Made by a program: the position numbers and the translations under genes
Part shown: in pieces, positions 1 to 64,000 of the stretch
How the letters are laid out: the number at the start of each line of letters is the position of its first letter
Position numbering within the stretch: position 1 is the stretch's first letter
DNA from: Humibacillus sp.
GTDB taxonomy: Bacteria > Actinomycetota > Actinomycetes > Actinomycetales > Dermatophilaceae
Assembly (NCBI GenBank): GCA_030452985.1
Contig: JAKDLG010000005.1
Location: 1 to 64,000 of the forward strand
DNA: 64,000 nt
Reading direction: 5' to 3'
Notes under the pieces: model-generated
Told to the model about the DNA's origin: nothing
Databases searched by the model: none
Seen by the model: only the letters and a program-made list of their open reading frames with translations

Positions 1-1317
1 GAACTTGTAGCCCTTGGTGTAGTCGAACTTCTCGACCGCACGGATCAGGCCGAGGTTGCCCTCCTGGATCAGGTCGAGGAAGAGCATGCCGCGACCGGTG
101 TAGCGCTTGGCGAGGCTCACCACGAGGCGCAGGTTGGCCTCGAGCAGGTGGTTCTTGGCCTTCTTGCCGTCCTGGGCGATCCAGTAGAGCTCCTTGCCGG
201 CCTTGGAGAAGGTCTCCTGCCGGGTGAACCCCGACATCCGCTCCTCGGCGAACAGGCCGGCCTCGATGCGTTTGGCCAGCTCAACCTCCTGCTCGGCGTT
301 GAGCAACGCCACCTTGCCGATCTGCTTGAGGTAGTCCTTGACCGGGTCGGCCGTCGCGCCGGCCGTCACGACCGTCTGCGCCGGCGCGTCGTCCTCATCA
401 TCGTCGCGGATGACGAAGCCTGACTCCTCGGTCTCCTCGCCTGCGGCCGCCTTCTTGCGGGTGCGCCGCGCCGTGGCCTCGGGCGAGTCGTCATCCTCGT
501 CGTCGTCGTCATCCTCGGCGGCGTCAGCGCTTTCAGTGACCGCGGCTCCCTTGGCTCCGGCAGCGCCTGCCCCGCCGGCAGGCCCGGCCGGGCCATCGTC
601 GGGCTCCTGCTCCTCGTCAGCACCTGAAACTGCGGCGGCCGCCTTCTTGGTGGCACGCTTGACCGGCGCGGCCTTGGTGGCCCGGGCGGTGGTCTTCGCA
701 GCCGGCTTGGCCGCCGCATCGGCGACCCCGCTCGTGGTCGTGGCCTTCTTCGTCGCTGTCGTCTTGCGAGCAGTGGTCTTGGCGGGGGTGGTCTTGGCCG
801 CTGCCGACGGAGCGGATGCCGTCTTCTTGGCGGCGGCTGCCTTGGCGGCCGGGGCCGCCTTGGCCGCGGTCTTGCGGGCCGGCCGGGTGGGCGAGGCCGG
901 CAAGGACTTGGCCGGGGTGGCCTGCTCGGCCGGTTCTGCCTTCGCTGTGCTCTTGGCGCTCGTGGTGGTCTTGGTGGTCGTACGTGCGGCAGACACGGTG
1001 GCTCCCTTGGTACCGGTGCGGGTGTTCTTCTTGCTGGTGCGGTTGGTGCGGGTACTCGGCGACGCTTCGACGACGATGTCGATGCCATGGTCCTCGAACG
1101 TGACGAGAACCTTCTTCATCGCACGCAGCCCCAGATCAGCCTCAACCTGCGCGTGTTGGATGTCGGCGCCCGTGACGGTACCCGTGGCCGCCCCCTTGGC
1201 GAGCAGGTGCAGCAGGGCGGGGTGAGCGAAGGCCTTCGGCAGGGGCTTGGCCGAGGGTTGGGGCAGTGGTTCGGACAGGGGCGTCGCTGCTGAAACGGGC
1301 GGGGCTTGCGTCGACAC
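1..1317 (-). CDS. rpoD: RNA polymerase primary sigma factor (RpoD/SigA), C-terminal part outside window
   Basis: Reverse strand reads ...[37 protein letters not shown]...[51 protein letters not shown], the sigma-70 region 1.2-2 signature. Lys/Ala/Thr-rich N-terminal linker; GTG start at 1317; runs off the window edge. Confidence 0.95.
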
Positions 1318-1511
1318 GAACTACGGTCGCCTTTCGTGGCGGGGTCTGACGACGAGGCGACCGGCGCGAGGGCAGGACGAATCGCCGAGAAGGGCTGGGG
1401 GTTTCGCATCGGACGATGCTCGGCCTGGTGGAGTCGATCTGCGATGCGCGAGGCCCCTGGCCCGCGGTGAGTCGATCTCTCGGTCTGCCTTGTGCAATCC
1501 GCTACCTGACC

Positions 1512-1541
1512 ATTATAAAGCGCCGACGCTCATGATGGAAA
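1512..1541 (-). promoter_or_regulatory. Putative rpoD promoter (TTTCCA-N18-TATAAT)
   Basis: Reverse strand has a perfect TATAAT (1512-1517) with TTTCCA (1536-1541) 18 nt upstream, reading toward rpoD. Confidence 0.6.
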
Positions 1542-1595
1542 ACGCCGGGTGCGACCAAGTGCCTCCGGCGGGCTGCGCGAGGTGCGCCAGGACGG

Positions 1596-1994
1596 TCAGT
1601 CGGCCTTGACTGCGAGCACTGGACAGCCGGCGTCGAGCAGGATCCGCTGGGCGTTCGAGCCGAGGATGAGCTTGCCGACGGGGCTACGGCGACGCAGGCC
1701 GATGACGATGAAGTCAGCAGACTCGGCCTCGGCGACGGAGATGAGGTCTTCGGCCGGGTCGTTGCCCCGCACCAGTGACCGGACGTCGTGCTCGAGCCCC
1801 TTCTGCTCCAACATGTCCTTCACGCGCTCGAGCTCGGCTTCGAAGCGCACCGACTCCTCGGCGTCGAAGTCCTTGCCCCCCCGGTGCGAGCTGATCACAA
1901 CGAGCTTGGTGCTCCGGAGGACACACTCTTCCGCCGCACGCTTGAGCGCAGCGCGACCCTCTCTGGTGGCAACGTAACCCACGACAATGGCCAC
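1596..1994 (-). CDS. Universal stress protein (UspA family)
   Basis: VAIVVGYVATREGRAALKRAAEE...FIVIGLRRRSPVGKLILGSNAQRILLDAGCPVLAVKAD; GTG start at 1994 preceded by AGGAGG. Confidence 0.88.
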   Translation of the reverse strand: MAIVVGYVATREGRAALKRAAEECVLRSTKLVVISSHRGGKDFDAEESVRFEAELERVKDMLEQKGLEHDVRSLVRGNDPAEDLISVAEAESADFIVIGLRRRSPVGKLILGSNAQRILLDAGCPVLAVKAD

Positions 1995-2125
1995 TTGTCC
2001 GGTCCTCCTCGCGACGGAAATAGATCTTGACGGACCGTACCGGATAACGGTTGGGCGGGTGTCGGCTGCCCCCGCAGCGGATGCCGGCACCGGGCCCACC
2101 AGCCCCATTGGGCGCGGCGCACGAC

Positions 2126-3457
2126 CTACCGTGCCAGTGCTGCCCGCACGATCTCGGCGACCTGGTCCTCCTCGATCAGAAAGCCGTCATGGCCGAAGCG
2201 GGAGGTGATCGAGGCCCTCGTCGATCGCGGCAGCGCTTCATGCATCTCGTCGGACAGGCGGGGTGGGTAGAGCCGGTCGGAGTCGACCGACACGATGGTG
2301 CAGTCGGCGCGGACCGTACGGAGAGCGGCCTCCACCCCACCCCGGTCACGCCCGAGGTCATGGGAGTTCATCGCGTCGGTGAGCACGAGGTAGGAGTTCG
2401 CGTCGAAGCGCCGGGCCAGCTTGCCGGCGTGGTGGTCGAGGTAGCTCTCGATGGCGAACCGACCCCGGGTGGAGGCGCCGAGCGGCTCCTCCCCCGTCTG
2501 AGGCGTGCGACCAAAGCGCTCACCCAGCTCGTGCTCGGTGCGATAGGTGATGTGGGCGATTCGACGAGCCAGCCCGAGACCGGCGACCGGCGACTTTCCG
2601 GTGTCGTAGTAGTCGCCACCGCAGAAGTCGGGGTCGGACCGGATCGCGAGCAGCTGTGCCTGGCACCAGGCGATCTGGTCGGCGGTGGTGTGGGCGGTGC
2701 TGGCCAGGACGATGGCGCGCTCGACCCGGTCGGGGTAGGTGGCCGCCCACTCGAGGGACCGCATCCCGCCCATCGACCCACCGATCACGGCCGCGATGCG
2801 GCGCACGCCGATGCGGTCGAGGGCGGCCGCCTCGGCCTGCACCTGGTCCCGAACCGTGAGGTACGGGAAGCGGCTGCCCCAGGCTCGACCGTCGGAGGCC
2901 CTGCTCGAGGGACCGGTGCTGCCCTGACACCCGCCGAGCACGTTGGTCGACACCACGAACCAATGGTCGGGGTCGACAGCACGACCGGGGCCGATCAGGG
3001 AGTTCCACCACCCTGGGGAGGGATGGCCCTCACCAGCTTCACCGGTGACGTGGCTATCGCCGGTGAGGGCGTGCTCGACGAGGATGACGTTGTCGCCGGC
3101 CTCGTTCAGCCGGCCCCATGTCTCGATCGCGATCCGCACATCAGGCAGCGCCGCTCCACGCTCGAGCTGCACGGTGCCGATGTCGACGAACACTCGCCGG
3201 CCGACAGGGTCCCCCTCGCGCCAGGCCCCGTCACGGTCGGCCGAGTGGAGCGGCGCCGACGGGGCGGGGGGCTCAGGCGGCACGGCAGGCTCCGAAGCAT
3301 GGGCGGTCGGGTAGGCAGGGCCGGAACCGTCCACAGGAGTGGGCGATGCGGGCGGACGGGCCGTCAACCCTGCTGTCTGGCCTCCCACCGGCCCCGTCGC
3401 CGATGAGGGTCTCGGCGTGAAACGCCTGGTGCGGGTGTGTCGCCCGGTGATGGTCAT
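2126..3457 (-). CDS. metX: Homoserine O-acetyltransferase
   Basis: 443 aa; FVSTNVLGGCQGSTGPSS, GGSMGGMRSLEWAATYPDRV, alpha/beta-hydrolase MetX signature; long Pro-rich N-terminal extension; RBS GAGGAG. Confidence 0.92.
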   Translation of the reverse strand: MTITGRHTRTRRFTPRPSSATGPVGGQTAGLTARPPASPTPVDGSGPAYPTAHASEPAVPPEPPAPSAPLHSADRDGAWREGDPVGRRVFVDIGTVQLERGAALPDVRIAIETWGRLNEAGDNVILVEHALTGDSHVTGEAGEGHPSPGWWNSLIGPGRAVDPDHWFVVSTNVLGGCQGSTGPSSRASDGRAWGSRFPYLTVRDQVQAEAAALDRIGVRRIAAVIGGSMGGMRSLEWAATYPDRVERAIVLASTAHTTADQIAWCQAQLLAIRSDPDFCGGDYYDTGKSPVAGLGLARRIAHITYRTEHELGERFGRTPQTGEEPLGASTRGRFAIESYLDHHAGKLARRFDANSYLVLTDAMNSHDLGRDRGGVEAALRTVRADCTIVSVDSDRLYPPRLSDEMHEALPRSTRASITSRFGHDGFLIEEDQVAEIVRAALAR

Positions 3458-3484
3458 TGGGTGGCTCCTCGTGCTAGCGCTTGC

Positions 3485-3592
3485 ACACGTCCTGGGAGAC
3501 GTGGCCAGGTCTTCACCCGGGGCACCCCACCGCTTAGGAGGGTTGCCGACCAGCGAGCCGGGGCTTGTCGCTGGTACTCATGACCTTGGTCA
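3485..3592 (-). ncRNA. SAM-IV-type riboswitch upstream of metX
   Basis: Reverse strand: GGTCATGAGTACCAGCGACAAGCCCCGGCTCGCTGGTCGGCAACCCTCCTAAGCGGTGGGGTGCCCCGGGTGAAGACC, closely resembling the actinobacterial SAM-IV core; immediately 5' of metX. Confidence 0.85.
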
Positions 3593-3713
3593 ACCATACG
3601 GGATGCCGGGCAGGTCGACGAGTGCTGCGTCCACGAGATGGAACCGTTTCAAGCGGGCGCAGGCAGGGGCGGGTTCGGTCTGGGTCTGGTCTCGGGCGAG
3701 CCGGCGCCCCCGC

Positions 3714-5054
3714 TCACGCAGCCCAACCCCGGAGCGGCGCCCGGACCCCGTGGTCGAGGGCGGTGCGGATAAGCCCGCAGAGCCGGTGCTCCCCCTCGAT
3801 CTCGAGGGCCCGGTCGACGGCCATCCCTGCCTTCATGCCGTTGCCGGCCCACCAGGCGTAGGCGGCGAAGACCGACAGCACGGGCGCAGCGTGAGGCGAC
3901 GGCGTGGCCCGGCAGAGCCGCTCGAGGCGGGCCACCATCGCCCGCGGGACGAGCACTGCCGCCCAGTCCTGCGCCGGGGTGAGTGCGGGCCACCGCTCCC
4001 CAGACGCAGCCGGCGACGGCGCCGGAGACGGATCGGGCGGCTGTTCTGGTGCGCGTAGGTCATCGCCGAGACACACCTGCAGTTGCGCGACGAGGTCGGG
4101 GTCGACGTGCTCGAGCCGCATCGTGCCGGGGCAGATCCAGGCGATGATGGCATCGCGTAGCTCGGCGAACCGCAGTGGGCCGACGAGCTGAGGCACCATC
4201 GCCTCGAGGGTCACGTCGGTGATCTCGTCGCAGAGCAGGGCGTGCCAGCACAGCAGGGACGTGTCGATCATCACCCGACGCGGCGGCCCTCCCTCGTCGA
4301 AACCGGCACCGACGAAGGGTGGGTCTCTGTCGGCATCCGGGTCGTCGTAACCGTGGCCGAACGCGATTCCGAGGCCGTCATCGAACTCGGTGCCGTACTC
4401 GTCGTCGAGACCACTGCCGAAGTCGTCGTCGAGCTCTCGCCCGCCGGGCCCGAAGCCGATGTCCGCGACAACGCCCAGCTGCTCGTCCACATCGGTGACC
4501 AGCGCCCACGCGTAGCTCTCCTGCCAGTCGGAGATCGCCGACACCAGGGCGTCGTGGCCCGTCGTGATGGGATCGAGCGGTTCGATGAGCCGGGTCATCG
4601 CGTCGCGGGTGCCGAGCACCGCCTGGCCCAGACCGACGAAGGTTGCGAGCGCCGGCACGTCGGCGTCCGCGGGCATCGGGCTCCCCTCGGCAGGGCAGCA
4701 GTCGCAGCCGATCCCGAACCACCACCCGTCACGAACGACCAGCCGCTCACGGAGCGGGATCCGCTCGAGGCCGACCCCGGTGGCCAGCGCGTCGCTGAGG
4801 GGCATGGTCTCGCCCGCGGTCTGCTCGAAACCGACGATGGCCACGGATGTCGGCGCCTCACGGACCAGCGCCGGAAGCAGCGAGGCGGCCGCGAACGCAG
4901 CGTGCTCGGTGCTCGCCGCGTCGAGGCGGGCCATCAGCCCGAGGCGTTTGTCGTGGAAGCAGACGACGACAATGCTGCGATCGGGCCGGAACCCGAGGTG
5001 ATAGGGAATGGCGGCCAACAGCTGGGCGGGCCCGGACAGTGAGATCTTCGGCAT
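3714..5054 (-). CDS. DUF4192 domain-containing protein
   Basis: 446 aa; MPKISLSGPAQLLAAIPYHLGFRPDRSIVVVCFHDKRLGLMARLD is the DUF4192 N-terminus. Confidence 0.82.
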   Translation of the reverse strand: MPKISLSGPAQLLAAIPYHLGFRPDRSIVVVCFHDKRLGLMARLDAASTEHAAFAAASLLPALVREAPTSVAIVGFEQTAGETMPLSDALATGVGLERIPLRERLVVRDGWWFGIGCDCCPAEGSPMPADADVPALATFVGLGQAVLGTRDAMTRLIEPLDPITTGHDALVSAISDWQESYAWALVTDVDEQLGVVADIGFGPGGRELDDDFGSGLDDEYGTEFDDGLGIAFGHGYDDPDADRDPPFVGAGFDEGGPPRRVMIDTSLLCWHALLCDEITDVTLEAMVPQLVGPLRFAELRDAIIAWICPGTMRLEHVDPDLVAQLQVCLGDDLRAPEQPPDPSPAPSPAASGERWPALTPAQDWAAVLVPRAMVARLERLCRATPSPHAAPVLSVFAAYAWWAGNGMKAGMAVDRALEIEGEHRLCGLIRTALDHGVRAPLRGWAA

Positions 5055-5156
5055 GGGCCGAGACTTCCCGTCGAGGCGGGCTCCGGCATCGGCTCAGGGT
5101 CCGGCTGTGTACGACAGGATCCCGGGGAGGGGGGTGTGGACGGTGGAGCGGCTGGC

Positions 5157-5708
5157 TCAGCGCTCCAGTCGTCGTCGCACCGACTCGAGCAGATACGCCC
5201 GGGCAGCATCCCGCACGCCGGCTGCGGGATCTCCCCCGGGCGCCGCGGCTCCGGTGGCATCGCGGTCGGGGCGAGGAGGCACCGTGTCGCCCGGTGCGTG
5301 CCGGTCGGGGGCTGCCGGTGCCGCGGTCGTCTGGGCGGGCTGAGTGCGCCGCGTGCGCCCACCGGGCCTCCACGCGTACCGGCGCGCCTCCCAGATGAGG
5401 AAGCGGTCGGTCTCCTCGACGAAGGTATGCAGCGCCCAGCGCAACACGAGGGCGTCGTCGGCAAGGCCGATGATGGGCAGCACCGACTCGGGGACGAGGT
5501 CGACAGGCGACGCGACGTAGGCCGCCGCTGCAGCCACCAGGGCGAGCCGGCCGGGGGTCACCCCGGTGTACGACCGGTCGAGGGTGGCGTGGACCAGCCG
5601 CGGAACGCACTGGGCCCGCTCGAGGAAGCCCGGCGAACCGGGCTCGCCACTGGCCCGGGCCACGGCGAACACCGTGGCCGCCAACTTGAGTCGGGAGGTC
5701 TTCTTCAT
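5157..5708 (-). CDS. YkvA/DUF1232-like protein
   Basis: 183 aa; AAAAAYVASPVDLVPESVLPIIGLADDALVLRWAL motif. Confidence 0.75.
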   Translation of the reverse strand: MKKTSRLKLAATVFAVARASGEPGSPGFLERAQCVPRLVHATLDRSYTGVTPGRLALVAAAAAYVASPVDLVPESVLPIIGLADDALVLRWALHTFVEETDRFLIWEARRYAWRPGGRTRRTQPAQTTAAPAAPDRHAPGDTVPPRPDRDATGAAAPGGDPAAGVRDAARAYLLESVRRRLER

Positions 5709-5718
5709 CGCGGCGCCG

Positions 5719-6474
5719 TCATCGGCCGAACGAGGTCAGCGGCGGGAACTCCTCCATCGCCTGTTTTGCGATGCGCCCGAGCATGTAGACGTCGATGCCC
5801 CCACCGACCACTCCGCCGACGACGGGCACGCCCCGACCGAGCTTGGCGACGCTGCCTTGCCCGATGCGGCTGAGCAGCCGGAAGCCGATCGCCTTGTTGA
5901 GCACCATCAGAGCCGGCGCCGGCAACTGGTCGAACGCGACCGCGGCCAGCTGACCGCCTGACGCGAAGAGACCTGCCTTCTTCAGGATGTCCTCGCTGTC
6001 GGCGCCGACGAGCGTGAGCAGCACGGCCGAGCGGATCTCGGGCTGGTCGATGTCGTAGCCGCGCACCTTGGCGATGGCCGCTGTCATGCGGGTGCCGAGC
6101 AGATAGAACTCGACCACGTTGACCGGCAGCGAGACGGGCAGCAGGAAGAAGCCCCCCAGCCCGGTCGCGAACCCTCCGGCGGCACCGAGCAGGCGGTGTT
6201 CGCGCCGGATGGCCTTGATCGCGCGCTCGGGGTCGTCGTGGTTCTCCTGAAGGGCTTTCGCCGCCATCTCGTGCGCCGAGTGGAAAGGCCCCTTGCCGTC
6301 GATGCCGAAGTCGAGCAGTCGCTCGATGAGCCGGGTCGCCGCGCCGGTCAGTCCACCCCCGCTGCCGGCGTGGGCCCGGGCGAGGGCCGAGTCGTTCGCA
6401 ACCTTCTGCACGTCACGGGCCGCCTCGTCGGAGGCTCGTTCGGCCTCGTCCGTGTTCCAACCGAGCTTGCTCAC
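5719..6474 (-). CDS. EcsC family protein
   Basis: GTG start at 6474 (VSKLGWNTDEAERAS); RLLGAAGGFATGLGGFFLLPVSLPVNVVEFYLLGTRMTAAIAKVRGYD resembles EcsC. Confidence 0.7.
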   Translation of the reverse strand: MSKLGWNTDEAERASDEAARDVQKVANDSALARAHAGSGGGLTGAATRLIERLLDFGIDGKGPFHSAHEMAAKALQENHDDPERAIKAIRREHRLLGAAGGFATGLGGFFLLPVSLPVNVVEFYLLGTRMTAAIAKVRGYDIDQPEIRSAVLLTLVGADSEDILKKAGLFASGGQLAAVAFDQLPAPALMVLNKAIGFRLLSRIGQGSVAKLGRGVPVVGGVVGGGIDVYMLGRIAKQAMEEFPPLTSFGR

Positions 6475-6553
6475 GTGCGACTCCCCTTCGACGACTTCGG
6501 CGACCGCTGCCTCATCGGGCCGCCCCGACACCGTAATCGGGATGCCGGGGTGC

Positions 6554-6593
6554 GCGCACCTTCGGGGTCGGCCGGCCGGCCCCGAAGGTGCGC
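6554..6593. other. 14-bp perfect inverted repeat in divergent intergenic region
   Basis: GCGCACCTTCGGGG-N12-CCCCGAAGGTGCGC between divergent genes starting at 6474(-) and 6665(+). Confidence 0.7.
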
Positions 6594-6664
6594 TCACGAT
6601 CACCCGTGCCAGGCCGGCTCGAACCGGCTGTCCCACTGTCGCTGCACCCTTCTAGGCTCGGGCC

Positions 6665-7813
6665 ATGGGCCAGCGCATCTTCGACGTCTCCCTCGACGAG
6701 CTCCGCCGCTCGCGCACGAGCGTCAAGTGGCGCGCTCACGCCCCCGACGTGCTCCCCCTGTTCATCGCCGAGATGGATGCCGCCCCCTGCCCGGCCGTCG
6801 TCGACGCCGTGACCTCTGCCGTGGCCCGCGGGGACACCGGCTACGCGTGGTCGCTGCCCTATGCCGCCGCCTGCTCCTCGTTCGCCGACGCCGAGTGGGG
6901 GTGGTCGTTCGACCCCGCCCAGAGCACGAACGTGGCCGATGTGCTCACCGGCATCGTGCACCTCATCGGTCTCTTCACCGACCCGGGTGGGCCGGTGATC
7001 GTCAGCTCGCCCGTCTACAACGCCTTCTTCGACGTCATCGCCTCCACCGGTCGCCGGGTCGTCGACGCTCCTCTGAGCGCGAGCGGAGAGCTCGACCCGG
7101 ATGTACTGGCCCGGGTGTTCGGTGAGCTGCGGACCGGCCGGGAGCGTGCGGTCTACCTGCTTTCCAACCCCCACAACCCCACCGGAACCGTCCACTCCCC
7201 AGCCCTGCTCGGCCGGCTCGCGTCGTTGGCTGCCGAGTACGACGTGCAGGTCGTCTCCGACGAGATCCATGCACCTCTCGTCTACGACGACGCCGTGTTC
7301 ACGCCCTACCTCGCCGTGGCCGGCAGCGAGCGCGGCATCACTGTCACCTCGGCCTCCAAGGCGTGGAACCTCGCCGGGCTGAAAGCCGCGATCATCGTGC
7401 CGGGCCCGGATGCCCTGAGCGACGTGGGGCGGCTGCACCCGCTCGTCACGTACGGCGCGAGCCACCTCGGGGTCATGGCGCAGACGGCGGCGTACACGCA
7501 CGGCCGTGACTGGGTGCACCAGTTGGTCGCCGAGCTGGCCGACAACCGAGCCCTGCTCGCCGAGCTCGTCGAAGAGCGGTTGTCCGGCGTCGGGCTCGTG
7601 GCTCCCCCCTCGACCTACCTGGCCTGGCTCGACTTCAGGGGCGTCGGTCTAGGCGACGACCCTGCCGCCGTGGTGCTCGAACGCGGGCGGGTCGCGCTCT
7701 CTCCCGGCCCTACTTTTGGCGGGTCGGGAGCCGGCTTCGCCCGGCTCAACTTCGCCACGTCGCGCGAGATCCTGACTCAGGCGGTCGACAGGATCGCGCA
7801 CTGCCTTGACTGA
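6665..7813 (+). CDS. MalY/PatB family aminotransferase (cystathionine beta-lyase-like)
   Basis: 382 aa; LSNPHNPTG, VVSDEIHAPLVYDDAVFTPYL, TVTSASKAWNLAGLKAAI. Confidence 0.88.
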   Translation: MGQRIFDVSLDELRRSRTSVKWRAHAPDVLPLFIAEMDAAPCPAVVDAVTSAVARGDTGYAWSLPYAAACSSFADAEWGWSFDPAQSTNVADVLTGIVHLIGLFTDPGGPVIVSSPVYNAFFDVIASTGRRVVDAPLSASGELDPDVLARVFGELRTGRERAVYLLSNPHNPTGTVHSPALLGRLASLAAEYDVQVVSDEIHAPLVYDDAVFTPYLAVAGSERGITVTSASKAWNLAGLKAAIIVPGPDALSDVGRLHPLVTYGASHLGVMAQTAAYTHGRDWVHQLVAELADNRALLAELVEERLSGVGLVAPPSTYLAWLDFRGVGLGDDPAAVVLERGRVALSPGPTFGGSGAGFARLNFATSREILTQAVDRIAHCLD

Positions 7814-9665
7814 CGGGGTCGAGCTCGTGCCGGATGCCGAACGCGTCGGCCCCCCGCTGGCCGCGCTCGTCATCGGCGGCGCGTCGGCCTGCGTCGTGCT
7901 GCCAGGCGACGGCGCCGTTGCCCCCGAGACCTGGCACTGGCCCCTCGCCGAGATGGGCGAACGCTTCGTCGAGCTCGAGTCGCGCCTCGCGCCCCGCTGG
8001 GTGGTATGGTCGGCCGCCGCCGCTCTGGGCGGGGTGGTCGCGGCCCGCGTGACGGTCGCTCGCACCTGGGACCTCGCCGAGGCCCACCGCATCGTGCACG
8101 GGGGGTGGTGGGCGAGCCCAGGTCACGTGTGGGCCGGCTGCCACGGACTGGCAGAAACCGAGGTGCCGGCCCCGCACCGGCGCCGGGCGGGGTTCGACGG
8201 CGACCTCTTCGACCTCGCCGACGGCGACGACGAGACCCTGCTCACCGGGGCCGGTCACCTGCGCGCCGATGCCCTGACGAGCTGGGCCGATCGCCCCGCA
8301 CGACTCGAACAGCTGGCGCAGGTTGCCCTCGAATGCCAGGCAGCACAGGTCGACTCACTGAGGGCCATCGCGGCCGGAGCGGGCACCGGGGCCGGCGTCG
8401 CCGGGCGGATGGTGCGCACCGTCTGGTCGGAGTCGGCGGCCGCCGTGCTCTGCCTCGAGCTCGAACGAGACGGTCTGCCCGTCGACCGCCTCGCGGCCGA
8501 AGACCTCATCAGTGCCTCGGCCGGGCCGCGACCGACCGACGACGCCGATGCCGACGCCATCCGGTCGCGACGTGACCACCGGGTGCTGGCCCAGGCCGCC
8601 GGCCGCGAGCGCACCGACCTGCGCAACCCGGGTCAGGTGCGTGACCTGCTGCGTTCGGTCGGCGTCGACGTGCCGAACACCCGCGCGTGGGTGCTCGAGC
8701 CCTACCGCCAGAGCCATCCGCTCGTCGACGCCCTGCTCACCTGGCGCAAGGACGAGCGCATCGCCACGACGTACGGCTATCGCTGGCTCGACGAGCACGT
8801 CGGCGCCGACGACCGGTTGCGCGGGCGCTGGACCGCGTGCGACGGCGCCGCGGGTCGGATGACCGCCCAGAACGGTCTGCACAACCTCCCGGCGCCCCTG
8901 AGACCCGCCGTGCGGGCCGCGCCGGGTCATGTGTTCGTCCGGGCCGACCTCGGCCAGATCGAGCCGAGGGTGCTCGCGGTCGTCAGCGTCGACCGCGCGT
9001 TCGCCGAGGCCACCCGCAGCGACGACCTCTACGCGCCGGTCGCGGCCAAGCTCGGTGCCGACCGGCCGACGGCCAAGGTGGCGGTGCTGGCGGCGATGTA
9101 CGGCCAGCGCTCCGGTGCCGCCGGTGAGGCTCTCAAGGACCTCGAGAAGGCCTACCCGGTCGCCATGAGCCTGCTCGACCGCGCCTACGACGACGGGGTT
9201 GCCCGGATGCCGGTACGCACCTGGGGCGGCCGGCTGATCCGGTTCGGAGCCGCTGCCCAAGACGCATCGAGCAGGGACGGCGGGGCGGACGGGACTGACG
9301 TCAACACGGCCACCCCCGACCGGAGCGAGCCGGGCGACATCCGAACGGCGGCGAACGGGTCGGGCGGGGCCGATGCGGCACGCGGACGCTACGCCCGCAA
9401 CGCCATCATCCAGGGGTCGGCGGCGGAGCTCTTCAAGGCCTGGGCGGCGACGGTGCGTCGGGCGGTCGCCCCCCTCGGTGGGCAGATCGTGCTCTGCCTG
9501 CACGACGAGCTGCTCGTGCACGTGCCCGAGCAGCACGCCCGAGCAGCCGCCGCCGAGGTCGACCGCTCACTGCAGGTGGCGGCCCGCACGTGGGCCGGCA
9601 CCGACCAGGTACGGTTCGTCGCCGACACGTCTGTCATCACGCGGTGGAGCGAGGCAAAAGGCTGA
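7806..9665 (+). CDS. Bifunctional 3'-5' exonuclease/DNA polymerase-like (orphan PolA-type)
   Basis: 619 aa, TTG start overlapping previous stop; FVRADLGQIEPRVLAVVS (motif A), RPTAKVAVLAAMYGQ (motif B), VLCLHDELLVHVP (motif C). Confidence 0.85.
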   Translation: MTDGVELVPDAERVGPPLAALVIGGASACVVLPGDGAVAPETWHWPLAEMGERFVELESRLAPRWVVWSAAAALGGVVAARVTVARTWDLAEAHRIVHGGWWASPGHVWAGCHGLAETEVPAPHRRRAGFDGDLFDLADGDDETLLTGAGHLRADALTSWADRPARLEQLAQVALECQAAQVDSLRAIAAGAGTGAGVAGRMVRTVWSESAAAVLCLELERDGLPVDRLAAEDLISASAGPRPTDDADADAIRSRRDHRVLAQAAGRERTDLRNPGQVRDLLRSVGVDVPNTRAWVLEPYRQSHPLVDALLTWRKDERIATTYGYRWLDEHVGADDRLRGRWTACDGAAGRMTAQNGLHNLPAPLRPAVRAAPGHVFVRADLGQIEPRVLAVVSVDRAFAEATRSDDLYAPVAAKLGADRPTAKVAVLAAMYGQRSGAAGEALKDLEKAYPVAMSLLDRAYDDGVARMPVRTWGGRLIRFGAAAQDASSRDGGADGTDVNTATPDRSEPGDIRTAANGSGGADAARGRYARNAIIQGSAAELFKAWAATVRRAVAPLGGQIVLCLHDELLVHVPEQHARAAAAEVDRSLQVAARTWAGTDQVRFVADTSVITRWSEAKG

Positions 9666-9666
9666 C

Positions 9667-10665
9667 TCAGCTGATGCCGTGAGGCCCCGGCCGGTCCGGG
9701 CCGCCCGGGTTGCTCTGATCACCGTCATCATCGTCGGTGACGTCCTTGAGAAAGGCCTCGAACTCGGCGCCGATCTCGTCGGCCGTCGGCAGCTCGGAGA
9801 GGTCGGTCGCGAGCAGGTTGCGCTGTTTGCGGCCCTCGAGGAAGGTGTCGTACTGCTGCTCGAGCGCGCGGACGACGGCGGTGATCTCGTCGCTCTCAGC
9901 CATCTGACGGGCGATCTCGGCCCGGTTGAGATCCGCGGTCGCCGCCAGCGCGGTGAGGTCGAGGGCGAGGCCGGTGGTCGCCTTGATGCGTTCGAGGCCG
10001 AGCACGGCGGCATCCGCGAACTCGGTCTGCCCGAGGTAGTGCGGCACGTGCACGGCGAACCCGAGAGCATCGTGACCCGACTCGCCGAGGCGCATCTCGA
10101 GCAACGACAAGAAGCTGCCGGGCACCTGCACGGTGCCGAAGGCGGCGTCGTTCTCGGTGATGAGGCGCGGCGCGGTGCCGTGCGAGGTGACGCCGAGCGG
10201 GCGGGTGTGCGGCACGGCCATCGGGATGCCGTGCACGCTCAGCGTGAGGTCGACCCCCAGCGTCTTGACGAGCATCGTGGTCGCCTCGACCATGCGGGCC
10301 CACTGGTAGTCGGGCTCGGGGCCGACGAGCAGCAGGAACGGCACGCCCTCCTGGTCGACCAGCCGGTGCAGCAGCAGGCTCGGGTCGTCGTAGCTGCTCC
10401 AGTGGTCGCGGTCGAAGACCATGACCGGGCGGCGACCGCGGTAGTCGAGCAGCTGATCGACGTCGAAGGAGGCCAGCACCCGTGACTCGTGCGTCGCGAG
10501 CAGGTGGTCAGAGATCAGGGTCTGGGTGTTGCCGGCGTCGATGAAACCGCCCAGGGCAACGATGAGAACCGACGCCTGCTGATCACGAAGGCCCGCGGGC
10601 GTCGCGTCGGTCGGTTCAGCCGGCGTGTCGTTCTCGAACCGGAAGAGTTCGCTGGGGTCCTGCAC
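9667..10665 (-). CDS. PAC2 family protein
   Basis: VQDPSELFRFENDTPAEP...SVLIVALGGFIDAGNTQTLISDHLL...SVHGIPMAVPHTRPLGVTSHGT; start set to internal GTG at 10665. Confidence 0.82.
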   Translation of the reverse strand: MQDPSELFRFENDTPAEPTDATPAGLRDQQASVLIVALGGFIDAGNTQTLISDHLLATHESRVLASFDVDQLLDYRGRRPVMVFDRDHWSSYDDPSLLLHRLVDQEGVPFLLLVGPEPDYQWARMVEATTMLVKTLGVDLTLSVHGIPMAVPHTRPLGVTSHGTAPRLITENDAAFGTVQVPGSFLSLLEMRLGESGHDALGFAVHVPHYLGQTEFADAAVLGLERIKATTGLALDLTALAATADLNRAEIARQMAESDEITAVVRALEQQYDTFLEGRKQRNLLATDLSELPTADEIGAEFEAFLKDVTDDDDGDQSNPGGPDRPGPHGIS

Positions 10666-11012
10666 GGGGGTGGCCTTTCGTCTCGCATGTGCTCGGGGAG
10701 GGGTCGCTGAAGGGTCCAACGACCGGTCCGAGACCATCATTCCCTTTGCACGGGCAGCGACGAGGCGAAAGGACCGAGACATCACCTCACCGACCGGCCC
10801 GTCAAGGAGGGAGGGTATCGGGCTCACGGTGGCGCGCTAGCCCTGGATGACGTCCGAGTCCCTGCTCCCGCCGTCATGATCGGAAGGCCGTCGAGCGGGT
10901 GTCGAGCGGGTTTTCGCAGTGGAACCCACCGGTCGAACCATCGTTCCTCACCAGGCCGCCCGCGATGTCTCGCGCTGCTCGCAAGACGGGCCGGGTGTGT
11001 TAACTTCCCGGC

Positions 11013-11030
11013 ATGCGTTTTTCAGCCTGA
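11013..11030 (+). CDS. Putative leaderless uORF leader peptide MRFSA*
   Basis: ATGCGTTTTTCAGCCTGA; TAACTT (TANNNT -10) lies exactly 6 nt upstream. Confidence 0.45.
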   Translation: MRFSA

Positions 11031-11035
11031 GCAGC

Positions 11036-11187
11036 GTGCACCCCGGAGAGTCGGTCCACACGGCTAACCGTCCGTGAGGAGTTGGGTGCACCGTCACGAA
11101 TCACGGTCGATCCCGCTGGATCAACCGCGGCTTCGCCACCCCGTAGGCAGCCGCTTCCCGTGACCCTCTCGTGCCGAACCCGGCACG
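11036..11187 (+). promoter_or_regulatory. Candidate attenuator leader (alternative hairpins) upstream of MFS gene
   Basis: GTGCACCC/GGGTGCAC, ACCGT/ACGGT, GGTCGATCC/GGATCAACC and CGTGCCG/CGGCACG arms, with successive arms overlapping. Confidence 0.45.
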
Positions 11188-11205
11188 CTGCTCAAGGAAT
11201 CGCCC

Positions 11206-12453
11206 ATGTCTCTCATCGGCCGTCGGCCCATCCGTCCCGCCGCCGCCTACTGCTGGTTCGAGGGCAGCTGGTCGCTGTTTCACTCCCTCGCCTTCACCCT
11301 CGCTCTGCTTTACCAGGTTCAGGTCGCGGGGCTGACCCCGCTGCAGCTGATCCTCGTCGGCACCGTGATGGAAGCGACCTGCTTCCTGTTCGAGATCCCC
11401 ACCGGAATCGTTGCCGACCTCTACTCCAGACGACTGTCCGCGCTGATCGGCGCGTTTGTCGTTGGCCTGGGCATCCTCATCCAGGGGATCTGGCCATCCT
11501 TCTGGCCGATCGTCCTCGCGCAAATCGTGTGGGGCATCGGGTTCACCTTCATCTCGGGCGCGGTCGACGCGTGGATCACCGACGAGGTCGGCGTCGACGC
11601 CGTCCAGCCCCTCTTCACCCGGTTCCAGCAGCAGCACCTCGCCCTGACCGTCGTCGGCACGATCCTCGCCGGCGCGTTCGGGCAGGTGAACCTGCAGCTG
11701 CCCATCATCGCCGCCGGCGTCGGCTACCTGCTTCTCGGTGCCGCCATGACCGTGGTGATGCCCGAGACAGGCTTCCACCCTGCGCCCAGAGAACAGCGCG
11801 AGACGTGGTCGCACCTGAAACACACCTTCCTGACCGGGGTCGGCGCCGCCCACCGACCAGGAGTGGTGCGGTCCTTCCTCGTCATCGCCCTCCTGACCGG
11901 GATCTCGTCCGAGGTCTTCGACCGCCTCTGGACGGCGAGGGTCCTGGAAGCCTTCACCCTGCCCACGGTCTGGGGTACCGACGACCCGGCAGTCTGGTTC
12001 ACCGCCTTCGCCCTGATCGGATCGGTTGTCGCCCTCGTCGCCAGCCTGCTGGCGAACCGGCTTGCACCGGCGCGAATCAACGCCCTTCATCCCAGCGGGC
12101 TGCTGGCCGCCCTGCTGCTCGTTCAGGTAGCGGGAATCATCGCGTTCGCGCTGTCGGGGTCACTGTGGCCAGCGCTCATCGCGATGTGGGTCAGGGACTC
12201 CGCGAGGGCCATCGCGTACCCGGTCCAAAGTGCGTGGTTGAACCGCAACGTCGAGTCACACACCAGGGCCACGACGCTGTCGCTGACCAGTCAGGCCGAC
12301 GCCATCGGACAGGTAGTGGGCGGGCCGCCCTTGGGCCTGCTCGCGACCCGCACCTCGATCCCCGTCGCGCTGCTGGTGTCTGCCGGCCTGCTGGCACCAG
12401 CAGCCGTCGTCTACGCCCGTCTACGACCACGACGGCGAGCTAGGAACGGCTGA
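11206..12453 (+). CDS. MFS transporter (putative drug efflux)
   Basis: 415 aa, about 12 hydrophobic segments; EIPTGIVADLYSRRLSALIGAF MFS motif A-like; AAGGAA Shine-Dalgarno. Confidence 0.85.
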   Translation: MSLIGRRPIRPAAAYCWFEGSWSLFHSLAFTLALLYQVQVAGLTPLQLILVGTVMEATCFLFEIPTGIVADLYSRRLSALIGAFVVGLGILIQGIWPSFWPIVLAQIVWGIGFTFISGAVDAWITDEVGVDAVQPLFTRFQQQHLALTVVGTILAGAFGQVNLQLPIIAAGVGYLLLGAAMTVVMPETGFHPAPREQRETWSHLKHTFLTGVGAAHRPGVVRSFLVIALLTGISSEVFDRLWTARVLEAFTLPTVWGTDDPAVWFTAFALIGSVVALVASLLANRLAPARINALHPSGLLAALLLVQVAGIIAFALSGSLWPALIAMWVRDSARAIAYPVQSAWLNRNVESHTRATTLSLTSQADAIGQVVGGPPLGLLATRTSIPVALLVSAGLLAPAAVVYARLRPRRRARNG

Positions 12454-12505
12454 CGGTGAAGTGGTGGGCCGCCGCCGCCTGCAACCACCTGCGGAAGGCA
12501 GCGCT

Positions 12506-15500
12506 TCAGGGGGCCAGTCGGGCGATGGCCTTGACGACGCGCTGAGGCGAGACCGTGTAGGCCGTGCCGAGGGTCTGGGCGAACAGCGACACGCGCAGCT
12601 CCTCGATCATCCAGCCGACCTCGACCACCTCCGCGGCGGCGCGCTGGGTCGGACGCAGCCCGTCGAGCAGGTCGGCGTAGCGCCCCTCGACGGCGTCGAC
12701 CTGCGCGAGTGACGCGGCGTCCTTGGCCAGGTTGGCCGGCGCCTTGTCGAGACGGTGCGCGATGCCCTTGAGGTATCGGCCCAGGTCGGGCAACCGGGCG
12801 ATCCCGGCGTCGGCGACGAACCCCGGTCGCACCAGCCCACCGAGCTGGGCCCGCACGTCGGCCAGCATCGGCCGCAGGGCCGGGTTCCGCGACTCCTCAA
12901 GGGCGTTCAGCTGGGTCGTCAGAGCCAGGTGGCGCGCCAGGATCGGCTCGACGAGGCCGATGACCTGTACGACCTTGGCGGTCGTGTGGGTTCGCACGGC
13001 AGACAGGGCCCACTCGAAGTCGTCTCGGCTGCGCACCGGGTGCCTGGTGCCGTCGGCCGCTTCCGCGGGCCTCGGCGCCTCGGTGCGCTCGGCCGAGATG
13101 GCGTCGACGGCAGCGGCCAGGCAGTCGTCGAGCAGCGCCGGGACGCTGCCGTGCGGGTTGTGCCCGAGCGCGAGCTTCTGGGTGTTCGTCAGACGCGAGA
13201 GGATCTGCTTCCAGGGCGGGCTGATGCCGAGCAGCAGCAGCCGGCGCACCCCCAGCCGGTGCTCGGCGTCGGCCTCTGACCGGGTCGGGAGCACGCGCAG
13301 GTCAACCGCTCGACCGGTGTCGACGAGCGCCGGGTAGCCGCGCACCCCGGTCGCGCTCTCGAAGTTCTCCGGGATGGTGTCGATCGACCAGGTGGTCAGG
13401 CCGGTGCGTTCGATGCCCGAGCTGGCCACCCGAACCTGGCGGCGCAGCTGCGGGGTCGCCACGTCACGCACGGCCTCGAGGTCCTTGCCGGTGGCGAGGG
13501 GCCGGCCGGAGGCGTCGTCGACGCTGAAGGTGACGCGCAGGTGGTCGGGCACCCGGGACCAGTCGAAGAGCTCGGGCGAGACGGGAACACCGGCCTGCCG
13601 CCGCAGGGCGATCGCGAGCGCTTGCACGAGAGTGCCGTCGGCCGGGTCGAGCAGCGGCAGCACCCGTCGGGCGAAGTCGGGGGCTGGCACGAAGTCGCGG
13701 CGAACACCTTTGGGCAGTGAGCGGATCAGGGCGGTGACGAGCTCGTCGCGAAAGCCCGGCACCTGCCAGTCAAAACCGTCGGGCGAGATCTGGTTCAGCC
13801 GGTCGACGGGAATGTGCACGGTGGCCCCGTCGGCCGGTGACCCCGGCTCGAAGCGGTAGCTCACCGCCAGGTCGTTCTCACCCTGGTGCCACGTGGTCGG
13901 GTGCTCGTCGACGAGCCCCCCGGCCGTGTCGCGCAGCAGCATCTCCTCCGAGAAGGTCAACAGGTCGGGGGTCTGGCGACGAGCCTTTTTCCACCACGAG
14001 TCGAAGTGCCGCGCCGAGACGACCTCAGGTGGGATCCGCTGGTCGTAGAAGGAGACCAGCGTGAAGTCGTCGACGACGAGGTCGCGCCTCCGAGTGCGCG
14101 CCTCGAGCTCGCCGAGCCGCTCGACCAGGGCCGCGTTCTCCCGGAAGAAGGCATGCTCGGTGTGCCAGTCCCCCTCGACGAGCGCGTGCCGGATGAACAG
14201 GTCGCGGGCGAGCTCGGCATCGATCGACCCCAGGCCGACGACGCGGCCCACGACGAGCGGAACGCCGTAGAGAGTGACCCGTTCGGTGGCCACCGCCGAG
14301 CCGCGCCGGCCCGACCAGCGCGGCTCGGAGTACTGCCGCTTGACCAGGTGCGCCCCGAGGGTCTCGGCCCAGGTCGGGTCGATCCGGGCGTTCATCCGAG
14401 CCCAGAGACGCGTGGTCTCGACCAGCTCCTCCGCCATGACGAACTGTGGCTGCTTGCGAAAGAGCGCCGACCCGGGGTTGATGCCGAAGCGGGCCCCCCG
14501 GGCCCCGGCGTACTCGCGCTTCTGCTCGTCACGCACGCCGACATGCGACAGCAGCCCGGCGAGCAGAGACTGGTGAACGGCATCCGCGTCGACCGCGTCG
14601 TGATCGAGCCGCACGCTGGCGCGACCGACGTCGAGGCCGGCCTGTTTGGCCGCCTGCTTGACCTGCGTGTGGAGGTCCTGCCACTCGCGCACCCGGAGGT
14701 AGTGCAGGAACTCAGCCTTGCACAGGCGCCGGAAAGCGCTGGCGCTCAACGCTTTCTGCTGCTCCTTGAGATACGCCCAGAGGTTCAGCCAGCCGAGAAA
14801 GTCGCTCGTCTCGTCGGCGAACCGCTTGTGCGCGGCGTTCGCGAGCTCCTGCTTCTCCTGGGGCCGTTCGCGCGGGTCCTGGATCGAGAGCGCCGCCACG
14901 ATGACGAGAACCTCGCGCAGCACCCCCCTCTGGTCGGCCTCAATGACCATGCGCGCGTGACGCGGGTCGATGGGCAGCGTCGCGATGGTGCGCCCGTAAG
15001 GGGTGAGCGTGCGGCCCGGCCGGCGCCCGGCCCGGCCGCCAGAGCCCTCGTCGTCGTCGGGTGCGAACGCCTGGAGCTCTTCGAGCAGCCTGACGCCGTC
15101 GGTGATCTGGCGACTGTCGGGCGGGTCGACGAACGGGAAGGCGGCGATGTCACCCAGCCCGAGCGCGGTCATCTGGAGGATGACCGAGGCGAGGTTGGTA
15201 CGCAGGATCTCGGGGTCGGTGAAGGGCGGACGAGCGTCGAAGTCGTCTTCGGAGTAGAGCCGGATGGCGATGCCGTCGGCGAGCCGACCGCAGCGGCCCG
15301 AGCGCTGGCTGGCCGAGGCCTGGCTGATCGGCTCGATCGGCAGCCGCTGCACCTTCGTGCGCTGGCTGTAGCGCGAGATGCGCGCCGTACCGGTATCGAC
15401 GACATAGCGGATGCCGGGCACGGTCAGCGAGGTCTCGGCAACGTTGGTGGCCAACACGATTCGTCGCCCGGTGTGCGACGAGAACACCCGGTGCTGCTCC

Positions 15501-16723
15501 GCGGCCGAGAGCCTGCCGTAGAGCGGCACGACCTCGGTGACGGGCAGGCTCATCCCGTTGAGGGCGTCGGCGGCGTCACGAATCTCGCGTTCACCGGAGA
15601 AGAACACGAGGATGTCGCTGCTGGAACCTGAGTGCTTCTCGGTCCAGAGCTCGAGCACGGCGTCGCAGACGCCGGTGACCAGGTCGCGCTCCTCGGCCTC
15701 GGGCCGGTCGGGGTCGACGAGCGGCCGGTAGCGCACCTCGACGGGATACGTGCGACCCGACACCTCGATGATCGGGGCGGGGGTGCCGTCGGAGGCGGCG
15801 AAGTGCTCGGCGAAGCGCTGTGGGTCGATGGTGGCCGAGGTGATGATCACCTTGAGGTCGGGCCGGCGCGGCAGCAGCGTCTTGAGGTAGCCGAGGATGA
15901 AGTCGATGTTGAGGCTGCGCTCGTGGGCCTCGTCGATGATGATCGTGTCGTAGCGGCGCAGGTCGCGGTCGCGCTGCATCTCGGCGAGCAGGATGCCGTC
16001 GGTCATGACCTTGACGAGGGTGTCGCGGCTGCTCTGGTCGGTGAAGCGAACCTGGTAGCCCACAGCGGTGCCGAGGTCGACCCCGAGCTCGTCGCTCAGG
16101 CGCTCGGCCACCGCGCGGGCAGCTATTCGTCGCGGTTGCGTGTGGCCGATGACCCCGTCGAGACCGCGGCCGAGCTCGAGGCAGATCTTCGGGATCTGCG
16201 TCGTCTTGCCCGATCCGGTCTCGCCCGCGATGACGACGACCTGGTGGTCGCGGATGGCCGCAGCGATGTCGTCGCGGCGCTCGACGACCGGCAGGTCATC
16301 GGGGTAGCTGATGGGTGGGAGGCTGGCCGCTCGTGTCGCTCGCCTGGCTTCACGCTGCTCCGGGCTGAGCGGCGCACGGCCCGGCCGACGCCCGCCCTGA
16401 CGACGGCCGCGCTGCCCGCGCTCTGCGGGTCGACGACCATCCGACGCAGGTGGGGTGGCTGCCTGTCCGTCCGGCGTCCGCTCGCCCGGTCCCTGACTCC
16501 TGAGTGACTGGCTGGTCGATGACGGCTCGGGTGCCCGCCCCTCAGCATCCTGGCGTGGTCCGCGGCGTCGACGTCCATGCCGTCTGCTGCCTTGTCTGCT
16601 GGCCTGCCTCGCGACCTCGTCGACGGCCCGGGCCCCGTTGCCCCGCCGCCGCCCGGTGTCGTCTCCCCCGCCCGGACCCTCGACAGCCTCACGCCGGGTC
16701 GCAGGAGTCGGGTCGTCGGGCAT
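12506..16723 (-). CDS. hrpA: ATP-dependent RNA helicase HrpA (DEAH)
   Basis: 1405 aa; VVIAGETGSGKTTQIPKICLE, IIIDEAHERSLNIDFILGYLK, ITSATIDPQRF, QRSGRCGRL, long C-terminal HrpA region. Exact start uncertain. Confidence 0.92.
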   Translation of the reverse strand: MPDDPTPATRREAVEGPGGGDDTGRRRGNGARAVDEVARQASRQGSRRHGRRRRGPRQDAEGRAPEPSSTSQSLRSQGPGERTPDGQAATPPASDGRRPAERGQRGRRQGGRRPGRAPLSPEQREARRATRAASLPPISYPDDLPVVERRDDIAAAIRDHQVVVIAGETGSGKTTQIPKICLELGRGLDGVIGHTQPRRIAARAVAERLSDELGVDLGTAVGYQVRFTDQSSRDTLVKVMTDGILLAEMQRDRDLRRYDTIIIDEAHERSLNIDFILGYLKTLLPRRPDLKVIITSATIDPQRFAEHFAASDGTPAPIIEVSGRTYPVEVRYRPLVDPDRPEAEERDLVTGVCDAVLELWTEKHSGSSSDILVFFSGEREIRDAADALNGMSLPVTEVVPLYGRLSAAEQHRVFSSHTGRRIVLATNVAETSLTVPGIRYVVDTGTARISRYSQRTKVQRLPIEPISQASASQRSGRCGRLADGIAIRLYSEDDFDARPPFTDPEILRTNLASVILQMTALGLGDIAAFPFVDPPDSRQITDGVRLLEELQAFAPDDDEGSGGRAGRRPGRTLTPYGRTIATLPIDPRHARMVIEADQRGVLREVLVIVAALSIQDPRERPQEKQELANAAHKRFADETSDFLGWLNLWAYLKEQQKALSASAFRRLCKAEFLHYLRVREWQDLHTQVKQAAKQAGLDVGRASVRLDHDAVDADAVHQSLLAGLLSHVGVRDEQKREYAGARGARFGINPGSALFRKQPQFVMAEELVETTRLWARMNARIDPTWAETLGAHLVKRQYSEPRWSGRRGSAVATERVTLYGVPLVVGRVVGLGSIDAELARDLFIRHALVEGDWHTEHAFFRENAALVERLGELEARTRRRDLVVDDFTLVSFYDQRIPPEVVSARHFDSWWKKARRQTPDLLTFSEEMLLRDTAGGLVDEHPTTWHQGENDLAVSYRFEPGSPADGATVHIPVDRLNQISPDGFDWQVPGFRDELVTALIRSLPKGVRRDFVPAPDFARRVLPLLDPADGTLVQALAIALRRQAGVPVSPELFDWSRVPDHLRVTFSVDDASGRPLATGKDLEAVRDVATPQLRRQVRVASSGIERTGLTTWSIDTIPENFESATGVRGYPALVDTGRAVDLRVLPTRSEADAEHRLGVRRLLLLGISPPWKQILSRLTNTQKLALGHNPHGSVPALLDDCLAAAVDAISAERTEAPRPAEAADGTRHPVRSRDDFEWALSAVRTHTTAKVVQVIGLVEPILARHLALTTQLNALEESRNPALRPMLADVRAQLGGLVRPGFVADAGIARLPDLGRYLKGIAHRLDKAPANLAKDAASLAQVDAVEGRYADLLDGLRPTQRAAAEVVEVGWMIEELRVSLFAQTLGTAYTVSPQRVVKAIARLAP

Positions 16724-16855
16724 GGTCGTCAGGATAGGTCGATTGGCGGTTCGAACCGAACCCGATATCGCTCGCCCCGCAACCGGGGAGGGCCGAGCAT
16801 CGTCGCATCGGTTGGAGACGTAACGTGGTCTTCATCAGAATGCAGAGGAGGCGCG

Positions 16856-17638
16856 GTGCCGTACCCATCAGAGGGCGCCGACGAGTGGCCTGACCCGCTC
16901 CATGACGAGCACGTTGCCTTCCCTGACGCCCTGGCGCCGCACCCTGCCGGTCCGCCGCTGCCGGACTCGGCCTGGGCTCCCGCCGCACGAACGTCACCGG
17001 TCGGCGCCCCGCCCTCGGGCCCGGCGCCGACGGCTGAACCAGCATCGCCCGCCCCTTCCTGGGCCCCGGGTCGCCGCGCACCGACTCCGAATCGGCGCCG
17101 CCGCGTGCTGCGCACCCTCGTCGTGGTCTGGATCGGCTTCGCCGTGTTCGGCAACCACGACTACCACTCGAGCGACTCAAGCAGCGGCACGAGCGTCGAG
17201 ATGGGTGGGGGGATGGGCAGCGGGCTCGGCGCGCCCGCCGACGGTCACGACCCGTCTGTCGTGCTGCCGGTGAATACCGGCGTCGAGCCGCTACCGGCCG
17301 AAGTGCAGCAGTTCCGCGTCGAGGTGGCAAGCCCGAAGGGAGAGGTGACAGTGGCTCAGAGCACGAGGCGGGCTTCGGCCAAGCAAGTGGCGACCGGTTC
17401 CTGGACCGGCGACGTCACCCCGAGCGCCGGCTACCCAGCTCCCCAAGGTCCTGTTGGTCAACAGTCGAGCGAGGGTCCCGTGAACCCGAAGGTGAGCGGA
17501 ATCGTCACGGCGACCGCCGCCGACGCCACCAGCATCGTGCAGTGCCGCGTCTACGCCGACGACGAACTCGTGCTGATAGCGACCGGGCCCGGAACCGTGA
17601 CCTGTCGCGTCCCCGCTGTCGACGGCGCGACCGGGTGA
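16856..17638 (+). CDS. Pro-rich single-TM protein with MmpS-like C-terminal domain (paralogue 1)
   Basis: GTG start at 16856 after GAGGAG; DPLHDEHVAFPD N-terminal motif, TM LRTLVVVWIGFAVFG, C-terminal ...IVQCRVYADDELVLIATGPGTVTCRVPAV. Confidence 0.65.
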   Translation: MPYPSEGADEWPDPLHDEHVAFPDALAPHPAGPPLPDSAWAPAARTSPVGAPPSGPAPTAEPASPAPSWAPGRRAPTPNRRRRVLRTLVVVWIGFAVFGNHDYHSSDSSSGTSVEMGGGMGSGLGAPADGHDPSVVLPVNTGVEPLPAEVQQFRVEVASPKGEVTVAQSTRRASAKQVATGSWTGDVTPSAGYPAPQGPVGQQSSEGPVNPKVSGIVTATAADATSIVQCRVYADDELVLIATGPGTVTCRVPAVDGATG

Positions 17639-17751
17639 TGAGCCCGGGCGAGGCCGACGGAGTGGAACCAGAGCCCGGACCGGCGCATCGGAGGGCCACT
17701 CCCGCTCGCTAGATTGAGGGCGAGCAGCCACGAACAGGGGACTTCAGCGCC

Positions 17752-18570
17752 GTGTCAGAGATTCCGCCGTACCGACCAGATCCACTCGAGCCGGGCTACA
17801 GTCCAGCGCGAGAAGGCAGGCCCGACGCCCAGCACGACCACCACGTCAGCTTTCCCGACGATCGCGGGTCGGCCCAGCCAGCGCCGGCCACCCCGTCGGG
17901 TTCGCCCGCACCCTCGGCAATCGGCCCGGGCACGTTCAGCCCACCAGCGGGCCCGCCGGCGCGGTCCGACCCGGCACAACCGGGGGTCCGCAAACGACCG
18001 TCTTCGCGGTCGGCCCCCTCGAGCTCCAGCAAGCCTGGCCCGTCACCCCAGCCGGCGTCGACCGGCCGACGCCGGTCGCGTCAGCGCCGGGGGATGGTCA
18101 TCGCGGTCATCGCGGTGGTCATGGCACTCGTGGCCGTCGGCCTGGCCGTCGGCGTGCTCCTCGCCGGCGGCAGTGACCGTGGCGACGAACCATCACCGAA
18201 GGCCGACCGCCCGACGACGGTGCCGAACTCGCCGCTGACCGCTGACCCGACCCCCGTTCCACGACTCACCCCCGACGTGCGTTCGGTGCGGTTCGAGGTG
18301 CAGGGCACCGGTCGTGCCGACATCCGGCTCTACCGCGACGGGGCTTCCGAGCGGATCAAGGACGTCACGCTCCCCTACGCCGTCTCGGTACCCGTCGGTG
18401 AGGATCGCTCGCCGTACCTGACGATCAGCGCCACCGACTACGAGCGCACCGACTCGATGAGATGCATCGCGACGGCCGGCGAGGAAGTCGTCTCGGTCAA
18501 TGTCGGTACCCGCCGGGTCGAGTGCACAGTGACCTCCTCGTCCCTGCCGACCAGCGACGTCGAGCCGTGA
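17752..18570 (+). CDS. Pro-rich single-TM protein with MmpS-like C-terminal domain (paralogue 2)
   Basis: DAQHDHHVSFPDDRG motif, TM MVIAVIAVVMALVAVGLAVGVLLAGG, C-terminal VRFEVQGTGRADIRLYRDGASERIKDVTLPYAVSVPVGE. Confidence 0.7.
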   Translation: MSEIPPYRPDPLEPGYSPAREGRPDAQHDHHVSFPDDRGSAQPAPATPSGSPAPSAIGPGTFSPPAGPPARSDPAQPGVRKRPSSRSAPSSSSKPGPSPQPASTGRRRSRQRRGMVIAVIAVVMALVAVGLAVGVLLAGGSDRGDEPSPKADRPTTVPNSPLTADPTPVPRLTPDVRSVRFEVQGTGRADIRLYRDGASERIKDVTLPYAVSVPVGEDRSPYLTISATDYERTDSMRCIATAGEEVVSVNVGTRRVECTVTSSSLPTSDVEP

Positions 18571-19529
18571 CCGTTCCGCCCACCGTCCCACCCATCGGGC
18601 CTGACGAGCCCCGCGACCTCCCCACCCCTGCTGCCCCGGGTGATCTGCCCTCGACAACGGCAACCGGCGGCGGGTTCGACCCGATGAAGCACCTCAGCAG
18701 CCAGCCCGGTGGGGACGGGTCCAGCTGGGTGCCCGAGCGGGCGGCGACCCCGCCGGAGCAGCCCGGCCCGCACGACGTTCCCCCCACCGCTGGCGGCGCG
18801 TTCATCCAGCCGCCCGGCTCGACGCCCGGCCGAAGCATCAAACCGTGGCAGGTCGTGGGCGGGCTGGCCCTCGTCTTCGTTCCCCTGCTCGTGTGGTTCG
18901 CGTCCAGTCTCAGCGACCCGGCCCCCGGCCCCGTCAGCGAGCCGCGCGTCGCAGTCTCCGTCTCGCCGTCGCAGCCCACCAGTGCGACTGCCCCGCCCGT
19001 CACGTCCTCCGCCTCGAGCAGCCCGACGGCCGACCCGCTGCCCCCCGTGGTAACGCCGAACGCGCCCCGCGACTTTCCGAGCCTGCCCACGGCCCTGACG
19101 GCATCCACCCTACCCACCGGGCGCGGCGCCACCTCGACGAGCAGGCCGGTGCTCACTGCTCCCCCGTCGTTGCTCCCGGCACCCACGGTGTCGATCACGG
19201 CGATCCCGCCGGGCGCCAAGACGATTCGCTTCGAGGCCCAGGCGGCCGGTGACGAGAAGGTCGAGGTGTCGCTCTCCGACGCTACGCACCAGCGGTTCGA
19301 CTACCCGCTCCAGAAGGCGCCGTTGGCGTTCGAGGTGCCCGTGGGGCCGACGCCGAGCAGCAGTGACTACTTCAGCCTGCGGGTGCGTACCCCCTACGAC
19401 TCGAGCGCCACCCGACGGCCCGACGTCGCCTGCCGCATCCTCGTCGACGGGGTGGTCGTCACCTCACAGCAGGGGCAGGGCTACGTCACCTGCTACATCA
19501 GCCCGTACTACGACGTGCGCCGCACCTGA
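18567..19529 (+). CDS. Pro-rich single-TM protein with MmpS-like C-terminal domain (paralogue 3)
   Basis: GTGA start/stop overlap with upstream gene; TM VVGGLALVFVPLLVWFASSL; IRFEAQAAGDEKVEVSLSDATHQRFDYPLQKAPLAFEVPVG...CRILVDGVVVTSQQGQGYVTCYI. Confidence 0.7.
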   Translation: MTVPPTVPPIGPDEPRDLPTPAAPGDLPSTTATGGGFDPMKHLSSQPGGDGSSWVPERAATPPEQPGPHDVPPTAGGAFIQPPGSTPGRSIKPWQVVGGLALVFVPLLVWFASSLSDPAPGPVSEPRVAVSVSPSQPTSATAPPVTSSASSSPTADPLPPVVTPNAPRDFPSLPTALTASTLPTGRGATSTSRPVLTAPPSLLPAPTVSITAIPPGAKTIRFEAQAAGDEKVEVSLSDATHQRFDYPLQKAPLAFEVPVGPTPSSSDYFSLRVRTPYDSSATRRPDVACRILVDGVVVTSQQGQGYVTCYISPYYDVRRT

Positions 19530-19537
19530 CCGCCTGT

Positions 19538-20752
19538 TCAGACGTCGCTGTCCGGTGAGGAGCCGAGGCGGCGGCTGTTGATCGCCACCCGCAGGGCCAT
19601 CGCCCGGTCGAAGACCGTGTGCCAGAACCGGTTGAGCACCAGCTCGCGCTCGCCGACAAGCTCGACGACGTCGGCGCCCGCGCCGAGCTTGAAGAGCAGC
19701 AGCCCGGTGAGGGGTGAGGTGGCCCCGAGCGAGGTGTTGAAACCCCGGAAGTCGTAGGCGGCGCAGCCGGCTTCGATGGCGTCCTGGATCGCCCGCCACT
19801 GCAGGGCGTTGCTGGCGCGCGCGTCGCGGTTGCGTTCGGTCGAGCCGCCGTAGAGGTAGGAGAAGGTGTCGCCGACCCGGAGCATGATCGCCGAGGCCAG
19901 TACGTCACCGTCGACGTGCGCCTCGTAGACGCGGCCGGTCAGCCGCCCGGGGTCAGTCTCGCCGAACGCAGCGAGCATCTGCGCGAAGTAGGCCTTGGGC
20001 CGGGGGTGGAAGTGGTCACGCTGCGCCGACTCGCAGTAGAGCGCGTGGAAGGTGTCGACCCCCTCCGCGCCCACGGAGCGTACCTGCACTCCGGCCTTCT
20101 CGGCCTTCTTGATGTTGCGCCGCCACTGCTGGTTCATCGACCTGAGCACCGTAGGCGCGTCACGGCCGGCGATGTCGAGCACACACAGGTAGCGCGGCTG
20201 CCCGACGGCGGCCCCCGAACCGGCCCCGATCGGGAGCCAGGAGCGGGCCGCCAACCACGACTCGAGCGGGGCCGCCTCCGGGCCCACGACCGTCGCGGGA
20301 AGGCTGGTGAACGAGAGCAGCCCGCCGGCCGCCACCTGCTTCTTGACCGGCTCGGGGGCCCACGTGCGGGCCGGTACCGGAAAGCCGAGGCGCAGGGCGA
20401 ACGCGCCCGACGACCGGGCCCAGGCCACGAGGGGTTCGAGCCAGGCACCGGGGTCATCGGCCACGGCCTCCCAGGGCAGGGCCGGGCCCTCGGGCAGATA
20501 GGCGAAGCCGCGCTTGGTGCGCGGGATGCTGCGCGTCAGCACGAGGGCCGCGCCGACCCGGCGACCCGTTGGGTCGAACCACCCGAGGTGGCGGGGTTGC
20601 CAGTCGGGCTTGGTGCGTGCCCATTCCGGCGTCTGCAGGAAGCTGCCGCCGACCTCGAGCACGGTCTCGCGAGCCTCGTCGGCGGTGACGGGACGAACCG
20701 TGAAGGGTCCGGCGAGCGTGGGCGCGTCGGTCTCGGCGTTCATGCGCGCCAC
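19538..20752 (-). CDS. FemAB-like peptidoglycan bridge/GNAT family protein
   Basis: 404 aa; SFLQTPEWARTKPDWQPRHLGWFD...SIPRTKRGFAYLPEGPAL...INSRRLG; FemX/lipid II:glycine glycyltransferase-like. Confidence 0.8.
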   Translation of the reverse strand: MARMNAETDAPTLAGPFTVRPVTADEARETVLEVGGSFLQTPEWARTKPDWQPRHLGWFDPTGRRVGAALVLTRSIPRTKRGFAYLPEGPALPWEAVADDPGAWLEPLVAWARSSGAFALRLGFPVPARTWAPEPVKKQVAAGGLLSFTSLPATVVGPEAAPLESWLAARSWLPIGAGSGAAVGQPRYLCVLDIAGRDAPTVLRSMNQQWRRNIKKAEKAGVQVRSVGAEGVDTFHALYCESAQRDHFHPRPKAYFAQMLAAFGETDPGRLTGRVYEAHVDGDVLASAIMLRVGDTFSYLYGGSTERNRDARASNALQWRAIQDAIEAGCAAYDFRGFNTSLGATSPLTGLLLFKLGAGADVVELVGERELVLNRFWHTVFDRAMALRVAINSRRLGSSPDSDV

Positions 20753-20800
20753 CCTATCGGCGCAACGACGCTCGCCCGACCACGCCGCTACGCCGGGGCA

Positions 20801-21220
20801 TCAGGCCGTGCGAGTGTGCCGGATCCACCAGAGCCCGAGTATCGGCAGCAGCAGCGGCACATAGCCGTAGCCCGACCCGAAGTGCGACCACACCGTCTTG
20901 TCGGGAAAGGCGTCGGGCACGGCGTAGGAGATGGCCCCGACGACGAGCACACCGACCAGCTCGATGGTGAGGGCCACCCTCGCCACACCGACGGAGGCTC
21001 GGTCACCGCGGGCGAGACCGACGGTCGCGACGATGTAGATCACGGCGGCGAGCGCCGACAGCAGGTAGGCGACCGGGGCCCGGCTGTAGTACTCGCTGAT
21101 CTGAAGCACCGACCGCCCGGTGGCGGCTAGCGCCAGCAGGCCGTACACCGCCACGAGCAGGCGCCCGGGCCCACGGCCAGTATGCAGCGCCGGGCTGCCC
21201 GAGCTGTCGCCGTCAGCCAT
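20801..21220 (-). CDS. Small integral membrane protein, unknown function
   Basis: 139 aa, about 4 predicted TM; ATG overlaps the stop of the upstream ORF. Confidence 0.65.
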   Translation of the reverse strand: MADGDSSGSPALHTGRGPGRLLVAVYGLLALAATGRSVLQISEYYSRAPVAYLLSALAAVIYIVATVGLARGDRASVGVARVALTIELVGVLVVGAISYAVPDAFPDKTVWSHFGSGYGYVPLLLPILGLWWIRHTRTA

Positions 21221-21575
21221 TCATGCTCCAGACCTGCTGCAGCCGGCCGATCAGGATCATCACGACGAGGGCGCCGGACACCATGATGGCCATCGCCCAC
21301 TGCCCCCGCTCCTTGATCGCGATATAGATCGTCGCCGGCAGCACGAGCAGCACCGTGAACAGGTAGGCGATGAAGGTGGCCTTTTCACCGCCGTCGGCGA
21401 TGGCACCCGACTTGCCCAGCCCCACCACGAGCATCACGAGCAGGCCGACCTCGATGATCGCCGAGACGATGATCATCAGGTCGTCGACGACCTTGCGCCG
21501 CACGAGGTGGTGGCCGGCGATGACGGCAAGCACGGCACTCACCGCCAGCAGGCCGATGGTGAGGGGTTTGAGCAC
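21213..21575 (-). CDS. Small integral membrane protein, unknown function
   Basis: 120 aa, several hydrophobic helices; 8-bp overlap with 20801..21220. Confidence 0.65.
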   Translation of the reverse strand: MLKPLTIGLLAVSAVLAVIAGHHLVRRKVVDDLMIIVSAIIEVGLLVMLVVGLGKSGAIADGGEKATFIAYLFTVLLVLPATIYIAIKERGQWAMAIMVSGALVVMILIGRLQQVWSMNG

Positions 21576-21696
21576 GGCGGAAGCCTACTTGGTCGTGCTG
21601 GGCTCTTTCGGAGGGCACCGCGTCGGCACTCTGCTCGAAGACGTAGATTTCATCCGTCAGGATGCCGTCGACGTCCTTCGGGGCCAAGGAGAACTC

Positions 21697-23157
21697 GTGC
21701 CGACCCGATCTGAACTCGTCAACCGGGCCGCCGGGGTGCTCCTCGGAGAGGCCTGCGGCGACGCCCTCGGAGTGCCCTACGAGATGGCCGCCCCACCCGT
21801 GGGCGAGGCGGTCATGAAGGGCGGCGGTCTCGGCCCCTACGACCCGGGAGAGTGGAGCGACGACACGCAGATGACGCTTTGCGTGGCCCAGGTCGCCGCT
21901 CGTGGCCTCGACCTGACCAGTCCGCGGGGCCTCGATGCCGTGGCCGAGGCGTTCGTCGCCTGGATGGGCGGTGGCGCCACCGACGTGGGCACGCAGACGA
22001 GAACCGTGCTGTCCGACGCGTCGGCGCGCAGCGGATCCCCACACCAGCGGCTGACCGGTGCGAGCGACGCCCTGCACGCCCGCACCGGCCTGACGGCCGG
22101 TAACGGCGCCTTGATGCGCACCTCGATCGTGGGCATCGCCGCGGTCGACGACCGGCAGAATACCGCCGAAGCGGCCCGGGCCGTCGCTCGGCTCACGCAC
22201 GCCGACCCACTCGCCGCCGACTCGTCGGTGCTCTGGTCGGAAGCGATCCGGGTCGCCGTGACCCAGGGCCGTCTCGACCTCGCCGCGGGGCTCAACCTGG
22301 TGAGCACCACGAACGAGGGGCGCTGGCGCGACTGGATCGAGGAGGCGACCGCTGCCGACCCGGGCGCTTTTCGCGACAACGGGTTCACCGTGACCGCCCT
22401 GCAGGCGGCCTGGGCGGCCATCACCTCCACCGACCGCGGCGACGGCTCGGCCATGCACCTGCAACGCGGGCTGCAGGCCGCCGTTCGCGCGGGGCACGAC
22501 ACCGACACCGTGGCGGCCATCGCCGGCTCGCTGCTCGGTGCCCGGTACGGCTCGTCGGCCGTGCCGACCCAGTGGCGCCGGATGGTGCACGGCTGGCCGG
22601 GCTTTCGCGCCCACGACCTGGTCGAGCTGGCCGTCTCGACCCTGGGCGGCGGACGACGGGTGGGCTCGTGGCCCTCGGTCGAGACGATGGTCGATCTCGG
22701 GATCCCCACGCTGGGCATCCCGCACCCCATCGACCCCGACATCGTGCTCGGCAGCATCAGCGACCTGCACCGGGTGGCGAGCCTCGACGTGCAGGCCGTC
22801 GTGTCGCTGTGCCCGCTCGGGCTCACGGACATCCCGGCAGCAGGAATGTCCCCACGCGACCACATCGAGTTCTGGATCAACGACGACAGCACCGACAGCA
22901 CCGACAGCGAGGCGCCCAACCCGCACCTCGACTTCGTTCTCGACGACGCGTCGTCGGCGCTGCGACAGTTTCGGGCCGAGGGCAAGCGGGTGCTGCTTCA
23001 CGGTCGCCGAGGCGAGCACCGCACCCCTGCGGTGGCGCTGCGGTACGCCGTCGACCTGGGGGTGGCCCCCGAGCTGGCGCAGAGCTCGATCCGGGAGGCG
23101 CTGCCCGGCATCTGGGCTGAGGGTCGCCTCTGGGAGGTGGCCGCGCACGGGGCCTGA
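21697..23157 (+). CDS. ADP-ribosylglycohydrolase family protein with C-terminal phosphatase-like domain
   Basis: GTG start at 21697 (AAGGAG); AAGVLLGEACGDALGVPYE...PGEWSDDTQMTLCVA; AVRAGHDTDTVAAIAGSLLGARYG; C-terminal VVSLCPLG...VLLHGRRGEHRTPAVALRYAV. Confidence 0.85.
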   Translation: MPTRSELVNRAAGVLLGEACGDALGVPYEMAAPPVGEAVMKGGGLGPYDPGEWSDDTQMTLCVAQVAARGLDLTSPRGLDAVAEAFVAWMGGGATDVGTQTRTVLSDASARSGSPHQRLTGASDALHARTGLTAGNGALMRTSIVGIAAVDDRQNTAEAARAVARLTHADPLAADSSVLWSEAIRVAVTQGRLDLAAGLNLVSTTNEGRWRDWIEEATAADPGAFRDNGFTVTALQAAWAAITSTDRGDGSAMHLQRGLQAAVRAGHDTDTVAAIAGSLLGARYGSSAVPTQWRRMVHGWPGFRAHDLVELAVSTLGGGRRVGSWPSVETMVDLGIPTLGIPHPIDPDIVLGSISDLHRVASLDVQAVVSLCPLGLTDIPAAGMSPRDHIEFWINDDSTDSTDSEAPNPHLDFVLDDASSALRQFRAEGKRVLLHGRRGEHRTPAVALRYAVDLGVAPELAQSSIREALPGIWAEGRLWEVAAHGA

Positions 23158-23176
23158 CCGCCGGCCTCGGGCAACC

Positions 23177-26100
23177 TCAGGCGATCGTGGCGTTCTCGAC
23201 GTAGCGGCAGAGCGCGTTGACGGCGCGCAGGTCTTCGGGGCGGTGCACCTGGGCGTCGAGCAGCAGCGGGCTCGCCACGATGACGGCGAGCGCCTTGGCC
23301 CGCGAGATCGCCACGTTGAGGCGGTGCACGTCGTAGAGGAACGACACCCCGCGAGGGGCCAGCGCGGCACTCGTGGTGCCCATCGAGTAGATGACGACGG
23401 CCGCGCCCTGGCCCTGGATCTTGTCGACGGTGCCGACCTGCGCACCGTCGGGCAGGTGTTCCGCCAGCGTTGCGACGTGGGCGTTCCACGGCGCGACGAC
23501 GAGGATGTCGGCGAGCGTAAGAGGCCGCGTCGTGCCGGTGACGTCGGTCCACTCCCCCTCGAGCAGGTCGTCGACGAGCAGCCGCACGACGGCAGCCTCC
23601 TCGGCACTCGACTGGTCGGCCATCACGCTGTGCACGACGGGGGCCCACCGCAGGCCGGTGCCGCTGAGGGCTCGGAGGGAGCGCGGTGCCGAGACCTCGA
23701 CCCGGCGCAGGTCTTGACGGGCATCGGGCTCGGCAGAGGCGAGTCGGCCCTCGTAGGCCAGCTCGGACACGAACCCGGTGAGGTCGGCGTGCATGCGGTA
23801 GGTGTGGTCGAGAAAGACGCCACGATCAGGCGGGATGACGTCGTGCGGGCCGATGAGGTGCTCGAGCACCGAGATCCCGGCGCCGAACGGGTGGACGGCC
23901 TTGGTCGGCTGCTGCAGCTGCTGGGGGTCGCCCAGCAGCACGAGCGAGGTGGCGGCCCGCGACACGGCGACGGCGTTGGCGAGGGAGAACTGCCCCGCCT
24001 CGTCGATGACGAGCACGTCGACCGCCTCGGCCAGGTCATCGCGTGACCACAGCCAGGCCGTGCCGCCGACGAGCTTGGCAGTGCCGGTCGTGAGGGCCTC
24101 CACGACCTCGTCGTTGCTTTTGGCCGGGCGGACGAGCGATGGCGCCTCGCCGGTGGCGCTCGGGTTCGAGCTCGGGTTCGTCGTCGGGGCGCCCTCGCCG
24201 GTCTTGTGCAGGGCCGGGCGGCCGACCTTGTGCAGCAGGTTGCGGATGACGGAGTGGGACAGACCGGTGACCCCGACCTTCAGGCCGTCGTCGAGCAGCC
24301 GCCCGATGAGGGCCGCTCCCGCGTAGGTCTTGCCCGCTCCGGGTGGTCCCTGGACCGCCAGCACCTCCCCGTGCAGCTCGGACCCGACGCGCACGACGAC
24401 GTCGGCGGGGCTCTCGCCAACCCGCGCGACCATCGTGGCGGCCTCCGGAACGACACCGCGCACCAGGCGCACGGCCAGGTTGTCGCTGCCCGACAACCAG
24501 GTCTGTGCCGACCCGGCGATGCTGGCCCGCAGGCCGTGGTTGCCGATGGGGCCGGGGCCCTTCAGCGCCCGGGGCGTCGGCGGCTCAAGACGTTTGCTCA
24601 TCTTCAGCTCGACCCAGCCGGCCACCGGGTCGAGCGCCGTGATCTCGCCGACCCCCTTGTGGGTGTCGACGTTCTCGGCGCGGATGCCGGGTCGCAGCTG
24701 GCACTCCTGGGCCGGGAAGGGGTAGCGCCAGACCAGAGACTGCTTCACGGCACCGACCTCGCGGGGGGCGCCGAGCCCGGCGAGGGCGCCGGCGTTCTCG
24801 AGCAGCTCGTCGGGATCGAGATCGCCGTAACGAAAGTAGGCCCACCAGTCGGGGCGGTCTTCGCGCCGGTGCCAGCCGACGCACCCCGCGAGCAGCTCGC
24901 CGGCCACGGTCTCCGCTTCGCTCTCGGCGGTGCGGTGCAGCTCGGCCCGGGCCAGTAGCGCCTCGGCCAGCTCGATCTCGGCCTGTTCAGCCTCGTTGAT
25001 CTCGTGGACCGCCCCTGCCCCGGGCCGGGTCAGCTCGTGCCCGGTGCGGGCCAGCTCGGCGCGGCGCTCCTCCAGCCAGTCGTGCAGGGCGAGGGTCGAC
25101 TCGACGTCGACCTGGTTGTAGGCACGGATGTCCTCGAGGATCTGCGGTTCCGGTCTCCCTTCGTCGCGGGCGGCCAGCCACCGTTCGTACTCCACGACGG
25201 AGGCGAGCCCGTCGGAGACGGCATCCGTGCCCTCTGACCGGGTTCGGTGCCAGTAGAACTCTTCGAGCTTCTTGATCGAGTAGGAGCCTTTACTGATGCG
25301 CAGGCCCTGACGCACCACGGCGTAGAGGTCGACGAACCGCTCGCCTCGAAGCAGCTGGTCGAGCTCGTGCTCGCGAGTGGCGTGCTGGCTGGCGAGCCGC
25401 TTGAGCGCGGTCGTCTCGTAGGGGGCGTAGTGGTAGACGTGCATGTCGGGGTGGGTCTTCCAACGCTCGACCAGCCAGTCGACCAGGTCGGTCGTCAGCG
25501 CGCCCTCCTGCTCGAAGTCGTGCGCCCAGAAGCAGGTGAACTCAGCCGCACGGGTCCAGATGCCGGCCAGGTACTCCCGACCCGCCCCTCCTTCGGCCCA
25601 CGGGTCGCCCTCGAAGTCGAGGTACACGTCGCCCTCGTCGGGAGCGGGCAACAGCTGCAGGCCCGTTCGTGGCCCACCGGGGTCGGGCTCGAGCAGCTCG
25701 TAGCGCGCCTGCCCGCTCTCGCGCTCGGCGAGCTGCAGCCGGGCCTGCGGCACCAATCGGCGCCGAGCGGTCGACGACAGTACCCCGGTCAGGCGCTCCT
25801 CGCTCGCGTCGGCCAGCGCCCGTAGGGTCGGCAGGCCGGCGTCGATGAGCCGGGCCCGGTGGTCGGGTCGCATACCGGCCACCTGGATGAGGTCGTCACG
25901 ATCGACCCACTCCTGCGCGCACCGCTCCTTCCACCGGCACTGCCCGCAGTGCTCGACGCGGCTCGACTCGGTGGGTCGCGGACGGTCGATGGCGTCGTGG
26001 AGGTCGGCGCGACGGCGCCGCGCGTAGGGGGCCACGTCGACGAGGCGCCACTGGTGCTGGGCGCGATCGCCCGTCACCACGGTGAGCCACTGTGGGGGCA

Positions 26101-26587
26101 CGCCCTGGAGCGTCTCGAGGCGTTCGGCGTAGGTCGCCATCTGGAGCAGCGCGGGCACCTTGAGCCGGCGGGCCAGCTTCGTGTCGGCGATGTCGTAGCT
26201 GAAGTCACCGAGGTCGCTGGGCCGGCCGGGCACCTTGAGCAGGAAGTCGGCGAGGCCCACCCAGGCGCCGTCGAAGAAGGTGGCCTGGTAGACGACGTCG
26301 ACCCCTCGTCGCATGGCGTCGACGGTGGCCCGCTCGGCGGCGGCGCCCCTGAGGCCGAGCTCGGCGATGTCCTCGACGACGAGGCCGGCGGCCCGCAGCG
26401 TCTCGAGGTACGAGGATTCGTGCTGCAGGCCCTTGGCGAACACGAGGTTGAGCGCGTCGTCGGTGGGCACCGTGCGCGGCGCACCGGATTCAAGGGCCTC
26501 GAGGTCGAGCGTTGTGATGTGCGGGCACGCCACGTGCTTGGTCAGGTCGGTGGGGCTGAGCACGAGGCGACCGTCGATGCGCTGCAT
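23177..26587 (-). CDS. TM0106-type RecB-like nuclease / SF1 helicase fusion
   Basis: MQRIDGRLVLSPTDLTKHVACPHITTLDL; CGQCRWKERCAQEW; DEDD-like VYLDFEGDPWAEGG; Walker A VQGPPGAGKTYAGAALIG; VLVIDEAGQFSLANAVAV; VAISRAKALAVIV. Confidence 0.85.
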   Translation of the reverse strand: MQRIDGRLVLSPTDLTKHVACPHITTLDLEALESGAPRTVPTDDALNLVFAKGLQHESSYLETLRAAGLVVEDIAELGLRGAAAERATVDAMRRGVDVVYQATFFDGAWVGLADFLLKVPGRPSDLGDFSYDIADTKLARRLKVPALLQMATYAERLETLQGVPPQWLTVVTGDRAQHQWRLVDVAPYARRRRADLHDAIDRPRPTESSRVEHCGQCRWKERCAQEWVDRDDLIQVAGMRPDHRARLIDAGLPTLRALADASEERLTGVLSSTARRRLVPQARLQLAERESGQARYELLEPDPGGPRTGLQLLPAPDEGDVYLDFEGDPWAEGGAGREYLAGIWTRAAEFTCFWAHDFEQEGALTTDLVDWLVERWKTHPDMHVYHYAPYETTALKRLASQHATREHELDQLLRGERFVDLYAVVRQGLRISKGSYSIKKLEEFYWHRTRSEGTDAVSDGLASVVEYERWLAARDEGRPEPQILEDIRAYNQVDVESTLALHDWLEERRAELARTGHELTRPGAGAVHEINEAEQAEIELAEALLARAELHRTAESEAETVAGELLAGCVGWHRREDRPDWWAYFRYGDLDPDELLENAGALAGLGAPREVGAVKQSLVWRYPFPAQECQLRPGIRAENVDTHKGVGEITALDPVAGWVELKMSKRLEPPTPRALKGPGPIGNHGLRASIAGSAQTWLSGSDNLAVRLVRGVVPEAATMVARVGESPADVVVRVGSELHGEVLAVQGPPGAGKTYAGAALIGRLLDDGLKVGVTGLSHSVIRNLLHKVGRPALHKTGEGAPTTNPSSNPSATGEAPSLVRPAKSNDEVVEALTTGTAKLVGGTAWLWSRDDLAEAVDVLVIDEAGQFSLANAVAVSRAATSLVLLGDPQQLQQPTKAVHPFGAGISVLEHLIGPHDVIPPDRGVFLDHTYRMHADLTGFVSELAYEGRLASAEPDARQDLRRVEVSAPRSLRALSGTGLRWAPVVHSVMADQSSAEEAAVVRLLVDDLLEGEWTDVTGTTRPLTLADILVVAPWNAHVATLAEHLPDGAQVGTVDKIQGQGAAVVIYSMGTTSAALAPRGVSFLYDVHRLNVAISRAKALAVIVASPLLLDAQVHRPEDLRAVNALCRYVENATIA

Positions 26588-26759
26588 GCCCGCGAGTATG
26601 CCGCGAGCCCCTGACGGCCGCGGAGGGCCAGTGGAGGCCCCCTCCCGCGGCATCCGGAATCGGTCGGCTCAGCCCATTGTCATCAGGGGCATCGTTTGGT
26701 CGACTGGGCGTGATGGGTTCGACCGGTCGGGCCGGGCCCGACGCGACTGGAGGTTGCCC

Positions 26760-27215
26760 ATGAGCAGTGAGACGCAGGCCGCGCCCGAAGGCGGGTCCGA
26801 CGGGTTGACGCCAAGGTCGGGCACGGAGTCGGCGGAAGGGGCGCAGCAGACGGTGCGCGTCAGCCACCGGGTCGCGGCCGACGTCACCGACGTCTGGGAG
26901 CACCTGGTGAGCCCCGCAGGCACCGCGGCCCTGTTCGGGGCGGGAGCCGAGCTCGGCACCAAGGGCGAGTCGTGGCGTAGCCACGACGGTCCACACGGCG
27001 TGCTGCGCAGCTACCACCCCCTCGAGCAGGTGCGGGTGTCGTGGCACGCAGACGACGACGGGCCGGCCAGCCTGGTCGACCTGCACCTGGTCCCCGACGG
27101 CGACGCGACCCGAGTCGACATCGTGCACGAGCGGCTGACCTCGACCGACGCGCACCCCGATCTGGAGGGTCACTGGCAAAGGGCACTCGACCGGTTCGCC
27201 TCTGGGGTGGGCTGA
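26760..27215 (+). CDS. SRPBCC family protein
   Basis: VRVSHRVAADVTDVWEHLVSPAGTAALFG...GHWQRALDRFASGVG; START/AHSA1-like. Confidence 0.72.
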   Translation: MSSETQAAPEGGSDGLTPRSGTESAEGAQQTVRVSHRVAADVTDVWEHLVSPAGTAALFGAGAELGTKGESWRSHDGPHGVLRSYHPLEQVRVSWHADDDGPASLVDLHLVPDGDATRVDIVHERLTSTDAHPDLEGHWQRALDRFASGVG

Positions 27216-27279
27216 TCGGCTCGACCGACCCGTTGCCGTCCAGTCCGCAGAGCCGGCTGAGAATTTTTTTGCTCAACCA

Positions 27280-27307
27280 TTGACGTGAGGCACGTCACAC
27301 CTTTAAA
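27280..27307 (+). promoter_or_regulatory. Putative promoter of purine permease gene (TTGACG-N16-TTTAAA)
   Basis: Hexamers at 27280-27285 and 27302-27307; -35 overlaps dyad TGACGTG-AGG-CACGTCA (27281-27297). Confidence 0.45.
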
Positions 27308-27345
27308 GTTCCGTCGATCGGTAAGTCAATTCCACATCCCGGAAA
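27308..27345 (+). promoter_or_regulatory. Tandem IclR-type operator candidates
   Basis: GTTCCG-TCGAT-CGGTAA (27308-27324) and ATTCCA-CATCC-CGGAAA (27329-27345), 21 bp start-to-start. Confidence 0.5.
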
Positions 27346-27463
27346 CCAATCCAAAAGCGGTCATTTTAACGGCCCTCCGCGAGCTGAGCCCCATCACCCC
27401 GAGGGCATCACAGCGCGCGAACGATTCGAGCACCACCAGCAGCCTCGACATCGGAGTTCACTC

Positions 27464-29443
27464 ATGAGTACCACCGCCACTCCCCCGGCCCCATCGAAGC
27501 GCAGGTCACGTCACCCCGTCGACGAGATTCTGCCCGCACCCAAGCTGTTCGTCTACGGCTTCCAGCACGTGCTCGCGTTCTACGCCGGGGCGGTGATCGT
27601 GCCGATCCTGCTCGCCGGCGCCATCGGCCTGACGACCGAAGAGCTCATCCACCTGATCAACGCCGACCTCTTCACGTGCGGCATCGCCTCGATCATCCAG
27701 TCGGTCGGCTTCTGGAAGGTCGGCGTCAAGCTGCCGCTGCTCCAGGGCGTCACCTTCACCGCCGTCTCGCCCATGATCGCCATCGGCCTCGCAGCCGGCG
27801 GCGGCACCGACGGCCTGCTCGTCATCTACGGCGCCGTCATCGTCGCCGGGCTGTTCACCTTCTTCCTGGCGCCCTACTTCAGCAAGCTGATCCGCTTCTT
27901 CCCGCCCGTCGTCACGGGCAGTGTGATCCTGATCATCGGCATCGCGCTGCTGCCCGTTGCGGCCAACGATGCCGCTGGAGGTCTGGGCCCGAACTTCAAC
28001 CCGGCCAGCGGCAAGAACATGGCCTACGCCCTCGGCACGTTGTTCCTCATCGTCGCCATCCAGCGCATCTTCAAAGGGTTCATGGCCACCGTGGCCGTGC
28101 TCGTCGGTCTCGTCATCGGCACGCTGATCGCCTTCATCCTCGGTGACGCTACGTTCAGCAACGTGTCGACCTCGGGCTGGTTCGGCGTCACGACCCCGTT
28201 CTTCTTCGGCATCCCCAAGTTCTCAGCGGCCGCCATCATCTCGATGATCGTCGTCATGCTCATCACCGCGGTCGAAACCACCGGCGACGTGTTCGCGACG
28301 GGTGAGATCGTCGACAAGCGCATCGAGAGCGACGACATCGCCCGGGCGTTGCGCGCTGACGGTCTCTCCACCACCCTCGGTGGCGTACTCAACTCCTTCC
28401 CCTACACCTGCTTCGCCGAGAACGTCGGCCTGGTGCGCCTGACCCGGGTCAAGAGCCGCTACGTCGTGGCGATGGCGGGCGCGATCATGATCGTCATCGG
28501 GCTCATCCCCAAGGCCGGCGCCCTGGTGGCCGGCATTCCCAGCCCGGTACTCGGTGGCGCGGCACTGGCGATGTTCGCCACGGTGGCCGTCGTCGGCGTT
28601 CAGACGCTGCAACGGGTGGACTTTCACGACCACCGCAACGTCGTCATCGTCGGCACCAGCGTCGCCTTGGCTTTGTACGTGACGATCCTGTCCGCCGGCT
28701 CTACCGGGTTCGCAGCACAAGGGGCCAAGGACATCTCCAGCGCCGTGCCCGAGTGGTCGAGGGTCATCTTCGGCTCAGGCATCACGCTCGGCAGCATCGC
28801 CGCGATCGCGCTCAACGCGATCTTCCACCACGTCGGCAGCGACAAGGGCCCGGCCGTCGCCGGTGAGCCCGGTCAGCTCGTGCGCCTGAGCGACGTGAAC
28901 GCCATGTCGCGTGAGGAGTTCGTCGAGACCTTCGGCGGGCTGTTCCAGGGGCCGACCTGGGTCGTCGAGCGGGCCTTCGACCAGCGGCCCTTCGGCGACA
29001 CCAACGACCTGCGCCAAGCCTTTCAGGAGGCTCTCTTCGCCGCCAACGAGCGCGAGCAGCGCGAGCTCATCGGGGCCTACCCCGACCTCGGCTCCGAGCG
29101 CGTCGCGGGTGGCGACGAGGGCGAGAACTCACTGCGCGACCAGTCGACCCTGGGCCTGACCCGTCTCGACGCGAAGGACCACGACGAGCTGAGCAACCTC
29201 GACGCGCAGTACCGCGAGCGGTTCGGCTTCCCGCTCGTCACCTGCGTTCGCGACCGCGACTCCTACGCCCAGGTGCTGCGCCACGGTTGGGAGCGGCTCA
29301 ACAACAGTGCGAGCCACGAGCACGCGGCCGCCCTCATCGAGATCGCCAAGATCGCCGCCTACCGGTTCGACGACCTGGTCGCTGACGCCAACCCGATCCA
29401 GAGTGCCCGGGTGCGCTCGGTCGACATCGATCAGCTCTCATGA
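27464..29443 (+). CDS. NCS2 nucleobase:cation symporter fused to C-terminal OHCU decarboxylase (UraD)-like domain
   Basis: 659 aa; N-terminal xanthine/uracil permease (FVYGFQHVLAFYAGAVIVPILLAGAIGL...VETTGDVFATGEIV); C-terminal LSDVNAMSREEFVETFGGLFQGPTWVVERAF...YRERFGFPLVTCVR...EIAKIAAYRFDDLV. Confidence 0.88.
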   Translation: MSTTATPPAPSKRRSRHPVDEILPAPKLFVYGFQHVLAFYAGAVIVPILLAGAIGLTTEELIHLINADLFTCGIASIIQSVGFWKVGVKLPLLQGVTFTAVSPMIAIGLAAGGGTDGLLVIYGAVIVAGLFTFFLAPYFSKLIRFFPPVVTGSVILIIGIALLPVAANDAAGGLGPNFNPASGKNMAYALGTLFLIVAIQRIFKGFMATVAVLVGLVIGTLIAFILGDATFSNVSTSGWFGVTTPFFFGIPKFSAAAIISMIVVMLITAVETTGDVFATGEIVDKRIESDDIARALRADGLSTTLGGVLNSFPYTCFAENVGLVRLTRVKSRYVVAMAGAIMIVIGLIPKAGALVAGIPSPVLGGAALAMFATVAVVGVQTLQRVDFHDHRNVVIVGTSVALALYVTILSAGSTGFAAQGAKDISSAVPEWSRVIFGSGITLGSIAAIALNAIFHHVGSDKGPAVAGEPGQLVRLSDVNAMSREEFVETFGGLFQGPTWVVERAFDQRPFGDTNDLRQAFQEALFAANEREQRELIGAYPDLGSERVAGGDEGENSLRDQSTLGLTRLDAKDHDELSNLDAQYRERFGFPLVTCVRDRDSYAQVLRHGWERLNNSASHEHAAALIEIAKIAAYRFDDLVADANPIQSARVRSVDIDQLS

Positions 29444-30855
29444 GCGGGGCCGGCACCCAGGATGCCGGCCGGCTGGTTCTCGACGGATGCATCGTCGTCA
29501 CGATGGACGCCGCTCGCACGGAGCACACCGTGGGGCACGTCGTCATCGAGGGAACCCGCATCGTCTCGGTCGGCGAGGGCACGTATGCGACCAGCCGGGA
29601 TGCCGGGGGGCTCGCCACCACCCGGCATCCGGGCAGCGCCGAGGTTCGCGTCGTCGACGCCCGGGGTTGTGTCGCGACACCGGGACTGGTCAACACCCAC
29701 CACCACCTCTACCAGTGGGCCACCCGCGGAATAGCCTGCGACTCAACCCTCTTCGAGTGGCTCACTACGTTGTACCCGGTGTGGTCGGGCCTCGACGAGG
29801 ACATCGTTCGGGCGGCAGCCACCGCCGGTCTCGGGTGGCTCGCCCGCACCGGGTGCACGACCTCGATGGACCACCACTACGTCTTCCCCCACCGGGGCGG
29901 TGACCTGCTCGGCGCCGAGATCGCGGCGGCCGGCGAGGTCGGCACCCGCTTCCTTGCCACGCGCGGCTCGATGGACCTCGGCCAGTCGCGCGGTGGCCTG
30001 CCGCCTGACGACGTCGTCGAGAGCCTCGAGCTCATCCTCGCGGCAACGAGCGCTGCGATCGACCGCCATCACGACCCCTCCCCGGAGTCGCTGCTTCGCA
30101 TCGGGGTGGCGCCCTGTTCTCCGTTCTCTGTGACCGGCGACCTGCTGCGCGAGTCGGCTCTGCTCGCCCGCGAGTCGGGCGTCCGTCTGCACACACACCT
30201 GGCCGAGACGACCGACGAGGCTGAGTTCTGCCGCGTGCACTTCGACAAGACCCCCGTGGAATACATGGAGTCGGTGGGCTGGGTCGGTGACGACGTGTGG
30301 TTCGCCCACGGCATCCACTTCGACGAGGCCGGCATCGACACCCTGGCCGGCACGGGAAGCGCAGTGGCGCACTGCCCGTCGTCGAACGCTCGTCTCGGGG
30401 CCGGCGTCGCGCGCACCCGGGCGCTGCGCGACGCGGGGGTGATGGTCGGCCTGGGAGTCGACGGGCCGGCCTCCAACGAGTCGTCGTCGATGCTCGAGGA
30501 GGCTCGACACGCGCTGTTGTTCGCTCGCGCGACAGGCGGTCCGACCGCTCTCGGCGTGCGCGACGCTCTCGAGATGGCCACCATCGGGGGCGCGAAGGTG
30601 CTCGGCTGGGACGACCAGATCGGTTCGATCGAACCCGGCAAGCTCGCCGACATCGCTCTCTGGCGGGTCGACGGCCTGGCTCACGGCGACATCGTCGACT
30701 CCGTGGCCGGCCTGGTGCTCGGCGACCGCCCGCCCTTGCAGCTGTTGCTCGTCGGCGGTCGGCCGGTCGTGGAGCGCGACCGGCTCGTTACAGTCGACGA
30801 GGAGCGCCTCTCGCTCGATCTCAAAGCGGCCAGCACCGTGCTGCTCAGTCGCTAG
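29440..30855 (+). CDS. 8-oxoguanine deaminase-like amidohydrolase
   Basis: 471 aa; GLVNTHHHLYQWATRGIACDSTLFEWLTTLYPVW...TSMDHHYVFP...THLAETTDEAEFC...VGLGVDGPASNESSSMLEEARHALLFAR. Confidence 0.87.
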   Translation: MSGAGTQDAGRLVLDGCIVVTMDAARTEHTVGHVVIEGTRIVSVGEGTYATSRDAGGLATTRHPGSAEVRVVDARGCVATPGLVNTHHHLYQWATRGIACDSTLFEWLTTLYPVWSGLDEDIVRAAATAGLGWLARTGCTTSMDHHYVFPHRGGDLLGAEIAAAGEVGTRFLATRGSMDLGQSRGGLPPDDVVESLELILAATSAAIDRHHDPSPESLLRIGVAPCSPFSVTGDLLRESALLARESGVRLHTHLAETTDEAEFCRVHFDKTPVEYMESVGWVGDDVWFAHGIHFDEAGIDTLAGTGSAVAHCPSSNARLGAGVARTRALRDAGVMVGLGVDGPASNESSSMLEEARHALLFARATGGPTALGVRDALEMATIGGAKVLGWDDQIGSIEPGKLADIALWRVDGLAHGDIVDSVAGLVLGDRPPLQLLLVGGRPVVERDRLVTVDEERLSLDLKAASTVLLSR

Positions 30856-31042
30856 CGACATCCGTAATGCGAAATTGCTCTTCCGAAACCGTTGTCTCGC
30901 TGGGGGGTCCGTCGTATGCTTTGGCGAACCTCCGGTTGCTGTTCAGCATGGATAACCAGCGAATCGGTTTCACTCTAACCATGCGGCTGATCGCATCGAT
31001 CGGTCGGATCCGGTGCATCGTCGCACCCGACAAGGAGTGAAC

Positions 31043-32545
31043 ATGGCGTCCACGACCACACCCACTGCGGTTCCCACCCACGCTGCCGTTCCCACCGCCA
31101 CGGTGAACGGTCAGGCCTGTGGCTTCGAGCGGATCAGTGCCCAGACCTCGGCCCTCGACTGGCTGAGGGACCAAGGCCTCACGGGTGCCAAGGAAGGCTG
31201 CGCCGAGGGCGAGTGCGGAGCCTGCTCGGTGCTGGTGGCCCGACCCGCCGGCGATCACGACGATGCCGGCAGCCGATGGACAGCCATCAATGCCTGCCTC
31301 ATCCCGGCGGCCTCCCTCGACGGCCAGGAGGTCGTGACGGCCGAGGGCCTCGGCACCGCCGACGACCTGCACCCCGTGCAGTACGAGATGGCGATGCGGG
31401 GCGGGTCACAGTGCGGCTACTGCACCCCCGGCTTCGTCTGCAGCATGGCCGCCGAGTACTACCGCCCCGACCGTGGTGCCGAGGCGGAGGACGGGGGCGA
31501 AGGGCACGAATGCGGGCCGAATGGCTTTGACCTGCACGCGCTCTCGGGCAACCTGTGCCGGTGCACCGGCTACCGGCCGATCCAGGATGCCGCCTACGCC
31601 CTGGGCGCGCCGGCGGAGTCCGATGCGCTGGCCGAGCGGAGCAGCCGACGCGCACCGGACGCCGTACCGACCCGGCTCACCACCGCAGCCGGCACCTATG
31701 CCCGTGCTGCCGACCTCGAGGAGGTTCTCGCGCTGCGGGCAGAGCACCCCGACGCGACGCTCGTGGCCGGCTCGACCGACTGGGGTGTCGAGGTCAACAT
31801 CCGGGGGGTGCGCGCCCCCTATGTCATCGGTATCGACCGGGTGGCCGAGCTGCGCACCTTCGAGGTGGGCGACGAGGCGATCGAGCTCGGCGCGGCCCTG
31901 ACCCTCTCCGAGATCGAGGAACGCCTCGACGGCCGGATCCCGTTGCTGGCGCAGATGCTTCCTCAGTTCGCCTCCCGCCTCATTCGCAACGGCGCCACCA
32001 TCGGCGGCAACCTGGGCACCGGTTCGCCGATCGGTGACACGCCACCGGCGTTGCTGGCGCTCGAGGCCGACGTCGTGCTGGCCTCCCCCTCCGGCGAGCG
32101 GTCGGTGCCGCTGGCCGACTACTTCACCGGCTACCGCGCCACGGTCAAACAGGCCGACGAGCTCATCCGGGCCCTGCGGATCCCCGTACCGCTGAGCCCC
32201 GTCACCGCCTTCCACAAGATCGCCAAACGTCGCTTCGACGACATCAGCAGTGTGGCCGTCGGCTTCGCCCTGACCATCGACGACGGGGTCGTCAGCAGAG
32301 CTCGCATCGGTCTGGGCGGCGTGGCCGCCACCCCCATTCGAGCGCGAGACACGGAGGCCGCCCTCGAAGGGCGGCCCTTCACCCGCGACGTGGTGCGAGC
32401 GGCGGCCGCCGTGATGCGCCGTGAAGGCACGCCGATGAGCGACCATCGCGCTAGCGGCAACTACCGGGCCGCCATGCTCGGAACGGCCCTGCTCAAGCTG
32501 CACTCCCAACACGGCACCACATCCACCACGGAGGTCTCGGCATGA
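31043..32545 (+). CDS. xdhA: Xanthine dehydrogenase, 2Fe-2S/FAD subunit
   Basis: GCAEGECGACSVLV, GGSQCGYCTPGFVCSMA, LSGNLCRCTGYRPI, NGATIGGNLGTGSPIGDTPP; AAGGAG RBS. Confidence 0.92.
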   Translation: MASTTTPTAVPTHAAVPTATVNGQACGFERISAQTSALDWLRDQGLTGAKEGCAEGECGACSVLVARPAGDHDDAGSRWTAINACLIPAASLDGQEVVTAEGLGTADDLHPVQYEMAMRGGSQCGYCTPGFVCSMAAEYYRPDRGAEAEDGGEGHECGPNGFDLHALSGNLCRCTGYRPIQDAAYALGAPAESDALAERSSRRAPDAVPTRLTTAAGTYARAADLEEVLALRAEHPDATLVAGSTDWGVEVNIRGVRAPYVIGIDRVAELRTFEVGDEAIELGAALTLSEIEERLDGRIPLLAQMLPQFASRLIRNGATIGGNLGTGSPIGDTPPALLALEADVVLASPSGERSVPLADYFTGYRATVKQADELIRALRIPVPLSPVTAFHKIAKRRFDDISSVAVGFALTIDDGVVSRARIGLGGVAATPIRARDTEAALEGRPFTRDVVRAAAAVMRREGTPMSDHRASGNYRAAMLGTALLKLHSQHGTTSTTEVSA

Positions 32546-35058
32546 GCCACCTGTCCGAACGCCCGGTCAACCCCGTTGTCGGCCAACAGATCCCGCACGA
32601 GTCGGCGGCCCTCCACGTGACCGGCGCCGCTCTCTACACCGACGACCTCGTGCTGCGCACCCGCGACGTGCTGCACGCCTGGCCGGTGCAGGCCCCCCAC
32701 ACCCACGCCACCGTCACCGGCCTGCGCACCGCGCCGGCCCTCACGGTGCCCGGGGTCGTGCGGGTGCTGACGGCCGACGACGTGCCGGGCGCCAACGACG
32801 CGGGCGTCAAGCACGACGAGCCGCTGTTCCCGAGCGAGGTGATGTACCACGGTCACGCGGTCGCCTGGGTGCTCGGCGAGACGCTCGAGGCCGCCCGCCT
32901 GGGCGCCGCGATGGTCGAGGTCGACTACGACGTGCTGCCGGCGCTCGTCACGCTCACCGAGGCCATCGAGGCGAAGTCGTTCCAGGGTGCTCAGCCCCAC
33001 ATGGAGCGCGGTGACATCGAGGCGGCGTTCGAAGGGGCCGCACACGTGTTCAGCGGCGAGTTCGAGTTCGCCGGCCAGGAGCACTTCTACCTCGAGACCC
33101 ACTGCGCCCTGGCGCACGTCGACGAGTCGGGACAGGTGTTCGCCCAGTCGAGCACGCAGCACCCGAGCGAGACGCAGGAGATCATCGCCCACGTGCTGGG
33201 CCGGTCGAGCAACGAGGTCACGGTTCAGTGCCTGCGAATGGGTGGTGGGTTCGGCGGCAAGGAGATGCAGCCCCACGGCCTCGCCGCCATCGCCTCCCTC
33301 GGGGCGGTACTGACAGGTCGCCCGGTTCGCCTGCGCCTGAACCGAACCCAGGACATCACCATGACCGGCAAGCGGCACGGCTTCCACGCCCAGTGGCGGG
33401 CCGGCTTCGACGAGCAGGGGCTTCTCCAGGCCCTCGACGCCACCCTGACCGCCGACGGCGGGTGGAGCCTCGACCTCTCCGAGCCGGTGCTCGCCCGAGC
33501 CCTCTGCCACATCGACAACGCCTACTTCATCCCCAACGTGCGGGTGAACGGCCGCATCGCACGCACCAACAAGACCTCGCAGACGGCTTTCCGAGGCTTC
33601 GGCGGGCCCCAGGGCATGCTTGTCATCGAGGACATCCTCGGCCGCTGCGCTCCCCTGCTCGGGGCCCCGGCCCACGAGCTACGACGGAAGAACTTCTACG
33701 CCGAAGGGCAGAGCACTCCCTACGGGATGCCGGTGCGCCATGCCGAGCGCCTCACCGCGGCCTGGGACGCCGTGCTGAGCAAGGGCGACGTCGCCGACCG
33801 ACAAGCGCAGGTCGCCGAGTTCAACCGTGGCCACGAACACACCAAGCGGGCCATCGCCATCACGCCGGTCAAGTTCGGCATCTCGTTCAACCTCACGGCG
33901 TTCAACCAGGCCGGGGCGCTCGTGCACGTCTACAAGGACGGCTCGGTGCTGATCAACCACGGCGGCACCGAGATGGGCCAGGGCCTGCACACGAAGATGC
34001 TGCAGGTCGCGGCCACCAGCCTCGGTGTTCCCCTGTCACGAGTGCGGCTGGCCCCGACCCGCACCGACAAGGTGCCGAACACCTCTGCCACCGCAGCGAG
34101 CTCGGGCGCCGACCTCAACGGCGGGGCCATCAAGAACGCCTGTGAGCAGATTCGCGAACGACTCGCGCAGGTCGCGGCGGGGCGCCTCGGAGTACACCCC
34201 AACGAGGTCGTGTTCGACGGTGGCGTGGTGCGCGGTCTCAGCGCTTCGGGCGAGCACATCGACTGGGACGACCTCGTGGTGCAGTCCTACTTCCAGCGCG
34301 TCCAGCTCTGGGCGGCGGGCTACTACCGCACCGAGGGTCTGCACTGGGACTCCGCCAGCATGCAGGGCACTCCGTTCAAGTACTTCGCCTACGGCGTCGC
34401 GGTGTCAGAGGTGGAGGTCGACGGCTTCACCGGCGGCTACCGCACGCTGCGCGTCGACATCGTGCATGACGTGGGTGACAGCCTCTCTCCGTTGGTCGAC
34501 CTCGGCCAGATCGAGGGCGGGTTCGTGCAGGGCGCGGGCTGGCTCACCCTCGAAGACCTCCGGTGGGACGAGACCGACGGTCCGAACCGTGGTCGCCTGG
34601 CGACGCAGGCGGCCAGCACCTACAAGCTGCCCTCGTTCTCGGAGATGCCCGAGGAGTTCAACGTCTCGCTGCTCGAGCACGCCCACGAGGACGGCGCCGT
34701 CTACGGCGGCAAGGCGGTCGGCGAGCCGCCGCTCATGCTGGCCTTCTCGGTGCGCGAGGCGCTGCGGCAGGCCGCTGCCGCCTTCGGGCCGACGGGCACC
34801 AGCGTCGACCTCGCTTCACCGGCCACCCCCGAGGCCGTCTACTGGGCGGTCGAGTCGGCTCGCTCGGAGGCCGCGGCGATGCATCGGACGACCGCCGAGG
34901 GGGGAACCGGAGCCGTCCCGGAACAGCCCGGAGCCTCGGCCCACCCGATGCACCCGAGGTCGGAGCGGGTCGTCGGGCATCCCGTTCCGGTCGATGGACC
35001 GGCCGCCCCCTCGGCGTCACCCGAGGGCTCGCGCCAGGCCGCCGGGGTGCGTCCGTGA
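32542..35058 (+). CDS. xdhB: Xanthine dehydrogenase, molybdopterin-binding subunit
   Basis: 838 aa; VQCLRMGGGFGGKEMQP, TAFRGFGGPQGMLVIE, HGGTEMGQGLHTKMLQVAA; ATGA overlap with xdhA. Confidence 0.93.
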   Translation: MSHLSERPVNPVVGQQIPHESAALHVTGAALYTDDLVLRTRDVLHAWPVQAPHTHATVTGLRTAPALTVPGVVRVLTADDVPGANDAGVKHDEPLFPSEVMYHGHAVAWVLGETLEAARLGAAMVEVDYDVLPALVTLTEAIEAKSFQGAQPHMERGDIEAAFEGAAHVFSGEFEFAGQEHFYLETHCALAHVDESGQVFAQSSTQHPSETQEIIAHVLGRSSNEVTVQCLRMGGGFGGKEMQPHGLAAIASLGAVLTGRPVRLRLNRTQDITMTGKRHGFHAQWRAGFDEQGLLQALDATLTADGGWSLDLSEPVLARALCHIDNAYFIPNVRVNGRIARTNKTSQTAFRGFGGPQGMLVIEDILGRCAPLLGAPAHELRRKNFYAEGQSTPYGMPVRHAERLTAAWDAVLSKGDVADRQAQVAEFNRGHEHTKRAIAITPVKFGISFNLTAFNQAGALVHVYKDGSVLINHGGTEMGQGLHTKMLQVAATSLGVPLSRVRLAPTRTDKVPNTSATAASSGADLNGGAIKNACEQIRERLAQVAAGRLGVHPNEVVFDGGVVRGLSASGEHIDWDDLVVQSYFQRVQLWAAGYYRTEGLHWDSASMQGTPFKYFAYGVAVSEVEVDGFTGGYRTLRVDIVHDVGDSLSPLVDLGQIEGGFVQGAGWLTLEDLRWDETDGPNRGRLATQAASTYKLPSFSEMPEEFNVSLLEHAHEDGAVYGGKAVGEPPLMLAFSVREALRQAAAAFGPTGTSVDLASPATPEAVYWAVESARSEAAAMHRTTAEGGTGAVPEQPGASAHPMHPRSERVVGHPVPVDGPAAPSASPEGSRQAAGVRP

Positions 35059-35888
35059 ACTGGCTACGCGCCGTGGAGCGGCTACGCACCGAGCGCCGGG
35101 CCGGCGTGCTGGTGACCATCTCGTCGGTCAGAGGTCACGCGCCGCGCGAGGCCGGGGCCAAGATGGTCGTCAGCGCCGACGACGAGTGGGACACCATCGG
35201 CGGCGGCAACCTCGAGGCCACCGCGATCGAGCAGGCCCGAGCCATGATCGCCGGTAGCGCTCTCACGCCCGAGACGGTGCACGTGCGGCTCACCGACAAG
35301 GCCGAGGCCGTTCATGGCCGCCAGTGCTGCGGCGGCGAGGTCGACCTGCTGCTCGAACCGCTCGCCGTCGTGCCGGCCGTGGCCATCTTCGGGGTCGGCC
35401 ACGTCGGCCTCGAGCTGGCGCGCATCCTGGCCCGGCACGACCTCGAGCTGCACCTTGTCGACTCGCGTGCCACCCATCTGGAACCGCAGCGCCTCACCGC
35501 GCTCAACGACGCCGTCGCCCGCATCCACGTGCACCATGCACCGGTGCCCGAGATGGCGCTGAGCGAGGTACCCGACGGGTGCCACGTGTTGATCATGACG
35601 CACGACCACGCCGAGGACGCCGCCCTGTGCGACATGGCGCTGCGCAGCCCCCGGCTGGGCCCGATCGGCCTCATCGGTTCGTCAGCGAAATGGTCACGCT
35701 TCCGCAAGGTCCTTGCCGCCGAAGGCCATTCGCCGAAGACGCTGGCCCGCATCACGACCCCGATCGGGTTGCCGGACGTGCTGGGCAAGAACCCGGCCAC
35801 GATCGCCGTCAGCGTGGCAGCCGACCTCGTTCGCGGCTTCTCACCGGCGTCGGTAGCAGCGCCGGCGCTCCAACCGACGCGCTCATGA
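35055..35888 (+). CDS. xdhC: Xanthine dehydrogenase accessory protein XdhC
   Basis: GTG start overlapping xdhB stop; VLVTISSVRGHAPREAGAKMVV, IGLIGSSAKWSRFRKVL. Confidence 0.9.
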   Translation: MNWLRAVERLRTERRAGVLVTISSVRGHAPREAGAKMVVSADDEWDTIGGGNLEATAIEQARAMIAGSALTPETVHVRLTDKAEAVHGRQCCGGEVDLLLEPLAVVPAVAIFGVGHVGLELARILARHDLELHLVDSRATHLEPQRLTALNDAVARIHVHHAPVPEMALSEVPDGCHVLIMTHDHAEDAALCDMALRSPRLGPIGLIGSSAKWSRFRKVLAAEGHSPKTLARITTPIGLPDVLGKNPATIAVSVAADLVRGFSPASVAAPALQPTRS

Positions 35889-37177
35889 CCATTTTTCGTG
35901 GCACCGTTCTCGACACCCCCGAGGGCGACGCCCCGGGCGGCATCCGCCTCCGCGCCGACTCCGATGCGGGGTTGCTCGTCACCGACGGCACCATCGTGGA
36001 ACGCGGCCCGTTCGCCGACGTCGCCGCCCGGCATCCGCACGAGCCCGTCGTCGACCTGAGCGACGGACTGGTACTCCCCGGGCTCGTCGACGCCCACGTG
36101 CACTACCCGCAGGTGCGCACGATCGGCGCCCTCGGGATGCCGCTGCTCGACTGGCTCGAGAAGTCGGCGTTGCCGGAGGAGGCCCGACTGGGCGAGCCGG
36201 CGTATGCCGCCGACGTGGCCCGGGAGTTCGTGCAGGGTCTCGTCTCGGCCGGCACGACCACGGCGCTGGTGTTCGGGTCCCACTTCGCTCCTGCCGTCGA
36301 GAGCCTCTTCGACGAGGCGGCCCGCGTCGGCCTCCGGGTGACCTCGGGCCTGGTCGTGAGCGACCGCGCGCTCCCCGCGCCGTTGCTCACGACGGCGGAG
36401 CGCGCCCACGCGGAGTCGCTGGCCTTGGCGCAGCGGTGGCACGGCCGGGGGCGGCTGCGGTACGCCGTGACGCCCCGCTTCTCGCTCTCGGCGAGCGAGG
36501 CCGTGCTCGCCTCGTGCGCCGCGGTCATGACGGAGGTTCCCGGAGTCTGGTTCACCACCCACGCCAACGAGAACGTGGTCGAGGTCGACGAGGTGGCGCG
36601 CCTGTTTCCCAACGCCCGTGACTACGTCGACACCTATGACCACCACGGTCTGCTGGGGCCGCGGAGCGTGCTGGCCCACAACGTGCACGCGACCGCGCCC
36701 GAGCTGGCGATGCTGGGCTCGCGGGGGGCGTCGGTCGCCCACTGTCCCACCAGCAACTCGGCCCTCGGCAGCGGACTGTTCCCCCTCCGCGCTCATGTGG
36801 AGCACGGCGTACGGGTGGCCGTCGGCTCCGACGTGGGGGCCGGCACCGGCTTCTCGCTCTTCAAGGAGGGATTGCAGGCCTACTTCGTGCAGCAGCTGCT
36901 CGGAGCGCGTGGCCTGCCGCTGACCGCTCCCGACCTGCTGCACCTGGTGACCCGTGCCGGAGCGCTCGCCCTGGGCCTCGGCGAAACGGTGGGCGACCTC
37001 GGCGTGGGCAAGGCCTTCGACGCCGTGTGGGTCCGGCCGCTGCCGGGGGATCCGCTCGAGGTGGGACTGCGGCACGCGTCGTCTGCCGAAGACGCGGTCG
37101 CCAAGACCTTCGCCCTGGCCTGCAGCCCCGATGTCGCCGGGGTCTGGGTCGCCGGTGACAGGGTGAAGGCAGGGTGA
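35885..37177 (+). CDS. guaD: Guanine deaminase
   Basis: ATGA overlap with xdhC; GLVDAHVHYPQVRTIGALGMPLLDWLEKSALPEEARL; THANENVVEVDEVARLFP; VGSDVGAGTGFSLFKEGLQAYFVQQL. Confidence 0.93.
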   Translation: MTIFRGTVLDTPEGDAPGGIRLRADSDAGLLVTDGTIVERGPFADVAARHPHEPVVDLSDGLVLPGLVDAHVHYPQVRTIGALGMPLLDWLEKSALPEEARLGEPAYAADVAREFVQGLVSAGTTTALVFGSHFAPAVESLFDEAARVGLRVTSGLVVSDRALPAPLLTTAERAHAESLALAQRWHGRGRLRYAVTPRFSLSASEAVLASCAAVMTEVPGVWFTTHANENVVEVDEVARLFPNARDYVDTYDHHGLLGPRSVLAHNVHATAPELAMLGSRGASVAHCPTSNSALGSGLFPLRAHVEHGVRVAVGSDVGAGTGFSLFKEGLQAYFVQQLLGARGLPLTAPDLLHLVTRAGALALGLGETVGDLGVGKAFDAVWVRPLPGDPLEVGLRHASSAEDAVAKTFALACSPDVAGVWVAGDRVKAG

Positions 37178-37246
37178 AGACAGGCTGAGCTTCGCAACGC
37201 GAACGTCGTGGACCAGCAGAACTATCCGCCCTGCTGGGTTACCATG

Positions 37247-37263
37247 ATTCCATCCTACGGAAA
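37247..37263 (+). promoter_or_regulatory. IclR-type operator candidate
   Basis: ATTCCA-TCCTA-CGGAAA, matching 27329-27345 in both 6-bp arms with the same N5 spacer. Confidence 0.5.
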
Positions 37264-37275
37264 TACTTTTTCACA

Positions 37276-38127
37276 TTGACACTTCCCATTGTGAACGCAC
37301 CGAGAGAGAGCCCGATGACCGCACCACCGGCCGCCGACCACGCTGTCACTGCTGTCAAGTCACCGGCCCCGAAAGCGGCCGGAAGCGGCGGCGTGCAGTC
37401 GCTCGACCGGGCCTTCGCGATCCTCGAGACCATCGCGGATGCCGGTGGCGTGATCTCACTCTCGCAGCTGGCCACCGACACCGGCCTGCCACTGCCGACC
37501 ATCCACCGCCTCGTGCGCACCCTCGTCGATCTGGGCTACGTGCGGCAGGAGCCCTCGCGCCAGTACTCGCTCGGGCCGCGGCTGATCCGACTGGGCGAGA
37601 CCACCTCCCGACGCCTCGCGACCTGGGCGCGGCCGCACCTGACCGACGTCGTGGGAGCTCTCGGGGAGTCGGTCAACCTGGCGATGCTCGACGGTGACCA
37701 GATCGTCTACATCGCTCAGGTCATGCCCTCGCAGAACTCCATGCGGATGTTCACCGAGGTCGGGCGCCGCGTCGACCCGCACACCACTGCGGTCGGCAAG
37801 GCGATTCTGGCCAGCGACCCCGAGCTCAGCGTGCGAGCCCTGCTCGGGCGCACCGGGATGGCCGAGCGCACCGAGCACACGCTGGTCACCCCCGACGCCT
37901 TCATCGACGAGCTCGTCCACGTGCGCGAGCGCGGCTACGCCCTCGACAACCAGGAGCAGGAGATCGGCGTGCGGTGCGTCGCCGTCGCCGTGCCCGGCGA
38001 CTCGCGCCTCGCGATCTCGATGTCAGGTCCACTGACCCGAATGGGCGACGCGACCATCGACCGGGCGATCGCGCCGCTGCACGAGGCTGCCGGTGCGATC
38101 GCGAGCGAGCTCAGCACTCGCGCCTGA
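37276..38127 (+). CDS. IclR family transcriptional regulator
   Basis: VQSLDRAFAILETIADAGGVISLSQLATDTGLPLPTIHRLVRTLVDLGYVRQEPSRQYSLGPRL; GYALDNQEQEIGVRCVAVAV. ATG at 37315 is an alternative start. Confidence 0.92.
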   Translation: MTLPIVNAPRESPMTAPPAADHAVTAVKSPAPKAAGSGGVQSLDRAFAILETIADAGGVISLSQLATDTGLPLPTIHRLVRTLVDLGYVRQEPSRQYSLGPRLIRLGETTSRRLATWARPHLTDVVGALGESVNLAMLDGDQIVYIAQVMPSQNSMRMFTEVGRRVDPHTTAVGKAILASDPELSVRALLGRTGMAERTEHTLVTPDAFIDELVHVRERGYALDNQEQEIGVRCVAVAVPGDSRLAISMSGPLTRMGDATIDRAIAPLHEAAGAIASELSTRA

Positions 38128-38150
38128 GCCTGCCGAGCCCCTACCGAGCC

Positions 38151-39581
38151 CTACCCAGGGATCCGGTCGGCCGCCGCCACCATGGCGTGGACCCGCTGCG
38201 ACAGCGCGTCGTCGAACGCCTCGTTGACGGCTTGCCACGCCCAGTTCCCGTCGGCGACGCCCGGCACGTTCATCCGGCTCTCGGTACCGAGCTCGAGCAG
38301 GTCCTGGGCCGGTACGACGACGAGCCGCGCGGTCGAGCTCAGGGCGAGCCGGATCAGCGCCCACGGCATCTCCTCGTCGGCATCGGGCACCGCGGCCAGC
38401 ACTTTCGCACGCGTCGGCTTGTCAGCCCCCTCCCACCAGCCCAGCGTGGTGTCGTTGTCGTGAGTGCCGGTGTAGACCACGCTCCACTCACCGTGGAACT
38501 TCGGCAGATACGGGTTGTCGGGGTCGTCGTTGTAGGCGAACTGGAGGATCTTCATGCCCGGCAGACGGTAGTCGTCACGCAGCGCAGTGACCTCAGGGGT
38601 GATCACCCCGAGGTCCTCGGCCACCAGGGTTCCCTCTCCCGCCGTCTCGACGAGGGCGCGGACCACCTCCCTGCCGGGCCCCTTCACCCAGTGACCCTCG
38701 CGCGCGGTCTTCGCCTCCAGGGGAACGTGCCACGCGGCCTCGAACCCGCGGAAATGGTCGATCCGCACGAGGTCGAACAGCTCACGCTGCCGGGCGATTC
38801 GAGCTCGCCACCAGGCGAAGTCGTCAGCGGCCATGCGGTCCCAGGCGTAGTGCGGGTTGTTCCAGCGCTGGCCGTCGACGGCGAAGTAGTCGGGCGGTAC
38901 GCCGGTCACCGTGATCGGCCGGCCCTGGCCGTCGAGCACGAACATCTTCCGGTTGGCCCACACGTCGGCGCTGAACGCCGCGACGAAGATCGGCAGGTCG
39001 CCGAAGAAGAGGATGCCGGCCTGTGCGGCGTAGGCCCGCAGCTCATCCCATTGCGAGTCGAAGACCCACTGCTCGAAGCGGAGCTGCTCGAGGCGCGCTG
39101 CGTGCGGGGTGAGCACCTCCTCGAGGCGAGCCGGGTCACGATCGCGCAGGCCCGGTTCCCAGTCCTGCCAGTCACGCCGGCCGAACAGGTCACGCAGCAC
39201 GGAGTACTCGGCGTAGGGCTCGAGCCAGCTCGCGTGGGCCTCGCACCACGCGCCGTACTCCGCTCGCTGGGCCGCGGTGAGCGAACCCGCGTCGGAGAGC
39301 CCCGAGTCGGCCTGCCGTCGGCGGTCGATCAGGTCGGGGTTGCCCGCCATCGCCGAGAGGGCGTTGTAGGGCGAGAGCTCCTCCTCGTGGACCGGCACCA
39401 GGGGCAGCACCTGCCAGACCGTGACACCAGCGGCGGCCAGGAAGTCGACGAAGCGATAAGCCTGCTCGCCCAGAGTCCCCCGGCCGGTCGTTCCCGAGCT
39501 GGGTGGCAAGGACGTGACGTGCAGCAGGACCCCCGCTCGTCGCACGTCGAAGGGGGTCGTTCCGTTGCTCGTACTCACCAT
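38151..39581 (-). CDS. malQ: 4-alpha-glucanotransferase
   Basis: 476 aa; RAGVLLHVTSLPPSSGTTGRGTLGEQAYRFVDFLAAAGVTVWQVLPL; LVRIDHFRGFEAAWHVP; LGVITPEV; TGTHDNDTTLGW. Confidence 0.94.
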   Translation of the reverse strand: MVSTSNGTTPFDVRRAGVLLHVTSLPPSSGTTGRGTLGEQAYRFVDFLAAAGVTVWQVLPLVPVHEEELSPYNALSAMAGNPDLIDRRRQADSGLSDAGSLTAAQRAEYGAWCEAHASWLEPYAEYSVLRDLFGRRDWQDWEPGLRDRDPARLEEVLTPHAARLEQLRFEQWVFDSQWDELRAYAAQAGILFFGDLPIFVAAFSADVWANRKMFVLDGQGRPITVTGVPPDYFAVDGQRWNNPHYAWDRMAADDFAWWRARIARQRELFDLVRIDHFRGFEAAWHVPLEAKTAREGHWVKGPGREVVRALVETAGEGTLVAEDLGVITPEVTALRDDYRLPGMKILQFAYNDDPDNPYLPKFHGEWSVVYTGTHDNDTTLGWWEGADKPTRAKVLAAVPDADEEMPWALIRLALSSTARLVVVPAQDLLELGTESRMNVPGVADGNWAWQAVNEAFDDALSQRVHAMVAAADRIPG

Positions 39582-39654
39582 TCCAGACGTCCCTCGTGTC
39601 GACTGCGGCGAGCCTATCGGTTCAGCGGCGGTGCTACCGCAAGCGACCGCTGCC

Positions 39655-40524
39655 TCAGCCGTGTGCGTCGGCCGGCAGCGACGCGCCAGGCGGCGACGCC
39701 GTGGTGCCCCGGGTGCTGAGGCGCTGCTGCGGCACGAGGTAGGCCTTCACCGGCCCACCCGCGAGGGTGTTGAGCACGGCATCCGCGGCCTGGTTACCCA
39801 TCGCGTACACATCGAGGGTCACGGCCGACAGCGGCGGGTTGGACAGGCGACACATCGGGGAGTCGTCCCACGCCACGAGCGAGAGGTCGGCCGGCACCGT
39901 GAGCCCGAGCTCGGTCGCCACCCCCATGCCGGCGAGGGCCATGACGTCGTTGTCGTAGACGATGGCGGTTGGCGGCCCCGCCCTGCCGAGCAGCGACCTC
40001 GTGCACCGGCGACCGGCCTCCTCGGAGTAGTCGCCCTCGACCGTGGTGGCCCGCAGCCCGAGCTCGTCGCACACCCGGCGGAAGGCAGCGTCGCGCACCT
40101 CGCTGTGGTGCAGCCCCACCGGTCCACTGACCCTGCCCAGGTGCTCGTGGCCGAGCAACGCGAGGTAGCGCACCGCCTCCGTCATGGCTCCGTCGTCATC
40201 GACCCACACGTTCGACACGGGGAGGCCGGCGCGAGGCCCACCGATGGCGATGGCGGGGATGCCGAGCTCGGCGAGCAGGGCGAGGCGGTTGTCCCCAGCG
40301 TGGAGGTTGACGACGACGACCGCCTCGACCATCGACCCGGTGGCCCAGCGGCGGTAAGCCGCCAGCTCGCGTTCCGGGTCAGGAACGACATGCAGCAGCA
40401 ACGAGCGGCCCTCGATCGAGAGACCTTCCTCCATGCCTGCGATGAGCTCGGCGAAGAACGGCTCGATCCCCAGCATTCGTGCTGGCCGCGCCAGCACGAG
40501 ACCCACGGCTTCAGAGTGTTGCAC
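39655..40524 (-). CDS. LacI-type ligand-binding domain protein lacking N-terminal HTH
   Basis: Starts directly at VQHSEAVGLVLARPARMLGIEPFFAELIAGMEEGL; C-terminal TAIVYDNDVMALAGMGVATELGLTVPADLSLVAWDDSPMCRL is LacI-like; upstream DNA is the 3' end of the GH31 gene. Confidence 0.8.
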   Translation of the reverse strand: MQHSEAVGLVLARPARMLGIEPFFAELIAGMEEGLSIEGRSLLLHVVPDPERELAAYRRWATGSMVEAVVVVNLHAGDNRLALLAELGIPAIAIGGPRAGLPVSNVWVDDDGAMTEAVRYLALLGHEHLGRVSGPVGLHHSEVRDAAFRRVCDELGLRATTVEGDYSEEAGRRCTRSLLGRAGPPTAIVYDNDVMALAGMGVATELGLTVPADLSLVAWDDSPMCRLSNPPLSAVTLDVYAMGNQAADAVLNTLAGGPVKAYLVPQQRLSTRGTTASPPGASLPADAHG

Positions 40525-40533
40525 CAGGCCAGC

Positions 40534-42993
40534 CTAGGGTGTCGTTGTCGCCCGCCAGTCAATGCGCGCGCCGGTGTGAGTGAGGGGCGCTGCTGTGTCG
40601 CGGGTCGGGGCCGCTCCGATGCCACGACCGGGCAAGACGATCACGGGCCGCACCGTGCGGGTGACCGGCATCTGCGCGAAGGAGCCCGACCGTTCGTCGA
40701 CGGTCAGCACCCCCTCGACGTCGTTCCAGCGCATCGGCGTCAGACTGAACTCCCCACGCTCGTAGGCGTACCCATCGCCGGCGTCGTCGTAGAGGTCGAA
40801 CTCCCCGTCGGCGCCGGGGTAGACCCGCACCTCGAGCTCACCCCAGGGGTCTTGCCCGGTGTGTTGCACCTCCGGCCCCAGCGGCAGGATGCAGCCGCTG
40901 CGCACGAAGAGTGGAACCCGTTCGAGGGGCGCATCGGCCACGATCGTCTGGCCGCCCCGATACCGCTCCCCGGTCCAGAAGTCGTACCAGTCGCAACCGG
41001 CGGGCAGGTAGACCAGCCGCGAATGTGCCACTCCGGCAAGGGGCGTCGAGTCGGGTCCGTGATCCATCGCATGCGTCACCGGACAGACCAACAGGGCCGG
41101 GCCCACCATGAACTGGTCGGCGATGTCGTAGACCGCCGGGTCGTGACGGAAGTCGAAGGCGAGGGCCCGCAGGGGGGTGTACGCACGCTGGGTGGTCCAG
41201 CCGTTCAGGGAGTAGAGGTAGGGCAGCAGCCGGTAGCGCAGCCTCAGGAAGGCCGCGATCGTGTCGTAGACCACCTCCCCCGGTTCGCCGAACCGCCACG
41301 GCTCACGAGCCGTGCACCGCCCGTGCGAACGGAACACCGGCATGAACGTGCCCGCCTGCAACCAGCGCAGGTACAGCTCGCGGTAACCCAGGTCGAGGTT
41401 GCCCTGCTCGTAGTCGCCCGCCCAGAACCACAGGTCGCCGGGCGTGACGAAGTAGGCGCCGATGTCGAAGGTCCAGAACGGGGTTCCAGTCACACACAGG
41501 TTGAGCCCGGCGGCGAACTGCCGACGTAGGGCGTCCCACGTCGCCGACCAGTCTCCCGACCAGGTCACCGCCGCGTAGCGCTGCTGGCCGACGAAGCCCG
41601 ACCGGGTCAGGGTGAAGACCCGCTTGCCGTCGTTCTGGGCGCGCAGCCCCTCGTAGAGGCCGGCGGAGTGCGCCAGCGAGTACCCGTTGATGCGCTCGGG
41701 GTCGAGGTACTTCTTCATCGCGTCGGTGTTGATGACCACGCGCTGGCCCGGCTGGGGCCGCACCGCTCCCTTCCAATCGGCCTCGAACGGCTCGGTGCAG
41801 TCAGACCAGAAGGCGTCGACGCCGTGCTGGGCGTACCCCTCGCTCACCTGGGCCGCGTACCGCTCCCGCGCCGCCGGGTCGAACGCGTCGTAGGTCGAGC
41901 CGTCGCCGAGCAGCTGCCCGTGCTCGCGGAACTCCCGCTGGTTGGCACCGTTGCCGTGCATGTTCGGCCAGATCGACACCATCAGTCGGCAGTCCATCCC
42001 GTGCAGCTGATCCACCAGACCCTTGGGGTCGGGAAAGCGGTTGGGGTCGAGGGACTTCTGACCCCACTGCCCCTCGGGCCAGCTCTGCCAGTCCTGCACG
42101 ATGCAGTCGATCGGCAGGTCGCGAGCACGGAACTGGCTGACCACCTCGATCAGCTCGGCGGCATCCACGTAGCGATCCTTGCTCTGCACGTAGCCCAGCG
42201 CCCAGCGGGGCAGCATCGGCGCCTCCCCGGTGAGGCGACGCACCTCGCCGACGATGTCGTCGAGCTCCGGACCCACGATGAACAGGAAGTCGAGCTCGTC
42301 GTCGGTCTCGGTCCAGAAGTAGGTGCCATGCTGGTCGTCGTGGAAGGAGGCCAGCGACTGGCTGTCCCAGAGGATGCCGTAGCCGCGTGTCGAGACGATC
42401 ATCGGCGCGACGATCTTCATGTTCTGCTGGTAGAGGTACTCGTGGTGCCCGCGGTAGTTGAGGATGCCGTCCTCGTGCTGACCGAGCCCGTAGATCGCCT
42501 CGTCGTCCTGGAACTCCAGGCGCAGCGTCGTGGAGTACGCCTGCCGGTCGACCACGGTCTCGGTGCCCGTCACCACCGCCCGTTCCCCGTCTGCTCCGCG
42601 CACCGTGGTGATGTCGGTGTCGTCGGAGAACACGGTGCGCAGCACGTCGACCTCCTCGAGCAGCTTCGCGTCGCGCCGGTCGTGGGGCTCACGCACCAGC
42701 AGTCGCCCGGTCTCGTCGGCCCAGCTGAACGCCCCAGTGGCGCGGTCGATCTCGAGGCGCAACCGAGGGGTCGAGAGCACGAGGATGCCGTCTGCCTCCG
42801 CGACCGCGGGGGCGCTGCGTTCCAGCCCGCCCAGCAGCATCCCGTTCGACGCCAGGGACTGGTCTGAGAAGGTCGGGCGGCCCGTGTAGACCACGCGCAT
42901 CACCCGGTCGCCGATGGCCTGGAGCCGGAGACGGCCGACGGAGGTGGTGATGACGACGGCCTCGCCGTCGACGGTGTGGTCGAGAACCCTCAT
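40534..42993 (-). CDS. GH31 family glycosidase (alpha-glucosidase/alpha-xylosidase-like)
   Basis: MRVLDHTVDGEAVVITTSVGRLRLQ; WALGYVQSKDRY; IDCIVQDWQSWPEGQWG; DAFWSDCTEPFEADWKG; TRSGFVGQQRYAAVTWSGDWSATWDALRRQF. ATGA overlap with upstream GH2. Confidence 0.9.
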   Translation of the reverse strand: MRVLDHTVDGEAVVITTSVGRLRLQAIGDRVMRVVYTGRPTFSDQSLASNGMLLGGLERSAPAVAEADGILVLSTPRLRLEIDRATGAFSWADETGRLLVREPHDRRDAKLLEEVDVLRTVFSDDTDITTVRGADGERAVVTGTETVVDRQAYSTTLRLEFQDDEAIYGLGQHEDGILNYRGHHEYLYQQNMKIVAPMIVSTRGYGILWDSQSLASFHDDQHGTYFWTETDDELDFLFIVGPELDDIVGEVRRLTGEAPMLPRWALGYVQSKDRYVDAAELIEVVSQFRARDLPIDCIVQDWQSWPEGQWGQKSLDPNRFPDPKGLVDQLHGMDCRLMVSIWPNMHGNGANQREFREHGQLLGDGSTYDAFDPAARERYAAQVSEGYAQHGVDAFWSDCTEPFEADWKGAVRPQPGQRVVINTDAMKKYLDPERINGYSLAHSAGLYEGLRAQNDGKRVFTLTRSGFVGQQRYAAVTWSGDWSATWDALRRQFAAGLNLCVTGTPFWTFDIGAYFVTPGDLWFWAGDYEQGNLDLGYRELYLRWLQAGTFMPVFRSHGRCTAREPWRFGEPGEVVYDTIAAFLRLRYRLLPYLYSLNGWTTQRAYTPLRALAFDFRHDPAVYDIADQFMVGPALLVCPVTHAMDHGPDSTPLAGVAHSRLVYLPAGCDWYDFWTGERYRGGQTIVADAPLERVPLFVRSGCILPLGPEVQHTGQDPWGELEVRVYPGADGEFDLYDDAGDGYAYERGEFSLTPMRWNDVEGVLTVDERSGSFAQMPVTRTVRPVIVLPGRGIGAAPTRDTAAPLTHTGARIDWRATTTP

Positions 42994-45497
42994 GCTGACA
43001 CCGCTTCCGATCGTGGGTGGGCACGGTGATTCACACTCATCAGCACCGGCGGTGAGGTCAGCGCGGCCGGGTCGAGGTCGGCTGTGCTGGTCACCGAGAA
43101 GGTGTACGACTCGCCCGGCAGCAAGGTGACGAGCTGGTCGGAGACGATGGCAGACGGGTCGAGACGGTCGACGCTGAGCACGAGGTCCTTGACCAGCGCG
43201 TCGGCCGTGACCACGACGCCATAACCCTGCTCCGAGCGCCGCACGTCGGTACGCAGCGACGGCGCGAGGAAACGCAGATCGAGGTCTTCGACGAACCACC
43301 ACCAGGCCCGGCCGGCGTCACTGGCCGACGAACAGCTCGCGACGAGCAGCTCCTGCGACGCGTCGACCGGGGCCTGCAGCGGCGACGCCAGAACGGTGGT
43401 GGCTCCCGACCTGGGAGCGACGTCGATGGCCACCTGCTCACTCGCCAGCGTCTCGCCCGCGAGGTTGGTGCGCCTCACCTCTACGGTGTCGCACCAGGGT
43501 TGCGCACTGTCGTTGCTGACGATGAGCGCGACTCCACCCTCACGCGGCTGGAGCAGCAGCACGCGCGGCGCGTTGAGCCGGCGCAGGGCGTACCAGAGCG
43601 GCTTGCGGCGGCCCCCGCTGTCGATCACGGCCCAGCTGATCGCCGGCCAGCAGTCGTTCAGCTGCCAGACGATGTAGCCGGCGTTGCGCGGCGCGTGTGA
43701 ACGGTAGTGCGACACGGCGCAGCTGATGGCCCGCGCCTGGTCGAGCTGCGTCGTGAAGTACCAGTCGTCGAAGCCGGCCGGCGTCGGCACGTGCCCGACC
43801 CAGCCGCGCTCGAGCTTGAGGTTGCCGTCGATGGCCTTCTGGTGGTTCAGCATTCCCGGCGATTCGGGGGCGGGGTGCTCGTCGTGGATGGCCGGCATCA
43901 AGGTGGCGTGGTTCGCCGGGGCCTGGAAGCCGAACTCCGCCACGAACCGCGGGATGGCGCTCCGGTACTCGAGGTAGTCGACGCTGAACCAGACCTTCCA
44001 GCTGTGCACCGGGCCGTGGTCAGGCAGGGTCGGGTGGCTCTCGTCGTTCGGTGACCACGGGCTCGACGGGATGTAGGCCCGACCCGGGTCGATCTCGTCG
44101 ATGATCGCCGGGAACAGCTCGTCGTAGTAGCGGCCACCCCAGCCTTCTCCCTGCGCCAACCGCTCCTTGAAGCCCCAGGTGTAGTAGCCCTCGATGTTCT
44201 CGTTGCCGCCGCTCCAGAGGGCGAGGGAAGGGTTGGCCGCCAGCCGGGCGACGTGCTCGCGCGCCTCGGCCTCGACCTCCTGCCACATCTCGGGGGCCTC
44301 GGAGTAGCAGGCGCAGGCGAACTGAAAGTCCTGCCAGACGAGGATGCCCTGGCGGTTGCAGGCGTCGTAGAAGTCGTCGCTCTCGTAGATGCCACCGCCC
44401 CAGGCCCGAAGCAGGTTCATCCCGGCGTCCGCTGCGCCCTGCACCGCTCGCTCGTAGTCCTGCGGCGTCATCCGGCTCGGAAAGCAGTCGCCCGGGATCC
44501 AGTTCGCTCCCTTGACCCAGACGAACTCGCCGTTGACGTGGAACTCGAAGCTGGTGCCGTGCTCGTCCGGCTCGACGCGCACCTCGACCGTGCGAAAGCC
44601 CATGTCGTGGCTCCACGCGTCGAGCTCGACGCCACCGGCCGAGGCCCGCACGACGAGCCGGTACAGCGGCTGCTCCCCGTGTCCGCGTGGCCACCACAGC
44701 TCCGGCTCGTCGACGGTGAACGAGAGCTCGGCCGCGTCGTGCGTCGTCGTCGCCGTGGCGCTCGTCGTGGTCCCGTCGGGTGCCGTGAGCAGAGCGTCGA
44801 GCGTGACGTCTTGTTCTCCGGTGCGCTCGAGGTCGACCGACAACGTCACCCGACCCCTCCCCCGCTCATCGACGGTCACGGTCGGCACGACGGAGGCCAG
44901 CCGGGCCGTCGACCACTGCTGCAGACGGATCGGCCGCCAGATCCCAGCCGTGGTCAGGGTGGGGCCCCAGTCCCAGCCAAAGTTGGACGCCATCTTGCGC
45001 AGCGCGTTGTAGGGCAGTGCGTCCCCCACCAGCGGCTTGACCCCGATGCGCTGCTCCGACTCCCGAGCGGCGCGCAGGGGGGCGTCGAGGTCCACCACGA
45101 GCTGGTTGCCGGGGCTCAACAGCGCGCGCACGTCGAACCGGTAGGTGCGGTGCTGGTTCTTGGTGCGCCCGACGACGGCGCCGTTCAGGCTCACCGTGGC
45201 CGCCGTGTCGAGCCCCTCGGCGACGAGGTCGACCCGTTCGTGCCCCTCGTCGACGAAGGCGAACGAGGTGCGGTACCGAGCGTCGGTCTCACCGATCCAC
45301 TGCACCTGCTGCTCGTTGCAGCCGACGTACGGGTCCGGGATCAGCCCGGCGGCGAGCAGGTCGGTGTGCACGCACCCGGGCACTTCAGCGGGGACGTGAT
45401 CGGGGATGCCGTCGGGGACGGCTACCGCTGTTCCGTCAGGGCCGCGACCCGACCGCAGGGTGAGGGTCCAGCCCTGTGAGATTGCCATGCTGCTCAT
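42990..45497 (-). CDS. GH2 family beta-mannosidase-like
   Basis: ASNFGWDWGPTLTTAGIWRPIRL; NLLRAWGGGIYESDDFYDACNRQGILVWQDFQFACACY; NPSLALWSGGNENIEGY; NAGYIVWQLNDCWPAISWAVID. Confidence 0.92.
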   Translation of the reverse strand: MSSMAISQGWTLTLRSGRGPDGTAVAVPDGIPDHVPAEVPGCVHTDLLAAGLIPDPYVGCNEQQVQWIGETDARYRTSFAFVDEGHERVDLVAEGLDTAATVSLNGAVVGRTKNQHRTYRFDVRALLSPGNQLVVDLDAPLRAARESEQRIGVKPLVGDALPYNALRKMASNFGWDWGPTLTTAGIWRPIRLQQWSTARLASVVPTVTVDERGRGRVTLSVDLERTGEQDVTLDALLTAPDGTTTSATATTTHDAAELSFTVDEPELWWPRGHGEQPLYRLVVRASAGGVELDAWSHDMGFRTVEVRVEPDEHGTSFEFHVNGEFVWVKGANWIPGDCFPSRMTPQDYERAVQGAADAGMNLLRAWGGGIYESDDFYDACNRQGILVWQDFQFACACYSEAPEMWQEVEAEAREHVARLAANPSLALWSGGNENIEGYYTWGFKERLAQGEGWGGRYYDELFPAIIDEIDPGRAYIPSSPWSPNDESHPTLPDHGPVHSWKVWFSVDYLEYRSAIPRFVAEFGFQAPANHATLMPAIHDEHPAPESPGMLNHQKAIDGNLKLERGWVGHVPTPAGFDDWYFTTQLDQARAISCAVSHYRSHAPRNAGYIVWQLNDCWPAISWAVIDSGGRRKPLWYALRRLNAPRVLLLQPREGGVALIVSNDSAQPWCDTVEVRRTNLAGETLASEQVAIDVAPRSGATTVLASPLQAPVDASQELLVASCSSASDAGRAWWWFVEDLDLRFLAPSLRTDVRRSEQGYGVVVTADALVKDLVLSVDRLDPSAIVSDQLVTLLPGESYTFSVTSTADLDPAALTSPPVLMSVNHRAHPRSEAVSA

Positions 45498-48105
45498 CCG
45501 TCGAAGATCCTTCTGCACGAGTCGGTTCGGGGGCGGTACGGGTCCGGGTCAGGTCGTTCGCGGTGCGCAGGACCGGAGCCGTGGCCAAGGCGGCTTCGAG
45601 CCCCCGCACTGCGCTGCGCACGTGGATGGTGGTACTCGCCCCGGCCGGGAGGGTCACCAGGGCCTGGTCGACCGTGGCGGCGGGGTCAAGACGGTCGGCG
45701 AGCAGGGTGAGGTCCTTGACCAGTCCCCGGGCGGCGAGCACCCTCACCTGGTACCCGTCTTCCACGACCTCGACGTCAACGGTCACAGCATCCGGGTGCA
45801 GCGACAGCTCTGTGTCGGGTGCCCAGCAGTGCACGTCGCGAACCATGGTGGCCGAGCCCGATGTCGTTCCCGCACCGAGGGATGTCTCGGCCACGAGCAC
45901 CTCTGCGGTCCGGTCGTCGGGAGTGCGCAGCTCGGGCGGGAGGCCCAGAAGCTGTACAGACCGCGGGGCCGCGTCGAGCACGATGCTCGTCTCGGCCAGT
46001 AACGCTCCGCCCAAACTCTCCCGCCGCATCCGCACTTCCCCGTTCCAGGGCGAACCGGTGTCGTTGACGGCAGCAAGCACTGGGACGGGCTCACCCGTCA
46101 CGGGGTCGGGCCGGGTCTGTACCGTCAGCAGCCGGTCGGCGAAGCTCGAACGTAGCGCCCACCACAAGGGTTTGACGATCTCGTCGCCGTCGATGGCTGC
46201 CCACGACGTGACCGGCCAGCAGTCGTTCAGCTGCCAGACGATGGCGCCGGCCGTGCGCGGCCACCACGAGCGGTAGTGGGTCAGGGCGTGAGCCACTGCC
46301 CGGGCCTGGTTCAGCTGCGTGGCCCAGTGCCAGTCGGTGAAGTCGGTGGGCACCCCGAGGTGCGGCTCGAGGCCGCGGTCGAGCTTGCCGTTGCCGTCGT
46401 CAGCCTTCTGGTGCAGCAGCCACACCGGGTCGTTCTTGGTGGCCACCAGACCTTCGGCGTTCGTCATGGCGCGCTCCATGGTGTGCCAGGCCGGCGGCCC
46501 CTGAAAGCCGAACTCGCTGCAGAAGCGGGGGATCTCGCTGCGGTACTGCGTGTAGTCGATGCGGTTCCAGACCTCCCACTGGTGGTGGGTGCCGTGGTCG
46601 GGATCGTTCGGGTGGATGATATCGAGCGCTGCCCGGGGAGAGTACGGGCTGCCGTCGGCGTACGGAGTGGTCGGAGCGAGCTCGGCGATGATCGCTGGGA
46701 ACAGCTCGGTGTAGTAGAAGTGGCCCCAGGTGCGGCCCTGCAGCTCCTCCTGCCAGCCCCAGTCCATGAAGCCCCAGAGGTTCTCGTTGCCACCGTTCCA
46801 CAGCACAAGGCTGGGGTGCGCAGTCAGCCGCGCGACGTGTTCGCGGGCCTCGGCCTCGAACTCGCTGCGGTGCGGCTCCTCCTCGGGGTAGGCGGCGCAG
46901 GCGAGCAGGAAGTCCTGCCACACCATGATCCCCGTCTCGTCGCACAGCTCGTAGAACTGCTCCGACTCGTAGATGCCGCCGCCCCAGACGCGCAGCAGGT
47001 TGAGGTTCGCCCCCAGGGCCTGACCGATGCGTCGGGACAGCTGCTCGCGGGTGATGCGGGTGAGCAGGTGGTCGTCGGGAATCCAGTTGGCGCCCTTGGC
47101 GAAGACCGGGGTGCCGTTGACGACGATCGTGAAGGCCGTGCCGAACTCGTCGTCGCTCGTGTCGACGCGCACCGACCGCAGACCGATGCGGTGCTGCCAC
47201 TCGTCGATGCTGGTCGCGGTCGAGGCATCACCGTTCATGAGCTCGACCGTGAGGTCGTGCAGCGGGTGGTCGCCGTAGCCGACCGGCCACCAGAGCTCGG
47301 GCTGCGCGACGTCGAGAGTCACGACTGCCGAGGTGGCTCCCGTCTCGACGACAGCCGTTGCCTCTGTGACACCCCCGCCAGGGCGGGTGAGCCGGGCGAC
47401 GAGGGTCAACGGCGCGGGGTCGGGCTCGAGGCCCGAGCGCTCGACGTCGACGTGCACCTGCACCCGCGCCGCGCCCAGGTCGTCGGTCACGGTGACCAGC
47501 GGGCGAACCGACGCCAGCCGCGCGACGCGCCAGCGCTCGAGACGAACCGGCTTCCAGATGCCGGCGGTCTGCAGGTCAGGACCCCAGTCCCAGCCGAAGC
47601 TGCACGCCATCTTGCGCACCATGCCGAGCGGATAGTCGTAGGCCGCCGGACGGGCGCCGAGGCGCGCGACCTCCGACTCGGCGCTCTCCAAGGCCGACGC
47701 GAAGTCGACGGTGAGCGGCATCCGGCCCCCGTCGACGCTGGCCAACGCGGCGCGCAGGTCGAAGCGGAACGTGCGGTGCTGGTTGGCGGTGTGCCCGAGA
47801 ATCTGACCACCGAGCGAGACGGTCGCCACCGTGTCGAGGCCTTCGAAGACGATGTCGACCCGTTCAGCGGGTTCCGCTGGGGGCACGACCAGCTCGCGCT
47901 CGTAGCGCCACTGGGCCCGGTGCATCCACGCCACCTCGGTCTCGTTCAGGCGCAGGTACGGGTCGGCGATGAGGTCGGCGGCGAGCAGGTCGGTGTGGGT
48001 CGTACCGGGCACCGTGGCGGGCACCGTGCGGCCCACGATGGCGTCGGGCACGGGGCCGCCGGTCGCCAGCAGGCTCCAGCCGCCGTGCAGGTCGGTGGCG
48101 TGCAT
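45436..48105 (-). CDS. GH2 family beta-mannosidase-like (paralogue)
   Basis: 889 aa; CSFGWDWGPDLQTAGIWKPVRLERW; NLLRVWGGGIYESEQFYELCDETGIMVWQDFLLACAAY; HPSLVLWNGGNENLWGF; AGAIVWQLNDCWPVTSWAAIDGD. Confidence 0.92.
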   Translation of the reverse strand: MHATDLHGGWSLLATGGPVPDAIVGRTVPATVPGTTHTDLLAADLIADPYLRLNETEVAWMHRAQWRYERELVVPPAEPAERVDIVFEGLDTVATVSLGGQILGHTANQHRTFRFDLRAALASVDGGRMPLTVDFASALESAESEVARLGARPAAYDYPLGMVRKMACSFGWDWGPDLQTAGIWKPVRLERWRVARLASVRPLVTVTDDLGAARVQVHVDVERSGLEPDPAPLTLVARLTRPGGGVTEATAVVETGATSAVVTLDVAQPELWWPVGYGDHPLHDLTVELMNGDASTATSIDEWQHRIGLRSVRVDTSDDEFGTAFTIVVNGTPVFAKGANWIPDDHLLTRITREQLSRRIGQALGANLNLLRVWGGGIYESEQFYELCDETGIMVWQDFLLACAAYPEEEPHRSEFEAEAREHVARLTAHPSLVLWNGGNENLWGFMDWGWQEELQGRTWGHFYYTELFPAIIAELAPTTPYADGSPYSPRAALDIIHPNDPDHGTHHQWEVWNRIDYTQYRSEIPRFCSEFGFQGPPAWHTMERAMTNAEGLVATKNDPVWLLHQKADDGNGKLDRGLEPHLGVPTDFTDWHWATQLNQARAVAHALTHYRSWWPRTAGAIVWQLNDCWPVTSWAAIDGDEIVKPLWWALRSSFADRLLTVQTRPDPVTGEPVPVLAAVNDTGSPWNGEVRMRRESLGGALLAETSIVLDAAPRSVQLLGLPPELRTPDDRTAEVLVAETSLGAGTTSGSATMVRDVHCWAPDTELSLHPDAVTVDVEVVEDGYQVRVLAARGLVKDLTLLADRLDPAATVDQALVTLPAGASTTIHVRSAVRGLEAALATAPVLRTANDLTRTRTAPEPTRAEGSSTDEQHGNLTGLDPHPAVGSRP

Positions 48106-48136
48106 CAGGATCTCTCCAGGGGTCGGGATGGGCGGC

Positions 48137-48976
48137 TCACTTGGTGGCTCCGGCGGAGATGCCGTTGTAGATCCATCGCTGGAGCAGCAGGAAGATGATC
48201 AGGGTCGGCACGATGACGATGATGGCGCCGGCCGAAAGCACTTCCCACTGGGTGCCGAGCGGGCCCTTGAACCGGAACAGCGACGTCGAGATCACGCCGA
48301 GATCACTGTCCGGCATGTAGAGGAAGGGGATGTAGAACTCGTTGTAGACGGCGATGCCCTTGATGATGACGACGGTGGCGATAGCGGGCTTCAGCAGCGG
48401 GAAGATGATGCTGCGGTAGATGCGGAAGTGGTTTGCGCCGTCGAGCTTGGCGGCCTCGTCGAGCGAGATGGGGATGGAGCGCATGAACTGCACGAAGATG
48501 TAGATCGAGACGATGTCGGTGCCGAGGAACAGCGCGATCGGAGCCCACCGGGTGTCGTAGAGGCCAAGGGTGTTGACGACCTGGAAGGTGGCGACCTGGG
48601 TGGTGACACCGGGTACGAGGGTGGCCACGAGGAACAGGGCCACCACCAGCTTCTTGAACCGGAACTGGAATCGGTCGAGGGCGTAGGCCGTCATGGTGCC
48701 GATGATGATCGTGCCGGCGACCGAGATCACGAGGATGAAGGTCGTGTTGATGAAGGCCTGACCCATCTGGGCGTCCTTGAAGGCCCGACTGAAGTTGCTG
48801 AAGTCCAACGACTTCGGCAGCTCGAGCGGCCCACTGGTGGCGTAGTCCTTCGGTGACTTGAGCGAGGTGAGGCCCATCACCACCAGAGGGACCAGGGCGA
48901 TCAGGCTCCAGGCGACAAGACTTGCGTACTTTCCGGTGCTGGCCAGCGCCGACCGTGGGGTGACTGCGCGGCTCAT
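48137..48976 (-). CDS. Carbohydrate ABC transporter permease (MalG-like)
   Basis: VTTQVATFQVVNTLGLYDTRWAPIALFLGTDIVSIYIFVQFMRSIPISLDEAAKLDGANHFRIYRSIIFPLLKPA, EAA motif. Confidence 0.92.
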   Translation of the reverse strand: MSRAVTPRSALASTGKYASLVAWSLIALVPLVVMGLTSLKSPKDYATSGPLELPKSLDFSNFSRAFKDAQMGQAFINTTFILVISVAGTIIIGTMTAYALDRFQFRFKKLVVALFLVATLVPGVTTQVATFQVVNTLGLYDTRWAPIALFLGTDIVSIYIFVQFMRSIPISLDEAAKLDGANHFRIYRSIIFPLLKPAIATVVIIKGIAVYNEFYIPFLYMPDSDLGVISTSLFRFKGPLGTQWEVLSAGAIIVIVPTLIIFLLLQRWIYNGISAGATK

Positions 48977-49932
48977 GACAGGTCCACCTCCTCTTCGGGA
49001 ACGAGCTTTCGTTGGACCCACGTGACGAGCAGCACGATGAGAAGCAGGATGACGGCCATCGCCGAGGCCAGACCCACCTTGTTGTTCTCGAAGGCCAGCT
49101 TGACCGTCTGGATGACGAAGGTGGTGGAGCCGTTGGCACCGTCGAGCATGATGAACGGGATCTCGAAGACGGCGAGGCTGCCGGAGACCGCCAGGATGAA
49201 GGACAGGCTGATGATGGGTTTGATGCTCGGAGCGATGAGGTAGCGGAACTGCTGCCAGCGCGACGCGCCATCGAGCTCGGCTGCCTCGTAGATGCCGCCC
49301 GGGATCGACTGGATGGCGCCGAGGAAGAGCACGAAGTTGAGGCCCATGTAGCGCCAGACCGAGGTACCGGCCAGCGAGAAGTTGACGATGTCGGGGTTAC
49401 CGAGCCACAGCGGCGCCGACCCCTTGGCCATGCCGAAGAACCCCAGCACGGTGTCGAGGGTGCCGCCGGGCTGGAAGAAGAAGAGGAAGACGAACGAGAT
49501 GGCGACGCCGTTGATCAGGTAGGGGAAGAAGATGATCCCCTTGAAGAGGTTCTTGAACTTGGTGTTGAAGCTGAGCAGCGTGGCGAAGTAGAGCGCCAGC
49601 GCGATCTGCAGCACCGAGGCCGCCAGGTAGTAGAGGCTGACGAAGAAGACCCGGTACAGGTCGGGGCGAGTGAAGAACTCGGTGTAGTTGGCGAGCCCGA
49701 CGACCTTCTTGGTCTTGCTGAGGCCGTTCCAGCTGGTGAGCGAGTACCAGAACATGTTGGCCACCGGTACGTAGGTGAAGGTGATCAGCAGCACGAGCGG
49801 CACGAGCAGGAACAGCCACGGGATGAGCCGTTGCCGGAACGACTTCTTCCCAGATTCCCGGACGCGCATCGGCCTCGGGATGTTCGCGGCCGCCGTCTCC
49901 GACTCGCGGTTGGGGGCGGGGATATCTGTCAC
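48973..49932 (-). CDS. Carbohydrate ABC transporter permease (MalF-like)
   Basis: 319 aa; LIPWLFLLVPLVLLITFTYVPVANMFWYSLTSWNG; GIYEAAELDGASRWQQFRYLIAPSIKP, EAA motif; ATGA overlap with next permease. Confidence 0.92.
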   Translation of the reverse strand: MTDIPAPNRESETAAANIPRPMRVRESGKKSFRQRLIPWLFLLVPLVLLITFTYVPVANMFWYSLTSWNGLSKTKKVVGLANYTEFFTRPDLYRVFFVSLYYLAASVLQIALALYFATLLSFNTKFKNLFKGIIFFPYLINGVAISFVFLFFFQPGGTLDTVLGFFGMAKGSAPLWLGNPDIVNFSLAGTSVWRYMGLNFVLFLGAIQSIPGGIYEAAELDGASRWQQFRYLIAPSIKPIISLSFILAVSGSLAVFEIPFIMLDGANGSTTFVIQTVKLAFENNKVGLASAMAVILLLIVLLVTWVQRKLVPEEEVDLS

Positions 49933-50039
49933 GGGACTACTCCTCGTTGAGCGTCACAGCCGATGGTGGGGAACATAAGTGGGGAGGGGCAGCGCGCCAG
50001 GAAGGCTGGCGCGCTGCCCGTCAGGTGGTGCGGGAGGGG

Positions 50040-51356
50040 TCAGCCGACCGATGCGATGGCGTCGGACCACTTCTTGTTCAGCGCGTCGAAGATCTGCTGC
50101 TTGGTCTGGCCCGAGGCGCCGCGGGCGGCGTCGACGAGGTCGCGGTAGTAGTCGGGCTGGTTCAGCCCGATCTCCGACTGCTTGTCGACGGCGTCGAGCT
50201 TGGCCGAGGGCGTCATTTCGACGAACTTCACGCCGCTGGCCTCGAAGTCCTTGAGCTGGGCCGGCAGCTTGGCGTCCTTGAGCGTGGGCACGCCCCCGAC
50301 GACGTCGCTGTAGCCGGAGTCGTTGACCATCCAGTCGATCCAGGCCCGGGCCGCCGCCTTGTGGTCGGAGTTGATGTTGATGGCCTGGTTGAAGTCGGGG
50401 CCGACCGGGGACTGGTAGGAGCCGTCGGCCTGGAACGGCATCGGCATGTACCCGATGTCGTCAGGGTTGGTGCCGGCCTTGGTGGCCGCGTCCTTCATCT
50501 GCGGGATGGCCCACGAGCCGAGCGGCATGATGCCGATCTTGCCGGTGGCGATCAGGTTCTTGCTGTTCTCCCAGTTGGTGGTCGTGGGGTCCTTCTCACT
50601 GAGCCCCTTCTGCACCATGTCGAACAGCAGCGAGTTGAGAGCGTTCAGCTCCTGCCCTGCGGCCCAGGGGGCCTTGTTGGTCGACATCTTCACCAGGGCG
50701 TCCTTGTCGCCCGAGACTGCGCCCATGTCGCCGTAGGGCCAGCTGAGCGGCCAGCCGTCCTTGTAGTTCGTGTAGTAGGGCGTGGCCTGCGTCTTGGCCT
50801 TGATCGCCTGCAGGTCGGTGATGAGCTCGTCGGGAGTCTTCGGCAGCCCGGTGATGCCGGCCTCCTTGAAGACCTTCTTGTTGTAGACGATGCCCGACGC
50901 GTTGCCGAAGGTCGCGAGACCGTAGGTGGTGCCGTCGACCGTGCTCGAGTCGACGAAGCGGTACTTCTTGCTCAGGTCGGCGGGCTTGCCCAGCGGCTCG
51001 AAGAAGTCGGCGTAGTCGGCCTTGGCCACCCCCGCTGGGATGAGCAGCACGTCGCCGTACTGCTTCGTGCTCATCCGGGTCTTGACCTCACCTTCGTAGT
51101 CGGTGAGCGCCTGGAACTTCACGTTGACGTCAGGGTACTTGGCGTGGAACTTCGCGGCGTAGTCCTTGAACGTCGTGTTCACGATGTCGGTGCGGTTGGT
51201 CAGCACGAGGATGTCGCCCGAGGGCTTCTCGTTGGAGGTTCCGCCGGCCCCGGAGCCGGAGTCACCCGAGTCTCCCGAACCGCAGGCGGCGGTCATGCCG
51301 ATCAGCGCAACGGCAGCGGTGAGGGCGACGACGCGCCCTCGTCGAACTCGAAACAT
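50040..51356 (-). CDS. Extracellular sugar-binding lipoprotein (ABC solute-binding protein)
   Basis: MFRVRRGRVVALTAAVALIGMTAACGSGDSGDSGSG lipobox; DILVLTNRTDIVNTTFKDYAAKFHAKYPDVNVKFQAL... Confidence 0.92.
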   Translation of the reverse strand: MFRVRRGRVVALTAAVALIGMTAACGSGDSGDSGSGAGGTSNEKPSGDILVLTNRTDIVNTTFKDYAAKFHAKYPDVNVKFQALTDYEGEVKTRMSTKQYGDVLLIPAGVAKADYADFFEPLGKPADLSKKYRFVDSSTVDGTTYGLATFGNASGIVYNKKVFKEAGITGLPKTPDELITDLQAIKAKTQATPYYTNYKDGWPLSWPYGDMGAVSGDKDALVKMSTNKAPWAAGQELNALNSLLFDMVQKGLSEKDPTTTNWENSKNLIATGKIGIMPLGSWAIPQMKDAATKAGTNPDDIGYMPMPFQADGSYQSPVGPDFNQAININSDHKAAARAWIDWMVNDSGYSDVVGGVPTLKDAKLPAQLKDFEASGVKFVEMTPSAKLDAVDKQSEIGLNQPDYYRDLVDAARGASGQTKQQIFDALNKKWSDAIASVG

Positions 51357-51435
51357 CTGTGTTCCTCTCGAGAGCCGACACTCGTGTCGGACGATGACGA
51401 CCCGCTTCAATGAGTGGTGATCTGGGCCTTGCCAC

Positions 51436-51465
51436 ATTGTTAGTTAAATAAATAAAGTATGTCAA
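51436..51465 (-). promoter_or_regulatory. Promoter of the glycan-utilisation operon (TTGACA-N18-AACAAT)
   Basis: Reverse strand TTGACA TACTTTATTTATTTAACT AACAAT; AT-rich spacer with TTAGTT/TTATTT half-sites typical of ROK/NagC/XylR operators. Confidence 0.6.
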
Positions 51466-51469
51466 GGGT

Positions 51470-51487
51470 CAGATCTCACGAGATCTG
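51470..51487. promoter_or_regulatory. 18-bp dyad CAGATCTC-AC-GAGATCTG in divergent promoter region
   Basis: Perfect 8-bp arms between the SBP gene (-) and ROK gene (+). Confidence 0.5.
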
Positions 51488-51547
51488 TCCCGTGGCCGAA
51501 CCGCAACATCCCTTCCGCATCCCACCAACCAGGACGGCAACGCAGCC

Positions 51548-52798
51548 ATGAGCACCCCCACCGGCGTCGGCGCCTACGCCATCAACCGCGGCCAGCTGAT
51601 CGACGCGATCCGGCGGGCAGGTCGGATCAGCCGGGTCGAGCTCGTGCACCAGATGGGCTCGAACGCAGCGACCGTGTCGACCGCCGTGCGCAGCCTCATC
51701 GACGACGGCCTGGTCGTCGAGGTGGGCCGGGCCGCCTCGACCGGCGGAAAGCCGGCGGTGCTGCTCTCCGTCGTGCGAGACGCCCGCTTCGCCCTCGGGG
51801 TGAGCCTCGACCACTCCGGCATCAGCTACGTCGTGGCCAACCTCGGCGGGGCGGTCGTGGGCCGACTACGGCGACGCGGGGCCGGCGCCGACACGCCGGC
51901 CGCCGTCGTCGAGCGCATCGCCGCCGAGATCACGAGCCTCGTGACGCACGTCGGGGTCGACCCGGCGCTGCTGCTCGGGCTCGGCGTCGTCTCGCCGGGG
52001 CCGATCACGGGCGCGAACGGGATGGCGCTCACCCCGCCGGTCATGCAGTCGTGGCGCGACTTCCCGCTGGCCGAGTCGCTCGAGGCGAGCACCGGCCTGA
52101 CCGTGCTCGTCGAGAACGACGCCTCGGCCGCCACCATGGGCGAGTACTGGTCGGGGACCGCAGGAACGAGCCGAACCTTCGCGACGCTCTACATGGGTAC
52201 CGGTATCGGTGCCGGGTTCATGATCGACGGGATCGTGCACCGCGGGGTCAGCGGCAACACCGGCGAGATCGGCCACATCTGCATCGACCTCGACGGCCTT
52301 GACTGCTGGTGCGGAGCACGGGGCTGTGTCGAGACGGTGGCCGCCCCGACGGCCCTGGTCACCGAGGCCCGGGCTCGGGGCCTGGCCCTGCCCGGCCTCA
52401 GCGTCGTCGAGGACTTCGCTGCCATCGCCCGGCTGTCGCGCGCAGGCGAGCCGGTGGCCCAGCAGCTGTTGTCACGATCGGCCCGGGCCGTCGCCGCCGC
52501 CGCGCAGTCACTGGCCAACATGATCGACGTCGACCTGATCGTGCTGACCGGCCCGTCGTTCACCAGTGCGGGCGCGCTCTACCTGCCCGTCATCCAGGCC
52601 CACCTCGACGCGACCTTCTTCGCTCGCGACTGCCACCGCGTCAAGGTCGCGCTCTCACCCAACGCCGTCGATGCGGCCGCCATCGGTGCGGCCGCCCTTG
52701 TGCTGCAGAGCGAGCTGGCGCCACACATGAGCGCAGCCGCGGCCACCGACAACCGCGGCTCGCGCCCGCTCTCCCGCCAGCGTCTCCAACCCACCTGA
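51548..52798 (+). CDS. ROK family transcriptional regulator
   Basis: N-terminal wHTH RGQLIDAIRRAGRISRVELVHQMGSNAATVSTAVRSLIDDGLVVEVG; ROK kinase fold TLYMGTGIGAGFMIDGIVHRGVSGNTGEIGHICIDLDGLDCWCGARGCVET. Confidence 0.93.
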   Translation: MSTPTGVGAYAINRGQLIDAIRRAGRISRVELVHQMGSNAATVSTAVRSLIDDGLVVEVGRAASTGGKPAVLLSVVRDARFALGVSLDHSGISYVVANLGGAVVGRLRRRGAGADTPAAVVERIAAEITSLVTHVGVDPALLLGLGVVSPGPITGANGMALTPPVMQSWRDFPLAESLEASTGLTVLVENDASAATMGEYWSGTAGTSRTFATLYMGTGIGAGFMIDGIVHRGVSGNTGEIGHICIDLDGLDCWCGARGCVETVAAPTALVTEARARGLALPGLSVVEDFAAIARLSRAGEPVAQQLLSRSARAVAAAAQSLANMIDVDLIVLTGPSFTSAGALYLPVIQAHLDATFFARDCHRVKVALSPNAVDAAAIGAAALVLQSELAPHMSAAAATDNRGSRPLSRQRLQPT

Positions 52799-52933
52799 GG
52801 CCGGGCCACCCCAGCCGCAGCTCCCACCCGGCAGCCGGACACCGCGCAACGTGCGCTTCCGCACCGTCCTCGCCCGCTCCGAGAACGGCGCCTCCATCGC
52901 CGCCGACGCACCGGGGCTCGCGGGTGATCGGCC

Positions 52934-53362
52934 TCAGGAGGCGGCGGCCAAAGGCTCGGGCAGGGGGAAGACACCGTCGCGCGTGGCGAGGTAGAAGCCG
53001 AGCAACGGCACGTCGTGGGCGGCGCACACGTCGCTCGTCTGCTGGTGCCAGGCCCGGTCGAGGTCGTTCGGGACCCCGCCGCGCGGCCGACCGCGACCGA
53101 TGACCAGCGAACCCTGCTGCTCTGCCACGCGGGGCAGCAGGTGGAGGAAGAACGCTGCCACGGTGGTGGCGTCGGCGTCGGGCGGAACGTCGGACAGCAC
53201 GATCGGGTGCACCAGACGTCCGTGCTCGTCGCAGACCAGGATGCCAAGAGCGCCGTCGGCCCGGGCCGAGTCGGTCACGAAGAGGTCGACGGCGTCGGCC
53301 GCATGGCGTCGGTCGGTGAGGCGCAGGTCGTCGATGTTGTCGGGCAGGTTCTCGAAGGTCAT
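52934..53362 (-). CDS. Hypothetical protein
   Basis: MTFENLPDNIDDLRLTDRRHAADAVDLFVTDSARADGALGILVCDEHGRLVHPIVLSDVPPDADATTVAAFFLHLLP; coding-like composition, no family recognised. Confidence 0.6.
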   Translation of the reverse strand: MTFENLPDNIDDLRLTDRRHAADAVDLFVTDSARADGALGILVCDEHGRLVHPIVLSDVPPDADATTVAAFFLHLLPRVAEQQGSLVIGRGRPRGGVPNDLDRAWHQQTSDVCAAHDVPLLGFYLATRDGVFPLPEPLAAAS

Positions 53363-53420
53363 GCCCGACAGCGTGGCGCCGATCGCTGACCCGGCGGCCG
53401 AGTTATCCCCAGCCTCGTCG

Positions 53421-54281
53421 TCAGGCGCGAACGACGTCCTTGTCACGCCACGAGAACTGCGGGTCGTAGCCCAGCACCCGGCGTGCCTTGTCGATGGAGA
53501 GCAAGGTGGTGTGTGCGCCGATGCCGTCGCGGCGGGGCACCCCGGGAAACACCTCGTCGAGCAGCTCGGCGTTGGGGGTCGTCATCACCGTGTCGGGTGA
53601 GGCGATGATGAACCGGTCGAAGCCGGGTGCCGCGTGCGCCAGCGCCTTCTCGACCGCCTGTGCGCCGTCACGGCCGTCGATGTAGCCCCACAGGTTCCAC
53701 TTGCGCGCACGAGGGTCGGCGTCGAAGGGGAACTCGACGTAGTCGCTTCGGTCCATCACGTTCGAGAAGCGCAGGGCGGTGATCGTGAGGTCTGGGTGCC
53801 AGCGGCACAGCTCGATGGCCATCGTCTCCTCGAGGTGCTTGACCAGGCTGTAGACCGACTCGGGGCGAGCGGGGTACTCCTCGTCGACCGGAACGTAGGG
53901 AGGCGGAGTGTCGAAGGGCAGCCCGAGCACCGTCTCCGACGACGCGTACACGATGGTGCGCACCCCGAGACGGATGGCCGCTTGGAACACGCTGAACGTC
54001 GTGACGATGTTGTTGCGGAAGGTCTCGATGTCGGGCGCCAGCCCCGGGGCCGGAATAGCGGCCAGGTGCACGAGCGCGTCGACCACCGTTGGCTGGTCGC
54101 CGTCACGAGCGCCGCTCAACGCGTCGACGACCTGGCCGTAGTCGGTCAGGTCGACCCGCCTGAAGCCGTCGCCACGGGCCCCTTCCCGGTCGAGGTTGAC
54201 GACCTCGTGCCCGCTCGCGCCGAGCCTGGTGACGACATGGCGGCCGAGCTTGCCCGTACCCCCGGTGACAGCGATGCGCAT
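53421..54281 (-). CDS. NAD-dependent epimerase/dehydratase
   Basis: MRIAVTGGTGKLGRHVVTRL Rossmann start; YSLVKHLEETM (YxxxK). Confidence 0.88.
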   Translation of the reverse strand: MRIAVTGGTGKLGRHVVTRLGASGHEVVNLDREGARGDGFRRVDLTDYGQVVDALSGARDGDQPTVVDALVHLAAIPAPGLAPDIETFRNNIVTTFSVFQAAIRLGVRTIVYASSETVLGLPFDTPPPYVPVDEEYPARPESVYSLVKHLEETMAIELCRWHPDLTITALRFSNVMDRSDYVEFPFDADPRARKWNLWGYIDGRDGAQAVEKALAHAAPGFDRFIIASPDTVMTTPNAELLDEVFPGVPRRDGIGAHTTLLSIDKARRVLGYDPQFSWRDKDVVRA

Positions 54282-54295
54282 GACGATCTTTCGGT

Positions 54296-55063
54296 TCAGA
54301 GCTGGATGCCGCGGGTCAGGGCCCCGTCGACGACGAGGTTGGTGCCACTGACCCGGCTGGCGATCGGGCTGGCGAGGAACACGACCGGGCCGGCGACCTC
54401 CGCGGGAGTGCCCATGTGCCCGGTGGGGTTGAGACCGACGGCCATGGCGTAGAGGTCGGGGTCGGCGGTCTCGATGCTCGACCAGACACCGCCCTCGAAG
54501 TAGGTGTTTCCCGGCGAGACGGTGTTGGCCCGGATCCCCTTGTCGGCCAGCTGCATCGCCAACCCCTGGATGTAGCCGATGATGGCGGTCTTTGCGGTGC
54601 CGTACGGCCCCGAAGCGAAGTCGGACTCGCGACCCGACACGCTCGAGATCGCGATGATCGACGCCGCGTCGCTCTGCTCGAGGTAGGGCATGGCCGCTCG
54701 AACCAGGCGCACCGTGTGCATGACGTCGACGTTGAGGCTGAGCTGCCAGTTCTCCTCGGACTCCGGGATCGCGAGGGCACTGACGCTGGCCACGACGATG
54801 TCGATGCCCCCGAAGGCCTGCGCCGACCGCTCGACCCAGGCCGCGAGCGCCTCGGGGTCACCGACGTCGACGACCGAGCCGGTGACCGAACCCCCCGAGC
54901 CGCGCTCCTTGAGCGTCAGCTCGACGGCACCGACCTCCTCGGCCTGCCGGGCGCAGAAGCCGACCACAGCACCCTCGGCCAGAAAAGCCTCGACGATGGC
55001 GCGGCCGATACCGCGGGTTCCGCCGGTGACGAGAACGCGCTTGCCTGTCAGCTGTAGATCCAT
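54296..55063 (-). CDS. SDR family oxidoreductase
   Basis: GKRVLVTGGTRGIGRAIVEAFLAEGA; ISSVSGRESDFASGPYGTAKTAI; VSPGNTYFEGGVW. Confidence 0.9.
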   Translation of the reverse strand: MDLQLTGKRVLVTGGTRGIGRAIVEAFLAEGAVVGFCARQAEEVGAVELTLKERGSGGSVTGSVVDVGDPEALAAWVERSAQAFGGIDIVVASVSALAIPESEENWQLSLNVDVMHTVRLVRAAMPYLEQSDAASIIAISSVSGRESDFASGPYGTAKTAIIGYIQGLAMQLADKGIRANTVSPGNTYFEGGVWSSIETADPDLYAMAVGLNPTGHMGTPAEVAGPVVFLASPIASRVSGTNLVVDGALTRGIQL

Positions 55064-55094
55064 GAAAGTGCCTCTCGTACGGGTGAGTTGACGG

Positions 55095-56102
55095 TCAGAG
55101 AGTGCCGAGCTCGCGGGCCCGGGCCCGGAGGTCGGCGTGGATGCCGTCGAAGGCGGCGCCGTCGGGGAGCAGCGCCTTGGCCGCCTTGACCACGACGCTG
55201 TAGTTCGCGTCGACGACGTTGGCGATGGGGGCCTGCGTGATCTGCGCCAGCAGCTGGTACGCGTCCATAGTGTGCAGCCCGTGCAGAGCGCTCACCCAGC
55301 GCACGAGCTCGGCGTTGGCGATACGCCACGAGTCCTCCATCGGGCGGCTCGAACCGATGGCCATCACGTGGGTGTCGTCCTCGAGGCGCGGCCAGCCCGG
55401 GGCCTGACCCCTGATGAGGTCGACGATGAGCGTCGTGGTCATGGCGCCCTCGACCGCAGTGCCGCAGGCCTCGCCCTCGCCTTGGCGGTAGTGGCCGTCG
55501 CCGACGGAGAACATCGCCCCCTCAACGTTGACGCCGAGGTAGACGGTCGAGCCGGCTCGCATCTGCGGGGTGTCCATGTTGCCGCCGAAGCGTTCGGGAA
55601 CCAGCGACGAGCGCACCTCTCCCCCGGCCGGGGCCACCCCGACGGTGCCGAGCATGGGCTCGAGCGGCAGCTCGATGCGGTGGTCGCTGTGCCGGGCCAC
55701 GAAGCCGACAGTGCGACGGTCGCGGTCGAGCTCGTAGATCCAGGTCGTGTCGGGCAACGCGTCCTGCAACGTGACGGTGCGGTCGGTGCTCGTCATGCCG
55801 CCGAAGAACGGGATGGCGGCCGAGGCGGCCCAGTCACGGGCCGGCTCGAGCGCGACGAGGTGCAGCACGAGCGTGTCGCCCGGCTCGGCCCCCTCGACGT
55901 AGAACGGCCCGGTCTGGGGGTTGACGAAACGCAGGTCGACCTTGGCGCTCGACACGTCGTCGACGCTGCGCAGGGCCCCACCGAAGGCGTCGTCGGACCA
56001 CAGCCGCAGCGCCGTGCCCGGCGTGACGCGCATGACGGGGGCGACGCCTCCGAACGTGTAGGCGTAGTGCTCGCGGGTAGGGGTGTACTCGATGACGTCC
56101 AT
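55095..56102 (-). CDS. Acetamidase/formamidase family protein
   Basis: MDVIEYTPTREHYAYTFGGVAPVMRVTPGTALRLWSDDAFGG; GNMDTPQMRAGSTVYLGVNVEGAMFSVGDGHYRQGEGEACGTAVE. Confidence 0.9.
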   Translation of the reverse strand: MDVIEYTPTREHYAYTFGGVAPVMRVTPGTALRLWSDDAFGGALRSVDDVSSAKVDLRFVNPQTGPFYVEGAEPGDTLVLHLVALEPARDWAASAAIPFFGGMTSTDRTVTLQDALPDTTWIYELDRDRRTVGFVARHSDHRIELPLEPMLGTVGVAPAGGEVRSSLVPERFGGNMDTPQMRAGSTVYLGVNVEGAMFSVGDGHYRQGEGEACGTAVEGAMTTTLIVDLIRGQAPGWPRLEDDTHVMAIGSSRPMEDSWRIANAELVRWVSALHGLHTMDAYQLLAQITQAPIANVVDANYSVVVKAAKALLPDGAAFDGIHADLRARARELGTL

Positions 56103-56121
56103 GCTCGAACCCTCGGCGACG

Positions 56122-56454
56122 TCAGACGAGCTTGGCGACCGTGAGCAGCACGACTGACGGCTCACTCGCCTCGAGGCGGTGCGAGGCGTCGGGGATCATC
56201 ATCAGGTCACCCACGGCGCCCTCCCACTCGGTGTCGCCGGCGACCAGCCGCACGGCCCCCTGGAGCACCTGCAGGGTCGCCTCACCGGGGTTCTCGTGCT
56301 CGTGCAGCTGCTGGCCCGCGGCCAGCGCGATGAGGGTCTGACGCAGCGTGTGCGCGGCGCCCCCGCACAAGGTCTGGGCGCTGCGGCCGCTCGATGCCTC
56401 GGTGGCGGCGCGCAGGTGCTGGGCGGCCAGGTCGGTCAAAGACACGTTCTCCAT
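56122..56454 (-). CDS. Cupin domain protein
   Basis: HTLRQTLIALAAGQQLHEHENPGEATLQVLQGAVRLVAGDTEWEGAVGDLMMIPDASHRLEA. Confidence 0.85.
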   Translation of the reverse strand: MENVSLTDLAAQHLRAATEASSGRSAQTLCGGAAHTLRQTLIALAAGQQLHEHENPGEATLQVLQGAVRLVAGDTEWEGAVGDLMMIPDASHRLEASEPSVVLLTVAKLV

Positions 56455-56538
56455 GGGATCTCCTCCGTAGGGCACAGACCCCGATCATGCCCCACCGTGC
56501 CAGCGCCTGCCAGCGCCTGTCTGCGCCTGCCCGCTGCG

Positions 56539-57903
56539 TCAGGATCCTGGCACGCCGGCATCCTCGATGCCCTGCGCGCGGTCGATGAGGGCGTCGTCGC
56601 GGCGCACGAGGTCGAGCCGCGCGACCCGAGTGGGCAGCACGCTCGCGTAGAGCCAGTTCGTGGCGACCCGGACGCGCGCCGACAGGGAGGGCAGCGCCAG
56701 CAGGTGGTAGCCGCGAGCGACCGCCTTGGCGACCGGCCCGGTGAGCGGCACCCCCAGCGGTTTGGCCACGGCATCCCAACCGCCGAGGTCGGCCACCAGA
56801 CCGAGGTCGCGATGCCTGTATGTGCGGCTGACACCGAGCCCGAGGGAAGCGGCCACGTTCGCGGCGGCCACCGGCCCCTGCCGCTGCGCGTGCTGGGCCG
56901 TCGGCGCGGTGATCGGGCGCCCGCCGGCATTGTCGCTCCGCTCGGACACCGCGAGGTCGGGCACCGCTGCTGCATCGCCCAGGGCCCAGACGTGGGGCGC
57001 ACCCCGAACGGCGAGGTCGGGGCCTACCTCGAGACGGCCGCGCTGGGTGGGCAGGCCAAGGCTCGCCATGAGCGGGCTCGGCACGATGCCGGCACTCCAC
57101 ACCACGGTGTTCGTCGCGATCCGGGTGCCGTCGGTGAGGGTGACCCCCTCGTCGTCGACCTCGCTGAGGCTCACCCCGAGCCGAACCTCGATCCCCCGGC
57201 GGCGGAGTCGTCCGAGGGCGTGGGCACCCAGTCGCGAGCCCAGTTCGGGGAGCACCTGGGGCGCGACGTCGACGAGCACCCAGCGCACCTGCGACGGGTC
57301 GAGGCGGCCCCAGCGCCCGGTGACCCGCGACACCCAGAACTGCAGCTGGGCCACCAGCTCGGTGCCCGTGTAGCCGGCGCCGACGGCGACGACGGTCAGG
57401 CGCCGCCGACGTTCGTCGTCGTTCTCGGGGCCTTCGGGGAGCGCGTCGGCGCGGTCGAGCTGGGCGATGATGTGGTCGCGCAGGTAGGTGGCCTCGCGCA
57501 GCGTCTTCATTCCGTGGGCGTGCTCGCGCAGGCCCGGGATGTCGAACTGGCGCGTCACCGACCCCGGGGCGATGACGAGCCGGTCCCAGCGGAGGTCGAC
57601 CTGACCCTCCTCAGGGCAGTCGAGGCCGATCGTGTGGGCGGTGAGGTCGAGCTCCCGGACTCGGCCTACGAGCACTCTGACCCCGCGCAGCGTCTGCCGG
57701 TAGGGCACAGCGATGTCACGGGGCTCGAGCACCCCGTTCGCCACCTCGGGCAGAAGCGGGGCGTAGAGCAGGTAGTCGCTCGCGGTCACCAGAACGAGAT
57801 CTGCCTTACCTCCGAGCACCCGTTGCAGCCGGCGTATCGCGTAGAAGCCCGCAAACCCACCGCCGATCACCATTACGGTCGGTCGACCCTGAGTTGTCGT
57901 CAC
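56539..57903 (-). CDS. NAD(P)/FAD-dependent oxidoreductase (type II NADH dehydrogenase-like)
   Basis: MVIGGGFAGFYAIRRLQRVLGGKADLVLVTASDYLLYAPLLPEVANGVLEPRDIAVPYR; VVAVGAGYTGTELVAQLQ; VWALGDAAAVPD. Confidence 0.9.
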   Translation of the reverse strand: MTTTQGRPTVMVIGGGFAGFYAIRRLQRVLGGKADLVLVTASDYLLYAPLLPEVANGVLEPRDIAVPYRQTLRGVRVLVGRVRELDLTAHTIGLDCPEEGQVDLRWDRLVIAPGSVTRQFDIPGLREHAHGMKTLREATYLRDHIIAQLDRADALPEGPENDDERRRRLTVVAVGAGYTGTELVAQLQFWVSRVTGRWGRLDPSQVRWVLVDVAPQVLPELGSRLGAHALGRLRRRGIEVRLGVSLSEVDDEGVTLTDGTRIATNTVVWSAGIVPSPLMASLGLPTQRGRLEVGPDLAVRGAPHVWALGDAAAVPDLAVSERSDNAGGRPITAPTAQHAQRQGPVAAANVAASLGLGVSRTYRHRDLGLVADLGGWDAVAKPLGVPLTGPVAKAVARGYHLLALPSLSARVRVATNWLYASVLPTRVARLDLVRRDDALIDRAQGIEDAGVPGS

Positions 57904-58028
57904 GAGGGGCTCCTTCGGTGGGTTCTCGCCACCATAGGCCGCCCTCACCACCCACCGATTGAGTCATTCGACTTCATCTGCGGCCGTGTGCAGACCTCAT
58001 TCCCGCCGCCATCCGAGAGCGGTCAACT

Positions 58029-58364
58029 GCGCCCGGCATCATCCACTGCCCCGACCCGCGCCGGATGGCGACGTTCTACGGCGCCCTTCTCGGGCGGGAT
58101 GTGAAGGCCTCCGACGACTGGGCCGAGGTGCGCGACGACGGCCAGCGCATCTGCTTCCAGCCGGTGGCCGACTACGCCGCGCCGAAGTGGCCGGGCCAGC
58201 AGGCTCCCCAGCAGATGCATCTCGACGTGATGGTCGACGGCCTCGACGAGGGCGAGGCCGCGGTGCTGCAGCTCGGAGCGACGAAGCACGAGCACCAGCC
58301 CGGCACGTAGTTCCGGCTGTTGCTCGATCCCGCCGGCCACCCGTTCTGCCTCTGCGTCGACTGA
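58029..58364 (+). pseudogene. VOC/glyoxalase-like protein with in-frame amber stop
   Basis: PGIIHCPDPRRMATFYGALLGRDVKASDDWAEVRDDGQRICFQPV...EHQPGT*FRLLLDPAGHPFCLCVD*; TAG at 58308-58310 splits a VOC fold and no good start codon precedes the conserved N-terminus. Confidence 0.65.
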
Positions 58365-58409
58365 CCGCACGGTCTGGTCGACCGAGGGTGCCAGCGTCCA
58401 GAGAATGCC

Positions 58410-58453
58410 GGATGCCGCTCAGCCGGCGAGCGATCGCCCGCTGAGCGGCATCC
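58410..58453. terminator. Bidirectional intrinsic terminator-like hairpin
   Basis: GGATGCCGCTCAG CC GGCGA GCGA TCGCC CG CTGAGCGGCATCC: 13-bp perfect outer stem, inner 5-bp stem, GCGA tetraloop, between convergent genes. Confidence 0.65.
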
Positions 58454-58474
58454 GACTTCACGCGGTGGAGAAGC

Positions 58475-59485
58475 TCAGGCGACGCGCTTCTGGGGCGCGG
58501 TCGCCTCGGTCTTCGCCGGGTCGGTCTCGACGATGTCACCGAGGGCGTCGTCGATCTTCTTCATGAGGTCGGCCTCGAGCTTGACCCCGGCCGCCAACAC
58601 GTTGTCGGCGACCTGCTCGGGCCTCGAGGCCCCCACCAGGGCGGCGGCGACGTTGTCGTTCTGCAGCACCCAGGCGATGGCGAGCTGCGGCATGGTCAGG
58701 CCGGCCTCGTCGGCGAGGGGCTTCAGCTTCTGCACCCGAGCCAGCACGTCGTCGTTCATGAACCGCTTGATCATGTCGGCGCCGCCCTTCTCGTCGGCGG
58801 CCCGCGAACCCTCCGGCGGCGCCTCGCCCGGAAGGTACTTGCCCGACAGCACGCCCTGGCCCATCGGGCTCCACACGATCTGGCTCAGACCCAGCTCCGC
58901 ACACGTCGGCACGACCTCGTCCTCGATGACCCGCCACAGCATAGAGTACTGCGGCTGGCTCGAGATGAGCGAGAAACCCAGCTCCTTCGAGAGCTTGACG
59001 CCTTCGCGGATCTGCTCGGCGGTCCACTCGCTCACACCGATGTAGAGGGCCTTGCCCTGGCGCACCACATCGGCGAAGGCCTGCATGGTCTCTTCGAGGG
59101 GCGTCTCGGTGTCGAACCGGTGCGCCTGGTAGAGGTCGACGTAGTCGGTCTGCAGCCGCTCGAGCGAGGCGTCGATCGACTCCATGATGTGCTTGCGTGA
59201 CAGCCCGGTGTCGTTCTTCCCGCCCGGCCCGGTCGGCCAGTAGACCTTGGTGAAGATCTCGAGGCTCGCGCGCCGCTCGCCCTTGAGGGCCTCGCCGAGA
59301 ACCGTCTCGGCCTTGCCGTTGGCGTACGCGTCGGCGGTGTCGAAGGTGCTGATGCCGGCCTCGAGCGCCGCCCGCACACACTGGGTGGCGACGTCGTTCT
59401 CGACCTGGGAGCCGTGCGTCAGCCAGTTGCCGTAGGTGATCTCAGAGATCTTGAGTCCGCTGTTGCCGAGGTATCGAAAGTCCAT
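58475..59485 (-). CDS. Aldo/keto reductase family protein
   Basis: MDFRYLGNSGLKISEITYGNWLTHG; FDTADAYANGKAETVLGEAL; DYVDLYQAHRFD; VIWSPMGQGVLSGKYLPG. Confidence 0.93.
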   Translation of the reverse strand: MDFRYLGNSGLKISEITYGNWLTHGSQVENDVATQCVRAALEAGISTFDTADAYANGKAETVLGEALKGERRASLEIFTKVYWPTGPGGKNDTGLSRKHIMESIDASLERLQTDYVDLYQAHRFDTETPLEETMQAFADVVRQGKALYIGVSEWTAEQIREGVKLSKELGFSLISSQPQYSMLWRVIEDEVVPTCAELGLSQIVWSPMGQGVLSGKYLPGEAPPEGSRAADEKGGADMIKRFMNDDVLARVQKLKPLADEAGLTMPQLAIAWVLQNDNVAAALVGASRPEQVADNVLAAGVKLEADLMKKIDDALGDIVETDPAKTEATAPQKRVA

Positions 59486-59595
59486 CCCCCCACCGTATGT
59501 CGCCCGTCTGGCAACGGGGGGCCGGGGGGGCGGCGGGCCTTCGGCAGCGCGGACAGGAAAGCGCTCAGGTCTGGCGGTCTGCTCCTTCGGTGGGT

Positions 59596-60792
59596 ATGAC
59601 TGGTGTCATGACCTCGCAGACACCGGATGCCGCCCAGCCACCCCTGCCCGCGCGGATCGCCGTCGCGCTCGAGAACGACGAGCGGCTCGACCCCGCGGTC
59701 GACGCCCTGGGCGAGCTCACCGCACCGCTCGGCGCCCCGGGGCTCGGCGATGTGCTGCGCGGGTCGTGGCTGGGCCATGCACTGCACCCCTCGCTCACCG
59801 ACGTGCCCCTGGGCCTGTGGACCGCCGCCAGTGTGCTCGACCTCGTCGGTGGCCCGTCGGCCCGGCCGGCCGCCCAGCGGCTGCTCGGGATCGGTCTGCT
59901 CAGCGTGGCCCCGACCGCCGCATCCGGCTGGGCCGAGTGGCACCGCTCCGACCGCCCGGCCCAACGGGTCGGGGTGGCGCACGTCGCGCTCAACGTGGCG
60001 GCCATCGGGCTCTACGCCGGGTCGTGGGCCGCGAGACGGGGCCAGCGTCACCGTCTCGGCGCGATGCTGGCCCTCGTCGGGGCCGGTTCCGCTGGTGCCG
60101 CCGGCTACCTGGGCGGGCACCTGGCGGCCGTGCGAAAGGTCTCCACCGCGCACCCGGGTCTGACCGGGGCCTCGGAACTACGCTCTGCCGACGGTGATCT
60201 CGCGAGCAGCGTCACCAACCCTCTCAAGGCCGCGGCGGTGACGGCGGCGCTGCCACGATCGGCGGGCAAGCGCTCCGACCCGACGACCGTCACCTCCGAA
60301 GACGTGCACGAGGCCCTGGTCGCCCAGCATGCTCACCTCGGCACACTGCTGCACCATGCTCGCGTGGCGGCACCGCAAGAACATGCTGCCGCGATGCGCG
60401 ACTTTCTCAGCCACTTCGCCGGCCACGTGGCCGTCGAGTCGCAGCTCATCCACCCGGTGGTGCCCCAGGTCGTCGGCACGTCGTTGGATCTCGGCCGGGC
60501 CGCGGAGGAGGCCGGCCTGGCCCAGCAGATCAAGCGGCTCGAGGAGATGGACTCGGAGGCTCCCATCTACCGAACGCAGTTCGGGCTCTTCGAGGAGGCG
60601 ATGACCAAGCACCTGTCGATGGAGGAAGGCCAGGAGCTGCCCGAGATGGTCAACCGGTTGCGCGACGACCACGCCGCCACGGTCATGGCCGCCCTGACCG
60701 CGGTCATCGACTCGGCGCCCGACCGGTCGGGTTCGTACGCCCGGATGCTCGACGAGGCGAAGGCACAGGTGAGGGCCCTGACGCACGAGTAG
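59596..60792 (+). CDS. DUF2231 membrane domain fused to hemerythrin-like (HHE) domain
   Basis: LGHALHPSLTDVPLGLWTAASVLDLVGG (DUF2231); C-terminal HLGTLLHHARVAAPQEHAAAMRDFLSHFAGHVAVESQLIHPVV...EEAMTKHLSMEEGQELPEM (HHE-like). Confidence 0.75.
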   Translation: MTGVMTSQTPDAAQPPLPARIAVALENDERLDPAVDALGELTAPLGAPGLGDVLRGSWLGHALHPSLTDVPLGLWTAASVLDLVGGPSARPAAQRLLGIGLLSVAPTAASGWAEWHRSDRPAQRVGVAHVALNVAAIGLYAGSWAARRGQRHRLGAMLALVGAGSAGAAGYLGGHLAAVRKVSTAHPGLTGASELRSADGDLASSVTNPLKAAAVTAALPRSAGKRSDPTTVTSEDVHEALVAQHAHLGTLLHHARVAAPQEHAAAMRDFLSHFAGHVAVESQLIHPVVPQVVGTSLDLGRAAEEAGLAQQIKRLEEMDSEAPIYRTQFGLFEEAMTKHLSMEEGQELPEMVNRLRDDHAATVMAALTAVIDSAPDRSGSYARMLDEAKAQVRALTHE

Positions 60793-60842
60793 GACTCGCG
60801 GTCTGGCTTCCCGTCGAGCGGGGCCCGCCTAGGCTTCGGGCC

Positions 60843-61448
60843 ATGACCTGGATCACCACCATCGGCCGCGAGAACGCTGAGCCTCGCTTGCGCGAGACCT
60901 ACGACCGCATCGCCGGCCCGCACGGCAAGATCGACAACATCCTGCTGGCGCACAGCTTGCGCCCGCACACCCTGGCCGGTCACCTGGCGCTCTACAAGGC
61001 GGTGCTGCACCACTCCCGCAACCGCCTTCCGGTCTCGTTCCTGGAGACCATCGGCGTGCAGGTGAGCCACCTCAACGGCTGCGCCTACTGCGTCGACCAC
61101 CACTCCGCTGGGCTGCGTGAGCTGCTGGGCGACGACACCCGCCACGACGTCGTCCTTCGCGCCCTGCTCGCTGGGCGGCCCGAAGACGCCTTCGAGGGCC
61201 GCGAGCTGGCCGCCCTGCGCTACACCAGGCTGCTCAGGGAGTCGCCTGGCGCGGTCTCGGAGAACGACATCCAGACGCTGCGCGCGGCTGGGTTCGACGA
61301 CGGCGAGATCCTCGAGATCAACCAGGTGGCGGCCTATTTCGCCTACGCGAACCGCACCGTGCTCGGCCTCGGCATCACGACGGACGGTGACGATCTCGGC
61401 ACGGCGCCCACGGAGTCCGACGACGTCACCGACTGGCGTCACGGCTGA
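60843..61448 (+). CDS. Peroxidase-related / carboxymuconolactone decarboxylase (AhpD-like) family protein
   Basis: FLETIGVQVSHLNGCAYCVDHHSAGLRELLGDD: CxxC-x3-H AhpD signature. Confidence 0.88.
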   Translation: MTWITTIGRENAEPRLRETYDRIAGPHGKIDNILLAHSLRPHTLAGHLALYKAVLHHSRNRLPVSFLETIGVQVSHLNGCAYCVDHHSAGLRELLGDDTRHDVVLRALLAGRPEDAFEGRELAALRYTRLLRESPGAVSENDIQTLRAAGFDDGEILEINQVAAYFAYANRTVLGLGITTDGDDLGTAPTESDDVTDWRHG

Positions 61449-61500
61449 CCCACCTCTTGGCCAATCTCACTGCCATCCAAGCGAATTGGGCGATCCCCTC

Positions 61501-61530
61501 TTGACAGGTCTGTCGAACACCTGTTCTAAT
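61501..61530 (+). promoter_or_regulatory. LexA/SOS-box promoter (TTGACA-N18-TCTAAT with TCGAAC-ACCT-GTTCTA)
   Basis: SOS-like box at 61513-61528 lies between the -35 (61501-61506) and -10 (61525-61530). Confidence 0.65.
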
Positions 61531-61579
61531 GGAGGTAGTAGGGACGTCAGCGTGGTGCGAGCGACAGGAGGCACGGTCG

Positions 61580-63373
61580 ATGGTCGAAACCCCTCGACAG
61601 CATGCCTCCCCGACGCCCGACGGCTCACGTACCGACGCTGCCGCACTGGCACGGATAGTGGGCCACGATGATGCGGTGGTCGACCTCGATCGGCTGAGCG
61701 CCTTGTACCGGGCCCGTGACGCCGGCCGGGTGTCGTTGAACCAGAAGCAGCTTCCCCTGTTCGAGCGAGCCCTGCGCCGCCAGGTGGCCCAGCACGTGCT
61801 GACCCGCCGGCTGCCGATGCTGGTGGCCGAGCTGCTCGAGGCGGCCGCCGACGACCTGGCTCCAGTGACGTCTGTCGACGAAGCGCCAACCGTCTCCGAC
61901 CTCGAAGCCGAGGCGAGCGACGAGCTACGCCGGTTCGAGGCGGTAGAGCACTGCAAGGCTGCGCTCGACGCCGTGGCGGTGGAGTCGCTGGGGCGCCTGC
62001 ACGCCGACATCGATGCCGCCGAGACCGCACGGTTCGCCGCGTTGGGCCGAAGCACTCCTCCCGGCTGGGTCGACCCCGAGCGGCTCACCGTGATGGAGGT
62101 CTGCACCGCCACGGGCCTCGGGGAACGTGACGTCTTCGCTCGGGTTCGGTTGGGCTCCGCCCGTGGGGCAGCGGCCACCGACCTGCGGGCTCGACTTTGG
62201 GCCGGCACGGTCAACCTCCACCGGGCGTGCACCATCCACACCGAAACACAAGGCTTGGCCGACGAGGCGGCCTTGGGAGTTGCCGATGCGGTGCTGCGCC
62301 CGAAAGACGGTGCGCCGCCGTCAGCAGCCCTGTTCCGCCAGCGACTGAACCGGTGCGTGATCGCGGCCGACCGTGACGCGGCAGAACGGCGCCGGGCCGC
62401 TCGCAAGCGCCGCCGCGGAGTGTACGCCAGAATCGACGAAGACGGGCTCGGCACGATGACCATCACCAACGATGCCGAGAAGGTGATCGCTGCGATGGAA
62501 CGCGTGAACGCGGCCGCGCGAGCCGCCCGGCAGAGCGGCGACGAGCGCGATCTCGAGACGTTGCGGGCCGAGGTGGCCACCGACCTGTTGGCGTTCGGCG
62601 GGCTGGCGCCGGACGTGGTCCCAACCGACCAGAGCAGCTCCGCCGACCCGGATCCCGAGACCGCCCCGGCTGGTGACCAGCAGCGCACCGACGAGCCCGG
62701 TTCGGTCGACGACCAGGCGAGTGGCCACTCTCGAACGCATTCCGGCGCCAGACACTCTCGCGGTCCCGCGCCGAAGGAAGCCGCTCGCGTCGGCCGGCCA
62801 CCGGCCGCGGCCGTTTGGGTCGTCGTGCCCTTCACCACCGCGGTCGGGCTCACCGACGCTCCGTGCGAGATCCCGGGCTACGGGTGGGTGCCGGCCGATC
62901 AGGCCCGCCGGATCATGCTGGCGGCAGGCTCCACCTGGCAACGCCTCGCCGTCGACGTCGACACCGGAGCCGCCCTGCAGCTCGAGACGACCGCCTACCG
63001 GCCCACCGCCGCGATGCGTGCTCAGGTCATGGCCGTCGATGGGACCTGCCGCGGCCCGGGCTGCACCGTGCCCGCCAACCGGTGCGACCTCGACCACGAC
63101 ACCCCATGGCCAGCCGGCCCGACCCACGTCAGCAACCTCACCGCCAAGGAACGCCAACACCACAACCTCCGCACCCATGAGCACTGGTCTGCGACCCGTG
63201 ACCCCGACGGCGCCGTCCATTGGCGTACCGCCGCTGCACGCGTCTACACCACTTACCCCAAGGACTGGCTCGAAGGTCTTCGAGAACCAGGGCGGCCATC
63301 GGAAGCAGCGGCCCAGCGCCCGGTGAGCGATCCGAAGCCGATTGAACCCGCCGACGACCGGCCGCCCTTCTGA
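61580..63373 (+). CDS. DUF222 / HNH endonuclease (13E12 repeat family)
   Basis: AGGAGG then ATG at 61580; VMEVCTATGLGERDVFARVRLGSARG; C-terminal HNH CRGPGCTVPANRCDLDHDTPWPAGPTHVSNL. ORF-track start at 61529 falls inside the promoter. Confidence 0.88.
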   Translation: MVETPRQHASPTPDGSRTDAAALARIVGHDDAVVDLDRLSALYRARDAGRVSLNQKQLPLFERALRRQVAQHVLTRRLPMLVAELLEAAADDLAPVTSVDEAPTVSDLEAEASDELRRFEAVEHCKAALDAVAVESLGRLHADIDAAETARFAALGRSTPPGWVDPERLTVMEVCTATGLGERDVFARVRLGSARGAAATDLRARLWAGTVNLHRACTIHTETQGLADEAALGVADAVLRPKDGAPPSAALFRQRLNRCVIAADRDAAERRRAARKRRRGVYARIDEDGLGTMTITNDAEKVIAAMERVNAAARAARQSGDERDLETLRAEVATDLLAFGGLAPDVVPTDQSSSADPDPETAPAGDQQRTDEPGSVDDQASGHSRTHSGARHSRGPAPKEAARVGRPPAAAVWVVVPFTTAVGLTDAPCEIPGYGWVPADQARRIMLAAGSTWQRLAVDVDTGAALQLETTAYRPTAAMRAQVMAVDGTCRGPGCTVPANRCDLDHDTPWPAGPTHVSNLTAKERQHHNLRTHEHWSATRDPDGAVHWRTAAARVYTTYPKDWLEGLREPGRPSEAAAQRPVSDPKPIEPADDRPPF

Positions 63374-63485
63374 TCCGCAGCCAAACGCTCGCGACTTGGA
63401 AGCAACGGCCTCTCCGGTCCCAGCCGATCGGTCACAGTTCGGGGAGCCATGGAGTGCGAAGCCACGGCGACCGCACTACCGCGCG

Positions 63486-63983
63486 TCAATTGACGGCCGC
63501 GCCCACCTCAGGGTGCCCGCCCACGGGCTCTCGTTGACGTCGTCCGACATCGGAGGACCCTCCCGCGAGCACCCCACCTCCGACCAGTAGCAACCCGACA
63601 GCCACCAGCGCACCGGGGCCCAGGTAGCGAAACCCGACACCGGACGAGACCACATCTGCGGGCAGTCCATCGCCGAGCGCGGGCGCCTCTCGCTCGTCGA
63701 CGCGCGCCCGGACCCGGTCACCGACCGCGCTCACCTGCTGCTGGCTGCGGCTCAGGTTAATGAAGGCGTGCGGCTGTCCCGGTACGTCGACCCAGACGGC
63801 GTCGGCGTACCCGTCGCGGCTGACCTCGCCGAGCTCGGTCACGCGATAAGACCCGGCCGGGGCATGCTCACGCAGCCACCCCATTTCGGAGGCGTCGTCG
63901 TGCACGGTGTTCAGCGCCAGGGCGCCCCAGACGATGGCCATCACACCCATGACGGCGGCGAAGGCCGCGCCGAGATGTCTCAA
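63486..63983 (-). CDS. Hypothetical membrane protein
   Basis: 165 aa with two hydrophobic helices (AAFAAVMGVMAIVWGALAL; LGPGALVAVGLLLVGGGVLAGG). Confidence 0.55.
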   Translation of the reverse strand: MRHLGAAFAAVMGVMAIVWGALALNTVHDDASEMGWLREHAPAGSYRVTELGEVSRDGYADAVWVDVPGQPHAFINLSRSQQQVSAVGDRVRARVDEREAPALGDGLPADVVSSGVGFRYLGPGALVAVGLLLVGGGVLAGGSSDVGRRQREPVGGHPEVGAAVN

Positions 63984-64000
63984 GGCCGGAGCGAACTTGG

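Follow-up and report, generated by a model that had tools for sequence, protein, structure and literature searches.

The gene for an MFS exporter in Humibacillus sp. is preceded by a leader that is likely to act as a translation attenuator, the gate being the presence or absence of a ribosome on a leaderless upstream open reading frame (uORF). The evidence carrying this interpretation is the recurrence of one unit, in which a TANNNT element is followed after 6-7 nt by an ATG-initiated frame of exactly five codons and a TGA stop, in front of 42 pump genes, together with a long-range helix, here called P0, which joins the end of the uORF to the Shine-Dalgarno (SD) region of the pump and has a length of 7 bp or more in 40 of these 42 leaders, with a median of 11 bp (such a length is found in 7.4% of shuffles). 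The parts of the putative attenuator are of known kinds, but their combination with a leaderless uORF of five codons before a pump would constitute a new variant.

The leader and its exporter in the window

Within the window, by which we mean the whole 64,000-nt stretch of Humibacillus DNA that was analysed, leader and pump lie on the forward strand. A -10 element, TAACTT (11001-11006), is placed 6 nt upstream of the predicted leaderless frame ATG CGT TTT TCA GCC TGA (ATGCGTTTTTCAGCCTGA, 11013-11030), encoding MRFSA followed by a stop; the pump has its SD, AAGGA, at 11194-11198 and its ATG at 11206. These elements (-10, uORF, SD and pump ATG), as well as the hairpins P1-P4, had been listed in a first-pass annotation of the sequence and were all recovered in place. 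P0, which was missing from that list, is the strongest inverted repeat of the leader, with perfect pairing of 12 out of 12 bases between arms separated by 143 nt, and links the uORF stop codon with the SD of the pump. Its 5' arm (TGAGCAGCGTGC, 11028-11039) is formed by the stop codon and the next nine nt, and its 3' arm (GCACGCTGCTCA, 11183-11194) runs into the SD, ending on the first A of that motif; the GG of the SD is reached only beyond a bulge, additional pairing being possible between CC at 11026-11027 and GG at 11196-11197. The pattern TANNNT-N6-ATG-N12-TGAG has a single match in the whole 5.5-Mb genome, at 11001, and the leader fold is more stable than its dinucleotide shuffles (z = -4.1; 0 of 200 shuffles).

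The helices of the earlier list fared differently. P1 (GTGCACCC, 11036-11043, with GGGTGCAC, 11084-11091), whose 5' arm shares nucleotides with the distal end of P0, is borne out by the covariation of its arms, the pairs being GTGCACCC/GGGTGCAC, CGCACCC/GGGTGCG, GTGCACTC/GAGTGCAC, GGCACTC/GAGTGCC and GGCATCC/GGATGCC. P3 (GGTCGATCC/GGATCAACC, 11105-11126, with one C-A mismatch) stands as a hairpin that recurs at the same place in close relatives, but not as a sequence, since this varies. P4 (CGTGCCG-AACC-CGGCACG, 11170-11187), immediately 5' of the P0 3' arm, has equivalents in some close relatives, L006 and L007 carrying a different sequence at the same place. The 5-bp P2 (ACCGT/ACGGT, 11090-11094/11103-11107) is not supported, being absent from the predicted folds. 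An inner helix that the list did not include, GTCACG (11093-11098) with CGTGAC (11159-11164), is predicted inside P0 and recurs in relatives as GTCACGAA/TTCGTGAC and ATCACGAA/TTCGTGAT.

The exporter itself (415 aa, 11206-12453, Pfam MFS_1) is distantly related to Tet(40) and TetA(P), its closest named families, with which it shows 38% and 34% identity, respectively. It belongs to the same MFS branch, with a correspondence of almost full length, and has in common with both families the two invariant Glu residues of MEATCFLFEIPTG; the two curated NCBIfam cut-offs are nevertheless missed (270.5 bits vs 800 and 252.8 bits vs 750). These family matches agree with the initial description of the protein as an exporter of antibiotic-pump type. 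The neighbouring genes on the two sides, a PAC2 family gene and a DEAD/DUF3418 helicase gene, are on the opposite strand, and hence the pump has its own promoter. Elsewhere in the window we noted an ordinary SAM-IV riboswitch (106.8 bits, 3472-3585, minus strand) directly upstream of a metX-like ORF (2126-3457, minus strand), which was named by eye from its translation.

Conservation of the unit and of P0

Homologues of the pump were collected from the family of the Humibacillus organism, Dermatophilaceae, and from Microlunatus and Propionibacteriales, and their upstream regions were scanned for leaderless uORFs with no length set beforehand other than a maximum of 25 codons. Conservation of the leader, whose absence the first-pass annotation had named as counting against an attenuator, is present: leaders with the unit come from the same family and from Propionibacteriales, the latter contributing 30 of the 42 (from genomes of 7-11 Mb) and leaving 12 outside this large clade. 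Leader length ranges between 104 and 221 nt, and the uORFs comprise 28 distinct sequences encoding 20 distinct pentapeptides, with ATG, five-codon length and TGA invariant in all 42 cases. The peptide is thus poorly conserved; a conserved stalling peptide finds no support in so many variants of constant length, and Arg2, considered as a conserved residue, was rejected with Gln present in 19 of the 42. On the pump tree the unit is clustered, yet scattered enough to require several gains or losses. Among 188 genomes of the family the uORF pattern has 22 matches, only six of them with a -10 element, and all six are pump leaders; a stricter pattern gave one match in 351 Actinomycetes genomes, which has no recognisable pump behind it and is probably due to chance.

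The -10 element stands 6 nt from the ATG in 11 leaders and 7 nt in 31, a spacing characteristic of leaderless actinobacterial ORFs that is found in 42 of 42. This upholds the earlier proposal of a leaderless uORF, and, judging from the promoter spacing, transcription would start at the uORF AUG. A start at the ATG is also supported by the promoter spacing in homologues that do not have the unit: 16 of the 22 examined have the start codon of the pump itself 6-9 nt downstream of a -10 element, the distance being 6 or 7 nt in 14 of these 16, and the same spacing is therefore found before either the uORF or the pump. Within the large clade, one pump (L090) has this kind of promoter directly before its start. 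The pumps of L012-L021, L034, L035 and L090, the start codons of which follow the -10 element by 6-7 nt, seem to be leaderless and devoid of the attenuator. Upstream of the -10 element, the promoters of L066-L098 share a conserved stretch near ATTCGGAGGCGGACGCGCC, at some 40-20 nt from the uORF, which is perhaps the site of a regulator or sigma factor.

Several homologues have other arrangements in front of the pump, of which those of L002 and L081 tell against the proposed attenuator. The nearest relative, L002 (84% identical pump), lacks the 5' half of the leader; in this same-genus organism, Humibacillus sp. DSM 29435 (L002/L025), the pump follows the end of another ORF and only some 50 nt at the 3' end of the leader are left, a situation that is a natural loss of the putative attenuator. 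A 12-codon leaderless GTG uORF replaces the five-codon one in L081. In L100-L103 the pumps are more remote, with 43-45% identity to that of Microlunatus, and appear to carry longer uORFs with their own SD, for instance MPASHRTPLYGAVATCRIR followed by a stop, which suggests that other types of leader may control this pump family.

For the comparison of P0, leaders were registered on the stop codon, as MAFFT had misaligned the 3' ends of the first ten; types of base pair were counted over 36 distinct P0s. Outside the ORF both sides of the helix covary, with 3, 4 and 3 Watson-Crick types at positions 19, 20 and 21, respectively. Inside the stop codon the SD side alone varies (positions 16 and 18) and TGA is constant. 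A stop that does not change while its SD partner does is probably kept for translation as well as pairing, and the TGA region would thus be held both as stop codon and as anti-SD. In the large clade the pairing can include the entire SD, as in GCTCCTGAAAGCG/CGCTTTCGGGAGC. Arms from the same leader pair better than combinations made across species (P about 0.01); the plain-energy version of this comparison told nothing, as the conserved core can pair with whatever partner it is given. RNAalifold applied to 29 leaders recovered the cores of P0 and P1, with little covariation within that clade. Concealment of the SD by conserved leader pairing, a trait of translation attenuators of erm/cat/toiL type, is therefore present in these leaders.

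Probable gating by the ribosome and rival explanations

In mechanistic terms, transcription from the uORF AUG would let the five-codon ORF be translated without an SD. As long as the uORF is empty, its last codon or codons, the stop and the following nt would pair with the SD region of the pump, and P0, a predicted pairing backed by conservation, covariation and folding, would close a multibranch loop that keeps the pump untranslated, thereby acting as a repressor of its translation. A ribosome anywhere on the uORF would hide the 5' arm of P0 and free the SD; when bound to the AUG, it would already extend to about nt 16-18, that is to the end of the ORF, which lies at +18 with the stop included. 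Gating by occupancy would therefore account for a variable peptide in an ORF with a constant length of five codons. Drugs that hold ribosomes on the uORF, above all those that stall them at the start codon, would turn the pump on.

These considerations agree with predictions of the free energy required to open the SD (from energy parameters at 37 C), obtained after masking nt 1-16, the stretch that a ribosome on the uORF AUG would cover. The predicted median cost for the 42 leaders falls from 10.4 to 1.9 kcal/mol with this mask and to 3.6 kcal/mol when nt 1-28 are masked, and nt 1-16 rank first in 40 of 42 leaders among all 16-nt masks between uORF and SD. When nt 10-27 are shuffled, the cost drops to about 4.4 kcal/mol. 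The leader of the window is a weak case, with a predicted decrease from 4.7 to 1.1 kcal/mol and P = 0.15 for its SD cost against shuffled nt 10-27, and the predicted relief is absent in L076 and L098. Along with the conserved and covarying P0, the masking predictions are consistent with the ribosome-mediated attenuator that had originally been proposed.

What would the ribosome be sensing? The likeliest inducers would be start-codon stallers such as tetracyclines, given the end of the ORF at the downstream edge of a ribosome stalled in this way, the variability of the peptide and the resemblance of the exporter to Tet(40); since the exporter is only 34-38% identical to known tetracycline pumps, the inducer is a guess. 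A further step, to which we lend slightly less than even confidence, is that the gate depends upon the footprint and not upon the peptide, the five codons being kept within 18 nt because this is the reach of a ribosome on a 5'-terminal AUG. Any ribosome on the uORF, from initiation to termination, would then hide the anti-SD, and the leader would respond in a general way to initiation stalled at the 5' end of the mRNA, and not through a drug-specific stalling peptide.

The rather unlikely alternative is a peptide-specific arrest, in which drugs would stall the ribosome at codon 5 or at the stop and so open P0: phenicols and oxazolidinones via a penultimate Ala, Ser or Thr, and macrolides via R-x-R. 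We take the uORF peptide MRTRS to fit the latter motif. The 12 leaders that do not belong to the large Propionibacteriales clade all have NCN (Ser, Pro, Thr or Ala) as codon 4, and phenicols and linezolid are known to stall best with a penultimate Ala and less well with Ser or Thr (PMC8987054). Considered as a phenicol-stalling signature, this codon 4 was valid for the first 12 leaders but failed in the 30 of Propionibacteriales, where it is mostly Arg, and length is the only fixed property of the 20 peptides. Codons 4-5 are, moreover, constrained also by SD pairing, and a mask extended through nt 28 frees the SD no better than one of nt 1-16.

We consider still less probable, indeed quite improbable, that the leader works as initially envisaged by a serial switch, with P1, P2 and P3 alternating, or as a transcription attenuator in which a terminator decides readthrough. 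P1 is conserved and covarying and its overlap with P0 would suit a switch, just as the use of uORF plus terminator by related Streptomyces ARE genes (PMC12421871) would suit transcriptional control; but P2 does not form in the predicted folds, no intrinsic terminator was found within 10800-11300, and direct masking of the SD by P0 already explains the conserved pairing, so that the serial switch is not supported as the core of the system. Rho-dependent termination after failed translation is conceivable. The multibranch fold between the P0 arms could also be taken as a ligand-binding, riboswitch-like RNA to which the uORF would be secondary, an idea that we regard as very improbable: this inner part is highly variable, as the range of leader lengths indicates, and is reduced to two plain hairpins inside P0 in the shortest leader (L027), no Rfam covariance model matches the leader at its gathering score, and what is invariant is the ATG, the five-codon length and the TGA.

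Relation to known attenuators

The preferred interpretation, a translation attenuator gated by occupancy of the uORF, has several precedents. In the cat-86 and cmlA translation attenuators the 5' arm of a stem overlaps the end of the leader ORF and hides the SD, while the leader has its own SD and a drug-specific stalling peptide. Pairing between ORF end and SD is likewise predicted here, but the peptide varies and a long distance, 143 nt in the window, separates the P0 arms. The closest experimental parallel is the toiL uORF of topAI-yjhQ in E. coli, a region of which masks the following gene's SD by pairing until stalled ribosomes release it; tetracycline stalls them at the start codon, with a downstream edge at +16 to +18 (PMC12121999). 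However, toiL has its own SD and senses several drugs at different codons, whereas the Actinomycetes uORF described here is leaderless, consists of five codons and stands before an exporter gene. A four-codon uORF before a tetracycline-resistance gene is also on record (Wang et al. 2005, as cited in PMC12121999). In its few codons it resembles the present uORF, which is consistent with start-codon stalling. The system is reportedly that of CTnDOT tetQ, from Bacteroides.

The uORF of Streptomyces are5sc, encoding MLV, is different in having its own ribosome-binding site and a proposed action on a transcription terminator (PMC12421871). Many leaderless small ORFs lie upstream of mycobacterial genes (PMC4633059) and are not described, in the part of that source considered here, as hiding an SD or as sensors for antibiotic pumps. 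None of the open-access papers searched describes a leaderless uORF like this one before a pump, which, with the search confined to such papers, is weak evidence of absence.

If correct, our interpretation would make the leader a conserved, drug-sensing attenuator that relies on a leaderless frame, in organisms where leaderless translation is common, and would link leaderless initiation to the control of resistance. These Tet(40)-like pumps, an uncharacterised family, would then be predicted to be inducible, and the fixed length of five codons would provide a simple rule for finding further cases. Regulation by a stalled leaderless initiation complex would thereby become directly testable with one short leader.
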